Assembly: GCA_022818135.1 (NCBI GenBank)
Contig: JAFMSR010000019.1
Coordinates: 35,712,375-35,776,374, forward strand
Source of the DNA: Saxidomus purpurata
Lineage: Eukaryota; Mollusca; Bivalvia; Venerida; Veneridae
Length of the DNA: 64,000 nucleotides
Reading direction: 5' to 3'
Part shown: in pieces, positions 1 to 64,000 of the stretch
Numbering within the stretch: the stretch's first letter is position 1
How the letters are laid out: each line of letters starts with the position of its first letter
The notes under the pieces: model-generated
Told to the model about the DNA's origin: nothing
What the model saw: the letters and a program-made list of their open reading frames with translations, nothing else
Database searches by the model: none
Position numbers and translations under genes: made by a program

Positions 1-149
1 TGGTCTTCGTTAGGCGGATATATATCTTATTACAGCTAAGATAACTGTACTTTACCAGAACGAAACCTGATTGTACGGCATGTCTCTGGAGCAAAAGTGT
101 CAACAAGGGAAGATTGTACAACCAGAGCCTACAACATAACCAATATTAA

Positions 150-371
150 AATAACCAAATATATCTATGGATATCAATTCTACTGCAACCTACTTTGGAT
201 AGTACACAGTTTCGTGCATCCGACTGTAATGTTTTACCTGTCAAATTGAAAGAGCATGCCAATGAGCTTTTATTTACAAAAAATCCAATATCAAACTGTC
301 TATGGAACAACATGCTTATGGATGGCATACGCTCGGAGTTCAAATTGTTATTGTCTCGTTCAAAGATGTAA
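150..371 (+). CDS. Possible terminal exon, partial, unrecognised
   Basis: An open frame of 73 codons runs from just after a TAA at 147-149 to a TAA at 369-371. It has no credible ATG start, so if real it is a last exon. Possible acceptor AGs lie near 200-210 after a moderately pyrimidine-rich stretch. An AATAAA follows at 914-919. The second copy (60402-60623) keeps the frame open with conservative changes. A 65-codon frame is also open on the opposite strand over the same bases, so openness alone is weak evidence. I do not recognise the protein. Confidence 0.25.
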   Translation, partial: NNQIYLWISILLQPTLDSTQFRASDCNVLPVKLKEHANELLFTKNPISNCLWNNMLMDGIRSEFKLLLSRSKM

Positions 372-913
372 CGTTATCAAAGTTCTCATTACGTCTTACG
401 TATCCTATCTTCAACGTGCAATTTTTTAAATAATGATTTAGTTGACTGACATTTCCAAAACCTGACTTTCAATTCATTATATAGACATGTTTCGTCTTGT
501 GTTAATATTTATAGCGTTTGTTCTGCGCATTTACCTTTGTTCAGATGCAACGCGCATTTTGAATATGTACACTCAGACAAATACAAACTAAAGCACATTT
601 GTTTTCAAATCTTCGTATGCATATATGAGTTCACTGACTTGCAAGTATTGCTAATCTAGGTTGGATGAATATGTTTAAGAAAAACAAATAGTTCATATTG
701 TGTCATTTCATAATTGAAAAGATGCTTTGATTTCATGTCAAACTACGAAAACGAATGTTTGCGTTTTCACTCTTTGTATTGTACACTTTGAAGTAATATA
801 AATGAAAACCATGAACCCGAGACAGTGAGTGTCGTTGATTCAATTTGAAATTAATGTTTAAACTCTCAATATATGGGAACGTGATTTGAATTAACATGTT
901 CATTGTTTACATC

Positions 914-919
914 AATAAA
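914..919 (+). other. Candidate polyadenylation signal
   Basis: AATAAA lies about 540 nt after the candidate stop codon and about 63 nt before the repeat boundary. It is repeated at 61166-61171 in copy 2. In AT-rich DNA such hexamers also arise by chance. Confidence 0.3.
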
Positions 920-982
920 GTATAATGAGAACCTAAAATGGAAATTATATGAAACTAATTTATTGATAATGCATCACTTTCA

Positions 983-1304
983 ACACGCTATTTTTTTTTC
1001 CGAGAAAAATCTTGAAAATAAGAAAAATTGTCCAGATTGCTTGAACTAGTCGCATAGTAGCAGTTTGACAGCCGTCATGAGGATGTTAATTAGTAGGACA
1101 GCCTTTCTGCCTGTATAATTCACGCCAACCCTGAGTTTGTATGTAATCTGAAGTGTTGCATATCAAATAATCAATGAATCAAGGTCTGGCAAGACGCAGT
1201 CCATTAAAAGAGCACCTCAACAGATTTGCACGCATTCTGATTATAAGCAAGGTAAAGATGAACAAATGCACCTCTGCCTTGAAACAGATGAAAGCAGATG
1301 CAAG
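983..1304. other. No feature seen
   Basis: AT-rich sequence after the end of the 982-bp repeat. No open frame, RNA signature or repeat is recognisable. Confidence 0.5.
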
Positions 1305-1495
1305 CAGACCTGCAGACTATGCATGGTATAGTCTGCACACATGCAGAGTATGCATGGTATAGTCTGCAGACCTGCAGAGTATGCATGGTATAGTCTGCAG
1401 ACCTGCAGACTATGCATGGTATAGTCTGCAGGCATGCAGATTATGCATGGTATAGTCTGCAGAGAATGCATGGTATAGTCTGCAGAGTATACATT
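1305..1495 (+). repeat. 31-bp palindromic minisatellite, array 1
   Basis: Units start at 1320, 1351, 1382, 1413 and 1444 (exact 31-bp steps), with a shortened unit at 1467. Each monomer contains an imperfect palindrome with 10-bp arms TGCAGACTAT and ATAGTCTGCA around a 7-nt centre. The same monomer occurs in opposite orientation at 18300-18496. Reading frames across the array are only by-products of the period. Confidence 0.93.
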
Positions 1496-1499
1496 GTAT

Positions 1500-2030
1500 T
1501 TTCTGCAGTATATTTGACAGTTCTGTAGTTTGTGTAAATTGTATACAGTCTTTAATTGCATGCTTGGTATATAGGGTCTGCACAGCTGTGTTAATTCAAT
1601 GCAAAGGTGTTGTTACTCTTTCTACAGTGTACATTGCTTTTTCTGTAAAGATAATAATAACAACTGCTGTTACAGTAATAATTTCTTTATTTCCAGAAGT
1701 TAACAGTGTAGGTTATACAAAAAGTGCAAATAACGAATACCCCGTAGGCCTCTTATTCAATAATTTCTTCTAGTGTATGAACAAAATAAGACCAAAAATA
1801 CCAATTTTCAAGTATCTAAGAGATAAAAAGCTGTAAACCAACCTTAATCTTTTTGCAAGCCCCTAACAGACCCTAACACATATATTTGGCGATAGTGTAC
1901 CTGTATTTGGTGTGCGTTCAATTATTTAAAGTACACAATTATACATGTATCTTCTGTTCGATTCTACAGTATGATTTTATCAAGGAAAACATCCGACTCA
2001 AAGTTTATGAAGATCCAATGAAAAATGCTA
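1500..2030. other. No feature seen
   Basis: AT-rich spacer between the minisatellite and the tandem-repeat element. No gene, RNA or clear repeat is visible. Confidence 0.45.
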
Positions 2031-3065
2031 CCTCTATTGCATGATAAATATGGTTTTTCTTTGATTATACCTTGTGACATTTAAACCCAAAATGACCCAT
2101 ATTCAAACTCAACCTAAATTTCTTTAAGACAGTCATTCTGACCAAGTTTCATAAAGATCTTATGAAACATAGGCCATGATGGCCCTTAATCGCTCACCAG
2201 GGACATACTTATGACAATATTTGACTTAAGTTCAGCCCTAAACTAAATATCATTAACACAAACATTCTGTTTGACCCGTACTGCTGACCAATTTACATGA
2301 GGATGGGTTGTAAATGTCATATGTATGGCATACACATGGTTTTTTTCTCTGTGACCTAGTTTCTGACCCCAGATGAACCACATTCAACCTTGATCTGGAT
2401 TGTATTAAGATAACCATTATGTCCAAGTTTCATGAAGATTCAATGCATTCACAAGTGGTTGCTATGATTTGACCCTGTGACCTAAGTTTTGAACCCAGAT
2501 GACCAATATGCAAACTCTATCTAGAATACACCAAGATAGCCATTCTGACCAAGTTTCATAAAAATCCAAAGACATATGCAACCTATATTGCATTCACAGG
2601 GGTTTTCTATGATTTGACCCCTTGACTTAGTTCTTTAGCCCAGATGATCCATATAACAATGTGGCCTTGAGCTATTAAGGCAGTCATTCTGACCAAGTTT
2701 CATGAAGATCCAATTAAAAATGCAATCTCTATTGCATACACAAGGTTTTTCAATGATTTTACCCCATGACAAAGTTTTCGACCCCAAATGACCCATACTT
2801 GAATTCGAGAATTCGAACGAAAAAAAGATAAATGCAACCTCTATTGCATACACATATGAGTGACAAGGTTTTTCTTTGATTTGACCCCGTGACCCAGTTT
2901 TTGACCCCAGATGATCCTATTCGAACTCAAAAAAGATTTCATCAAGGCTGTCATTCTGACCAAGTTTCACCTAGATCCAATGAAAATAAGCAGATTCTAT
3001 TGCATACACAAGGTCAAGTGTAGACAGACAGACGGAAGACTGACATCAGGTGATCACAATAAACC
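2030..3065 (-). repeat. Diverged bivalve tandem array, about 140-bp units
   Basis: The phrase CCAAGTTTCATGAAGATCC recurs at about 2142, 2423, 2549, 2693 and 2960 (steps 126-144 or about twice that), alternating with a 'ttgaccccagatgacc' phrase. These are the reverse complement of the phrases in the 14.5-15.7 kb array, so it is the same family on the other strand. It ends near 3020-3065 with a CAGACAGACGGAAG-like stretch typical of these arrays. Probably a decayed non-autonomous element of the pearl/Helitron-like type. Confidence 0.8.
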
Positions 3066-3213
3066 ATGAGCATTTTAGCTGAAAAAACTATGTCAACATC
3101 ATTATCTAAAGAAGACTTCTACATCATAATCACTTAATACTTAATTGACCTTCTTTGACAGAAATTATGGACTATCGGGCTCTTGTAAAATAAACTCATT
3201 TGGGTAATTTAAG

Positions 3214-3610
3214 AACAAGAGGGCCATGATGGCACTATATCGCTCATCTGAGTTCTAATGCACTTGCTGCTAAGAGAGTCAATGGTTGCTTGAGAAGTTA
3301 GTGGTTGCTATAGGAACTCATTGGAAGCTTGGATTTTCCTATAACTCTATATAAAGTAAAGGGACCCCCTCACACACACAGGCGTGGTCAATTTTGATCC
3401 AAGGGGCTTGATTTGAACAAACTAAATAGAGGAACATTAATTGTTGCCATAGCAACCAGAGTTCTGCATGGAATGGAATACTTTGAGCAACTTTGTAGAG
3501 CTTCAGGCAAGGAACATCCCTGCCAAGTTTCATCAACATTGGTATTCAGAGGAGATGTCGACGGACGACGGACAATTATTCATCCGTTAAGCTCAACTTG
3601 GCACAAAGTA
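3214..3610 (+). mobile_element. Decayed bivalve repeat element with GGGCCATGATGGC end
   Basis: Begins with AAGAGGGCCATGATGGCACT, the hairpin end typical of this repeat class. It continues through repeated 'ggttgct' phrases that are the reverse complement of the minisatellite at 32440-32640, then 'ccctgccaagtttcatcaa' and a GACGGACGACGGAC end near 3560. No protein-coding content. The family relation to 31.4-32.6 kb is visible by eye; its exact class is inferred. Confidence 0.6.
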
Positions 3611-3772
3611 ATTAAATCAAAACAGGAGATAGATTTCCACCCTGTTAGACTAGAAAAAATCAAACACTTTCAATCAATTTGAACACATGACAAACCTGAT
3701 CATATATATTAAACTAAAGGTGGTCAATCAGATTTTGGCCATGTTACAGATTTGTTTGAAACTTAAACATCT

Positions 3773-5304
3773 GTGGCCGAGTGCATAAAGAAGGCGTAGA
3801 TTGCGCTGTCGTAAACGGTCTGCGCTGGCGTAACTAATCCTGTCGTACAACGGGATTTTAAGGCGCGTCCGTTGTAGATACGCCCGGGTTACGACTGTCT
3901 TAATTATTGTACCACATATTTCTCGTGCAAAATCATTGTATTTCTTGTTTCAATGCATGAGATTTTATATGCATATGTTAAGATAATCTGTTTTAAATAA
4001 TGGGAACATATCTAGAAATATAACACTTTTTTTACAAAAAGTATTTCTAAAATTTAAAATTGCCTGTTTTGTATGAATACGAGAATATCAACATGTCTAG
4101 GTACTTAACAATTTCTTAGATTTAAAATGAACTCTGAAATAGTTGCAACATGTAACTAAAAGTATTAGATCTAGATCTTCACTATTCAAATGAAATATCT
4201 ATTTTAATAGTCGTATAAAGAAAGATTATGCTGAATGTTACAACGTTTTATAGTTGAACTATAAAATATATTGCGTCTAGTTAACAAGGATTTCATAAGC
4301 GAAGTTGACAAAAGAAGGCCCCTATACGGATTTCGCTGTAATTTTATTTTAAGAGGGTATATGGGAAAGGGTATTTAGAAATCAGTTTCGGCAGTTGTTT
4401 GGCTTGGCAGTCGGTCTGTCTGTTTGTTTCACAACTATGTAAACTGTACTTGAGACTCGAACTTCTTCAAACGTTTTCTTTAGATCAAACCAATTACATG
4501 TAAATACATGTAATCAGTACAAACTGTAGTTGTTAAAAGTCTGAGTTGATCAGGTGAAGTTTTTTTAATTACTTTAAGGCTTTCATGGAAGACAGAAGAC
4601 AGATTTAAAGCCGAATGTTGCCTTACCCTCGAACCGAGCCGGATGAAACAGGAGTTCCGTATATCATCTTGATATCTTAAAATTTTGTTCTAAAACCGAG
4701 TAGTTCAAGAGATATCACTTGAAACGCTATATTACAGACAGACGAGCAAACAGATGGACACCCCAAGACAAAACCATATGTCTCCAACAGACTATTACAC
4801 CAAAAATATTGCCTTTACTGATATTTGACATGATAAAGTAAATAAAAAATCAAGTACGCTTTATATAGTTACGCCTACTCCATAGCAGTCGTGACTTTCG
4901 TGCTAGATTTACTACTTGACTTACGCTACATCTCGTTTATGCACTCGGATTAAATTTTGCGACCGTACGAACCGAGTAGTTCAAGAGATATCACTTGAAA
5001 CGCTATATTACAGACAGACGAGCAAACAGATGGACACCCCAAGACAAAACCATATGTCTCCAACAGACTATTACACCCAAAACATTGCCTTTACCGATAT
5101 TTGATATGATAATGTATATAAAAATTCAACTACGCTGTAGTTACGCCTACTCCATAGCAGTCGTGACTTTCGTGCTAGATTTACTACCTGACATACGCTA
5201 CGTCTCGTTTAATATGCACTCCGATTAAATTTTGCGACCGTTATCTACGCTCTAGATAAGCCGGACGTAGGCCTACGACCGCTTTTAATAATGCACTCGG
5301 CCAC
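3773..5304. mobile_element. Inner TIR element, 1532 bp
   Basis: The perfect 14-bp TIR GTGGCCGAGTGCAT (3773-3786) is mirrored at 5291-5304. Subterminal GC-rich sequence (CGTAG, CGACCG) is also similar at both ends. No clear target duplication is visible. It contains the 276-bp tandem duplication at 4695-5241, and the internal copy also ends with an ATGCACTCGG phrase like the TIR. No transposase frame is seen. Confidence 0.7.
4695..5241 (+). repeat. 276-bp tandem duplication
   Basis: Two nearly identical copies, 4695-4970 and 4971-5241, start with ACCGAGTAGTTCAAGAGATA and differ by scattered substitutions and small indels. They sit inside the inner TIR element. Overlapping small reading frames are duplicated with them and are not considered genes. 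Confidence 0.93.
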
Positions 5305-5932
5305 TGATCAATTACACTAATTTATGTTCACTTAGCGCTTAAATCAAGTAAGATTTTCACTGCAGGTATTTTTAAAATTTGATTTTCTCTAGAATGAGAA
5401 AAAAAAGAGTTATTTTATCATAAGTACAAATTTGATACACATACTTTGCCTAAGGAAAGATATAAATATAAAACCTATTGTATTATAGTTGTAAAATGTT
5501 TGCATTAAAAATTATATAATTATTTAGATGGAATTCATTAGAAATGCAAGTTTGCAAAAAAATTATTACCTCCCTTTACCTATCTTGGTTGCGCACCCAA
5601 AATAGATTGGAAATAAATGAATTCAGAAGCTACACGTAGTTTTAAAACTTGCCTTTTGGTTCAGAATGTTAAAATATTTGTATATCTATCTGATGCAAAT
5701 GTAAAAGTAGAAATTATATTGAAATAAAAAAGAAATAATCAACTTTTTAATTACTTTCAAATTAATAAAGTGGAGTAATAACACAATTTTATAAAAGTAA
5801 ATAAAATGTAAATTTCGAATAGGGATCTAACTCTATGTAATGGGTCTTCTTGTTCCTTAGATAAATCTCTAACAGAATATACAAAAAGTAAAAATTGTCA
5901 TCAAATGTTGCTTAAATATGATTGACCACCTT

Positions 5933-6328
5933 AACGGTTAGCTAAAAACATTCACCATCGATGAAATACAACTTAATAGTTTACGCCATAAGGCAATATG
6001 ACTCATTGAGCCCAATGTCGCTTTGCTGTTATCTACAAAGGCGCAAAACAGTTTTTTGTTGCCTGTTAAATACATATCCACCAGTTTTTTCAACAAGAAT
6101 ATTTGGTCAATTGTGCATTGATGTTTCTCGAAACCAGTCCATTCTTCACAAAACATTGTTATTTAGCTTTAAGTTAAAAAAAAGCCTTTAAGTACTCCAA
6201 AAATCACTTCATTCACGGTCTTGTTGTTTTTACCTGAAATGAATAAAAAAAGCCACATAAGAAACTGTTAAAGATGCAACACTGAAATACAGAAATTTTA
6301 TAGCAAAATCAATAAATTTATCTTGTAA
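5933..6328. other. No feature seen
   Basis: Spacer between two TIR elements. Short open frames on both strands overlap here without recognisable protein similarity. Confidence 0.45.
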
Positions 6329-7184
6329 GGCCACACCAAATTAATAAGTTGGTCATCGGGATTGCCGCACGTTTTTTTTCTAAAACACAAACAAATAAAA
6401 ATATTTTTTTATTATTGGCTCCCGCCCGCACCTTAAGAAAATAATCGGTTATATTTTTTTGGGTCGCTATTGACAAAGAGCAAAGTCGCACATTTTCATG
6501 GTAAGATAACGGTTTTTACGCCTTCCGGAAACAATATAGTCGTCCAAAGAATACCTCGGAACACCCGTACTTGGGATGTCCGGTCACGGTGACGTTTTGT
6601 CACCGTGAATTATTGTTGTGACTGGACACGGCGTTTCGCTATGTCCGCATTTGGGTCGTGACTTGACCTTTGGTTATATCTTTTTACTGATTAACTTTTA
6701 TTTATCAATACTAAGATAGAAATATGTTGATAATTTTCGAAAACTGTGCATGATTACTATCAAATAACATGTATGTTGTAAATATAATGTTTAAGCAATA
6801 AAAATGCATGAAAATCAGTCTATAAAAAAACTCCTTTATCTGGATGAAGTCTCATAATAATGGTCAATCTCCTGACTTATCACACAACCATTTATGATTA
6901 AATAATATTAGAACTAATTCACTTTGAAACAAACTAAGACACATATATCAGTATCCGTCATTTCTCCAGGTAGACTCCAAACTTCTCCTTATTTTCAGCT
7001 CATGGCTAATTAATTAAAATTTGCTATTAAATGTGAACAAAAAGGCTATACATATTTATTCGCTCTTCGCTCGCTCCAAAATTTCTTCAAAACAAAAACA
7101 AATATTAAAATTATATTTTCGCTCGCCGCCTCTCAGTTTTTTTTTAAAAAGTCCCGATGACCAACTTATTAATTTGGTGTGGCC
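6329..7184. mobile_element. PIF/Harbinger-type MITE, 856 bp, 33-bp TIR
   Basis: A perfect 33-bp TIR begins GGCCACACCAAATTAATAAG at 6329-6361 and is inverted at 7152-7184. The flanking trinucleotide TAA is present on both sides (left ...TGTAA, right TAAGT). A 3-bp T-W-A target duplication with GG-starting TIRs is the hallmark of PIF/Harbinger. There is no transposase frame. The interior contains GC-richer stretches (6410-6660) and a perfect 10-bp hairpin. Confidence 0.85.
6584..6608. repeat. Perfect 10-bp inverted repeat inside the MITE
   Basis: TCACGGTGAC (6584-6593) and GTCACCGTGA (6599-6608) flank a 5-nt loop. It lies in the interior of the Harbinger-type MITE; its role is unknown. Confidence 0.9.
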
Positions 7185-7213
7185 TAAGTATTATAGTATT
7201 GGTTAAAGTCCCA

Positions 7214-7457
7214 TTACGCCGAAAAAAATGTTTGTTTTAGGTTTCATGCCCCCCCCCCCCCCCCACACGAAATAGGATAGGTAGGTAGGGATTTTTTTTT
7301 GGGGGGGGAATTTGTTTATTCTCAAACAAACCAAATTCAACATAGATTTTAATGAATTTATGCTAAAAAATACACGCAAAAAATAGTCTAGGGTCGGGGC
7401 AAAAAAATAGGGTAGGTCGGGAAACCTGAAACAAACATGTTTATTTTTTACGCCTTA
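7214..7457. mobile_element. Short MITE with poly-C/poly-G interior
   Basis: The ends, near 7218-7245 and 7421-7455, are imperfect inverted repeats that share TGTTTGTTTYAGGTTTC after an A-run. The interior carries a C homopolymer at about 7249-7264, a G run near 7303, and TAGGGTCGGGG/AGGGTAGGTCGGG phrases. The same phrases recur in the related element at 7938-8216. Confidence 0.65.
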
Positions 7458-7937
7458 GCAAGCTGGATGTAAAACTATATGAAGTTCTTATGTTACCAAG
7501 ACAGCAGCTGCTGTCTTACCAGCTAAAGTGACACTTCTTTGCTTGAAAAACTTTTAAAAACCCGATTTCTGAATAGAAACACTATTATAGTACTAAGTTA
7601 CCTTTAATTATTTGAATGTAATCTTTACTTTTTACGAAACTGCTATTACCCCGCTACAGTCTAAATATCAGCTAAATGTCCTTTAGTTTCCTTGTTTGGC
7701 TATCCTCTTTCACAGCAGCTCTGACATCAATGGTCAACCATTTCTGTGGAAGAATATACAATCACTAATTAGATATGTCAATGTACATATATGATGCTCA
7801 CTGGCAGTCACTGCCACAAAAGACAAAGGGGCAAGGCATGCTTGCATTTTTTAAAACATACAAAAAAAAATGTAGTATAATGTATGTATAAATAAGAAAT
7901 CAAATGTGTATAGCCCCTTTGATAAAAGAAACTCATA

Positions 7938-8216
7938 ACGCAAAAAAAAATGTGTGTTCAGGGCAACAGTCCCAAAAATGTTAGATAGGGTAGGGACAAA
8001 GCTTCTTTTTTTTTAAGCGAAAAGTGAAAAAATTATATAGGTTGGAAAAGAACAATCTGTGTTAGGGTAACGGTCCAAAAATGCTAGTTAGTCTACATGC
8101 ATAACATAGGGAAGGGACACTTCACATTTTTTTACTTTGAAAAAAAAAAACTCTAGGGTCGGGGGTTTCGCCAGGTAGGGTCGGGTTACCCGAAACACAG
8201 ATATTTTTTTTGGCCT
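7938..8216. mobile_element. Short MITE related to the preceding one
   Basis: Left end CGCAAAAAAAAATGTGTGTT and right end CCGAAACACAGATATTTTTT are imperfect inverses. The interior has AGGGTAGGGAC, AGGGAAGGGAC and AGGGTCGGG phrases shared with 7214-7457. The two are probably members of one family. Confidence 0.6.
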
Positions 8217-8287
8217 TATCGCAGCCAACTGTTTTGTCAAACATTTATACAACAATCACTGCGTATACAAAAACAAATGTATGTATA

Positions 8288-8389
8288 GGTTATAGGTCTA
8301 TATTACAGGAATAAACAAATTTATTGCGAGGGAGCGTTAGCGAACCGATGCAATAAGTTTTTTTATTCCTGTAATATGGACCTATAACC
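8288..8389. repeat. 102-bp fold-back palindrome
   Basis: Arms of about 40 bp (left 8288-8327, right 8350-8389) are nearly perfect inverses around a 22-nt centre. The arm phrase ATTCCTGTAATAT..ACCTATAAC also occurs singly at about 16903-16930. It is a fold-back element or the collapsed remnant of a TIR element. Confidence 0.88.
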
Positions 8390-9440
8390 GGCTTACAGTT
8401 TTCCCATCTACAGACAATATTTGTATTGAAACATATAGAGATTAAGGGCGGAGCTTAGCTCTGTGATGTCACAGTCTCACTTATTGGAAAAATAAGTGAA
8501 ATAATTATTTTCATATTGGAGATATTGAGTCAATATGGAGAATACAATTAGCTTTTTTGAATGAAATAGGGGCATTTGATTGGATTCGAAAGTAGGGCAA
8601 ACTGTAAGTACATGTAGATATACCTACATGTATAGATGTGTTTCAGCGCAGCTGTATAAGCTAGCTTTTGACCGGAAGTTTTGAACTGTTCAGCCAGCAA
8701 TGAAATGACGAGTAGAATGTATAACATATTTTAAATCTATTCTCTTTAAGAATTACTATTGTTATATCTGTCCTCTATTTGTGTGATGTACAATAAAGTG
8801 GAAACTATTCCAACAAAATTTTATTGTTCTGTTTATCACAGGCACCCCTGTTTTGCATAATTAACGTAACAGATACTCAGCTGAACCTATTTCAGTGGGT
8901 CTAGATCTACTTTCAAATCGTAATGATATTTAGTTGTATTATGGAACAAGAAGCTGTTTACCATATCTGAGATAAATAATCTCATAAAATATGAAGACAT
9001 TTGCTACCTTTCAGATCTGAAAGTTAGTCACTATTTCTTAGACTGGTCATTTTTTCACTATAGGCAGATCATTAGCCCAACTAATCTGCGCTAGGGCTTT
9101 TTCATATTTAATATAGAGATCTATTTTCTTGTTGTTTCATTGTTGGCCAAGACAGTGTTAAGTTGTTGATCTGTCATCATGATCATGCTATGGCAACACT
9201 GAACATTGATGATTGACACTGTTGTTGCTGGTTAGCAACTTAGCATTCTTTAGATCTACCAGGTTCGTTTTTATCAAGTATGGCGAAGTACACAAAAGTA
9301 TTGTAAACTGTAGATTATTACCTGAAATTTCCAGAGATCTAGTTTCACTGCTGAATTTTTTGAAACTGCCAAAATGTCAAATCACTCAACATTTGTTTAC
9401 TCTGGATCAGTGACATCAAAGCTATAGGAAAGGTAGCACG
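8390..9440. other. No feature seen
   Basis: AT-rich sequence. Nothing coding or structural is recognisable apart from a small TGTGATGTCACA palindrome near 8460. Confidence 0.4.
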
Positions 9441-9450
9441 TTCTATTTTA

Positions 9451-10017
9451 TGACGTCAAAGCCCTATGACGAAAACGCTATGACGTCATTGTCATCTACA
9501 CTTATTCTAAACGCTGTTGAGGTTGCATCGAGAAACAAGTTTGCAGGGAGAAATAATAGACTCTAGGATCACTGGGGATCAACAGAAGAACAATCAGCAT
9601 AGAATTTTCCAAGTGATTGTAAATTGTTGTTTTCTTCGGATAAGACACATTATAAAGGTGAGTCAACGTTTCTTGGTCGATGCTAAATATTCACAAGATA
9701 AAACATCTATTTTCGTTTTCAACTTGGTGTCCGTTATTGTCATTAATTAGATCTACAGTACAGTATCCTGGAGTCATCACTTCTCGAGCACTTAAGCGAC
9801 CAAACGTTCATAACTAATAAACAAGCGAAGACTTACCGTTTCCTTCTTCATGCCTTACTTCGTTAACATCTTCCGCAAAATATACAAAAAATATGAAATG
9901 ATAAACACATTCTAAATTGTAAACATTAAGTTCCAATATGGCGGTGTCATTTGACACCAGAACGAAAGGTCGTATTGCGTTCTCGATCGCTTCCGAGAAT
10001 TGTAATTTATGACGTCA
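9451..10017. promoter_or_regulatory. CRE cluster, possible promoter region
   Basis: The full CREB/ATF palindrome TGACGTCA occurs at 9451-9458, 9481-9488 (exactly 30 bp apart) and 10010-10017. A half site, CTATGACGAAAAC, lies between the first two. A YY1-like AATATGGCGG, common near promoters, lies near 9935. Splice-donor-like sequences follow: AAG|GTGAGT near 9658 on the plus strand and ACG|GTAAGT near 9838 on the minus strand. Any of these could occur by chance, and no protein can be assigned, so the promoter reading is tentative. Confidence 0.3.
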
Positions 10018-10139
10018 TTTGGTGGACTGCCGTAAAAAGCATGGTATGGAAGCGTAGGGGGGTCATGTAGCAACAAATGAAATTCAACAAATCCAACTAC
10101 GAATAATTTTTTTTTCTTGAAACATATCATTAAATAATA

Positions 10140-11015
10140 ACAACAACAGGAGTAACAAGGCTAGCGAACACATTAACCCATCCACGACTACCTCAGTTGT
10201 CATCTGCATTTATCATTAGCAAAGTAATTGAAAGTGTTAGCAGACCCACATTATTCATGTACGATCTATTTACCATTGATTTGAATTATAAAAGAGTAAT
10301 GAAAGTAAATTTTCTATGGAGATTTTCATTTTATCAAAAAAAAAATTGTATTTCAAAGCCTGCAAAAAATGAAAATAAGATTTAGTGTACATAGCACCTT
10401 CGGGCTTCCATAGTTCTTGTTTTGCGCGCGAGAATTTCCACTTCCGGTTGTGCCTCATTTTGAAATATGACGTAGTACTCAGCTAAATTTAATATTGTTT
10501 GTTACAAATACTTTTCGCCGATTAAGGTCAGTTTGAAAGTGAGGATGAAAGTTGCATTTGTGAAAATGGCTAAAAAGCTCATTGTTGTATATAAACAACA
10601 AAAGCCTTACCTTAATACGAAGCATATCTAAAGATAGTTTGGATTTTGGTCGGATATACCCAAGTGCGTCAGGTAAGGATTTCCTTCTGTCAAAACGCGT
10701 CATAATATCGGATGGTCACGCGAATTTCGGAAGTGCTCGAGAAGGAATGTCGCTCGAGAACTCAATACGGGAGGATACACGCCATTACCGTAGAAGGCTT
10801 GTCGGCCACTGCCCCATCATCATTTTCCGACCGCCTTATCAAAGTAAAAATAGATAATCACTTTAGCGGCATTTAATTTTTGAGAAGTCGGAACCAGATC
10901 TACATTCTCAATAGTTTTTGTGAAGATGACTGACGGTGTCTGTGGTCCCCTTTATGTCTGTAAAGACGACGGAGTACGAACTGTCTTATGTACGAGGGCA
11001 TATCTACTATTCAAA
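10140..11015. other. No convincing gene seen
   Basis: Contains an ETS-like CACTTCCGG near 10438 and a 91-codon open stretch at 10582-10857 that lacks an ATG start and resembles nothing I know. CpG density is higher than in the neighbouring sequence between 10630 and 10830, which might reflect part of a host gene 5' region. Confidence 0.3.
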
Positions 11016-11019
11016 TTTT

Positions 11020-11231
11020 CTAACACTAACACAAGAGGTAATTCACAAAAACTATATAAAAAGACAGTAAGAACGAATCTGAAGCAGGGTACCTTTAGTC
11101 ACAGAGTGGTGGATCCCTGGAACAAGCTCCCAAACAGTATAGTTACGGCACCCACCCTTAATGCATTCAAGGCAAGACTTAACAAAATTTGGGGGGTCCC
11201 AAACAAATTTAGGCCAACCTGTTACACATAA
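11020..11231 (+). pseudogene. Non-LTR retrotransposon RT C-terminal tail fragment
   Basis: The frame ending at TAA 11229-11231 encodes a stretch with TRGNSQKLYKKTVRTN, FSHRVVDPWNKLPNSIV and LNAFKARLNKIW. This is the conserved tail found after the reverse transcriptase of many animal Jockey/CR1/RTE-group non-LTR elements. The upstream RT is missing, so it is a 5'-truncated fragment. The frame stays open to 10920, but residues before about 11020 do not look like the family. Confidence 0.75.
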
Positions 11232-11239
11232 GGACATGG

Positions 11240-11600
11240 AAGTGTTGTTTTTCCTGTTTCCTACATCTCGGTTTTTAGAAAGTTTTTGTTTTTTTTAAAG
11301 TAAAGTTCAGAACTGAAGTGGTTATCAACAGTGAAACTGTGAACACTATACCAAAAACTCAGTGAACTGTGTAAATAGTGTAAATCTGAAAATATTTGTG
11401 CAGAATATACATGGAATATTTGGAGTAAATTCAAATTCGGGAAAACAACATCAAAAAGGGCCAAAGAAACCGCCGGTTTAATGTGCTATAAAAAGCACAT
11501 ACAGGCCTTGGACTATATGAACTATATGAACTATTCTGCCATCTGGTGGTTACCTCCCTTTTGAATTGCTGGCGCCATTTGTAAACATTTAGGGTTTTCA
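11240..11600. other. No feature seen
   Basis: Sequence between the RT tail and the next TIR element. It may include the 3' UTR of the truncated element; nothing specific is recognisable. Confidence 0.4.
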
Positions 11601-11607
11601 CGTACCT

Positions 11608-12049
11608 CAGGGGCGGATCCAGGATTTGGTGTTAGGGGGGGCGTAACTTTTTTGCCAATTGTTGGTTCTGCTCAAGCCTTATAAAACGGCAATTATGACT
11701 GTTTTTTATTGTTTGTTTTCAAGTAATCGAACACTAAACAGAGATGGAGGGAGCGAGTGTATAATTAACATGTATAATTGAATGGCAATGAACAATGCAA
11801 GGGCCGTAGCCAAAGGTTAAAAAATGGGGAGGCACTTTCTAGGGGGGTTCGGGGTTTTTTTTCGAGGGTGCCATTTCGTGCATTTTCCTGCATTTCAAAC
11901 ATGTTTTTGATACTTTTAAGATACCGATTTCGGAAACAGAAAATATAAATTTATACTCAGATATTTATATAAGATTGGGGAATTTTAGGGGGGGCGCGCG
12001 CTGGGTGCGCCCTCCCCCCCACCCCCCCCACCCCCTGGATCCGCTAGTG
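11608..12049. mobile_element. TIR MITE with 5-bp target duplication, 442 bp
   Basis: Left end CAGGGGCGGATCCAGG (11608-11623) and right end CCTGGATCCGCTAGTG (12034-12049) are inverses at 13 of 16 positions. TACCT is directly repeated outside both ends (11603-11607 and 12050-12054). A CAG-starting TIR suggests hAT, and 5-bp duplications are known in the hAT5 group. G- and C-rich subterminal runs lie just inside both ends. No transposase frame. Confidence 0.75.
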
Positions 12050-12054
12050 TACCT

Positions 12055-12640
12055 GGTAACAATAAATGCTATTACGACCCAAATAGGTGTGTAACTAGGA
12101 TTTTCATCATGATTATGATAGTTGCAAGTTTAGTCTTACTATTTACACTTTGAAGGTAGACCGATTTTACAGGTTGACATTTTACTGTCTAGAGTCCTAC
12201 ATTGTAGTTAGTCTCAATAATAAGACTACAAACGCAGACCCATTTTAAATATTTGCCGTCACATTTGATGCTAGCCACAGGGACCTGGCAGCTCCCATAG
12301 ATACTTATACATTTGTATATTGAAACAAAAGATTAAACTTTTTTCACTATACACCTATATGCAGATTGTGTTAGAATTGGCAGTTTAACATTCAATCATT
12401 TATACTGTAAATTTGTATACTCAAAGCCTGAATTCTGATTGACCATCCCAACATTAAACACTGCTCTGTAACATGAAAAAGAAATATTTTTAGATGACCC
12501 ACCAAGAAGATGTTGTGTACCAATTTCAGGGGAGAAAAATGTAAATAAGAAAGATATATCATATGTAAACAAGAGAAAATTACTGTGTATATAAACTCAG
12601 ACCTTGTTTCTGTAACTATGTTATTTTAAGTTTTGTACTA
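12055..12640. other. No feature seen
   Basis: AT-rich sequence with no recognisable gene, RNA or repeat. Confidence 0.4.
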
Positions 12641-12649
12641 AATTTTCAG

Positions 12650-13812
12650 GAAAGCATGCATCTTGTAGTGTCATCTCAACCATTTTCACATCCTGCTCTG
12701 CCTGACAACTGCTGCTCTGAAGCCAAATATTCTGCAGCTGCATGGAAAACACATTGGTATGTGAGTTAACTTGCTTAAAAACAATTGAAGACTTGTTTCT
12801 CTTTCATTTCGGAATTGATATAATGCATTATGTTACATGTGTAGCAAGTTTGATGGTGATTTTCAGAACAAAAATAAATATACATGGTCTTATTTGCAGT
12901 GTTGTGTGGTCAAAGCCACCCCGGTCAATAATCCCAAAGTGGTCAATATATGGCCGATTGCTGGTAAAATGAATATTTTGTGATCACTTTTGGTTGTCTT
13001 AATATGAATAATGAATTAACAATTCAAATTGATAGCATTAAGAATAAAAAGTAAAGTTCAGCTAGATCTCCTGGTCAATACCTCCAAAGTGGTCAATATT
13101 ATATATACATCAGTATTGGTTGTTTCATCTAGCCACTCTCTATGTGGTTAATTGAAAATATTCTCCCATTGTGGTCAATACTCAGTCTGGTCAATTGAAT
13201 ATTTTGCAATATTTTTTTGTATGTTTTGATGAAAAAAATGACTTAATTCTCCAATGTGGTAAAATTTATAACTGATGAAATAAGGGTAATGTACAATTAA
13301 ATCTACCCTTTGGAGGTAAATGTAAGTCAATTTTGACTGTTTTGTCTGTTCCCTCTATTGTTGTATATACTGGTCAATTGATGGTCAATTGAATATTATT
13401 TTTAGTGTAATATCCACTTTTAAATTCAAATACAGACATAAGTACTTTCTTTGTTCCTAAATCTGTAAGCTAGCAAATTCCTTACTATTATTATTTTAAA
13501 AGTCGTATAGTATTTTCTTACGGTGTTGCTTATAAACATGAATACTCTGAGGAACTTTTCTACAACATTATTTGATAGAAAAATCTTGTTTTCCTGGAAT
13601 GTCCACGCAATTTTTTTCTATGTAAACATAAAGTCCAGTGAAGGTGATGTAAACTTGAAAGTTCATTGAAAGTGATATATATTATGTGTAAGTTGCAATG
13701 CTGAAAATTTTTTCTTTTTATTTTCAGTAAATTACAAGTGAATTGTTTGACAATGTAGCAGACATGGAGGGATTCTGTTTGCAGCTAATTTCAGAAAAAA
13801 AAACAACAATTG
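12650..13812 (+). other. Candidate exons of a spliced transcript
   Basis: A strong acceptor (ATTTTCAG, 12642-12649) and a donor GTATGT at 12757 delimit 107 bp that are open in one frame for 35 codons. A second strong acceptor (TTTTTATTTTCAG ending 13727) and a donor GTGTGT at 13813 delimit 85 bp, which hits a stop if joined in that frame. A third acceptor ends at 16637. The chain could be a non-coding RNA or a host gene 3' part, or pure chance. Between the two exons, 12900-13400 holds about nine copies of the phrase TGGTCAAT. Confidence 0.2.
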
Positions 13813-13904
13813 GTGTGTCTTTCCAGGTACCTAATCATGTTGTTTCAAAAAAAATTATGACCTATATGTGAGAATTTTACTCACAACAAATAAAAGTAGT
13901 GATT

Positions 13905-14510
13905 TTTAGAGGTAACGTTCGGCAGAACTTATGCCATGGTGGTTTGTCTGTTGACTTGTCCGTACATCTGTTCGTAAACTTTTCCTTTGTAACACTGTAC
14001 AGATCAAAATTTTCAAATTTGACTATCATGAAACTTTCTCAGAAGGTTGCCTCCAATATGTAGGGGGTCAGTGGGTCAAAAGTCAAGGTCACAATGACCT
14101 CTGTTAGCTTTTCCTTGATAGCACTTTGCATGTAACAATTTTCATTCAGCTTTCATCAGACTTGCTCAGAATATTGCCTGCAACATGTAGATGATCCCTT
14201 TCTTTTTTTGGGTGAGTTGGTCCAGGTCACGGTCAATATTTTGAAAAAGCTTGAAAAAATTGCTACTCATACCCTGTGTCATGCACAACACCATGTTCGA
14301 ATGGGGAACTAGGTCACAAGGACAAATCATATAAAAACATTGTGTATGCATTTGAGTTTTCATTTTTCATTTGATTTTCATGAAACTTTGTCAGTATGAT
14401 CCCCTTGATGAAATTTAGGTCGAGATCAAATATTGGTCATCTGGGGTGAAAAACTAGGTTACCCAGTCAAATCATAGAAAAACCTTGTGTATGCAATAGA
14501 GGTTGCATCT
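13905..14510 (+). repeat. Diverged 145-160-bp class tandem repeats
   Basis: Phrases 'catgaaactttctcagaa', 'ggtcaaaagtcaaggtcaca' and 'ggtcatctggggtgaaaaac' recur at irregular spacing. They belong to the same repeat class as the regular array that follows but are clearly older. Confidence 0.65.
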
Positions 14511-15735
14511 TTAGCTCACCTGAGCTGGCTCAGGGTGAGCTATTAGGATCGATGAATGTCAGTTGTCCGTCCCCACTTAGTTCGTTAACACTCTATTGGT
14601 CACATTTTTGCCTCAATTGTCATGAAACTTGGTCAGGATGTTTGTCCCAGTAATTACTCAGACGAGTTCAAATATGGGTCATCTCGGATGAAAAACTGGG
14701 TCACATGACCTAAAAATAGAAAAATCTTGTTAAGGCTCTAGAGGCTACTGTTTCTGTCCAAATATACTGGCAATTTGTCAAAAAGGTTGTTTGGTTAATT
14801 TCTAGCTCAAGTTTTAATATGGGTCACCTGGGGTCAAAAACTAGGTCACACAGCCCAAATATGGAAAAACCTTGTTAACACTCTAAAGGTAACATTTTCA
14901 GCCCAAATATCATGGAAATATGTCAGAAAGGTTGTTAAGATGATTTCTAGCTCAAGTTCGAATATGGGTCATCTGGGGTCAAAAACTAGGTCACACAGCG
15001 TGAATATGGAAAAATATTGTTAACACTCTAGAGGTAACATTTGCAGCCCAGATATCCTTGAAATTTGTTGGAAAGGTTGTTAAGATGATTTCTAGCTCAA
15101 GTTCGAATATGGGTCACCTGGGGTCAAAAACTAGGTCACACAGCCCAAATGTGGAAAAACCTTGTTAACACTCTAGAGGTGACATTTTCAGCCCAAATAT
15201 CCTGGAAATTTGTCAGAAAGGTTGTTTTGATGATTTCTAGCCCAAGTTTCAATATGGGTCATCTGGGGTCAAAAACTAGGTCACACAGCTCAAATATGGA
15301 AAAGCCTTGTTAATATTCTAGAGGTAACATTTTTAGCCCAAATATCCTTGAAATTTGTCAGTAAGGTTGTTTTGATGATTTCTAGCCCAAGTTTCAATAT
15401 GGGTCATCTGGGGTCAAAAACTAGGTCACACAGCTCAAATATGGAAAAGCCTTGTTAATATTCTAGAGGTAACATTTTTAGCCCAAATATCCTTGAAATT
15501 TGTCAGATAGGTTGTTAAGATGATTTCTAGCTCAATTTCGAATATGGGTCATCTGGGGTCAAAAACTAGGTCACACAGCCCAAATGTGGAAAAACCTTGT
15601 TAACACAGTAGAGGTAACACTTTTCAGCCCAAAGATCCTGGAAATTTGTCAGAAAGGTTGTTTTGATGATTTCTAGGAACTTTGTTAAAAGCAGTTGTAC
15701 TCTGGTGCGCGATAAAGGGCCATCATGGCCCTCTT
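14511..15735 (+). mobile_element. Pearl/Helitron-like element with a regular 145-bp array
   Basis: The GGTCAAAAACTAGG phrase (or its variant) stands at equivalent positions 14681, 14826, 14971, 15116, 15261, 15406 and 15551, a constant 145-bp step over seven units. The left end has a hairpin, AGCTCACCTGAGC (14513-14525) against GCTCAGGGTGAGC (14528-14540). The right end has the hairpin AGGGCCATCATGGCCCT (15716-15732). Tandem core, hairpin ends and no coding capacity match the non-autonomous pearl-type elements known from bivalves, later linked to Helitrons. The Helitron link is inferred. Confidence 0.8.
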
Positions 15736-15739
15736 GTTC

Positions 15740-16140
15740 ATTGTATCTTCATGGAACTTTGTTAGTATGATTGTCTTGATGAAATGTAGGTGGAGTATGA
15801 ATATGGGTACTCTGAATTCAATAACTAGGTCACCCGGTTGAAAACCTTGTGTATGCCATACAGGTGACATTTGCAACCAAATCATCATGTAAATCGATCA
15901 AAAGTTATGCCTTGTCAAGGTCAAACAGAATGTTTGTGTTTATGATATAAAGTTTAGAGTTGGAAGTTTGGTCACATATTGTCATAAGTCGCAGACCCAC
16001 GTGAGCGATAAAGAGCCATCTTCAGGCCCCCTTGTTTCATAGAAATAGAAAAGAAGAAAGAAACAAGTCCAGCCTTGAACAACTACACATATTCGGAGCT
16101 ATTAGGATCGTTCACTGTCTGGCATGGCCCTCTTGTTAAT
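15740..16140 (+). repeat. Diverged continuation of the same repeat class
   Basis: Contains 'ataactaggtcacccgg', two GCGATAAAGRGCCATC-like ends and a GGCATGGCCCTCTTGTT end near 16120, so fragments of at least one more element of this class are stacked here. Confidence 0.6.
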
Positions 16141-16940
16141 TATCTCTCTTAGTTAAATTGTCTCTTCCGTTAAATATTTTATGTAAAGATTTTGCTTCCA
16201 TTTTTATTCTAGCTTAAATAGCTCATATAGTGTCTGCAGAAGATGAGTCTAACTTCACTTACTATAATATAAGCACATGGGTCACATTTGACCAGCAATC
16301 ATCAGGAAAAATTTAAAAATAATTATCTTCATGATATCAATGCCAATTTTGAATGTGGGTCATAATGGTCGCTATTATCACTTCTTCTGTCATCTGATTT
16401 GGTGCTTCTTTAGTCAAATCATTAATAGGTTGAACATTTTTCTCTCAAAACAGTAACAGTAACTGGTTCTAAAGTAAAACAGTACTTCATAGAATTGAAT
16501 GTTGACCAAATAAGATACAGCATGCTCTGATGAGCAACATATTGCCAACTGAGTCTCATGTTATCATAGCATGTATTGTTCAACTTTCTTTCTACATACA
16601 TTCTCTTATTACCACATATTATTTTTTTTCATTTCAGGAGCCATTGTCATATCGTGGGAGTGAAAAAAGTTCCTAAATATTGTTTAGAAAGACAGTCGTG
16701 TTTTAGAAGTTAGCAGCAAAATGAACTGAAACTTTAAGCGTGTCAATAATTTAACGTACAACAAAAGTGTGAAAAAATACATTTCAGATTTAAGAGGCAG
16801 ATGCAAGAATGATATGTTTTAATTAAGTATCTAGTTAGGTATGCTTTGTATGAACTTTAATCTTTGAAATGCCAATACTACAATAAGTCTGTTTACAAAA
16901 TTTAATTCCTGTAATATTAACCTATAACTCACTAACAGTT
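16140..16940. other. No feature seen apart from a splice-acceptor-like site
   Basis: AT-rich. A good acceptor, TTTTTTTTCATTTCAG, ends at 16637. A single arm of the fold-back phrase of 8288-8389 is at about 16903-16930. Confidence 0.35.
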
Positions 16941-16941
16941 T

Positions 16942-17396
16942 TTGTGTCGCCCTTTAGGAATATTTGCGACCATTAAAAACCGTATATACAGTCGCAAATA
17001 TCGAAATTACAAAACAGTTATTCCTATATTTTATACTTAGATTTTTGCTATAACTTTGCCAAATCTTAAGATGTCTTTATCAAACTTTCAAAATTGATTG
17101 CTTATGTCAAAAGGGTTGTGATGCCGCCAATTTTGTAGGTCAAGGTCTTATTTAACAGAGTAATGCCCCTTTTAGTACTTAGATTTTGTCACAAAAACTT
17201 AATGTTGGCTATAACTTTGCCATTTCTTAAGATTTCTTCATCAAACTTTCAAATTGTATTGCTTATGTCAAAGGGTTGTGATGCCCCAAAATTTTGTTGG
17301 TCAAGGCCATATTTGACAGAGTTATGCCCCTTTTTGTACTTAGATTTTGTCAAAGAATTATTGGTTATTCTGACAAAGTGTAAGAGGGCGACACAA
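16942..17396. mobile_element. TIR-flanked tandem-repeat element, 161-bp units
   Basis: TTGTGTCGCCCT (16942-16953) is inverted at 17385-17396. Inside are two 161-bp units (CAAACTTTC at 17081 and 17242) with 'ggttgtgatgcc', 'gttatgcccc' and 'cttagattttgtca' phrases. An 11-bp inverted repeat, ATATTTGCGAC / GTCGCAAATAT, lies just inside the left end. Non-autonomous, no coding capacity. Confidence 0.72.
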
Positions 17397-17399
17397 GTG

Positions 17400-18220
17400 T
17401 TCTACTGAACATCCATCTAGCCTACACCTACAGACCATAATATATCTTGCTTAACTGGGTTGAAACAAACATGAAAGAGCGTCTACGGCCGACCCCAGTA
17501 TTTTTATTGAAGAAATAGAGGGTTAGGCTTGTCCCTTTTAGGCTAGCCCTACCTACAAAAACAAATTTAACTAATTAGTGGTATTAAATTTTTTATAAAT
17601 TGTAAAGCATTTGATTGGATTATACATGAGGGCAAAATGTAAGTGAACGAAATGTAGTGTGTGTTATAGTATAGAATAAAAAACATTAAAAATGACAACT
17701 TTGGCAATTGTTGTTTGTTGAATGTATCTAAATTTTGAGTTTGCTTGATTAGGTGTGTTTTACTTAAATGTTTCAAACTAATATTATCAACTGGTGTCTA
17801 GTGGGCAAGGTATATGAAGAGGTTTAGTCTGTCTGTAACTCTCAATATATGTTAGAAGTGCCATAATTGACAGCATAAAGGGAAAAGCCTCGTCTTTTCA
17901 GGCAATGGCAATTTGAGAATGTGAGTGTTTGGCAGACAAGGCTCTGCAATCCTTAGTGCCTGTCATCACATTATATTTGTGACACGGTGCCTTGGGTGTG
18001 CTGTGGGTCTTATGTCAGACACTCGCATTTCCAAATTCATTGACAACCACCTGGAGTGTACAGACAATTTTAGAACAGCACATCCGTTGGTCACATTGAG
18101 CAGATAATACACTGCATCAATAGTCCAACTACTTTATGTAGTATACAATTTTGCAGTTGATGAACCAGATCCCTTACACAAGAAATAAGTAACTGCATTT
18201 ACTTCTTAAAGTCATTGTCT
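17400..18220. other. No feature seen
   Basis: Mixed AT-rich sequence. A short stretch near 17500-17560 (TAGGCTTGTCCC, CTAGCCCTACC) resembles interiors of the small MITEs at 7.2-8.2 kb. Nothing else is recognised. Confidence 0.35.
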
Positions 18221-18299
18221 GTCTGCAGTTTGTACCATGCATACTCTGCATGCCTGAAGCAAAATATGTACAACCATAAAGAACAGGTATTCTGTAATT

Positions 18300-18496
18300 G
18301 CAGGTCTGAAGACTATACCATGCATAGTCTGCACGTCTGCAGACTATACCATGCATACTCTGCATGTCTGCAGACTATACCATGCATACTCTGCAGGTCT
18401 GCAGACTATACCATGCATAGTATGTAGGGCTGCAGACTATACCATGCATACTCTGCATGTCTGCAGACTATACCATGCATAGTCTGCAGGTCTGCA
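18300..18496 (-). repeat. 31-bp palindromic minisatellite, array 2
   Basis: CCATGCA stands at 18318, 18349, 18380, 18411, 18442 and 18473, exact 31-bp steps. A stray unit is at 18235, separated by unrelated sequence. The monomer is the reverse complement of that at 1305-1495. The flanks of the two arrays do not match, so they look like independent arrays of one family rather than ends of one large element. Confidence 0.93.
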
Positions 18497-18499
18497 TTT

Positions 18500-18940
18500 T
18501 TTAAATGAGATAACTTGGAGTTTTGTTTCAATTATAGTTTAAATGTATTTTGTCTGAAACAAAATCACATTCTGTGGACACAGAAGCATAGCAACTGACA
18601 AATTATTATTTGTACCGTCTCTAGGCTCTGCAATCATACAAACACACATTCCGGTATCTATGCGACGTTAGATTTAGAACCATTGAATAAGTAATTCCAG
18701 CATTTCCGCATTTCGGTGATACACTTTTATAAATCTCCATGACGTTGAGATGACCCTTTTGCAATCAAGTAATCCAGAGGTATTACTGAAAGCAAGCAAT
18801 TCCCAAAATAAAAAGCACAACGTACATTGTATCTCCTTTGTCTATTCCGACTATTTTTATTCTTTAAACAACTCCTCTTCAATCCCACATTCACAATTAT
18901 ACTTACTCTCAAGTAATCAATCCATTTTCTTAAACATTCT
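18500..18940. other. No feature seen
   Basis: Spacer between the minisatellite and the 280-bp satellite. Small overlapping frames on both strands have no recognisable product. Confidence 0.4.
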
Positions 18941-18944
18941 GTTA

Positions 18945-19235
18945 CGTGAGTAGATGACATATTGGCGTCGACAAATGATCAATAGAATTATCATCAACAA
19001 AATATGCTAAACTCAGTCATCCTTGAGTAGCTGAAAAGTCAACAAGGTCTCATGTACGCTAAAACATTCGACACTTACCATCAAAATGTAGCAAAATAAG
19101 CTAATACCTATGAGAAGCTGAGTATTTAAAACCGTATCTTAGACAATAATCATCAAAATAAAATAATAATATTATGATGTGCGAGAACGAAACACCACCC
19201 CCCCCCAAAAAAAAAAAAACCCCCCCCCCAAAAAA

Positions 19236-19291
<56 letters not shown>

Positions 19292-21355
19292 AAACCCAAA
19301 AAAAAAGCCAGACAGTAGTGCGACCATGATCCAAAAAAAATGACATTGCAACCTTTCACGAATCATAAATACGTTACGTATATTGGGGTCAACAAATGAC
19401 CAATAAAAATATCATAAAAAAAAATCCAAACCAACCCCCCCCTTAAAAAAAAAAAAAAAAAAATTTTTTTTTTTTCCCCCCCACAAACTTTTGACACTTA
19501 CCATCACAATGTAGCAAAAATAGCTAAATTCTATGTGTAGCTGAGCAATGCAGACCGTATCTCAGATAATTATCATCAAAATATGATAATTAATTATGAT
19601 GTGCAAGTCATTGTGCGAGACATTGCATCTTTTCACGAATCATGAAATACGTTACCTCTTGAAGACATATTGGCGTCGACAAATGACCAATAAAGATATC
19701 ATCAAAATATATGGAAAGCTTTCCCGTCATTGAGTAGCTGAAAAGTCAACAATCATGTTCACACAAATAGTCCAGACTTACCTTCACGATAAAGCTAAAC
19801 AGTTAAAATATATGAATAGCTGACCATTGCAAGCCTAGATGTATTTTAGATAATTACAATCAAAAACATTTTATAATGTGCGAGACATTGTGCGGGACAT
19901 TGCATCTTTTCACAAATAATGAAATACGTTTCCTCTTGATGGCCTATTGGCGTCGACAAATGACCATGGTAATCTCAGCAAACTATATACTAAACTCAGT
20001 CATCCTTGAGTAGCTAAAAATCAACAATGTGTCATGTTCACACAAATTTTCCAGACTTAACATTAAAATCTAGCAAAAAGTTAAAATCTATGAGTAGCTG
20101 AGCAATGCAAGCCAAAATGTATCTTAGATAATTATCATAAAAAAAATAAATAATGTGCGAGACATTGTGCGGGACATTGCATCTTTCCACGAATCATGAA
20201 ATACGTTTCAACTTGAAGAAATGTTGGCGTCGACAAATGACCATTTGGAATATCAAAAAAATATATGCTAAACTCAATCAGCCTTGAGTAGCTGAAAAGT
20301 CAACAAAGTGTCATGTTCACACAATTTTTCGAGACTTACCATCACAATTTAGAAGAACAGTTAAAATAAATGAGTAGCTGAGCATTGCAATCCGATATGT
20401 ATCTTAGATAATTAAGATTATGATGAGCGAGTCATTGATGGCGAGATGATGCATCTTTTCACGAATCATAAAATATGTTACCTCTTGAAGACATATTTGC
20501 GTCGACAGATGACCAAAAGAAATATCAGCAAAAAAATATGCTAAACTCAGTCATCATTGAGTAGCTGAAAAGTCAACAATGTGTCATGTTCACACAATTG
20601 TTAGAGTCTAACCATCAAAAATATAGCAGCCAAGTTAAAATAATATTATATGAGTTGCTGAGCAATGCAAGCCGATATCTTTCTTAGATAATTAAAATAA
20701 AAAAAATTTAATGATGTGCGAGTCATTGTGCGGGACAATGCATCTTCTCACAAATCATCAAATACGTCTTGCAGACATATTTGCGCCGACAAATGACCAA
20801 TTTAAATATATTTCAATATATGCTAAACTAAGCCATACTTGAGTATCTTAAAATTTAACAATAGTTATGTCAATTTCACACAAATTGTTGAGACTTACCA
20901 TCAAAATATAGCAAAAATGTTAAAATATATGAGCAGATGAGCATTGCAAGCCTAGATGTATCCTAGATAATAATTATCAAAACATAAATATAAAGATGTG
21001 CGAGACATTGTGCGGGACATTGCATCTTTTCACGAATCATGAAATACGTTACCTCTTGAAGACATATTGGCGTCGATAAATGGCCAATAGAAATATTATC
21101 AAAATATGCTTAACTAAACAATCCTTGAGAAGCTGAAAAGTCAACAATGTGTCATGTTCACACAAACATTTTAGACTCACCATCAAAGTATAGCAAAACT
21201 AGCTAATATCTACGAGTAGCTGAGCAATGCAAGTTGTATAATAAATACTTAACGTCAAAAATAATAATGATATTATGATGTGCGAGACATTGTGCGAGAC
21301 ATTGCAGCTTTTCACGAATCATAAAATACGTTTCTGATTGAAGACATGTTTGGGA
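18945..21355 (+). repeat. Satellite array with monomers of about 280 bp
   Basis: The phrase TTGGCGTCGACAAATGACC or a variant stands at 18962, 19383, 19670, 19947, 20224, 20497, 20781, 21067 and 21350. The steps are 421, 287, 277, 277, 273, 284, 286 and 283 bp. Other conserved parts are 'gagtagctgaaaagtcaaca', 'gtgcgagacattgtgcggga' and 'cgaatcatgaaatacgttac'. The long first step is due to homopolymer expansion at 19196-19310. Monomers differ by many substitutions, so the array is not freshly homogenised. No coding potential. Confidence 0.94.
19196..19485. repeat. Homopolymer-rich tract inside the satellite
   Basis: Runs of C, A, C and then more than 50 A lie at about 19196-19290. A block of C, A, T and C runs follows at about 19434-19482. 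They replace normal monomer sequence in two neighbouring units and are not found in the others. Consensus or assembly error is as likely as a biological expansion. Confidence 0.85.
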
Positions 21356-21552
21356 AGCGGGAGGGTCTTCGCGAGTTCACCAGGGGAGAAATCCCACTGT
21401 CGGCCGGGACTGTAAACAATTTAAAATAAAGGAAAAGCGTAAATCAATACGATTACAGCATATTAATTTCAAATATATGGTTCCAGTCCTTAATTTATTT
21501 TATCATTGGCTGATGACAGAATATATTTAATTTGTATTTTGGGATTTCATTA

Positions 21553-22421
21553 CAGTCAAGACTGTCTGTAGTGACCGACGTTCGGAGAATTAAAAAAAGG
21601 TCACTGTAGACAAGGGGTCACTATACACAGTATGTGTATGAAATGACAAAGTGTCTGACAAATAGTAAACATTGAGTAACTGGTAAGCAATTTGCTTGCT
21701 ACATTATATTACTGTCAGTATAAACAAGTTATTGGCAGACTTTTTAATGTGGACAGACGGACAAAGTGATCCCCATATGCTGGCAGATAGACAGATGGAC
21801 ATTGTGACCCTCATGTATTGGCAGAGAGACAGACAGACGGACAAAGTGATCCCCATATGTTTGCAGACACAGTAGTAAGCAACGCAAAATGTAAGGTACA
21901 TATATAATTGATTATGTACCGTACATGTAGTTTATTAGTGAATTAGTGTATCACTTTTCTTCAAATATTTATGATGAAGATAAAAATTAAATTAATAAAA
22001 ACATTATCTGCTTATATTTTAGAACAATCACGTTCACTGAAATTACTGTCATGTACAGGTTAAAACTGTCGACTGTCGTAAAACTTACTAAAAGCTGCAT
22101 CTCAAAGTTACTGCACTAGGTACATTTGTATCTTTCACATTGTAATAATGAATTTAAGAGTTAAGATGATAGCCTGACAGCAAAGAAGTCTTTAATTTTT
22201 ATTTGTTTTCACTTCTAAATGGACACTTCCCGTTAAAAAAGTCGCTGGACGCGTTCGAAACTATGTTTTGCGGAGAAAAGATAAGGGTCGCTGGACGGAC
22301 TAGACAGGGAGTCGCTAATCACAAGCCATTTTAAGAGTAAAATGTAACGGGAGGAGCATAGACGAGTCGCTGTTGACAGAATGTCGCTGAAAACAGGGGG
22401 TCGCTAAGACAGTCTCGACTG
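21553..22421. mobile_element. Tc1/mariner-type MITE, 869 bp
   Basis: Left end CAGTCAAGACTGTCTGTAGT and right end (read inverted) CAGTCGAGACTGTCTTAGCG are alike over about 24 bp. TA flanks both ends (21551-21552 and 22422-22423). GTCGCTG/GGTCACT phrases recur just inside both ends. 21750-21870 contains irregular repeats of GACAGACGGACAAAGTGATC. No transposase frame. Confidence 0.8.
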
Positions 22422-22429
22422 TACTTTCT

Positions 22430-22892
22430 GTTTCAAAATGTCTCTGACGATAACATAATAAAGCAATTGTAACATTTAATATTTCTTTAATCTGGCATTT
22501 CTAAAATCATTAGCCAGTATATCATTCACCTGTTTTAGGCAAGTTTAATCATTAGGTGCCTCCTTCTTTAAAATGTAGGAGGTACAGCTACATTTAAAGA
22601 CTTGTAACGTGGTAAACATCTTAAACCCAATAGTTCTAACCAAAAAACAAACTTTGTCTTGATGCAGGTCTTAATCAGAAGGGTTTTATAAGGACTTATT
22701 GTAAAACAACTAACGAACCCAAAACCAGTTATTATTCTAAGCAATCTAAATAGGTTTGTGCAAGTGATAGGACAAGTAGCAAGGGCTTCAGCGAGCTATA
22801 TAATGTCGCCAGTAAAAATAATCAAATACGAGCCAAATAGTTAGCAAAATTTATTTATGTTCTCTTAATGTTTTGAAAGTTAATACAAAATG
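22430..22892. other. No feature seen
   Basis: AT-rich sequence up to the assembly gap; nothing recognised. Confidence 0.4.
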
Positions 22893-23392
22893 NNNNNNNN
22901 NNNNNNNNNNNNNNNNNNNNNNNNNNNNNNNNNNNNNNNNNNNNNNNNNNNNNNNNNNNNNNNNNNNNNNNNNNNNNNNNNNNNNNNNNNNNNNNNNNNN
23001 NNNNNNNNNNNNNNNNNNNNNNNNNNNNNNNNNNNNNNNNNNNNNNNNNNNNNNNNNNNNNNNNNNNNNNNNNNNNNNNNNNNNNNNNNNNNNNNNNNNN
23101 NNNNNNNNNNNNNNNNNNNNNNNNNNNNNNNNNNNNNNNNNNNNNNNNNNNNNNNNNNNNNNNNNNNNNNNNNNNNNNNNNNNNNNNNNNNNNNNNNNNN
23201 NNNNNNNNNNNNNNNNNNNNNNNNNNNNNNNNNNNNNNNNNNNNNNNNNNNNNNNNNNNNNNNNNNNNNNNNNNNNNNNNNNNNNNNNNNNNNNNNNNNN
23301 NNNNNNNNNNNNNNNNNNNNNNNNNNNNNNNNNNNNNNNNNNNNNNNNNNNNNNNNNNNNNNNNNNNNNNNNNNNNNNNNNNNNNNNNNNNN
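22893..23392. other. Assembly gap (500 N)
   Basis: Exactly 500 undetermined bases, a conventional scaffold-gap size, so the true length is unknown. Reading frames spanning it are meaningless. Confidence 0.99.
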
Positions 23393-24090
23393 TGTTTAAA
23401 TACATTCGATTAGGTGCAGAATTGTAGTGATGATTTTGCAACACTGTTTCCTCATCTTTACTTTTCTGTGTTAACATAAATTTGACTGTACAAAATATAT
23501 AAAGAGCCGGTATTCAGTTGGTCACCATTTGACCCCCTATTCTAATTGGGCGATTAAATTTGAATCCGAGAAAGTATGTGCGTTTGACCGTAAGTATGTT
23601 CTCATTTCTTACATGTGTAGGTTTTTATAGAGTTTAACCTACTTTTTATATCAAAAGACTGACTGAAAGGAATGCAAAAAGTAAGACATAACCCAAGTAA
23701 TTTATAACAGAATTTCGTTACAAATCGCATCTATTATCAAATGTAGCCGCATTATTGTACATAATATGATGGATAAACGCAAACTAGCGCTGATAAAATG
23801 TCTGTATAGTAATTGCATAACGTTCAGAAATATGTATCTATTTATTTTCTTTGACACTCTTTAAGGGCGCATACATCCCGTACAGTGCGGTTACTAGGCA
23901 GTTAGAAGTGATAAACAAAAGGGTAGTGTAGGAAAGAAGAAAGTTGAGAAACAGTTAACAAAGATGAAATAAAAATTGAAGCAGAGAGACACGCCTGGTA
24001 AGAATCGGAAAAAAAACATCAGTATTAAAGGAAAAGATAATATTTTTACAGATATAAAAAGGCAGTCCAGCTATTGACGCGGTTATAAAA
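23393..24090. other. No feature seen
   Basis: Sequence between the gap and the gag relic. No gene or repeat recognised. Confidence 0.4.
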
Positions 24091-24099
24091 CCAGAAGGG

Positions 24100-24610
24100 C
24101 CTCAATTAATCCTCTTTGATAAAAACGATTAAATTGACAATTATTAAGTAAGGTTTGAGAGATACGCTACTGCTATGTTATGGCCGAACGAAAGCGTTGT
24201 TGAAAGAGAAAGCTTTAGATCCATATGCCTTATTGCCTGTAGATAAATGTTTGAACTATAGTGTACCGAAGAAGGCTTTGGTATGTGGCATTCCCTGTTT
24301 GATATTATTTTTGTTTTTTTGTTAAAGCGTTATGAAATGAATGAAGAGGGATTTGAAAAACAAGTTCAGGATATGCAGACTTGATACAAGTGAAACGTTC
24401 TCAGTATTCTGAACGGCAATCTAGTCATTTGAATAGATGGGTAGAACTGTCAAACACTCCAAAGACTAATCAAGGACTATTTGATTAATGCGTAAAGACC
24501 AGTTCTTGCATGTTTACAGTCCAGAATTACAATTTTTCTTAAAGGAAAGATTTCAATGAACCATAGAAGAAATAGTCAACTTAGCTGACCAGTACACAAA
24601 AGTTTGAATC
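24100..24610 (+). pseudogene. Decayed retrotransposon gag (SCAN-like) relic
   Basis: Pieces in several frames read like the gag region of LTR retrotransposons that carry a SCAN-like domain: RFERYATAM near 24150, LKEKALDPYALLPVDK near 24200, LKRYEMNEEGFEKQ after 24321, LNRWVELSNTPKT near 24430, and KDQFLHVYSPELQFFLKERF with EIVNLADQY up to about 24600. At least three frameshifts and several stops separate them, so it is dead. The frame is also interrupted by a 41-bp insertion at 24281-24321. No LTRs, protease or pol were found nearby. Confidence 0.75.
24281..24321 (+). mobile_element. 41-bp Penelope-like 3'-end insertion
   Basis: Matches the extreme 3' end of the Penelope-like element at 37904-40562 (the GGCATTCCCTGTTTGATATT segment followed by ATTTTTGTTTTT). 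Removing it rejoins the gag relic exactly between ...KKAL and LKRYEM..., so it is an insertion with almost nothing but the 3' terminus. A TTTG microhomology exists at the left junction. Confidence 0.85.
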
Positions 24611-24619
24611 ACACCTGCA

Positions 24620-27300
24620 AGTATTTAAACAACGGCTAAATATAAAGAATGCAGCCCAAAAAAAGTCTCCAGCACTGACAAGTTTTCATGACATAACTCC
24701 TAGGACGTTGCGGGTTCAAAACCTACTGGATTCAGGATCGTATCTCCTTAAATGACACCAGTACTGCTTTTTCCAGGAAGCGGACACGAGAGTAACTCGA
24801 TAAGCTGCAAGCTTTCTTCCCAATAGCGCTAAAATAGATTAGAATAAATTAATCTTATTTCTTAATTGTAGTATGAAAAACGTCAGCTGACATTATATGT
24901 TTTCTATTGGTATTATCTACAGTATTTTCTCTCCTTCACGTTTTCTTTTTGTTTACTAAAACACATGTGTTTTGGTTTACATGTGAAAACGTGAAAGGAA
25001 AAACACACTTATGGTTGGCTTAAACCCACGTTCATCTTCGATAGTATATTTATTATACTTTATCTTTTAAAAATATCAGAAAAGCCAAAAGACGAACAAC
25101 CTCGCAATTTTGCTGTTTGCAATATAGTTTCTCTGGTTTTCTCACAGAATTCAAGGTACTTTTAGATTTATAATATTAACTATAAAGACTATATCTGTAA
25201 AGTAGATTTACAGAAATTATTTATACCTCGTTACCGAATACAATTAGAAAGTGAATGACTTCAAAAGTATTTATCTTTCATCAAATACAGCCGCATCATT
25301 TAAGGTATTATATATAAGCATACATACGACTAAATGTACCTCTATGTTAAAAGTCTCACCAAAGTCCAGGCGAATCCGTGTATCATCTCTTTATGTACAT
25401 AATTACATACTCGTTACTTTCTTAAAAGTTTCGATCCAAGAGAGGAGACTCCAATAGCTAATTAAATTATAAAGAAGGAAAAGACTGCAGAATATGTTAC
25501 ATAATAGTAAAACATTTTCAAGAATAAAAGTAAATTTTTAATATACACATACATACCTGAAGCTTATTAAATCCAAATGTACATTACTTTAAGACTGATG
25601 CATAATCTTCATTTGTTAAACCGTATGAAATTTTGCGAATCACTAACTGTAATTCAACGAAAAACGAAACACTTTATATAAAATCCATAAACAGAAAATC
25701 CTGTAATTCATTGAAACACTATCCTGATTTTATTATATCTATAACTCAGTTAATTCCAGTAGTGAATCAAAACAATACAATTTAGTGAATATAATAAACA
25801 GACGACCCCTAAAAATCGTTTTCACATACCATGACAGACGTACACCATAAATTTCTTAAATTGTACTAAAACAGTCGTGCCAATGTGATTAGCATTTTGG
25901 AAGTTTGTCATTATAGCTAAATTTTGGACTTTTAGATATCCGCATAACTCTTTCGTAGAGACTTTCTTGCAGATCAAGAAGAAAAATGCATGTGAAACAT
26001 CAGATATATAGAACATTTAATCGTAAGAAATTAACAATAGTTTTGAATATGTCATCACTCATTACAGATATAAAACATTTATCTTTTGTATAAGAACATA
26101 TAAAAAAGGCGCAAAACGGTCCCCTTATAAAGAGGTATCTGCTTAGTCAACATATTTTAAAGCTAGCGCTCATTTTTTCTCAAGAAATTCTTATCGTCAA
26201 AGATATACATGTAACAAAAGCTTTTTTTGCGTGTGAAATTTATAGCAATTTACATGCCTATCATCCATCGTAGTAGAACGTACGCTTTATGTTTGTTTCT
26301 GAACAGGTACATAATAAGACATTCATTTTAAAAATGCATATCATTTTAACCTGATACAAATCCAAAAGGAGTTACAAAAGCTTGTTATAAGAAAATTAAA
26401 ACATGACGATCGTTACACAGTAAATATCCAAGCAGGTAATAACAAATCCACTATAAAACTTAAAGCTGATTCATTCAAAATGCATTGTAAATCCAGTGCG
26501 GTGAATAGATTCCTCACACATTATTGTACGGTATATAATAGGATTCGCAAGTAATAATCCAAGCGTCTTTTACCAGTTAGGAATCTTTTAGACTTTTCCA
26601 GTAATGTTACTGCAATAAAAGTTAGAGAGAATGTAAGCTGTCGCCTCCAATAAGACTAATTCTACACTACGAATATTTGAAAATACATTAAAACTCCAAC
26701 GCTTATACGTCTAGTTTCTTCGGGCTTATATTTACAAATGAGCAGATACTTCAAATGTTACCAGCTGCAAACTCTTGAATCCATTTTCACGTGAAGGAAT
26801 GTTTAAAAGAATGTATCGATTACCTTTGTTTGAGTAAAGCGTTGTATGTCTATGCTGTAATATGTTTTCCTTAAACAATGTTTGTTATATTGTTGAAACG
26901 TATGTAAGAATAGGAGAATACCCTTTTGCTGCAGGTTTTTGAGTTTTACTGTTGTTTGATTATATTCAAAAGACTTTCGGATTAGTTATACATTATGGAT
27001 ATAGGTAATAACTACTTTCGGATTGATGGAAATACCGGAAGAAATTATTCTTGCTCCTAGGTCTTAAAGTGATGCATGTATTACCGTACAAAGTGACAAT
27101 CATGATTTTAAAATAAGACATTAATCTCTGATTAATGTTGAAAAAATAATGGAGATTGCAATAGTTAGAACCAAATTATATAATATTCTATAGAAATTGC
27201 GTTCCTATCAAATATAGAGAAAATGTTTGAACATCCTAGTGAAACATTAAAAACCAAACTTATACCTATCAATACACGACGCCACATACATGTGATCGGT
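24620..27300. other. No feature seen
   Basis: 2.7 kb of AT-rich, apparently low-copy sequence. I see no repeat, RNA gene or recognisable exon on either strand. Confidence 0.4.
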
Positions 27301-27304
27301 GAAT

Positions 27305-27600
27305 TACCTAAAATAATAAAACACCAGTATTATCGTAAAACTGGCATTTAGATGAAGCAAAACGTATGAAACAGGTCAAATTGTACATTAATATATTTAG
27401 ACAGTTTTCATGTCAAGTTCTATGCATTTTGGGCTGGTTATTTTCAAAATGATACATGATTCTTTACATAAGCTGCAATATGGACGAATAAGATGCAGTT
27501 TAGTGTTATTTTACAGGTTTTATATTGCATTTCTGAAATGAAACTCCTTGAGGTCTAGAGGGTACATTCACAAGCGATTTATTTATTAATATAGGTACGG
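27305..27600 (+). repeat. Segmental duplicate of 35333-35625
   Basis: Both segments run from AATAATAAAACACCAGTATT through 'tgtcaagttcttgcattttgggct' to ACTCCTTGAGGTCTAGAGGG at clearly recognisable but incomplete identity. It marks the start of a higher-order duplication. Confidence 0.85.
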
Positions 27601-27639
27601 ATGGAAAAGAATGTCAGCACTGTAGTGGTTAAATTCACA

Positions 27640-28195
27640 TTCCAATTATCATAAAGGTTGGTTGGAATATTTCTCTTAATGATTCCTAGGTCGGTTTTAA
27701 GCCTGTGTTACTTTGAATCAAAAGCTAGGTCATGTAGTCAAATTAAAGAAAAAACAATCCTGATGAAAATTTGTCAGAGTGTTTGTTGCAATGCTTTCTA
27801 AATCAGTTCCAAATGTGTGTCACTTTGAGCAAAGACAACGTCACACGATTAAATCAAACAACAATTATGTTAATACACTGTATGTCATATGTATTATTCA
27901 ATCATCATGAAAGATGGTCAGAATGTTATCAATGATTTCTGGCTCGATTTCTGTTTGGTTAAGGACTAGGTCACAAAATAAAATCAGATTATAACTACCA
28001 ATCTTCCTGAAAATTAGTTAGAATGTTTATCCTTATAGTTTCTTGATCATGGTTTAGTCTGTATCACATGGGTTTAAAAACTAGGTCATATGAACAACTG
28101 AAAGCAAAAATGTGTAAGCATTCTAGAGGTCACATTTACTATTTTGTCAGACACATCAAATGATGAAAAGGCAAATAAATTTTTAAGAAAGAAAC
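27640..28195 (+). repeat. Diverged 145-165-bp class tandem repeats
   Basis: Phrases 'aaaatttgtcagagtgtttgt', 'aggactaggtcaca' and 'attctagaggtcacatttact' recur. Same class as 14511-15735 but old. Confidence 0.7.
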
Positions 28196-28219
28196 GGTTT
28201 CACTTCGTTGTTAAACTAC

Positions 28220-29703
28220 AAAAATGATACAGGTACCAATGGTTCGTCCTGTTCTGCTCCCTACATATAAAGACAATTTGGAGTATTATGGCCACCTGAC
28301 ATGCTTAATTCAGCCACGGTATTGTCAGATAATGTAAGATAGAAAAATATGGAATAAAAGTCAAATTATATATTTTGGTAAGTAATACTTCTTTTTCCTA
28401 CTTTTAGAAATATTTCTATGTCTGACAAAAGCATCTACCATTAGAAAACAGATTTCCTCCCTCGTTTGGAATTTGTATTAACAGAGTTAACAAACCTTTC
28501 TCATCTCCATTGCCAGTTGATAGATTTGAGTGATATGGTCACATTCATATACAAAACTTATTCATATACTTTCTGAAATATTCTAATGGAAACCCCATAC
28601 TAAATTCAGCAGTTAGGGGTTGTAGCGATAGCAGAGTCACATTTAATCAGATATATCAAGTTATCAAACGTGAAATTAATTCTTGAGGAAAATAATGTTT
28701 TTACTTGAAGATATGCAAATTTTCTTATTTCATGTATCAAACACTTGCCGAGTCCACCACCCTTTGCATTTAAACGGGTATATTTATTCATGAAACGTCA
28801 TTCTTTACATCCATAGTGAGGTATTGGAGCTATCACAGCGTTATATTTTTTTAGATTCATCACCTATCATGGCCACATCTTAATGATCCGAAAGTTGACC
28901 TTAAAATAAGCTAATTTGTTATGAGAAGTAATTATTTCATTATCGTCTTTGATAACGATTTCTTTGCCTGATGACGGTATCAATTTGACTACAGAATATA
29001 TACACTACTTTGAAAATAGACATGTACAAACATGCACAGAAATTGATGTAATTTTAGTAATATCATAATGGATACTTCATACTTCACACTCAAAGTTTTA
29101 AATTGTAGCGGTTATTGTTTCGGATACATCAAATAACGAAACGTCAAATTTATAGTTACGGAAAGAAATGCCTTTATCTCATGTTTCGATAAAGCTTTAT
29201 TTGCCTGATTATAGTCGCATAAATAACCAGCATTTCTTTGAGGTATCTTAAATTTCGTAATATATGCAACAATGGCTCGCATTGTTTATTCCTTTGATAT
29301 TCAGAAAATTTAAATATTATAGCCATTGACATATTTAACATGTTCAAATATTTTCAGTTGAAACTCTGCACTTCCATATCATACAATGACAACTGTTAAA
29401 AGGTCATATATTCTGAAATAAATTGTGAATTTAAGCGATAATAGAGTCACGTTTGTTATATATAGCAAGTGTTTAAATATGAAATTAATTTATACTGAAA
29501 GCAATGCTTTCACTTCCTGCTGTGATTAAGATGCATGTCGCTGATTATAGTATCCATTTAAAGACAGTATTATCCCAAATAGGAGGTGTACCTAATAAAT
29601 ACAGTTAACTAAGTGCCGTGCTAATCTATCTTTGTATTCAAAAATATAAAGTATTATGATCATCGACATTTGTACAGCATGTTCATATTTTTCTGTAATA
29701 GTT
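28220..29703 (+). repeat. Diverged array of about 280-bp units, block A
   Basis: A unit with 'cttcacatccatagtgaggaattggagc', 'gatacatcaagtaacgaaacgtcaaat' and 'gcctgatgatagtatc' phrases recurs near 28602, 28808, 29085 and 29365. 28220-28780 aligns with 37320-37890. 28860-29400 aligns with 41250-41780. 29415-29703 aligns with 42075-42155 plus 44817-44980. Confidence 0.8.
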
Positions 29704-30911
29704 TTAATGAAACTTGAAACTTGAAACTTTTTATTTAATTAAACGCCTGTTTCTATTTAACAATATTCAACGGCGTTGTACAGTACATATAAATAATAAG
29801 AATAAAATTGTGAATGCATAAGAATATGTGGATCAACATCAAATGAAATAAAAGCTTTTACATACAATTCCAATTAACATATTTTTAAAAAATTGCAGAG
29901 ACCATAAAATGATAAAACTGATTGATATACATGTAGCATGAGATAAGATTATTTACATACATGTAACTTGATTACAAATAGATTAAAAAGAATAAAACAT
30001 TCATTTACATTGCACATTCATCACACTGTCAGTCATCAGTTATACGTTACTCATGTTTATCTCATTTCAGACTTTAAAATAGTAATTCAAACTTTCTGAA
30101 AAAATGTGTTTTAAGATTTCTCTTAAATACATCAATATTCTTAGATTGTTTCAACTCTAATGGCAGCGGATTCCACAATTTTGGACCAATAGTTCCGAAA
30201 CTTCTGTCACTAAATGTTTTTCTTTTATTGAATGGAATAACGTAGCAGTTCTCAGAGGTTTTAGCTGAACGTAGTCGGGTATTTGGTACTTGTTTGGTTA
30301 GGAGTTCAGAAAGGTATTTTGGAGCATGACCGATTGAACAATTGTATACAAAAGTCAAAATTTTATATTCGATTCTAGATTTGATGGACAGCCAGTGAAG
30401 GTCGAACAATGCTTGCCTTGAACTGTCAAATTTCTTTCGTTGCAGAACTAACTTAGCGCACATGTTTTGAATACGTTGCATTTTTTTCAATTCAAAATCG
30501 GATACACCATAAAGAATGACATTGCAATAATCCAAGTGTGACATTACGAGTGCTATAACTAGTATTTCAGCTGCTTCTTTGGTGAGGTATTTTCGGATAC
30601 GTTTTATTCTAAGATAGTTTAACATTGCAGTACGGCACTTTCGTTTGACATGTTCCTTGAAATTTAGTGTTTGGTCTAGAAATGCGCCTAAATATCTAAT
30701 GGACTCCTCGGAGTTGATCTTATCTCCGTTAATACAAATGGATTTTAGGTGACACTTTTCGAGTTGTTGAGCACTTCCAAATGTTATGAATTCTGTTTTC
30801 GATGAGTTCATCTTGAGTTTATTAGCATTCATCCAGTTGTTGATATCAATCGCACCATTTTCTAATTCAGCGATTGCAGAAATTTCACTATTTTCTTCAG
30901 TCGGTTAATGA
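29704..30911 (-). mobile_element. 5'-truncated CR1/L2-like element with 8-bp target duplication
   Basis: TTAATGAA is repeated at 29704-29711 and 30904-30911, enclosing 1192 bp. The paralogous locus near 44990-45005 lacks the insert, confirming the borders. Read on the minus strand, the element ends with three tandem AGTTTCA units (29708-29730), a short 3' tandem repeat as CR1-group elements have. It contains only the last part of the RT gene. Confidence 0.88.
30074..30903 (-). pseudogene. Reverse transcriptase C-terminal part, CR1/L2-like
   Basis: From about 30903 down to the stop at 30074 the frame is open for about 275 codons. It starts at the 5' truncation, passes NNWMNANKLKMN and SKTEFITFG (thumb side, after the catalytic motif), then RYLGAFLD, LDYCNVILYG, QRIQNMCAKLV and LHWLSIKSRIEYK, and ends with FGTIGPKLWNPLPLELK and FKRNLKTHFF. 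These are conserved in the Jockey/CR1/L2 group of non-LTR retrotransposons. The endonuclease and RT catalytic motifs are missing, so the protein is non-functional, although the remaining frame is undamaged and the insertion looks young. Confidence 0.88.
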
Positions 30912-32430
30912 ATCCCCATACTTCATAACCATATTTAAGAATTTGAACTACCATACCGTTATGTTTGTTTCAGATACAGCAAGTAATAAAGCTTCAAATC
31001 ATTAGTTTGACCTTAATTTGCTTGGTTTTGTCTATGTGTCCGTCAGTATGGTCGCCGGCGCTTTTTTCCCGACTGTAACTTTCGGAAGTAATTGTCCATA
31101 ACACATGGATTTGTCATGTAGGGTTAAGTACGCTTTGTAATACATTTATAACTTCATGCAATTGTTGCCAATATCACAAGGGTGTGTCATGAATCGCATC
31201 CAGCTAGCTACCTTTAAAGTCATTGTCACATTGAGGGCTGACAACCTGTAATTAAGGGCTATGTACTATATTATATGTTCGGGATGTAGCTTCTACATGC
31301 ATATAATTGATGAAATAACTATGTTAATACTACAGCACCTTCATTTCTTCACTAAATTGAAACATATTTGCAGCGAATGTGTATGACTATAAGATATCGG
31401 ATGAGTTCAATTATGGGCCTGATCGGAATAGTTCTTACAGAGTTATGGCCCTTGATTTTACAAAAAATGCAATATTTAACAGTGTTTAAACTCAAGCACA
31501 TTTATTTTTCCAATAGTCCTTATAACATTTACAGAGAATGTGTATGGCCATAAGATCTCGGAAGGTTTCATGGGTTTATGGACTTGATCGGAATAGTTCT
31601 TCCAGAGTTATGGCCTTTGCTCTAACAAAATTGCAACATTTAACTGTGTTTACACTCAATCACCTAGCTTTCTTCACTTATCTTAATCAATGCTTGGCAG
31701 GAATGTTCTTGGTACGAAGCTCTACCAGAATTGTTCAAAGAATGCCGTTCTATCCAGAAACTCTGATTGCCATGGCAACAAATAGGAAAAACGTTAAACA
31801 TCTTCTTCGCTGAAGCCACAAAGCCTAAAGCTTAGATGTTCAGTATCTAGCATTGACTAGTAGACCTCTACCAAGATTGTTCAAATTATGACCCCAGGGT
31901 CCAAATTGACCACACCCGGGGTCACTTGATTTTACATCGGCTTTTATAGGAAAACTTTAAAAATCTCATTTCTTAAACCGCAAGGCTTAAATATTTGGCA
32001 TATAGCACTGCCTTGTAGATCTTTACTAAGCTTGTTCAATATTGTCCCCGAGTTCAGAATTGACCACATCCAGGGTGTCAACGATTTTCATATAGAGTCA
32101 AATAGAAACAATTTTAAAATTCTACTTCTAAGAAACCACAGGCCTAGAACTAAGAGAGTAAGTATGTGTCATTGTCTGGTGGGCCTTAACCAAGTTTGTT
32201 CAACTCATGCCTCCGGGGTCAAAATTAGTCGTGCCTGAACGTTCACTTGCTAAAGGAAAACTTTAAAAATCTTCTTCTCTAAAATCATATGGCCTAGAGC
32301 TGTAGAGTTTAGATATTTGGTATATAGCTTCGTCAAATGGACCTCTTCAAAATTTGTTAAAATCATGTCCCCTTTGGTCACAATTGACTACAGTCACTGA
32401 GGGAGTTTTTGCCTGTATATCGAGTCATAG
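30912..32430 (+). repeat. Block A continued, with 160-bp tandem units
   Basis: 30912-31380 aligns with 45000-45480. Two 161-bp units follow (GAATGTGTATG at 31375 and 31536). From 31840 four diverged units of about 155-165 bp carry 'agacctctaccaagnttgttcaaa' and 'ttttataggaaaactttaaaaatc'. The same series follows at 45960-46470. Confidence 0.78.
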
Positions 32431-32439
32431 GAAAAGCCT

Positions 32440-32640
32440 TGCTTCCAGTGAGTTCCTATAGCAACCAGCGAATAACCAACCAACCACTGACTTCCTTAGC
32501 AACAAATAACTCCCTTAGTAACCAGTATCTTCATCTAGCAACCAGTGACATCCCCTTAGAACAAGCGACTTCTTTAGCAACCAGTGACTTCCTTAGCAAT
32601 CAGTGACCACTCCAAGCAGCCGGTGACTTCCTTATCAACC
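32440..32640 (+). repeat. Degenerate minisatellite, 'cttagcaaccagtgacttc' units
   Basis: About eight irregular units of 20-30 bp (TTAGCAACCAGTGACTTCC and variants). The reverse complement of the same motif is at 3255-3310. Confidence 0.8.
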
Positions 32641-32749
32641 ATACACATCGAAATCTGGAAATGGTCGCTTTCTTGGAGCTAAACACAACGATAAAATACT
32701 AAATTAATTGTTAAGAAAAGGAAATATTCCTCTTTCTTCTATAACACTA

Positions 32750-35130
32750 TAGCATTTACCATTTCGATACAGATTTACTCCAGCATTTGGTTATGTATTA
32801 TGACCCTTGGCATATAAAAATAAATACATATATTTTCTGTACTATTTAAATGGAAAGTCCATACTAGTAATTCACATCGATAGTGAAGAATATGAAATTT
32901 CATAGATTAAACATGATACAACTTTCATTCCATGGTGTGATAGAAATGTATTCGTCTGATGGTAGAATCAGTTAAAAGAGAACGTTTCTTTAAGGTATGT
33001 AAATGTACTTCATAGTTGTAAAATTGGCTGGCATCGTTTATTTATCTTGGCATTCGGAAATGCTCCATATAATGATAATCGCCATGTACATTTTAAGCTC
33101 AGATAGTTCCTGTTATATTATATTTAAAAACCTTTGTTTCACATTCATAGTTTACAACAACAAGCATTAAAGAGTCAAATTTTCTAATAAGTATTTATTT
33201 TGAAAGATAATACTTTTATTTCTTGGAATGATAAATCTATTAACAAACGTTAAATGTTACAATGTATGCATATTTTTATATAATCCTATGATAATACATG
33301 CAACAAGTAATAAAACAACACATTATTTGTCATAGATAATAAAACTTTCTTTCTATGAGAAGTTCGGATCCTAGTAACAGTGTGTCAACAATTAGGTCAG
33401 ATAGTCAAATCAAAGGAAACTTTCTTAACAGTGTAGATGCGACCTTAATAAACACATCATTGAGAACACTGGTCGGAATGCTTGAATTAATATTTCTAGG
33501 CCTATGTCGAATCTCTGTCACCTTGTGTCAATAACTAGGTCATCCTGACAAATAAAATAAAAGTTCTTTTACCAACTATATATCACATGAACTAGCCAAT
33601 CATCAGTAGAATTTGTCAGAATGTTTATCCCAATCACTTATAGGTCAAGTTCATAATGTACATCACCTTGGGCTCAAAACTTGGTCAAATCAAAGAAATA
33701 GCTTGTCAATACTTTAAAAACTATATGAATTAATTATTAATCACTAGAATATAATATACGTATATACTAAGTCACTCGGTCCAATAAATGTGAAATTTGT
33801 CTAGAGACCACATTAATTTATAAATTATCATACAAATTATTTAGAATGTTTGTCTTGATGCAGCTGTGATCATGCAAGAATGTTGATCACATTGGATCAA
33901 ACACTAGTTCACACGGCCTAGCATGAGTTACCTTGGCTCAAAAGCTTGGTCAAGTAGTTAAATATAAAAATAAACAATCCTAATGAAAATTTGTTTTGTT
34001 TTTGTTGTAATGATTTCTTAGTCATTTTCGAATATGTATTTATTTGGGCAAGGACTAAGTCACATGGTAAAATCAAACAACAACTTTGTTAAAACAGTGT
34101 ATGTTATATGTACTATCCGATCATCATGACATTTGGTCTGAATGCTATCTCAATGATTTCTAGGTCAATTCAATCTGAAACAGTTAGGTTTAAAATTAGT
34201 TCACACGATAAAAACAAATTTCAACCTGTTTGACACCCTATAGCCAAGATTTACTAACCAATCATCCTGAATTTAGTTAGAATGTTTGTCCTAATAGTTT
34301 TTTATCAAGATTGAATCTGTTTCAAATGAGTTTGTATACTAGGTCACTTGGCCAACTAAATATAACATGTTGTAACTATTCTGCAGGTCACATTTGTTAT
34401 CAATTCATCATTAAGATTGGTCAAAATAATTGTCTTGATAATACTTATTCAAAGTTTGAACCTAAGTCACCTCGAGTGAACAAATAGGTCCCATATCAAA
34501 TCAAAGCCACATGTTTTTACTAATCATTATGAAAATTGGTACGAATGTTGGCTGTAATGAATTCTAGGTCAATTTAAAATCTGGGTAACTTAGAGTCAAA
34601 ACTATCTCAAAAAGTCAAATCAAAGAACAAGTTTGTTTACACACCATATGTCACATTTACTATCTAATTTACTATCTTGAATCTGGATCACTAGGGGTAA
34701 AAACCTTTGACACACTGTCACTGTTAACGCTCTAGAGGTCACATTTACTCAAATTATTTTATTAATCGGTCAGAATGTTTGTCTTTTTTCTTTGCCAAGT
34801 TAGAATATTCGTTTCAAGTCTAAAGATCTGTCTTATGTTCAAGTCAATGAAAGTTTTAACACTCTAAAACGCATTTATTAACCAATCATTATATGAACAT
34901 TGGTCAAATGTTTAATTTAATGATTTCAAGGCCAATGTTGAATCTTGGTCATCTTCGATCATGATCTAGGTCATACAGTAAAATCAAAGAACAACCTTGT
35001 CAACAATCTATATGTTTCATTTACTTCCAAATTATTATGAAATTGGGTCAGATTATTCAGTTAAGTTTCAATTAATGTCACTTAATGCCGGAAACTTAGT
35101 CTTATAGCCAGCTCAAAGAATAACCTTGTT
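32750..35130 (+). repeat. Diverged tandem repeats, both classes
   Basis: 32750-33340 holds units of the 280-bp class. 33360-35130 holds about ten diverged units of the 145-165-bp class, with repeated 'aatgtttgtcctaatgatttctaggtc' and 'aaaactaggtcacacggtcaaatcaaagaa' phrases. No coding content. Confidence 0.7.
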
Positions 35131-35332
35131 AGGACATTAGATTCCACAATTACTAACTAATCATCAAGGATATTGGGCTGAACGTTATATTCTGAGTCGC
35201 CATGAAGCACAGACAATCAAATAAAAACATTGTAAACATTCTAGATGAAACACTTACTATCAAATTGTCACATACATGATACGCTAGTTCCATCTCTAGT
35301 TCCATCTCCGACATCTTTGGACTGTGATTTAC

Positions 35333-35625
35333 CTGAAATAATAAAACACCAGTATTCTCGTAAAAAATGGCATTTAGATGAGACAAAAAGAATGAAAGAG
35401 GCCTAATTGTTCATTAACATATTTAGACAGTTTTCATGTCAAGTTCTTTGCATTTTGGGCTAGTTATTTTCAAAATGATACATCTTTCTTTCAATAAACT
35501 GTAATGTGGACGAATCAGATGCAATGAAGTGCTATTTAATAGGTTTTTGACTGAATTTCTTAAATGAAACTCCTTGAGGTCTAGAGGGTAAATTTACCTG
35601 CGATTAATTTATTAAAGATACGGAA
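35333..35625 (+). repeat. Segmental duplicate of 27305-27600
   Basis: Alignable along its length with 27305-27600. Followed by 280-bp class sequence (35630-35990), where the first copy is followed by 145-165-bp class repeats. Confidence 0.85.
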
Positions 35626-35989
35626 ATGTTCCGTGTTATAGCCCTCCTCATGTATATGATATGCTCAGATATTTCTTAATATTATAGTTGCAACCGTATG
35701 CTTCACATCCATACAACTTCAACGGTTGGGGAGTCAAATTGTCTACTAACTATCTATTTTGAAAGGTAATGCTTATATTTCTTGAAATGATAAAGATATT
35801 TTTGTCTGATAATAACAACCATTTGAAAACAAAGTAGCATCATGTATGTTTATTTTAAATATAATCTTAGGACACCACATACAACAAGTAATAAACAACA
35901 CATCATTTGTTATAAATAATAATACATTATCTAGAAGTTCGGATCTTAGTAACATTGTGGCATGAGAGTCAAATCAAAGAAAACTTTAT

Positions 35990-36820
35990 TAACAGTATAG
36001 ATGCCACAATTCAGGTCGTGGATGTGTAATGTGTACTTCCTGTTTAAAGACATGTGAAATACTTTGGATATTATACTTCTACCTATTTTTTTCCTTTTAC
36101 TTATTTTTTAGTTATCAAATTAATTAACATGAAAAATTATTCCATTTTCAAGATTTGAAAAACTATATCTAAACTATCCTTAATCTTATCAAGCTGTACA
36201 GTTACTTGAAAATATAAAAATTGATCGTGCTCATTTTTGAAAGTTCAATATCTCAAAAAGTAGACAGTAAAACATTTTCAATATTTCTTATATTTCAGTT
36301 CACTACTTATAAAAGTTTTATAATCAATAGTGATGCCCCTACGCCAAATCCATTTGCTACAGTCGTGTATATGTATATGTCTCGGGGCAAAATTAGGGAA
36401 ATTGTCTACCCTAGCTTTTGGCGTGTTTTTTGTTACACGCGTTAAGCTTATGGAATTACAATTCATGTTTTGTAATTCTACATTGCTTGTTATAGTTTTT
36501 GGGACCTAGAACAAAAATAAATGTAAATAAATACTTGCAAACATACCTATTTTAATTTTTAGGGTACTTGTAAATATGGTCAGTATATTTTAGGTGGGGG
36601 TAGAGCAACAAAAAAACCAAAATTAATCTTTAATTAAACGGTGAAACGTCTTTTATTTTTGCACATTAGTCGGTTAACAGAGGTAGATTATAAAAATATT
36701 AAGTTTAATGTGTTTTGAAATAGTGCCATTAGACCACCATTGATAACTGTTTATTGAAAACAGGTTGACTTATTGAGTTCTTAGTTTATTTCATAAAGCC
36801 ATAACAAAAGACATTTTATC
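35990..36820. other. No feature seen
   Basis: Apparently low-copy AT-rich sequence between repeat blocks. Short open frames at 36221-36466 on both strands have no recognisable product. Confidence 0.35.
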
Positions 36821-37903
36821 AACTATATGTCACATTCGCTTACCAATCATCAACAAAATTAGTCAGAATGTTTATCCAAATGATTTCTAGGCCAAGGTAG
36901 AATTTTGGTCACTAAGGGCTAAAAACTAGGTCACACTGTCAAATCGTAGAAAACCCTTGTCAATACTTAAAAAAACGAATTCATTAAAATATGCTTAGAT
37001 GCTAACTAACTCGATCCAATCAAGGTAAAACACTGTCTATAGACCATATTTATTTACCAATCATCTACCAATGTTTGTGTTAATGAATTCTTGCTCAAGT
37101 AAGAAAGTAGACCAAATTGGATCAAAAACTAGGTCACACGAGCAATTCAAGTCATTTTAGAATCTGTGTCACTTTGGGCAAAGAGTACGTGACACGATCG
37201 AATCAGAGAAATTTTTTGTTATTACAATGTACGCCATATGTATTATTCAATCATCATATTTTGTCACAATGTTATCAATGATTTCTGGGTCGATTTCGAA
37301 TCTAGATTAGTGGGGATAGATACTAATAGTTCGTCCTGCTTTGCTCCCTACGCATTCAGAAAATTTGGAGGGAGTATTATGGCCTCTGACATGCATTATT
37401 CATACCCAAATTGACGAATTGGAGCCATGATAGAGTCATATGATATGAGACAGAAAAATATAAAATAAACGTCAAATTATATGTTTTGGAAAGCAATTCA
37501 TTATCTTCCTACTTTAAGAAATAGTTCGTTTCTAAAAATAGCATCTACAATTAGAAAACTGATTTCAACCTTCATTTGGAATTTTATTATTAGAGTTAAC
37601 AAAATCACTAGCCTTTCTCATCTCTATTGCCATTCGGTAAATTTTTAGTAATATGGCCACATTCAACTACCCCATATATTTTCTGAAATATTCAAGTGGA
37701 AACCCCATACTAGAATCAGCAGTTAGGGGTTGTAGTGATAGCAAAGTTACATTTCTTTAGATATATCAAGTAATCAAACGTGCAAATGATTATTAAGGGA
37801 AATAATGTTTTTACTTTAAGATATCTTAATTTATTTTCTTATTTAAGGTATAACACTCTCGCCGTGCCCATCACCCTTTGCATTTAAACAGATATAATGA
37901 TCA
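36820..37903 (+). repeat. Block B start: 145-165-bp class, then 280-bp class
   Basis: 36820-37310 repeats the 'ctaggtcacac' class. 37320-37890 aligns with 28220-28780 (shared 'gttcgtcctg', 'ccccatact..cagcagttaggggttgta' and 'cctttgcatttaaac'). The Penelope-like element begins where the alignment breaks. Confidence 0.75.
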
Positions 37904-39946
37904 TTGACCAGTATATTTCGTGATAGACGTGTCATTGATTCTGTGCCTAAGTATTTCCGAAACTCCGAAGTTCCTATTATCTGTTATAAATATAAAACAC
38001 CTGTTAGAAATGTTATATTCAATTACAATAAAATTGTTTCCGACCTAGATGTTCAAACAAATACCCCTTCTTACTGCGAATGTAAAAACTCGAAATTTTG
38101 CTATTCAGATGCCGGTCATGTCATCACTGGTAATTTTGATATTATTAAAGACAAGCGTATTCGTAATTTATTCTTTAAAGGACCAAAATACAGAATTCCT
38201 TCTACTATTGATTTTCATGCTTGTCGTGGTCATATTGCGGAATCCATCGAAACGTTTTGTGTTAAATGGTGTCGTCGTGAGAATGCTGATCTAAATGCAT
38301 TAACGTCTTGGAAACGAAGTATTTTTAATATTGTCGATTCTCGTATAAAATTTTACCAAACAAATGAACACCTACTTCCATCAAAACCCAAGTTTACTTT
38401 AAGACATCTGCAAAAGGAAATCCAAGAATTTCATTCTAAGTATGTCTTAGTTCCAGCAGACAAGGCGGCCAACAATATTATCATCATTTGACGCCTACAT
38501 TATATTAATGTTTTACAAAACGAACTAAATAGCACTAAAGCTTATATATTGAGTCCTTCCGTTGAACAAAATGTGGTCACTGATCACATCAGTGAAGTTT
38601 CTAATTTGAAAGTTCGTATAGATGATCAACATATTAAACTTCCTACTATGTACTGGATTCCTAAATTACATAAACAACCATATAAAGCTCGTTTCATCGC
38701 TAATTCAAGATCTTGTACCACTACAAATATTTCAAAACTATTAACATCTTGCCTAACTGCTATAAAAGCCCACGTGAAAAGATATTGTGATAATGTATAC
38801 GAACACTCTGGTAAACATTTATTTTGGTCGATCAAAAATTCTGGCGAAATCCTGCATAAGTTTATAGTTAATAATTACAAAGTAACTTCAGTCAGTACAT
38901 ACGATTTTTCTACTCTGTATACCACTTTACCACATAATTTGATAAATGACAAGCTAACTGCCCTAATTCAAAAGACTTTTGCCAGGGAGAATGTTACATT
39001 TCTCGCCTGCAATTTCGATAAAGCTTTTTTTACTAGCTGTATTGTTAAACATTATACTATGTGGACCTGTGACGAAGTTTGTAAAGCCCTTTCCTTTTTA
39101 CTGAACAACATTTATATAAGGTTTGGGAATGCAGTTTTCAGACAAGTAATTGGTATTCCCATGGGAACAAATTGTGCACCCCTTGTCGCAGATTTGTTTT
39201 TATATTGTTATGAAAGAGACTTTATGTTGAGTCTTTCTCCAGATACGCAGGCAGACATTATCACTGCTTTTAATAATACATCACGCTATCTGGATGATAT
39301 TCTTAATATGGATAACCCGTTTTTTGGTCAATTGGTGGACACTATTTATCCCCGGGAACTCCAGTTAATTAAAACTAACAATTTGGATACTGGTGCTTCA
39401 TTTTTAGATTTACATCTCTCTATTTATAACAACATTATACATACCAAAATTTATGATAAGAGGGATGATTTTAATTCTAGTATTGTAAATTTCCCCCATT
39501 TGGATGGGGATGTAACTCATGCTACATCTTATGGGGTATACATTTCTCAGTTAATTCGGTTTGCCAGAGCGTGTAGTCATGTTGAGGATTTCAATGAACG
39601 TAATCAATATATTACAAATAAACTTCTTCAACAGGGCTACCGTTATTACAAATTGCGTAAATATTTTGCTAAATTTTACTATCGTAATTCTGATTTGGTT
39701 TTGAAATTCAATAGTAATCTAAAGACTCTTCTGCGAGAAGGTATTTCAAAACCCGATTTTTATGGGGATGTGGTTTACAAACTTCGTAAGATTTTGGGTC
39801 ATGGCAATTTTCCAACTGTATTTGCTAAAATTATAAAACGTTTTGTTAAAAGAGGTTACGACCCAACTGTTTTGAGACACACCGCATGTTTGGTGTTCAA
39901 CCCGTTTACAGTTGGACGCTATGCTTCCCTCTTTGATTGTGTCTGA
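37904..39946 (+). CDS. Penelope-like reverse transcriptase, probable selenoprotein
   Basis: One frame of 680 codons plus stop, open except for a TGA at codon 196. No ATG start because the 5' end is cut off; upstream TAA and TGA codons belong to the flank. Visible parts in order: a cysteine motif CEC at residues 58-60 (the CxC linker of N-terminal-endonuclease Penelope-like elements), VLVPADKAANN before the TGA, YWIPKLHK at 250-257, RT motif A with D334 (STYDFSTLY), GIPMGTNCAP at 417-426, catalytic YLDD at 462-465, and SFLDLHL near 500. The RT would copy the element RNA at the target site. As I recall this family, related proteins have cysteine where the TGA lies, and with the SECIS downstream I read the TGA as selenocysteine. 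The alternative is a single nonsense mutation in an otherwise undamaged gene. This copy lacks the endonuclease. Confidence 0.85.
38489..38491 (+). other. In-frame TGA, candidate selenocysteine codon
   Basis: Context is NNIIII-TGA-RLHYIN, within a conserved stretch. The frame is uninterrupted for 195 codons before and 484 after. It is about 1.5 kb upstream of the SECIS-like structure, an acceptable distance in eukaryotes. TGT/TGC to TGA is one change from Cys. Confidence 0.7.
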
Positions 39947-39957
39947 CGGAAGAGGGG

Positions 39958-40021
39958 GAGGACTCTGTGATGGGCAGTTTTTAAATCCCACTGGGACGAA
40001 ACTGTTTTGATTTCTGTCCTC
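39958..40021 (+). promoter_or_regulatory. SECIS element, Form II
   Basis: Helix I: GAGGAC (39958-39963) with GUCCUC (40016-40021). After an internal loop comes the quartet GUGAU (39967-39971) against UGAU (40008-40011). Helix II: GGGCAGUUU (39972-39980) with AAACUGUUU (39999-40007), including three G-U pairs. Then the unpaired AAA (39983-39985), 12 nt after the UGA, which is the canonical spacing. Mini-helix UCCC/GGGA (39986-39989 and 39993-39996) with loop ACU. This order is the Form II eukaryotic SECIS. It starts 11 nt after the RT stop codon. Identical structures are at 62832-62895 and, minus strand, 52583-52646. Confidence 0.85.
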
Positions 40022-40562
40022 TGGCCTGTTTCGTCGGGCCCTTAAGGGTGTTTCTCTTGGTGCTCTGCCTTCTGCAAAGGCATTGAGTACATACGTTTTT
40101 TGGTTCTCTAGGTTTGCCTTTTATATATTTATACACGAGCATGTTTTTGTTTTTTACATACCATGCCTTTTGTTTCCATTGCGTGTGTTAGAGATTCACC
40201 TAGCAGGGATTACTTTTATTTACACTGTCCTGTGACTTTGGAACATGGTGGGGGTAAGAGTGAGGTTGGGTGCGCACCATAAACCGGTTTAAGCTCCCCA
40301 GTGGTGTTTTTGCCACTGACCGTTCCAAGGCGGTGCCCCACTGTGTTCCTTTAATTGTTCGTTTTGTCCTCGTGTGTTTGCTTTGTTTGCTAGTGTGTGT
40401 TGGTAGTGTTTGTGTGTGTGTGTACATGATTGTGTGTGTGTGTGTGTGTGTTGTGTGTGTGTGTGTGTTGGTGGTGTGCACTTCTGGGTGCTGTGGGGCT
40501 CGTTTTGGGGAGGCTGCGTTTTTGGTACGTGGCATTCCCTGTTTGATATTATTTTTGTTTTT

Positions 40563-42155
40563 ACGTACAGCATGCTCATATCTTAACGTTTTTTTTTCTT
40601 TTGAAAACTCATACTTCACATCCATAGTGAGGAAATTGAGCTATCACAGCGTTACATGTCTTTTGTAGGTATATCACGTAAGTGTCATGACCACTGACAT
40701 ATAAACAACAATTTCTAAATTGTCTCTGATATCTAAATGGGAAATCCTTAATGTAGAATTGTAGCTATTGTTTGTACATATTTTCCATGTACATCAAGTG
40801 ACGAAACGTCAAATTATTTGATATGGAAATGTATGCGTTCACTTTCTGTTTTGATAATGATTTTTCTGCCTAATGAAAACATCCAATAGAATTTAACATT
40901 TCTTCTAGGTATGTAATGTTGTTATAACAGGCAAGAACAATTCCTTTGCTCATTGCAATTGTCATTCAATTTTTATGGCCATTTACTTCTATAAAACATG
41001 TTAATAGTTATCTGTTATATTTAAATGGAAGCCCCATACTTCGCCTCTATGCTAAGGATTTGGAGCGATGGTAGTTTCATACTTTTGAGATACATAAAGT
41101 ATCTAAACGTCAAATTCAAGCTAAGTTTTGCCTTTTAGACCACCCGATAGAACGCCCTCAAAATTAAAACCAAACTTTATATCGCATCAAAATAGCCAGT
41201 TTAAAAGTTTTAAAAAATCTGGATAGTATGATCTGTTCAGTTTCAAGACCACATCTTAATGATCCGAAAGTTGACCTTAAACTAAACTAATTTGTTGTGA
41301 GAAGTAATGATTTAATTATCGTCTTTGATAAAGATATCTGTGTTTGGTGACAGTATAATTTGACTACAGAAAACATACACGTTTTGAAAATAGAGATGTA
41401 CAAACCTGCACAGAAATTAATATAATTTTATTTATAATCATAATAAAAACTTCATTATTCACAATCAAAGTTTAAATGTATAGCTGTCATTGAGTCATTG
41501 TTCAGGTATATCAGATGACGAAACGTTACATTGTTAGTTTCTGTAAAGAGATATTTTTATTTTATGTTTTGATAGAGCTTTATTTGCCTGAATATAGTAG
41601 CATAAATAAGCAGACAGCATTTCTTTGAGGTATCTTAAATTTCTCAATGGCTCGCTTTGTTTATTCCTTTTATATTCAGAAAATTTAAATATTATAGCCA
41701 TTGACATATTTAACATGTTCAAATATTCTCAATTAAAACTCTGCACTTCACATCCATAGCATACACTGATAACTATGAAAAGGTAATATTTTATGGCATA
41801 AAAAGATTTAAAAGACGTCAAACTATATGATCTGGTCAGAATAATTCCATTGTCTGCTTCATTGTATTAGAAACTGTTCTGTGCCTGATAAAAGCATCAG
41901 CCTTGGGAAGACATTTTTCTCCATGGTTTGTCAATTTTGTTAATAGAGTTAACAAGTACTCGACTAGCTAATCCCCATTGCGATTCAGTAAGTTCTGGTT
42001 ATTACGGTCAATGACATTCACCCGCCAATTTATATATTTTCTGTAATATTGTAATAGAATCCCTATGAATTAATTCAGAAATTGTGAATTTAAGCGATGA
42101 AAGAGTCACATTTGCTCATATACAACAAGCAATGCTTTCACTTCCTGTTGTGATA
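40563..42155 (+). repeat. Block B, 280-bp class units
   Basis: Units begin near 40605, 40745, 41035, 41455 and 41745 with 'catacttcacatccatagtgagg'-type phrases. 41250-41780 aligns with 28860-29400. 40590-40700 continues the target sequence of the Penelope-like insertion. Confidence 0.75.
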
Positions 42156-42156
42156 C

Positions 42157-44485
42157 AAACAAAATGTTATGGCATTCTTGTCTCTTGTGGAATGAAGCAT
42201 TTTGTACACGAGCCAACACATGTTCGAGGACATATTTTAGATGTCGTTATAACAAGAGACAATAGTAACATACTATCAAGTATCGTTGTTACTGATCCAG
42301 GACTCTGCGATTATCTGGGGAATATGAAACAAGATCACTTTGCAGTAACGTTCATTGCCAATGTATCGAAACCACCACCAATAAGAAAGACTGTGACATA
42401 CAGGAAACTACGATCTATTGATATTGGTAGTTTCAAGCAGGACATAGTTTAAGCTGATTGGATTAATACGCAAAGTTCAAATGTTGTTGAGTTACTTGAA
42501 GCATACATGAATGGACTGACTAAAATAATGGATAAACATGCACCCATTCGTTCAAAGACTATCACACTCCACCCCAAGTCTCCTTGGTTCACTGATGACC
42601 TTCATTCATCTAAACATCTAAAACGAAAATTGAAACGTAAATGGCGGAAAACCAAACTGACTATTGATCATCAAATTTACAGAAATCAGTGTGCAGTGTA
42701 TAACATCATGCTGAATGAAGCTCGTAAAAACCATTACTTGGACAAGATTGAAGCTTCTGGTCGTAATACCAAAAGTTTATTTAAAATTACAAAACATTTA
42801 CTTGGTGGCAGCAATGATGGCCCTGTTCTTCCCTCTGGTTCTACTTCTATAGACACCGCAGAGAACTTTAGTGATTTTTTCACATCCAAAATTGAATACT
42901 TTTGAAATGAAATCAAGTTAAATCAGACTGAGACTACAACTGAAAATATAACTGAGATGCATACTGACTCTAAACTTGTCAACCTGCTACCAGCTACACA
43001 TGAAGAAGTAAGGAAAATTATTGAAAAGTCCCCAAACAAGTCGTGCGAACTTGATCCAGTACCAACATGGATTCTCGCTTTTAAAAGCGCTGTCATTAGA
43101 CCTCTTCTGAAGAAACCTGCTCTTGATCCAAACGTACTGAAGAACTACAGACCAGTCTCAAACCTTCAATTTTTATCAAAGATTTTAGAAAAGATTGTAG
43201 ATGTGCGTATTGAGAACCATCTTACAGAAAACAGTTTGCATGAGCCATACCAATCAGCTTATAGAAGTTTTCATTCCACTGAAACAGCGCTATTAAAGGT
43301 GCAAAATGACATCCTTCAGTCTCTAGACAATAATTGTGTTACTGTCCTTGTATTGCTTGACCTATCAGCAGCATTTGACACCATAGATCACAATACACTG
43401 CTAAGTCGTTTAGAAAATCACTATAAGATTTCTGGTAATGCTCTTGCTTGGATTTCTGCATACCTGAATGACAGATTTCAGACAGTGTGTGTTGAGAGTG
43501 AACTTTCAGAACCTGTACTTATGAAATATAGCGTTCCACAGGGATCTGTCTTAGGCCCAAAGTATTTTACTATGTACACAAAGCCAGTAGGCACTATTTG
43601 TCTAAGTCATGGACTATTACATCACTTTTACGCTGATGATTCATAGCTGTACATATCATTTAAACCTATAGACTGTGTCTTCAAAGTCTGAAGCATTACG
43701 TCGCATTGAATGTTGTCTGACTGAAATTATTGCCTGGATGAATTGCAACATGTTAAAACTAAACGCTGACAAGACGGAAGTAATGTTGTTCTCCTCAAAA
43801 CACAATCTCAAGCATGTTGATAATGTTTCTGTCATGGTTGGAGAATCCTCAATAAGCTCGTCGGACTCTATCAGAAATCTTGGTGCTTCCTTTACTCCAC
43901 ACATGGACATGGAAAAACATGTAAACATTGCCCGCAGATCAGCCTATTTCCAGCTGCGAAACATTGGTCGCATACGTAAATTTCTCACAACTGATGCTAC
44001 GAAGACTTTGGTCAATTCCTTAGTAACCTCGAAATTGGACTATTGTAACTCTCTTCTTGTTTGTATCTCAAAATCTACTTTGAGTAAACTTCAGCGAGTG
44101 CAAAATACTGCTGCACGAATCAACACAAAAACTTCACGCTATGACCATATAACAAAAGTGCTGAAGGAACTCCATTGGTCACCTGTGTGTCAACGGATTA
44201 ACTACAATCATAGTTTATACGTACAAAGCTCTTCATGATCAGTGCCCTCAGTACATTAAAGAGCTGTTGAATGTATACAGGCCAACTAGAGACCTTCGTT
44301 CCAGCAGTGCATTGACATTAGTGGTCCCACGGACCAGAACTGTTACATTTGGTAACCGGAGCTTTAGCCATGCTGCACCGAGCTTATGGAATGCTCTCCC
44401 TAGCTCAGTCCAAAGTGCTCAGTCTTTGAACATTTATAAGATACAGTTGAAAACCCATCTTTTTTCAAACTATTATGCAAACTGA
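42157..44485 (+). pseudogene. Endonuclease-RT polyprotein, CR1/L2-like, broken
   Basis: Endonuclease C-terminus (HEPTHVRGHILDVVITRD, and DHFAV with the catalytic His near 42340), then linker (PWFTDDLHSSKHLKRK). RT follows: [73 protein letters not shown] (motif A), [16 protein letters not shown] (catalytic), NCNMLKLNADKTEVMLF and LWNALPSSV near the end. Stops at 42450, 42903 and 43644, frameshifts near 43650 and 44240, and an apparent in-frame deletion of about 30 codons after PTWIL show that it is dead. Confidence 0.9.
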
Positions 44486-44770
44486 ACTTCAGGTTTATAC
44501 AAGTACATGACGTTTTTTTAATCAAGTACAGTTACTTCTTTACTTTTATCTCTCCTATATACAATTGGATTTTATGCTCCTTTTTTACATTTTCCGTGTG
44601 AGTTTTATCTTGATATACTGTTTCAGGCTGACTTTAACTAAAGCTAGTGTTTTATGGTTTGTTTTTTTAGAATGTAATATTTTTATCTATGCTAACTGTA
44701 TTTTTTTATTTTTTATTGTTAAGCACTTTATAAATCTTTATAATAGGAAAAGAGTGTTATATAAATTTGG

Positions 44771-44772
<2 letters not shown>

Positions 44773-44815
<43 letters not shown>
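44773..44815 (+). repeat. (AAT)n 3' tail microsatellite
   Basis: About 14 AAT/TAA units directly after the LINE 3' end. It is the tail of the retrotransposon rather than an independent microsatellite. Confidence 0.95.
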
Positions 44816-44816
<1 letters not shown>

Positions 44817-46480
44817 TCCATGTTGCTGATTATAGTATCCATTTGAAGATAGTATTGTCCCAAATAAGTTAACTTGATGAAAACAGTTAACTAAGTCTCG
44901 CCGTGCTTATCTCTCTTAGTATGAAAGACATAAGGTATTATGATTATTGACATTTGTCATACAGCACGTTCGTATTTTTCTCTACTATTTTTATTGAATC
45001 CCCATACTTCATATCCGTATTGAAGAATTTGGACTACCATATCGTTATATCACATCAAGTGATAACGCTTCAAATGATATGCCTGAATTTAATTTGCATG
45101 GTATTGTCTGTGTGTTCGTCAGTTTGTTCGCCCGCTTTATGTCTCGACTGAAATTTGTATGTGCATAGACTTATGATAAATAAACTACGAAGTAATTGTC
45201 CAAAACACAATGATTTATCATGTAGGGTTAAATACGCCTTTGCAAAAAAATGTAACTACATGCAATTGTTGCCAATATCACAAGGGTGTGTCATGAATCG
45301 CATCCAGGGAGCTACCTTTAATGCCAATGTCACATTTAGGGCTGACAATATGTAATTATGGGTTATGTTCTATTCTATGTGTTAGGGATGTAACTTCTTC
45401 ATACATATAATTGATGAAAAGTTTACACTAAAGCACCTTCATTTCTTCACTAATTCTAAACATATTTAAAGTGAATGTGTATGACCATACGATCTTGGAT
45501 AAGTTCAATTATGGGCTTGATCGGAATAGCTCTTTGAAGTGTTGGCCCTTGATTTAACAAATATTGCAATATCTAACTATGTTTACACTCAAGCGCCTTA
45601 ATTTCTTCACTTATCTTAATAAGTGTTGATGAAACTTGGCAGGGGTGTTCTTGCATGAAAACAAAAATAATATCAAACAGGGAATGCCACGTACCAAAAA
45701 CGCAGCCTCCCCAAAACGAACCCCACATCACCCAGAAGTGCACACCACCAACACACACACACGCGCGCACACGCACACACAAACGACACACACACACACA
45801 ATCATGTACACACACATATATACACTACCAACACACACTAGCATACAAAAGTTCTACCAAAATTCCGTTCAATCCAGAACTCTAATAACCATTGCAACGA
45901 GTAGGAAAAAATGTTAACAAATATTCTTGTTTGAAGCCACAAAGCCAATAGCTTAGGTATTTAACATCTAGCATTGCCTAGTAGACATCTACTAAGATTG
46001 GTCAAATTATGACTCCCGGGTCCAATTGACCACACCCAGGGATCACTTGATTTTACATTGGCTTATATAGGAAAATACTTTTTAAATCTCTGAAACCGCA
46101 AGGCTTAAGGCTTAAATGTTTGCATGTAACAGCATTTGCCTAGTGAACCTCTACCAAGCTTGTTCAAATAGTGTCCCCGAGGTCAGAGTTGACCACACGC
46201 AGGGTGTCACTGATTTTCATAAAGACTTAAATAGAAATAATTTATAAAGTCTTTTTCTCAGAAACCACAATGCCTAGAGCTAAGATATTTAGTATGTGTC
46301 TAGTAGACCTCTACCAAGTTTGTTCAACTCATGCGTCAGTCATCAAAATTGACCCTGTCTTGGGGCTCACTTGCTATAGGAAAAACTTTAACAATCTTCT
46401 TCTCTGAAATCATATGGCCTAGAGCTTAGATATTTGATATGTAGCATTGTCAAATGGACCTCTACAAAGTCAATGGTAAT
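44817..46480 (+). repeat. Block B continued, paralogue of 29540-32400
   Basis: 44817-44995 aligns with 29540-29703, 45000-45480 with 30912-31380, 45480-45655 with 31380-31700, and 45850-46470 with 31730-32340. The only large difference apart from the LINE is the 194-bp Penelope-like insert. Confidence 0.8.
45656..45849 (-). mobile_element. Penelope-like 3' end, 194 bp
   Basis: Reverse complement of the last part of the 37904-40562 element, including the AC/GT microsatellite. The paralogous empty site reads GTTCTTGGTACGAAGCTCTACC near 31704-31727 (shown in part), so the borders are good to a few bases. Repetitive TH-rich reading frames here are products of the AC repeat. Confidence 0.9.
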
Positions 46481-47640
46481 AATATATATTAAAATTTTCT
46501 GAATATCAAGAGGAATAAAATTGACATATGTATAGCATTTCAATAAGTGGCCACTGACATTTATAATTCACATCCATTACCACGATTTGGAGCCACGATA
46601 GAGTAATTTTATTTTAGATAGAAAAATTGCAAGAAAACGTCATTTTTTTCCGAAAGTAATACTTCCTCTATTTGTCATAAGAAAGATGTATATACCTGAT
46701 TATAGCTTCGATCATAAGAAGATAAATTTCCTCTATGGTTTGTAAAATTTATTAATAGGGTCCAAAAGCGTCACCTTACTCATCTCTATTGCCATTCACT
46801 AAAGTCTCAGTAATATAGCAAAAGGCAACTACACAATTTTATTTTTCTATCTTTGCAGAAATATCTTAATGGAATTCCCATACATTAAATCAGTAGTGAA
46901 GAATTGTAGCGATGGCACAGCCCATTTTCTCAAATACATCAATTGATAAAATATTAAATTATTTCTCATTTAAAAGAGTGTTTTCACCTCTTAATATAAT
47001 AAACATTTCTGTCATTTGTGCTTGCATCAATTATTGTTTCCCAATCTCATAACAGGTTACAACGACTCGTCATGGTCATCCTTCTTTGCATTTGAAAAAG
47101 GTTCTATGATCTATGATATAAGTACGGAATGCTGAAACCCCAAACTTCACATCCATAGAGAGGAATTGGAGCAATCAGAACATTTACTGTTTTGAGATAC
47201 ATCGTGTAAGTATTATGCCCACTGACATAAACAGCAATTCAAAACTCGATAAAACGTCAAATTATTTTATATGGAAAGTTATGCCTTCATTTTCTGCTCT
47301 AATGAATATTTCTCTATCTGATGAGAACATCCACTAGAAGACAGCGTTTCTTCAAGGTGTGTACTGTTGTTGATAGAGATAAAAAAAACGCTTTGCTCAT
47401 CGCCATAGGTATTCAAATGTCTATGGCCATTAACTTTTAATATAACGTGCTTAATATTAAAACCAAACATTCCATATCAAAAATTCTCTTAAATTGTAAA
47501 ACCGTCTCAATATTATGACCGACTCCGTTTAAAAACCACATTTTAATAATCCGAAGATTGACATTAGAAATAGACTTTACTGATTTGTAATGAGAACTAA
47601 TGCTTTAATATTTCTATTTTCTGACAGATTTACAAGTATA
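46480..47640 (+). repeat. Block C: third, more diverged copy of the 280-bp class
   Basis: Unit starts near 46570, 46880 and 47150. 47070-47220 gives a second empty site for the Penelope-like insertion (CTTTGCATTTGAAAAAGG...CTTCACATCCATAGAG). 47300-47570 resembles 41130-41280. Confidence 0.65.
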
Positions 47641-47802
47641 GTCATTAGCCAATGACAACGGTGGTCCTCAGACTTAGCCAGATATGACTATGAAATCATC
47701 TACAGACCAAGATGTAAAAATGCAGATGCTGATGACATATCTCGTTACAAGCATGAAAAAGCTACAGACGTAAAAGGACAGTATATCAGTGGCTAATAAC
47801 CC
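47641..47802 (+). pseudogene. Ty3/gypsy RNase H relic
   Basis: One frame reads QRWSSDLARYDYEIIYRP, then KNADADDISRY. This is the conserved end of the gypsy RNase H domain, where the usual text is an 'RW...L..YDF.I.YRPG..N..ADALSR' pattern. A TGA precedes it and nothing of integrase follows. A short dead fragment, just upstream of the Tx1-type element. Confidence 0.8.
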
Positions 47803-47811
47803 TGCAGAAAA

Positions 47812-48895
47812 GTAATTAATTCACTTGTTGTTGATAATAAACAAATAACAGACCAAAACGAAATTTTAAATCAAGAAGTTTTATTTTATAAGCAACTATA
47901 CAGTTCTGAGAGAATTACTTTTGATACACAATCATATTTAAATTCTGTTGAATTAGACAATGAATTAACAAATGAACTTTCGAACACGTGTGAAGGTCTA
48001 TTATCATATGATGAATGTCTTCAGGCCATTACCGAAATGAAGCTGAATAAGAGTCCCGGACTGGATGGCCTAACTGCAGAATTTTATTTAAGATTTTGGA
48101 ACCTTTTCGGTAACTTAGTAGTAGATTCTCTTAATGAAGGTTGTGATAAAGGCGAACTGTCAAGATCTCAGAAGCAAAGCGTTTTCTCTTTAATTTACAA
48201 AAAAGGCAATCCTGAAAATATTGAAAATTGGAGACCAATCTCACTATTAAACATAGACTACAAACTAGCAGCAAGGGTTTTAGCTAAGCGATTGCAAAAT
48301 GTTCTTCCAAACATAATATCTCCTGATCAACAGGGATACATTAAATATAGATATATTGGCTATAATATTCGTCAAAGTCAAGACATAATTGATTACACAG
48401 ACTTACTAAATGAAGATGGCGCTATCCTATTTTTAGATTTCAAATAGGCTTTGATACAGTTGACTGGGGATTTATGCTAAAAACTTTAATAAAATTTGGC
48501 TTTAAAAAATATGTTGTTAAATGGGTAAAAGTCTTAAACAACAATATATCTTCCTGTGTAACTAATAATGGATGGAAATCTGACTTTTTACAATATCAAC
48601 GGGTATTAGACAATGATGTCCTTTGTCAGCTTTACTTTTTATCATCGTAGTAGAAATTATGGCTTTAAAAATTCGTAAATGTCAGGATATCTTAGGAATT
48701 ACTGTAAATAATAAAACAATTCATCGTTTAAAAATAACCCAGCTCACAGATGACACAACTCTTTTTCTAAAAAAAAAAACAGAAATTCCTGTAGCAGTTC
48801 AACTGATTGATGAATTCGGTAAATATTCCGGTCTAAAATTAAACAAATTGAAAACAGAAGGCTTGTGGATAGGAAAACTGAAGAATGATATCTGA
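47812..48895 (+). pseudogene. L1/Tx1-type reverse transcriptase, N-terminal and catalytic part, frameshifted
   Basis: First frame to 48447: LFYKQLYSSE, MKLNKSPGLDGLTAEFY, VFSLIYKKGNPENIENWRPISLLN, DQQGYIKYR and ILFLDFK (motif A). A stop and a one-base shift follow, with FDTVDWGFMLKTLIKFGF in the next frame. A second shift near 48605 leads to the PLSALLFIIVVEIMA motif and then LTDDTTLF, where the usual active site would be ADD. The changed residue and two frameshifts indicate an inactive RT. Confidence 0.88.
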
Positions 48896-50330
48896 TATAA
48901 AATTTACTTCTACATATGTAAAAGCGCTAGGTGTATTTTTCGGAAATAAGAAACAGGAATGCAATAAATTAAATTGGGAAGATAAAATACTTCAATGCCA
49001 ATCACTTCTCTCAAATTGGAGCAAGAGACAACTGACATTGTATGGGAAAATTCTTGTAATTAAATCTATAGCATTACCAAAATTTGTATACCTGATGCAA
49101 CATTTAGAAACGCCTAAAGAAATTATAAGCCAAATAAACGCACTATTTTTTAAATTTCTTTGGAACGGAAAAACAGATAGAATTAAACGTACAATTACTA
49201 TAGGTCATACAATTGATGGTGGTTTAGACATGATTGATGTAAACATATTTTCTAAAGCAATGAAAATCAAATGGGTCAAAAATTTGTTGACAACTGACAA
49301 AGCAAATTGGAAAGTTATCCCTTCTTTCTTCTTAAATCAATATGGTGACAATTTATTGATTTTCAGAATGAACTTAGATTCTTTGAAGTCTCTTCTGCTT
49401 TCGAAATTTTCACTACCAACATTTTATAAATCTGTATTAAACGTGTGTCTCGAATTTAACAAAGACAAACGTAACATCAGCACACTAGAGTCATTTTATG
49501 CAATAAGAAGACAGCTCATTTGGGGAAATAGTTTCATTAAATATAAAGGAAAGTGCTTAATATTTAAAACGTGGATCGATTCCAAAATTCTTTTTCTTGA
49601 TGACCTACTGTCCGAAGAAGGAGAAATTGACGTTAATAGAATATTGAGTTGTCTAAAAGGCAAGCAAAATTGGATATCTGAAATACACATAATTAAAAAA
49701 GCAATACCAAATTCATGGAAAACCATTTTAAGATCTGAAGAGTCTTATTTAACAAAAGTCAAGACTGACCTAGATTTACTAGTTGGGAATAGAAAACACT
49801 TTAGAGATATCACTAATAAAACGATATACGACGAATTTTTGCAACGCATATTCGAACATCCATACATCCATAAATACTGGGAAACTTTATTTGGGAGTCG
49901 AATTAATAGGGATGCATTTTATTATATACTTAATAAAACTATAAAGGACAATAAGATAAAACAATTCAAGTACAAACTCATTCATCGCATTGTTGCTACA
50001 AATCTTAGTCTTTTTACGTGGAAAATTAGTGAGAACCCATTATGCTTTCATTGCAATTCCATAGAAGATAATGAGCATTTTTTCCTATACTGTGGTTATC
50101 TTTCCGATTTTTGGAAAATCATATACGAAGCTTTTAGAAAATGCGGAATTTCAAAATCATTTAGAAATATGGAAAGTATTGTAGTTGGTTATAAGATTGA
50201 ACAAAAAGATTACCAAGGTATCAATGTATTACTTTGTTTAATATCATACTGCATTTATAAAACCTATTTCTCGAGTGATCGCCGAAAGAAATTCATAAAT
50301 ATGGTAAAACACTATATTACGACATTTTAA
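48885..50330 (+). CDS. L1/Tx1-type element C-terminal region, open for 481 codons
   Basis: Continues the RT protein in a third frame, overlapping the previous one by a few bases. The segment YVKALGVFFGNKKQECN, then NWSKRQLTLYGKILVIKSIALPK and FFKFLWNGK, is typical of the thumb/connection region in L1 and Tx1 relatives. Near residues 386-405 a CxxC...H...C pattern (LCFHCN, NEHFFLYC) marks the C-terminal zinc-knuckle-like motif of this group. The frame is undamaged although the RT before it is broken. It is unlikely to be expressed on its own. Confidence 0.85.
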   Translation: MISDIKFTSTYVKALGVFFGNKKQECNKLNWEDKILQCQSLLSNWSKRQLTLYGKILVIKSIALPKFVYLMQHLETPKEIISQINALFFKFLWNGKTDRIKRTITIGHTIDGGLDMIDVNIFSKAMKIKWVKNLLTTDKANWKVIPSFFLNQYGDNLLIFRMNLDSLKSLLLSKFSLPTFYKSVLNVCLEFNKDKRNISTLESFYAIRRQLIWGNSFIKYKGKCLIFKTWIDSKILFLDDLLSEEGEIDVNRILSCLKGKQNWISEIHIIKKAIPNSWKTILRSEESYLTKVKTDLDLLVGNRKHFRDITNKTIYDEFLQRIFEHPYIHKYWETLFGSRINRDAFYYILNKTIKDNKIKQFKYKLIHRIVATNLSLFTWKISENPLCFHCNSIEDNEHFFLYCGYLSDFWKIIYEAFRKCGISKSFRNMESIVVGYKIEQKDYQGINVLLCLISYCIYKTYFSSDRRKKFINMVKHYITTF

Positions 50331-50893
50331 TAACAACTAAATACGTAGACAGTGTTAACCAGAAACAGATTTTTCTGTTAAAATTTTTGAAACAGTTGAC
50401 AAATCTTTGTTTAAAAGGTTACACATTCATTTTAGAAGAAAGTTAGATAAAAAACGTATCATACATAAACGATAGAACAATATTGTAATTATCTTCTTAT
50501 ACATGACATGATCTTATTGTTATTGTATATATGTACTGTTACTGTTTATAAACGAGTTGTCGTTTGACAATTCAAAAAAAAAATTCTTGCTTATATATCA
50601 AATACTTTTATATTTTAATGTCGTTAAATTAAATGTCATAAACAATTACTTTTTAATAAAAAAGCATATAAAACAATTATTTTGAGCAATTATATCACTG
50701 TAACATATCGAGGACTGAACGCGAAACTAGTGTAAGTGACATTTTTTACAAAAATCACTTTTTTGCATGATCATATGCAGGAGCCCCCCTCCCATCTGCT
50801 GTGAAAATATTTTCTGTCATTACCATTATTTAACAAAAGTATTGCAAATTGTGTCAAATGGTGTAATTGAAAATGTGCTGACTTTTTAAATGC

Positions 50894-50935
50894 GAAACTG
50901 GTGTAAGTGATATAAAACGTCACTTACACAGTTTC
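50894..50935. repeat. Subterminal hairpin of the TIR element
   Basis: GAAACTGGTGTAAGTGA (50894-50910) pairs with TCACTTACACAGTTTC (50920-50935), one bulged base, 9-nt loop. It repeats the TIR's own AAACT-GTGTAAGTG phrase in both directions, as expected for transposase-binding subterminal repeats. Confidence 0.85.
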
Positions 50936-51412
50936 AAATTCAACTTTTGATATTTTCCTTGTGTAAGTGGCATAAGTTATACAAATTTCTTCTTAAGTAT
51001 TGATAATAACACAGCATCTGATGCAGTACAGAAATAACAGACTGTAGATTAATAGTTTTAAAGAAAATAAATAATAAAAATAGAATTTTACATGTCACTT
51101 ATATCTTTTTCACATTTAAATTATAAGATTTCAAGAAGCAGTTTAAATGAGAAACTACTAGTCAAGTGTATTATATTTTGCACTTGATACCAAACTCATA
51201 TTCATATATTACATTCAATGAAAAATGCTGTTGTTTTGTTGCAAATATGACATAATTAAAAAACATTTGTATGTTGAGATAGAAAAACATGGTTTCTGGA
51301 GTCTACCAAAACAATATTCTTAGTGTGATGTACAAAATAATTATAAGGCCAGGGGCTATATTCCAGTAGCATCATCAGTCAAATATTAAGAATTTCCTTA
51401 AAAGTAATGCAA

Positions 51413-51490
51413 GGCACTATGGTTTAGTGGTAATGTTGGACTTCTGCCCTAGAGATTGTGGGTTTGAATCCAGGCAGCGGTATTTGATCA
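51413..51490 (+). mobile_element. tRNA-derived SINE head
   Basis: A-box-like TGGTTTAGTGGTAA at 51419-51432 and B-box-like GGTTTGAATCC at 51461-51471 have the spacing of a tRNA gene. No good acceptor stem closes the cloverleaf, so it is a SINE or tRNA relic rather than a functional tRNA gene. Confidence 0.65.
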
Positions 51491-52055
51491 CAACTTCCAC
51501 AATCCCTCCTTTCTACATGATATCTGGTCAAAACTTCAGGAAGCAATTATAGAAATTAGTTTATATAAGTTGCAAGTGCTGATAGTCTTTAGGTTCAGGC
51601 AAAATAGGCCACTAGATTCTTTTCGTCAGATCCAATGTCTCACTCCGCTGCCATTGTGGTAGCACGTAATGTGTGATTTAGTTGTGATGCAAACTTGTGT
51701 GAAAAATCAAGTATAATTCATAACTGTAAACATTATGTTAAAATACATTTAAGACATCCAACATAATTGTTCTTTTTTCTTTTGGTTTTGCATTTAGACA
51801 CAATTCATTTTAATATGTTCCTCCCCGTTAGCCCCGCTTTAGCTCTGGGGTAATGAATAGGAATTATAGTAATTACGTATTTGGTCAGTGACCAAAAGAA
51901 GAGTGGGCATTATAATTAAATCTAAAGAAAAAGTTTGTAAATCTATATTGAGTTTAGATGTCTGTGGTTTTACGCAAAATAATGGTGTACTGCATAAATC
52001 TTAGTATAAAAAGATGTGTTTTGCTGTATTTTCTGGGTTCTATGTCACACAATAT

Positions 52056-52149
52056 AAAAACAAAAATAATATCAAACAGGGAATGCCACGTACCAAAAAC
52101 GCAGCCTCCCCAAAACGAGCCCCACAGCACCCAGAAGTGCACACCACCA

Positions 52150-52182
<33 letters not shown>

Positions 52183-52770
52183 CACACGACACATATACAC
52201 TACCAACACACACTAGCACACAAAGCAAACACACGAGGACAAAACGAACAATCAAAGGAACACAGTGGGGCACCGCCTTGGAACGGTCAGTGGCAAAAAC
52301 ACCACTGGGGAGCTTAAACCGGTTTATGGTGCGCACCCAACCTCACTCTTACCCCCACCATGTTCCAAAGTCACAGGACAGTGTAAATAAAAGTAATCCC
52401 TGCTAGGTGAATCTCTAACACACGCAATGGAAACAAAAGGCATGGTATGTAAAACACAAAAATACTCATGTATAAATATATAAAAAGCAAACCTTGAGAA
52501 CCAAAAAACGTATGTACTCAATGCCTTTGCAGAAGGCAGAGCACCAAGAGAAACACCCTTAAGGGCCCGACGAAACAGGCCAGAGGACAGAAATCAAAAC
52601 AGTTTCGTCCCAGTGGGATTTAAAAACTGCCCATCACAGAGTCCTCCCCCTCTTCCGTCAGACACAATCAAAGAGGGAAGCATAGCGTCCAACTGTAAAC
52701 GGGTTGAACACCAAACATGCGGTGTGTCTCAAAATAGTTGGGTCGTAACCTCTTTTAACAAAACGTTTTA
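52056..52770 (-). mobile_element. Penelope-like 3' end, 715 bp
   Basis: Reverse complement of about 39833-40562 of the longer copy, so it includes the last 35 or so RT codons, the stop, the SECIS (52583-52646), and the AC microsatellite in a shorter form. It breaks at AAAACGTTTTA near 52770. Confidence 0.93.
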
Positions 52771-52825
52771 AACAAAACCTTGAATAAGGGTTGTGGACCA
52801 AAATCACATTTAACAAACAAACTTT

Positions 52826-52912
52826 TCCGGGTTAGCTCAATCGATAAGCAGGACAGAAATATGATAGCTATAATCTTACAATCGTAAGTTCGAATACCAG
52901 TGAAGTACTTTT
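52826..52912 (+). mobile_element. tRNA-like sequence, probable SINE head
   Basis: GGGTTAGCTCAATCGATAAG (A-box type) and AAGTTCGAATACC (B-box type) are separated by about 40 nt. The anticodon arm is not convincing, so a tRNA-derived SINE is more likely than a tRNA gene. Confidence 0.55.
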
Positions 52913-53129
52913 TTATTCCTTCACCTCCATAGCGGTTTGTTTGTAAATCTTACTGGTAATATTTAAATATTATCAATACTGTTATTACGGCACACTGCCT
53001 ACATTTCAAAGGCTACACATCCTTCCTTGATTGGCATAAGAAATAATTGCATTTCCTGGTTTTCTCTGTTGACAGATTATGCCATTAAAAATGAACTGCT
53101 TCTGATCATATGTTTTTTGTGCTACTTGA

Positions 53130-53720
53130 GTTTTGTTTCCCCTTGAACAAACAGTAAGATCAGAGTTATAGCTTGCGGCTTAGTCAAAATTTCAAATTTA
53201 TGCCCCCTGGGTGGGCGCATTGTCTGTCCATCAATAGGTAGTGTACATCTGTACGTACTGTATGAATGTCCCAAAAATCTTGCGGCTATTATGCTCTGTT
53301 CCTTTACTAATTGACCTAGAGTCACCAAACTTCATACAGATGTTTATTGGGAAGAAACGTTATGCACTAGGGTTTTCATATTTATATCAGATCATTGAAA
53401 TTACAGTCATGAATTTTAACTTAGTCAAAATGAAGGTTTTCTGTATGGCTAGGTTTTGGCACACACTGCTCCTCAAACAATTGACACAGAGTCACCAAAC
53501 TTTACACGAATGTTAACTGAGACAAGAAGATGTGCATGTGGATTTTAGTTGTTTTATCACGGCGGTAACAACTGAGTCATGGTCCTTGACTTAACTAAAA
53601 TGCAGGTGTGCCACTTGGCAATTTGCAGGCACAGCTTAAATGTTTAAGTGTTCATAACATCAAGCTGGACAAAGTTTTGTTAATGTCATCACTCATCACT
53701 CAGTAAGAGCCAAGTCAAGG
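53130..53720 (+). repeat. Diverged tandem repeats of about 170 bp
   Basis: GAGTCACCAAACTT recurs at 53319 and 53489 with similar flanks (CTCCT..AATTGACACAGAG, 'cttagtcaaaatgaaggt'). Same general bivalve class, inside the TIR element. Confidence 0.7.
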
Positions 53721-54879
53721 AAACACTTGCTCTTGTTTTGTAACAATGGGTGGAAACTGAGTGCATTTGTGTCTTATGGAAACAATTCTAGTTTATTGCA
53801 GTGAACATAAGCCTGAAGATAAACAGCTATTGAATAACATGCAGTGAGCCTAACTTCATTTTAATGTTGAAATCCAGCAATAGCCTGGACTTTGATTTAG
53901 TGTTGAAAACTCAGTAATAATATTAACTCCATGGTACTTGAGCATTATAATAGGATTATTTGTATATACATTAATGTGATCCAGAATGCCAGATTTGCTC
54001 GAGTCTTGCATCAGATCAATACGTGTGAGCATGAGTATGATTTGAGCTCGAGGAGAGCCAATCTGGATCACATAACTATGATAATAATCCTTTTATTATA
54101 GGACTACCAAGTGCTACATCATTTGTAGTTTGTCATTATGAATAACTGATATTATTTCCTAACAAAAAAATCAAGCTTTCTGCCAAACATGGGCACTGTT
54201 TCTCAAAATTGTGTGTAACTTACGCTTGAAGAGTTGGTTTTGTCCACTGTTTAAACGCAAAAAACGTCTTAGTGACGTTTCATTCAAGCTATTTATAATT
54301 TCATTGAAGAGACCTATATATGCTTAAAGTATATGAGTAATGGCTATTTCAACTGAAACTGTGATCATCAAAAACTGCACTTACATCTTTTTCACATTTA
54401 AATATTATCACATTTTCCTTGTTTTTTTTAACGCGAAACTGTTCTAAGTGACATTTTTACCAAAATCTCCCTTTGAAGTGAAGCAATTAAAAAAACTGCA
54501 ATATGTGGTTGTGCAGCAAGTGATTTTTCACATAAAGTAAAAAACTGGTAAGTATAATATGGTTTAAATAAAATGGGAATGTTTTTTCCTTCTCCTGTAT
54601 AATTATGGAAATGCACTTAGACTAGTTTCGCGTTCAGCCCTCGATATTTAAAACATATAACAATAGCAAAAAAATCAGTATATCAAGAAAATTTATAACC
54701 TCCCTTTAAAAGCACCCAAAAAGTCAGTGTTTAGCAAAGGTTGATTTTAAAACTATATTAAATGCTTTCAGAAGGATAAAGTTTTGTTACATATTATTTG
54801 TAATTGTTTTACTATGCACAATTTATTCACTTAAAATTTCATTTAGCTATCTTTATTACGTCAGTGGCAAAAACACATG

Positions 54880-55420
54880 GCCTCCCCTCCAACACCACCC
54901 TCCCACCCGAGACCAAAGCTCATTTTTCTCAATAAAAAGGTTGGTGACCTATCATTTTTAAATTAATTTTGAATAAAGTGATGTTTGAACAATTCTTCTG
55001 CGAAAAACTAACAAACTCTCATTGCTTGAACATTAAGAAAAAAAACTTTAACAAATGACTACAAATTTTACATATTTTTGTTTACAGAAACTAGTTTCTC
55101 CTTATGTTTTTTGTCAGTTTGAATACATTTTGAAAACTCAGTTCATGTAGTTTCGTGAAATAGCATCAATTGCTTAACATTTTAGATAAAAAACAATGGT
55201 GAGTTGCCAAATTTAGAGTTTTATTATTGATAAACATGAGATAGGGGTCATTTTCACTGCTTGCGGGGGTATACTTCAAAACGTGTCCATTACTTCTCAA
55301 TAAGGCTGGTGACCTACCTTTTTTATTTTATATTCTGACTCAGCAGGTATTACCCTAACAACAAACGAAATTTCATAAAATTCTCATTGCTTGAAAAAAA
55401 TGATGAAACTGTAGCGATCG
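54880..55420 (+). repeat. Imperfect direct duplication, about 365 bp apart
   Basis: TCTCAATAAAAAGGTTGGTGACCT near 54927 (shown in part) corresponds to TCTCAATAAGGCTGGTGACC near 55294. 'ctctcattgcttgaa' occurs in both, near 55016 and 55381. Two diverged units of a longer tandem repeat. Confidence 0.65.
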
Positions 55421-57150
55421 TCTTTAAGTATGCCACATTTTATAAATTTGAAATATTAAGATATGTTATTATTCTTTCATTTCAATGAATACTAAACAAC
55501 AAATAAGGAAATCCGTTAGTATGACAAAGAAAGCATAATAATATCATCAACCTATATATAATTAGTAATTGTCTGAAATGTATATATAGTTGAATGTCCT
55601 TAATTGTGATGTTATTCGTTTATATTTGTATTCTCTAATTTCTCTTACTATTTGAATGTCCTTACCTTTGAATGTATAAACTAGTGTCCATGTAAAAAAA
55701 AGAAACATGTACATGTAAAAACAAATGCTGTTTACTGTGTATCTGTATAGCAGATAATGATATTCGGCTATTCAGCTTAGCATCAAGCTAATGTGTTCAT
55801 CATAATGTTACTTTAGTACTTTTTGTATTTTTGAATGCAAAATTATAGCGAAGAATAGCACTTAAAATTATGATCCACTAATTAGTCATCCTCTTTCATA
55901 ACAATACACAAAACACAGAACCAGTAGTATCAGTAACAATCACAAGTTATTGATTTAATGTTTGAAATAACAATGGTATATTAAATAAACTAGTTACTGT
56001 AGATCCTGAACTTTAAACTTGAAAACAGCTCGAAAATTATATTGCAGTTTTTCAAGAAAACACAAAGATCTTAAATAGATTGATCAGGATAATATTGAAT
56101 GATTAGACTATGAAATATGTCATGCCATAAGTAAGTACAATTTATTATTTATACATATTTAATTTACCATGCTTTATGTTTTTCTAGTATATACTCTAGA
56201 TAGATAATTTGATATACAGGATTTGTATATTGTAAAACATTTAAGACTGTAGGATCATCTGTTTAATTCCTAATACATTTGAAGTGAGAAAGATGGGGAA
56301 AGATGAAAGCTAAATTACAAAGGTGCAGTAGGAGCTAATGCAAGCTTCAACAGAGAAGCGAGCTTTAATTACAAAACATTCCATATACGGCTGAACATTT
56401 TGTTTAGGGTTTTGTTTTATTTGATGAAATACAGATTTTCGTTTTAATATCGTGGAGTAACAGCTTTGTGTCAAAATCCATACATACGCACTAATGTCAG
56501 TTTAAAGGCAATGCAAGAACATCTGTCACACAATTGTTTGTGAGCTTTATGAGATATTAATGGATCCGTAGTATTAAAGAACGAAAGGGAAGAACAAAAC
56601 ATATTGAGTACGTTCTCGTCGTTGTTTTATGTGTATTGGAATTTGAAAGATGTTACACTTTGTTTCATTCCAATGTATTTCTAAAGTGAAGGCATTGAAA
56701 CGTTTTGAAACTTGTATTTAACAGTTAGAACTATGTTGATCTACGATTGCCTCCGATTAACAGTCTAAATATAAAACAGCATGTGAGCAATTTTGGACGT
56801 GTATTCCTTTCTCAAGCACCCTATTATGAAAACAACACTTTCCCGCTTATCATTATATTTTCTTCAAGTCAATTTAGAGTTTAGTTTTATTAACCAAACT
56901 AAGTGTTAGCAATTTGTACTTTGTAAGTCTTATATTAATTACTGCCTATTTTTATAATTGTGTGTGATTAGCACTTTCTATGAGCCCATATTGTAAATAT
57001 TTGGATAACTCGTTAAGCTCAAATGATGCATATAATAACATGTCTAAAACAATACGACTGTGTGCAGACTAAAAAGCTGTTTTTGTAATATCGGATGAAT
57101 AAAATGCTTAAAGAAACTACAGTCTTAAAAACAGTACTTTTCAAATTTTA
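55420..57150. other. No feature seen
   Basis: AT-rich, apparently low-copy sequence. No gene, RNA or repeat recognised. Confidence 0.4.
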
Positions 57151-57159
57151 TACTCGCGC

Positions 57160-57645
57160 TCGGTTAAAGCCACACTTGGAACACTTAAAAATCATTTGCT
57201 TTTTTTGTCCGTTCCATGACTCGTAAACCCCTTGAATGATTTTCATATATATTTAATTAAATGGTCATCAAAATAACATATTGTACAGAAACTATGACCT
57301 AACACCATCAGGCCAGGTCAATGCAACACCTAAGGGCCATTGGTTGTTCGTGTCCGATCCATAACTCGTGAAACCCTTTTCATACGATTTTTGTCAAATA
57401 TTTATCTCATTAAGAAGACGTGAAGAACCAATGTTCAAATTCCGCTTGCTCAAGTTTGGTGCCACACTTGGAGTCATTGGCTTTTCTAGTATACTGTTTA
57501 CCTATTTAAATACTGGAAGGATTCTCCTGAAATTTAGGTTCAATATATTTGTCAGTATGACGTGCAGAACCTATGCTCCAACTCATAATTCCAATACCCA
57601 TTGAGTGACATTTCTTGAAACATATGTCGAATGTTCATCTATAAA
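57160..57645 (+). repeat. Diverged bivalve tandem repeats of about 150 bp
   Basis: 'ccatgactcgtaaaccccttgaatgattttcat' near 57213 resembles 'ccataactcgtgaaacccttttcatacgattttt' near 57358, followed by a third degraded unit. The 78-codon frame starting at 57368 lies within the repeat and is not considered a gene. Confidence 0.65.
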
Positions 57646-60252
57646 AAGTTATCTGCAGAATTCATGTTCACAGTTTGGTTACACAAGATGACGGTCACTC
57701 TGAGGGATCAACGATGAACCTTTCAGAATTCCTTCACCAAGCGGGGGATATAGCTGTCTTTCAAACGGCTTAGTTCGATGTAAAAGAAAATGTATATTTT
57801 GTTAATGAAAGAAGGCACAAGTTTGTTCCGGATGTTTAAGCAGAGTTTAGATACTTTTAGTACACTTAGATTAAGATGCAATGAACAGTATTAGTATTTT
57901 GTTTACTTTAATATTTCTTTGATTGAAATAGATGTGAATGTCCTGTACTAGTTATCAGTCATTAGAATTGTGATTACCCAGTTACTGTCATGTGTATTTT
58001 CACGGTTGGTCTATAAACTGCGGAAATAGTGTTGGAGTGTATGTTGTCCATAAACAATGAACACTAAACAAATTGACAATGTAGATATTAATGTATATAT
58101 TATATATTGTTAAAAGTTAACTATACCTGTATGGATACTATTTTTTTCAAGTGACTTGATTACGCTAATGTAGCAATATACATTCTCATGTACGTGATAT
58201 TGACATATGATGGCATTATCTGTAAAGTTGTAAATACACGATTGTAAAACCGTTCGTATGTCCGTCTGTATGTCAAGCGAGCTTGCCCATAGCCGAAACG
58301 ATCAAAGGTATTTTTGCACACATCGAAAAAAACATTAACAGTAAGTTAAGTGAACAAGAACAATAAATATACCGTGCTTGTTATCTCAATGATTCAGCCT
58401 TTTTAAAACATTTGAGAGAAGATTCATAACTCTGCCTTGCAATTTGTTTAATTATTTTCCTTTGTTATATTAAATTGTACATATTCGAAACATTACTTGA
58501 AAATGTTTAACTGGACCGATTTTATATTTCACATAGTGTAGAGGACATTGAAAGAAAGTGCAGTGACCAATGACAATGACTATGCCCCGTCAGAACTTAT
58601 ATTTCCTTTTGTTTTCCTAAATTACATGTATATTGAGCATAACTTAATAAGCATTCACTGGACTGACCTTATAGTTGGTAGAAAACATTGCGAGCAAGTA
58701 CAGTAGACCATAATCAAGAGTTTTGCAGGCACAGTTCTTTTTATTACTTCCTTTGCAATCTGAAATGCTGCCTGTCTTCACCAACACTAAAGAATTATTC
58801 TTTGGATTGGCGTGATACACAAAGTGGTGTAATTGACATTGAGAAGAGATGCACTGTCAAAGAAATAAAACTCTACGTTGCTTAGTTTTATAGTATCTCC
58901 TTTCAAAATGTGAAACCATTGAAATGGAGGCGTTTATTCGGGAATCATCCATATCTTTGTTTGGTGTTCTTAAACCAACGCAAATATTCGTCTTTCATCA
59001 TTTTAATGATTGTCTCGTTAAGAGACCTCAAATGTTATCGTTGTTTAAAACTGCTACACTTATTACGACTAAACTATCTGAATGCTGAAGGTATGAACTT
59101 TTAAAGGCGGATTTACAACTAGAACAATTATGTTTCGTTTTCAGTTAAATTGACTCTTTATTACCTGAAATATAACATAAACCCTGATGTAATTTTTTCA
59201 TTGGTGAATGAATTGAATACACTTGCTTGATTAGTAGCACTTTTTTTGTCAAAAACCTTTACCAGAAAACAAAGATACAGTGACTCTATATACAAGGTTT
59301 ACTATTTCTAGACAAAAATGTCATTATATCTGAACGTTTGTTTTAAATTTACAAAAATGTACATGGGCGATATCATTAAAACGAATCGTTTACATCACAC
59401 GTTGGACACATACGCGGGAAAAGCACAACATATAACTAACAGCTCACCATTTCATGTGATTTGACCAGCTAAATATATATGCTTTTTGACGTAGGGTGTC
59501 AAAGAGCAGCCTTGCAAAATCCACAGAAGCTAGCTCAATTGTTCTAAGGGTGAAGCCACTACTTGTAAGGTATATTATTTAGGTTGGGCTCCAAATGTAA
59601 CCGTGAAAATCATTCGCTCTTTAACACGTCGCCATTTAAGCTAGCTTAATGGCAAGGAATTACAAGTGCCATATAAGACCTCTGCTACAAACATTGGTTT
59701 TAATATCTAAACCGAAAAAGACGAAGGAAGCAATTTAATACCTATTTACTTCTGTAAATAATTTAATTCTTAAACAAACATAAGTAATACCATTATATAG
59801 TAGTGCAAATTGAAAATATCCGTTTCACGAAAGGCCAAGAAAAACTTTTAGCTTGATGCTTTTAATGTCAATATGTAAAATGCTTTACGTTTGTGTGGCG
59901 AAACATAATACCTACCAAAAATTATTCTTTTATGCGTGGCGACATCACTTTGGACCTCATAAAACGACTTTCAAAGCAATTTTTGATTAGTAAAAATGAA
60001 AATTTAATCATTTTGTGAATGTCTAAACATCACTAGTTGTCCAACAGTTTGGAAATCCCTTAGTGTGTCGTCAGATGTTTTTGTCCTTAAACATATCAGA
60101 TTTTTATATCAACATAAACGTAAAGTACACACCAAGAAGAAATGAAATTCATTGCAAAATGCGAGAAAATAAACATAGTGATGGAAAAGGGTTACTGCTA
60201 TCTTAGTTACTATGTAACGAAGCACGGCATTGTAGTATACTATATGACTTTG
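57645..60252. other. Mostly featureless; one old 150-bp duplication
   Basis: Within 58505-58720 the phrase 'aactggaccgattttata..gtagaggacattgaaag' is repeated in diverged form about 150 bp later. Otherwise AT-rich DNA without recognised features. Confidence 0.4.
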
Positions 60253-61234
60253 TGGTCTTCGTTAGGCGGATATATATCTTATTACAGCTAAGATAACTGT
60301 ACTTTACCAGAACGAAACCTGATTGTACGGCATGTCTCTGGAGCAAAAGTGTCAACAAGGGAAGATTGTACAACCAGAGCCTACAACATAACCAATATTA
60401 AAATAACCAAAGATATCTATGGATATCAATTCTACTGCAACCTACTTTGGATAGTACACAGTTTCGTGCATCCGACTGTAATGTTGTACCTGTCAAATTG
60501 AAAGAGCATGCCAATGAGCTTTTATTTACAAAAAATCCAATATCAAACTGTCTATGGAACAACATGCTTATGGATGGCATACGCTCGGAGTTCAAATTGT
60601 TATTGTCTCGTTCAAAGATGTAACGTTATCAAAGTTCTCATTACGTCTTACGTATCCTATCTTCAACGTGCAATTTTTTAAATAATGATTTAGTTGACTG
60701 ACATTTCCAAAACCTGACTATCAATTCATTATATAGACATGTTTCGTCTTGTGTTAATATTTATAGCGTTTGTTCTGCGCATTTACCTTTGGTCAGATGC
60801 AACGCGCATTTTGAATATGTACACTCAGACAAATACAAACTAAAGCACATTTGTTTTCAAATCTTCGTATGCATATATGAGCTCACTGACTTGCAATTAT
60901 TGCTAATCTAGGTTGGATGAATATGTTTAAGAAAAACAAATGGTTCATATTGTGTCATTTCATAATTGAAAAGATGCTTTGATTTCATGTCAAACTACGA
61001 AAACGAATGTTTGCGTTTTCGCTCTTTGTATTGTACACTTTGAAGTAATATAAATGAAAACCATGAACCCGAGACAGTGAGTGTCGTTGATTCAATTTGA
61101 AATTAATGTTTAAACTCTCAATATATGGGAACGTGATTTGAATTAACATGTTCATTGTTTACATCAATAAAGTATAATGAGAACCTAAAATGGAAATTAT
61201 ATGAAACTAATTTATTGATAATGCATCACTTTCA
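60253..61234. repeat. Long direct repeat, copy 2
   Basis: Same as 1-982. Here the left border is visible: upstream sequence (ending CTATATGACTTTG) is unrelated to anything in the window. The right border falls at the same base as in copy 1. It includes the AATAAA at 61166-61171 and the same plus-strand open frame. Confidence 0.95.
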
Positions 61235-61943
61235 TGTATTCGTTAATAAATACGATTTCGTTTTTAAGTCTTTAATACGTCTGTAATAATTATTGAATCG
61301 ACTCTGTTTTTATAGTAACAAATTTGTACATGTTTAGACATTGATTTCTTGTTTTTCGCTGCTATTGTGTTATAAAGTTTCTTTCAGTAAGAGTCTGCTA
61401 GGGGGTTATGACGGTCAGGGAGTCTTTGTGTTTTTATGGCTCTTTCCGGTAATTACATTTGATTACTGTTGTGTCGTTGTATTAGAATGTACATGTGAGT
61501 AAGCCCTATTTTTCAAGAACAATGAATTCGTGTTATTCATAAAGATAGAGTTTGTTTTCGTTCACAGCTTTCATAGTAACAAACAGTATGAAATTACCTT
61601 TATACATTTATATAAATGTGGTCAAAATGGAAGTTGCTAGGTTTAATACACACTTTATTTTAGCTAATTGCTCTTTCAAATTTCTGCATATATTAGTTTA
61701 CTAATGTTTCTATAATTTAGTTCAACAACAATTACAAACATATCACTATGTGCATATAAGTTTGGAATATAAAAGTCACCATGAATAGTAATTATCCTTT
61801 GTACTGAAACTTAATATGTGATATCAAGTTAATGTGGTAATTTAAGAATACCATGATACAAAAAAGACGAAACTAAATGTTACTATCACACCTACACGTA
61901 GTTTTCACACCTTAAAGACATGGGCGACCGAAAAATGGTAAAC
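61235..61943. other. No feature seen
   Basis: AT-rich sequence after the direct repeat; nothing recognised. Confidence 0.4.
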
Positions 61944-61948
61944 AATTG

Positions 61949-62565
61949 CAGTGTTCCCACTCTCGTAAATTATTACGTAAATCACGCAATAAAAATAAAT
62001 ATCGCGCAAATAATTTTCACCACGTGCGAGATCGCGCGCGTACGAAAATGCCGAGGACGAATAGGTTCAGCTGGAATCCCTCAGTATCACTATGTTCTAA
62101 AAATAGATCATGGAAATTCTACTTTCTCGGCCAATCGGTCGGCATAACTGCTGGTGATTTACCATTGACGTCATGAAATGTAGACGGGTTTCATATTTGA
62201 ATGCTCTGGGAATTAATATTAGCACTTTAAAAGTGTGACCAATCTAATGATCCGGGCTTCGTCTGCAAAAATGTGGCACACAAAGCATTGTGTTTTGCTT
62301 CACGGCGAATAAAATAATGATGCCCAACAACAGTATGAAGAGTTACCATCCACAAGTACTGAAACAACTACGAGTAGTGTTAAAAGTCGGAAAAAGTACC
62401 CGAAACGGTTTCATAACAAGTGGTTGCCGCGGGTTGTAAAAATTTTAAACGGTCGCCGCTTGTCTATCATATAATTTTCATACCCCCAAAATTTGAGATT
62501 TACCCCTTCTTTTTGTGTCCAGGGGGTAAGTATACCCTTGAAAAAAATACCGAGTGGGAACACTG
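61949..62565. mobile_element. hAT-like MITE, 617 bp, 5-bp target duplication
   Basis: CAGTGTTCCCACTC (61949-61962) is exactly inverted at 62552-62565. CAGTGTTCCC is a classical hAT-type terminus. AATTG is repeated directly outside (61944-61948 and 62566-62570), as in the hAT5 group. The interior is GC- and CpG-richer (GAGATCGCGCGCGTACG near 62025) and has a TGACGTCA near 62166. No transposase. Confidence 0.82.
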
Positions 62566-62619
62566 AATTGAAAATGACACTTGCGTTGAGTTGATAATTT
62601 TCTTCTGTATGGCCGACTC

Positions 62620-63321
62620 TCAAAACCCGATTTTTATGGGGATGTGGTTTACAAACTTCGTAAGATTTTGGGTCATGGCAATTTTCCAACTGTATTTGCT
62701 AAAATTATAAAACGTTTTGTTAAAAGAGGTTACGACCCAACTGTTTTGAGACACACCGCATGTTTGGTGTTCAACCCGTTTACAGTTGGACGCTATGCTT
62801 CCCTCTTTGATTGTGTCTGACGGAAGAGGGGGAGGACTCTGTGATGGGCAGTTTTTAAATCCCACTGGGACGAAACTGTTTTGATTTCTGTCCTCTGGCC
62901 TGTTTCGTCGGGCCCTTAAGGGTGTTTCTCTTGGTGCTCTGCCTTCTGCAAAGGCATTGAATACATACGTTTTTTGGTTCTCAAGGTTTGCTTTTTATAT
63001 ATTTATACACGAGCATTTTTGTGTTTTACATACCATGCCTTTTGTTTCCATTGCGTGTGTTAGAGATTCACCTAGCAGGGATTACTTTTATTTACACTGT
63101 CCTGTGACTTTGGAACATGGTGGGGGTAAGAGTGAGGTTGGGTGCGCACCATAAACCGGTTTAAGCTCCCCAGTGGTGTTTTTGCCACTGACCGTTCCAA
63201 GGCGGTGCCCCACTGTGTTCCTTTAATTGTTCGTTTTGTCCTCGTGTGTTTGCTTTGTATGCTAGTGTGTGTTGGTAGTGTATATGTGTGTGTGTACATG
63301 ATTGTGTGTGTGTGTCGTGTG

Positions 63322-63374
<53 letters not shown>

Positions 63375-63464
63375 TGTGCACTTCTGGGTGCTGTGGGGTT
63401 CGTTTTGGGGAGGCTGCGTTTTTGGTACGTGGCATTCCCTGTTTGATATTATTTTTGTTTTTTT
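62620..63464 (+). mobile_element. Penelope-like 3' end, 845 bp
   Basis: Starts at TCAAAACCCGATTTTTATGG, equal to 39746 onward in the long copy. It keeps the last 66 RT codons, the stop, the SECIS (62832-62895) and a longer TG microsatellite (about 63320-63372). Identity to the other copies is high. The short frame at 62957-63154, also present in the 52-kb copy, lies in the 3' UTR. Confidence 0.93.
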
Positions 63465-63475
63465 TCTCTGAATAC

Positions 63476-63682
63476 ACAGTAAAACAATGCCATGACGCGT
63501 CCGGTTTTCAGGAATAAAATATCGTTTAAAATCTTTCAGAAACAGCAAATAGCCGTCCGGAATCTGGCGTTCTGAGAGTCCTGTATTTTGAGAGTTTTAT
63601 ACAATGAATTAAGACGAAAAAAGTACGGGACTTCAAAACTCGTCCGATTTTCTGAGAGTCCGATTTTCAAGTAGTTTACTGT
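63476..63682. mobile_element. Short MITE-like sequence with CAGTAAA ends
   Basis: ACAGTAAAACA (63476-63486) and the inverted ACAGTAAACTA near 63682, with CTGAGAGTCC phrases inside, look like ends of a small TA-targeting element. The match is short and the left TA is not preserved. The Penelope-like copy is next to it. Confidence 0.4.
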
Positions 63683-63689
63683 ATGGCAT

Positions 63690-64000
63690 TTTGCAATCTT
63701 CTCAGTTTTTTCCTCTCTTTACAATACCTTTTTAATGTTAATTGCTATTCTAACTATATTTTAACAATTTGTTTTCATTGGTAAAACTATGTTATAGCAA
63801 TCCTACCGTGCAAAGTACAATCCCATTTATCATTTTGTACCTTTAAACGGGCTAAGCGGTATAATGTGAGGTTTCTGTGACAAATAAGTTTATTTTACTT
63901 CTAACTCTCATAGCTATGAACGATTTGAAATGTTACCTACTTGTCTACTCTTTATGATTAAAGTGTCATGATCACCTTGGATGTGTAGCGTATAATAATA
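63690..64000. other. No feature seen
   Basis: AT-rich sequence to the window end; nothing recognised. Confidence 0.4.

What the first reader, a model, noticed from the sequence alone, without database searches (positions are those of the whole stretch)
37904..40021. Penelope-like element that appears to encode a selenoprotein
Seen: a 680-codon RT frame with one TGA (38489-38491) at a conserved position and a complete Form II SECIS just after the stop codon. Known: Naiad-type Penelope-like elements (N-terminal GIY-YIG, CxC linker) have been described, and some from clams were reported to be selenoproteins. Inferred: this copy belongs to that group and its TGA is read as selenocysteine. A mobile element that depends on the host selenium machinery is unusual.
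Basis: partly seen in the sequence, partly recalled or inferred. Interest (0 to 1): 0.9.

Follow-up and report, generated by a model that had tools for sequence, protein, structure and literature searches.

The report
Jumping gene that encodes a selenoprotein
A jumping gene in an animal-like genome appears to need the host's selenium machinery to read through an internal stop signal and make its copying enzyme; elements of this kind were reported before, and here the stop is seen to be kept in many relatives.

Summary
Window 37904-39946 is a 680-codon frame with one internal stop, TGA at 38489-38491; a SECIS scoring above Rfam's gathering cut-off lies 12 nt after its TGA terminator. The predicted fold is closest to telomerase. 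A CxC linker is present and some relatives carry an N-terminal GIY-YIG domain, as in Naiad-type Penelope-like elements. Copy A is 5'-truncated; four shorter 3'-anchored copies lie in the window, two with an identical SECIS.

The stop is unlikely to be decay. Of 120 listed relatives of the N-terminal half, 70 end exactly one residue before it; of 120 listed relatives of the whole frame, 39 begin at residues 198-204. Where a residue could be scored at the site it is Cys 68, Trp 22, Phe 1 of 91; Trp is best read as TGA translated with code 4 (inferred). Two distant relatives have TGC and TGT there and no SECIS match.

Selenocysteine Naiads are already known (Craig et al. 2021; content recalled, paper not held), so this is a new member. 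Incorporation is untested, the host unknown, and its genome could not be searched.

The parts
37904..40562 (+). Copy A of the element, 5'-truncated; left junction near 37903/37904, end of element body 40562, then about 38 bp of unexplained filler before the right flank
   Evidence: Shared 3' end of five copies; flanks match the related uninterrupted repeat near 28790
37904..39946 (+). 680-codon frame of a telomerase-like (Penelope-like) reverse transcriptase, open except for one TGA, terminated by TGA 39944-39946
   Evidence: relatives; fold
38075..38083 (+). CxC linker motif (TGC GAA TGT, residues 58-60)
   Evidence: the first Cys site shows Trp in 25 of 143 scored relatives
38489..38491 (+). 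In-frame TGA, residue 196, proposed selenocysteine codon
   Evidence: 127 of 343 pooled relatives end at residue 195; 39 of 120 begin at 198-204; residue at the site Cys 68, Trp 22, Phe 1 of 91
39287..39298 (+). YLDD motif (residues 462-465), downstream of the TGA; its role as RT catalytic motif is from general knowledge
39959..40020 (+). SECIS element (RF00031), Form II layout
   Evidence: 38.7 bits, gathering 35; fold
40021..40562 (+). Rest of the 3' UTR, with a GT microsatellite at 40393-40468
   Evidence: Shared by copies B and C
62620..63462 (+). Copy B, truncated; SECIS at 62833-62894 identical to copy A
52055..52770 (-). Copy C, truncated; SECIS at 52645-52584 identical to copy A
45658..45849 (-). 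Copy D, last ~190 bp of the 3' UTR only
24277..24318 (+). Copy E, last 42 bp of the element only

Best explanation
Copy A is a recent, 5'-truncated insertion of a Naiad-type (N-terminal GIY-YIG) Penelope-like retrotransposon whose single ORF is a selenoprotein gene. Steps: (1) the element carries a Form II SECIS in its 3' UTR [shown in sequence]; (2) the host's SECIS-binding protein, EFSec and Sec-tRNA decode the UGA at codon 196 as selenocysteine, at the place of a Cys in other lineages, near the entrance to the RT core [position and Cys/stop alternation shown; decoding inferred]; (3) only the readthrough product contains the catalytic RT, so new insertions depend on the host's selenium machinery [follows from the frame if step 2 holds]; (4) reverse transcription proceeds from the 3' end, leaving 3'-anchored truncated copies such as A-E [anatomy shown; priming mechanism inferred].
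Against: No proof of selenocysteine insertion. DNA of the stop-bearing relatives was not available, so TGA is inferred in them, not read. Relatives are not independent samples, so the Fisher values overstate. 9 of 200 shuffles fold as well as the SECIS stretch. Fold matches have low TM-scores (0.15-0.30) and large rmsd. The GIY-YIG domain is absent from this truncated copy. The own-genome search did not complete (14 tries).
Confidence: 0.9

Rival explanations
1. The TGA is a chance nonsense mutation (Cys TGT/TGC to TGA) in a dead copy, and the SECIS is a leftover from an ancestor.
For: Copy A is truncated and cannot move by itself; Cys is the alternative at the site and is one base from TGA.
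Against: A break at exactly this codon recurs across relatives about 44-86% identical (127 of 343 pooled) and groups on the tree, while the RT beyond it stays conserved.
Confidence: 0.04
2. The UGA is read by ordinary stop-codon readthrough with a standard amino acid; the SECIS match is unrelated.
For: Sequence alone cannot show the inserted residue.
Against: A gathering-level SECIS lies directly after the frame; the alternative residue is Cys, the usual partner of Sec (general knowledge); two Cys-bearing distant relatives show no SECIS match. The tail SDSMMxPT found in relatives (32 of 111 that reach the end fit a looser pattern) could be a frame running into a SECIS core: 14 of 20 specified bases fit this window, suggestive only.
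Confidence: 0.04
3. The host or an associated organism uses a variant code in which TGA is a sense codon.
For: Trp at the site in 22 of 91 scored relatives.
Against: The same frame ends at a TGA, beyond which the relatives do not align with it; closely similar entries are called with a stop at the site; Trp is 25 of 143 and 22 of 91 at sites 58 and 196 but 2 of 1485 at eleven other Cys columns.
Confidence: 0.02

Closest known systems
Naiad Penelope-like elements, selenoprotein forms of spiders and clams (Craig, Yushenova, Rodriguez, Arkhipova 2021, Mol Biol Evol 38:5005; title seen in a reference list; content recalled, paper not held)
   Same: Telomerase-like RT, CxC linker, GIY-YIG N-terminus in relatives, in-frame UGA at a Cys position, SECIS in the 3' UTR
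   Different: The recalled report speaks of multiple selenocysteines; this copy shows one in the part present. Species and subfamily could not be matched to theirs
Cysteine-type relatives (L001, L002, P0015, P0014)
   Same: Related RT; CxC linker in L001, L002 and P0015
   Different: TGC/TGT in L001/L002 and Cys in the proteins at the site; no SECIS match in L001 and L002
Canonical Penelope/Poseidon elements
   Same: Telomerase-related RT (general knowledge)
   Different: Their GIY-YIG domain is C-terminal (PMC11167929, passage seen); here the frame ends soon after the RT
Cellular selenoprotein genes
   Same: UGA with a 3'-UTR SECIS
   Different: Carried by a mobile, repeated element

Membership tests
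Naiad-type Penelope-like element | RT related to telomerase / Penelope | tested here: met
Naiad-type Penelope-like element | N-terminal GIY-YIG endonuclease | tested here: inconclusive
   Missing from this truncated copy. Of the relatives scanned: P0194 and L001 above Pfam's cut-off, P0131 at it, P0128 and L002 below it, P0015 none
Naiad-type Penelope-like element | CxC motif between endonuclease and RT | tested here: met
   TGC GAA TGT at 38075-38083; second Cys in 146 of 154 scored relatives
Naiad-type Penelope-like element | No hammerhead ribozyme (recalled) | tested here: inconclusive
   Rfam gathering scan of the whole window lists only three SECIS_1 matches, but the 5' part of the element is missing here
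Naiad-type Penelope-like element | Insertion-in-fingers domain; bias to microsatellites (recalled) | not tested
   A GT repeat lies inside the UTR, which is not a target-site test
Eukaryotic selenoprotein gene | In-frame UGA at a position that is Cys in relatives | tested here: met
Eukaryotic selenoprotein gene | SECIS in the 3' UTR | tested here: met
   RF00031, 38.7 bits, gathering 35
Eukaryotic selenoprotein gene | Selenocysteine is inserted | not testable with these tools
   Needs reporter or mass spectrometry
Eukaryotic selenoprotein gene | Host has Sec-tRNA, EFSec and a SECIS-binding protein | not tested
   Own-genome search not answered

The most novel reading that the evidence does not exclude
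The UGA is a programmed switch and not only a chemical choice. It sits near where the telomerase-like N-terminal region ends and the RT core shared with LINE-1 and R2 begins (LINE-1 and R2 matches begin at model residues 183-201, TERT matches at 23-67). Termination would give an endonuclease plus RNA-binding-like protein, recoding a smaller amount of full enzyme, much as Gag and Gag-Pol are set by readthrough, and the ratio, hence transposition, would follow the host's selenium supply. Conservation of the stop across many lineages fits this. Against it: group II RT matches begin at 226 and several viral polymerase matches at 36-70, so the border is not sharp, and some lineages have Cys and so no switch.
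Probability: 0.25. Interest if true: 0.8.

Novelty: new member of a known kind. Interest (0 to 1): 0.48.

Why it matters
A mobile element that can make its RT only if the host decodes UGA as selenocysteine ties genome invasion to a trace-element pathway. The conserved site gives a defined codon and SECIS on which this dependence, and whether it sets a two-product ratio, can be tested.

Tried and rejected
Own-genome copies: the genome search (where own) did not complete. DNA of close relatives: the search for related loci with the single protein found none in genome contigs or viral contigs; with an alignment, none in viral contigs and three in genome contigs, of which L003 covers only 32 residues and does not reach the site. 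Plasmid and phage tblastn gave no match; two motif scans of viral contigs gave none. Pfam gives this frame no RT hit, so the RT assignment rests on relatives and fold. The PDB sequence-profile search gave only weak unrelated rows. No tRNA gene in the window. Literature: eight searches; those for Penelope-like with selenoprotein or selenocysteine listed nothing, Penelope with selenoproteins listed three papers unrelated by title and not opened, the others were seen as listings only, except passages of PMC11167929. The library holds open-licence papers only, so this does not bear on novelty. Rejected: decay, plain readthrough and variant code (see rivals). The host was not identified; bivalve is a guess from relatives on contigs filed under Thiodiazotropha and Thioglobus.

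Dropped rows: one search scored a residue only where at least 4 (site tallies) or 5 (column tallies) of the 16 neighbours were identical, leaving 91 of 343 at site 196 and 157 or 143 at site 58. In one search, of 120 proteins 70 end at 195, 31 show Cys, 5 Trp, 1 Phe (P0302), and 13 end elsewhere or have a gap at the site. In the tree 116 of the 120 listed relatives, the window and L001 were used, with states for 65 of 118; Trp was counted as stop; the tool warned of long branches (L001, and P0015/P0085 meeting P0019/P0026), and the Cys label of P0082 is a doubtful alignment. The 24 proteins that begin at residue 249 were not counted as stops. Each protein search listed 120, of 1676, 203 and 272 hits.

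Full report
Observation. Frame 2 of the window from 37904 to 39946 encodes 680 residues with one in-frame TGA (38489-38491, residue 196) and ends at TGA 39944-39946. Mononucleotide shuffles of this frame contain 47 stops on average, never fewer than 27 in 2000. A SECIS_1 match (RF00031) occupies 39959-40020 on the same strand, full length, 38.7 bits against a gathering score of 35, 12 nt beyond the terminator and 1467 nt beyond the internal TGA. In the whole window only three Rfam gathering matches are listed, all SECIS_1 and all of equal score. The core reads GUGA where the Rfam consensus has AUGA. The predicted structure has the mini-stem above the AAA loop that marks Form II; its energy is 1.94 sd below shuffles, and 9 of 200 shuffles fold as well.

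Anatomy. Five pieces in the window share one 3' end: A 37904-40562, B 62620-63462, C 52770-52055 (minus), D 45849-45658 (minus), E 24277-24318. They start at different places on the 5' side, the pattern left by reverse transcription from the 3' end (inference). A differs from B at 4 of 633 and from C at 7 of 545 aligned bases outside the microsatellite, and the SECIS is identical in all three; they are recent insertions. A related repeat near 28790 is uninterrupted where A is inserted, which sets the left junction near 37903/37904 and the right flank near 40601; about 38 bp between element end and right flank are unexplained.

Is the TGA kept? Three protein searches listed 120 relatives each, of 1676, 203 and 272 found. 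With a query ending one codon short of the site, 68 of 120 hits end exactly there while their starts differ widely; hits were not cropped and were projected on the full 840-residue P0015, so the end of the query does not by itself create the peak, although the length filter of the search leaves out full-length proteins. With the window's own N-terminal half, 70 of 120 end at residue 195; the rest show Cys (31), Trp (5), Phe (1), or end elsewhere or are gapped at the site (13). The two lists share 17 proteins. Pooled over the three searches, 127 of 343 end at 195. From the other side, 39 of 120 hits to the whole frame start at residues 198-204 (22 at 198, 2 at 201, 2 at 203, 13 at 204), although the upstream protein is conserved.

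Which residue when one is present? At site 196: Cys 68, Trp 22, Phe 1 of 91 scored. At eleven control Cys columns Trp occurs 2 times in 1485. Closely similar entries have Trp in some and a stop in others: P0004 reads VVVWRLYYINTLKREL while P0077, in the same tight clade of the tree, starts at MYYINTLKREL; P0019 and P0026 read NNVIIIWK while P0190-P0192 end at NNVIII. The simple reading is a TGA translated as Trp by gene callers using code 4; this is inference, because their DNA is not held. At site 58, the first Cys of CxC, Trp occurs in 25 of 143, with Arg 5, Ser 4, Leu 3, and some N-terminal pieces end just before it (P0199, P0202, P0209), so a second recoded UGA there is likely in some relatives. 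Copy A has TGC at that site.

Against decay. On a tree of 118 proteins with states known for 65 (Trp counted with stop), Cys versus stop needs 3 changes against a shuffled mean of 16. The tree was made by the quick method, the tool warned of long branches, and one Cys label (P0082) is doubtful. Cys is the state of P0015, P0085 and L001; the stop spans most of the remaining labelled tree, with Cys again in the P0014/P0006 group. L001 and L002, about 32% identical in the best segment, read TGC and TGT at the site, and neither has a SECIS match at E up to 1 in the DNA held. L002 is broken into two frames.

Relatives' tails. Many relatives end in SDSMMxPT (32 of 111 that reach the end fit a looser form). 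Back-translated, this is ATGATGG followed after eight bases by TAA, the spacing of GTGATGG and TAA in the window's SECIS; 14 of 20 specified bases fit, in a different frame. It suggests that in those families the frame runs into the SECIS. This is suggestive only.

Mechanism. Most likely the UGA is decoded as selenocysteine by the host machinery under direction of the 3'-UTR SECIS, giving the only product with the YLDD motif. Shown: codon, SECIS, conservation, Cys alternation. Inferred: decoding, dependence of transposition, the role of the selenol. The terminal TGA is only 12 nt from the SECIS, and no relative aligned resembles the sequence after it, so it is probably a true stop.

Bolder reading. 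In the structural comparison LINE-1 and R2 matches begin at model residues 183-201 and TERT matches at 23-67, so residue 196 lies near the border between a telomerase-like RNA-binding region and the RT core. Group II RT matches begin at 226 and several viral polymerase matches at 36-70, so the border is not sharp. A conserved stop there could set a ratio of short to full product. Probability 0.25.

Limits. Own-genome search unanswered in 14 tries; host unknown; no DNA of the stop-bearing relatives; relatives are not independent.

Noticed in passing
window 40563-40600: About 38 bp between the end of element copy A and the right flank, without counterpart in the uninterrupted repeat; partly similar to the left flank at 37821-37844.
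   Followed up: partly
L001:776-3817 and L002:1301-4360: GIY-YIG plus RT elements of eukaryotic type inside contigs filed as bacterial genome bins (Flavobacteriales, Planctomycetota), probably eukaryotic contamination (inference).
   Followed up: partly
window 42069-44238, 47800-50330, 30074-30904: Other reverse-transcriptase frames, including RVT_1 (42906-43643) and zf-RVT (48882-50327) matches above cut-off and a weak RVT_1 match at 30077-30904: probably non-LTR retrotransposon remnants.
   Followed up: partly
window 14665-15676, 19482-21347, 1304-1508, 18299-18496: Tandem arrays with periods 145, 282 and 31; a similar 31-base unit occurs at both 1304 and 18299 in opposite orientation.
   Followed up: no
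relatives P0004, P0187, P0199, P0202, P0209: Signs of a second recoded UGA at the first Cys of the CxC linker in other subfamilies.
   Followed up: partly
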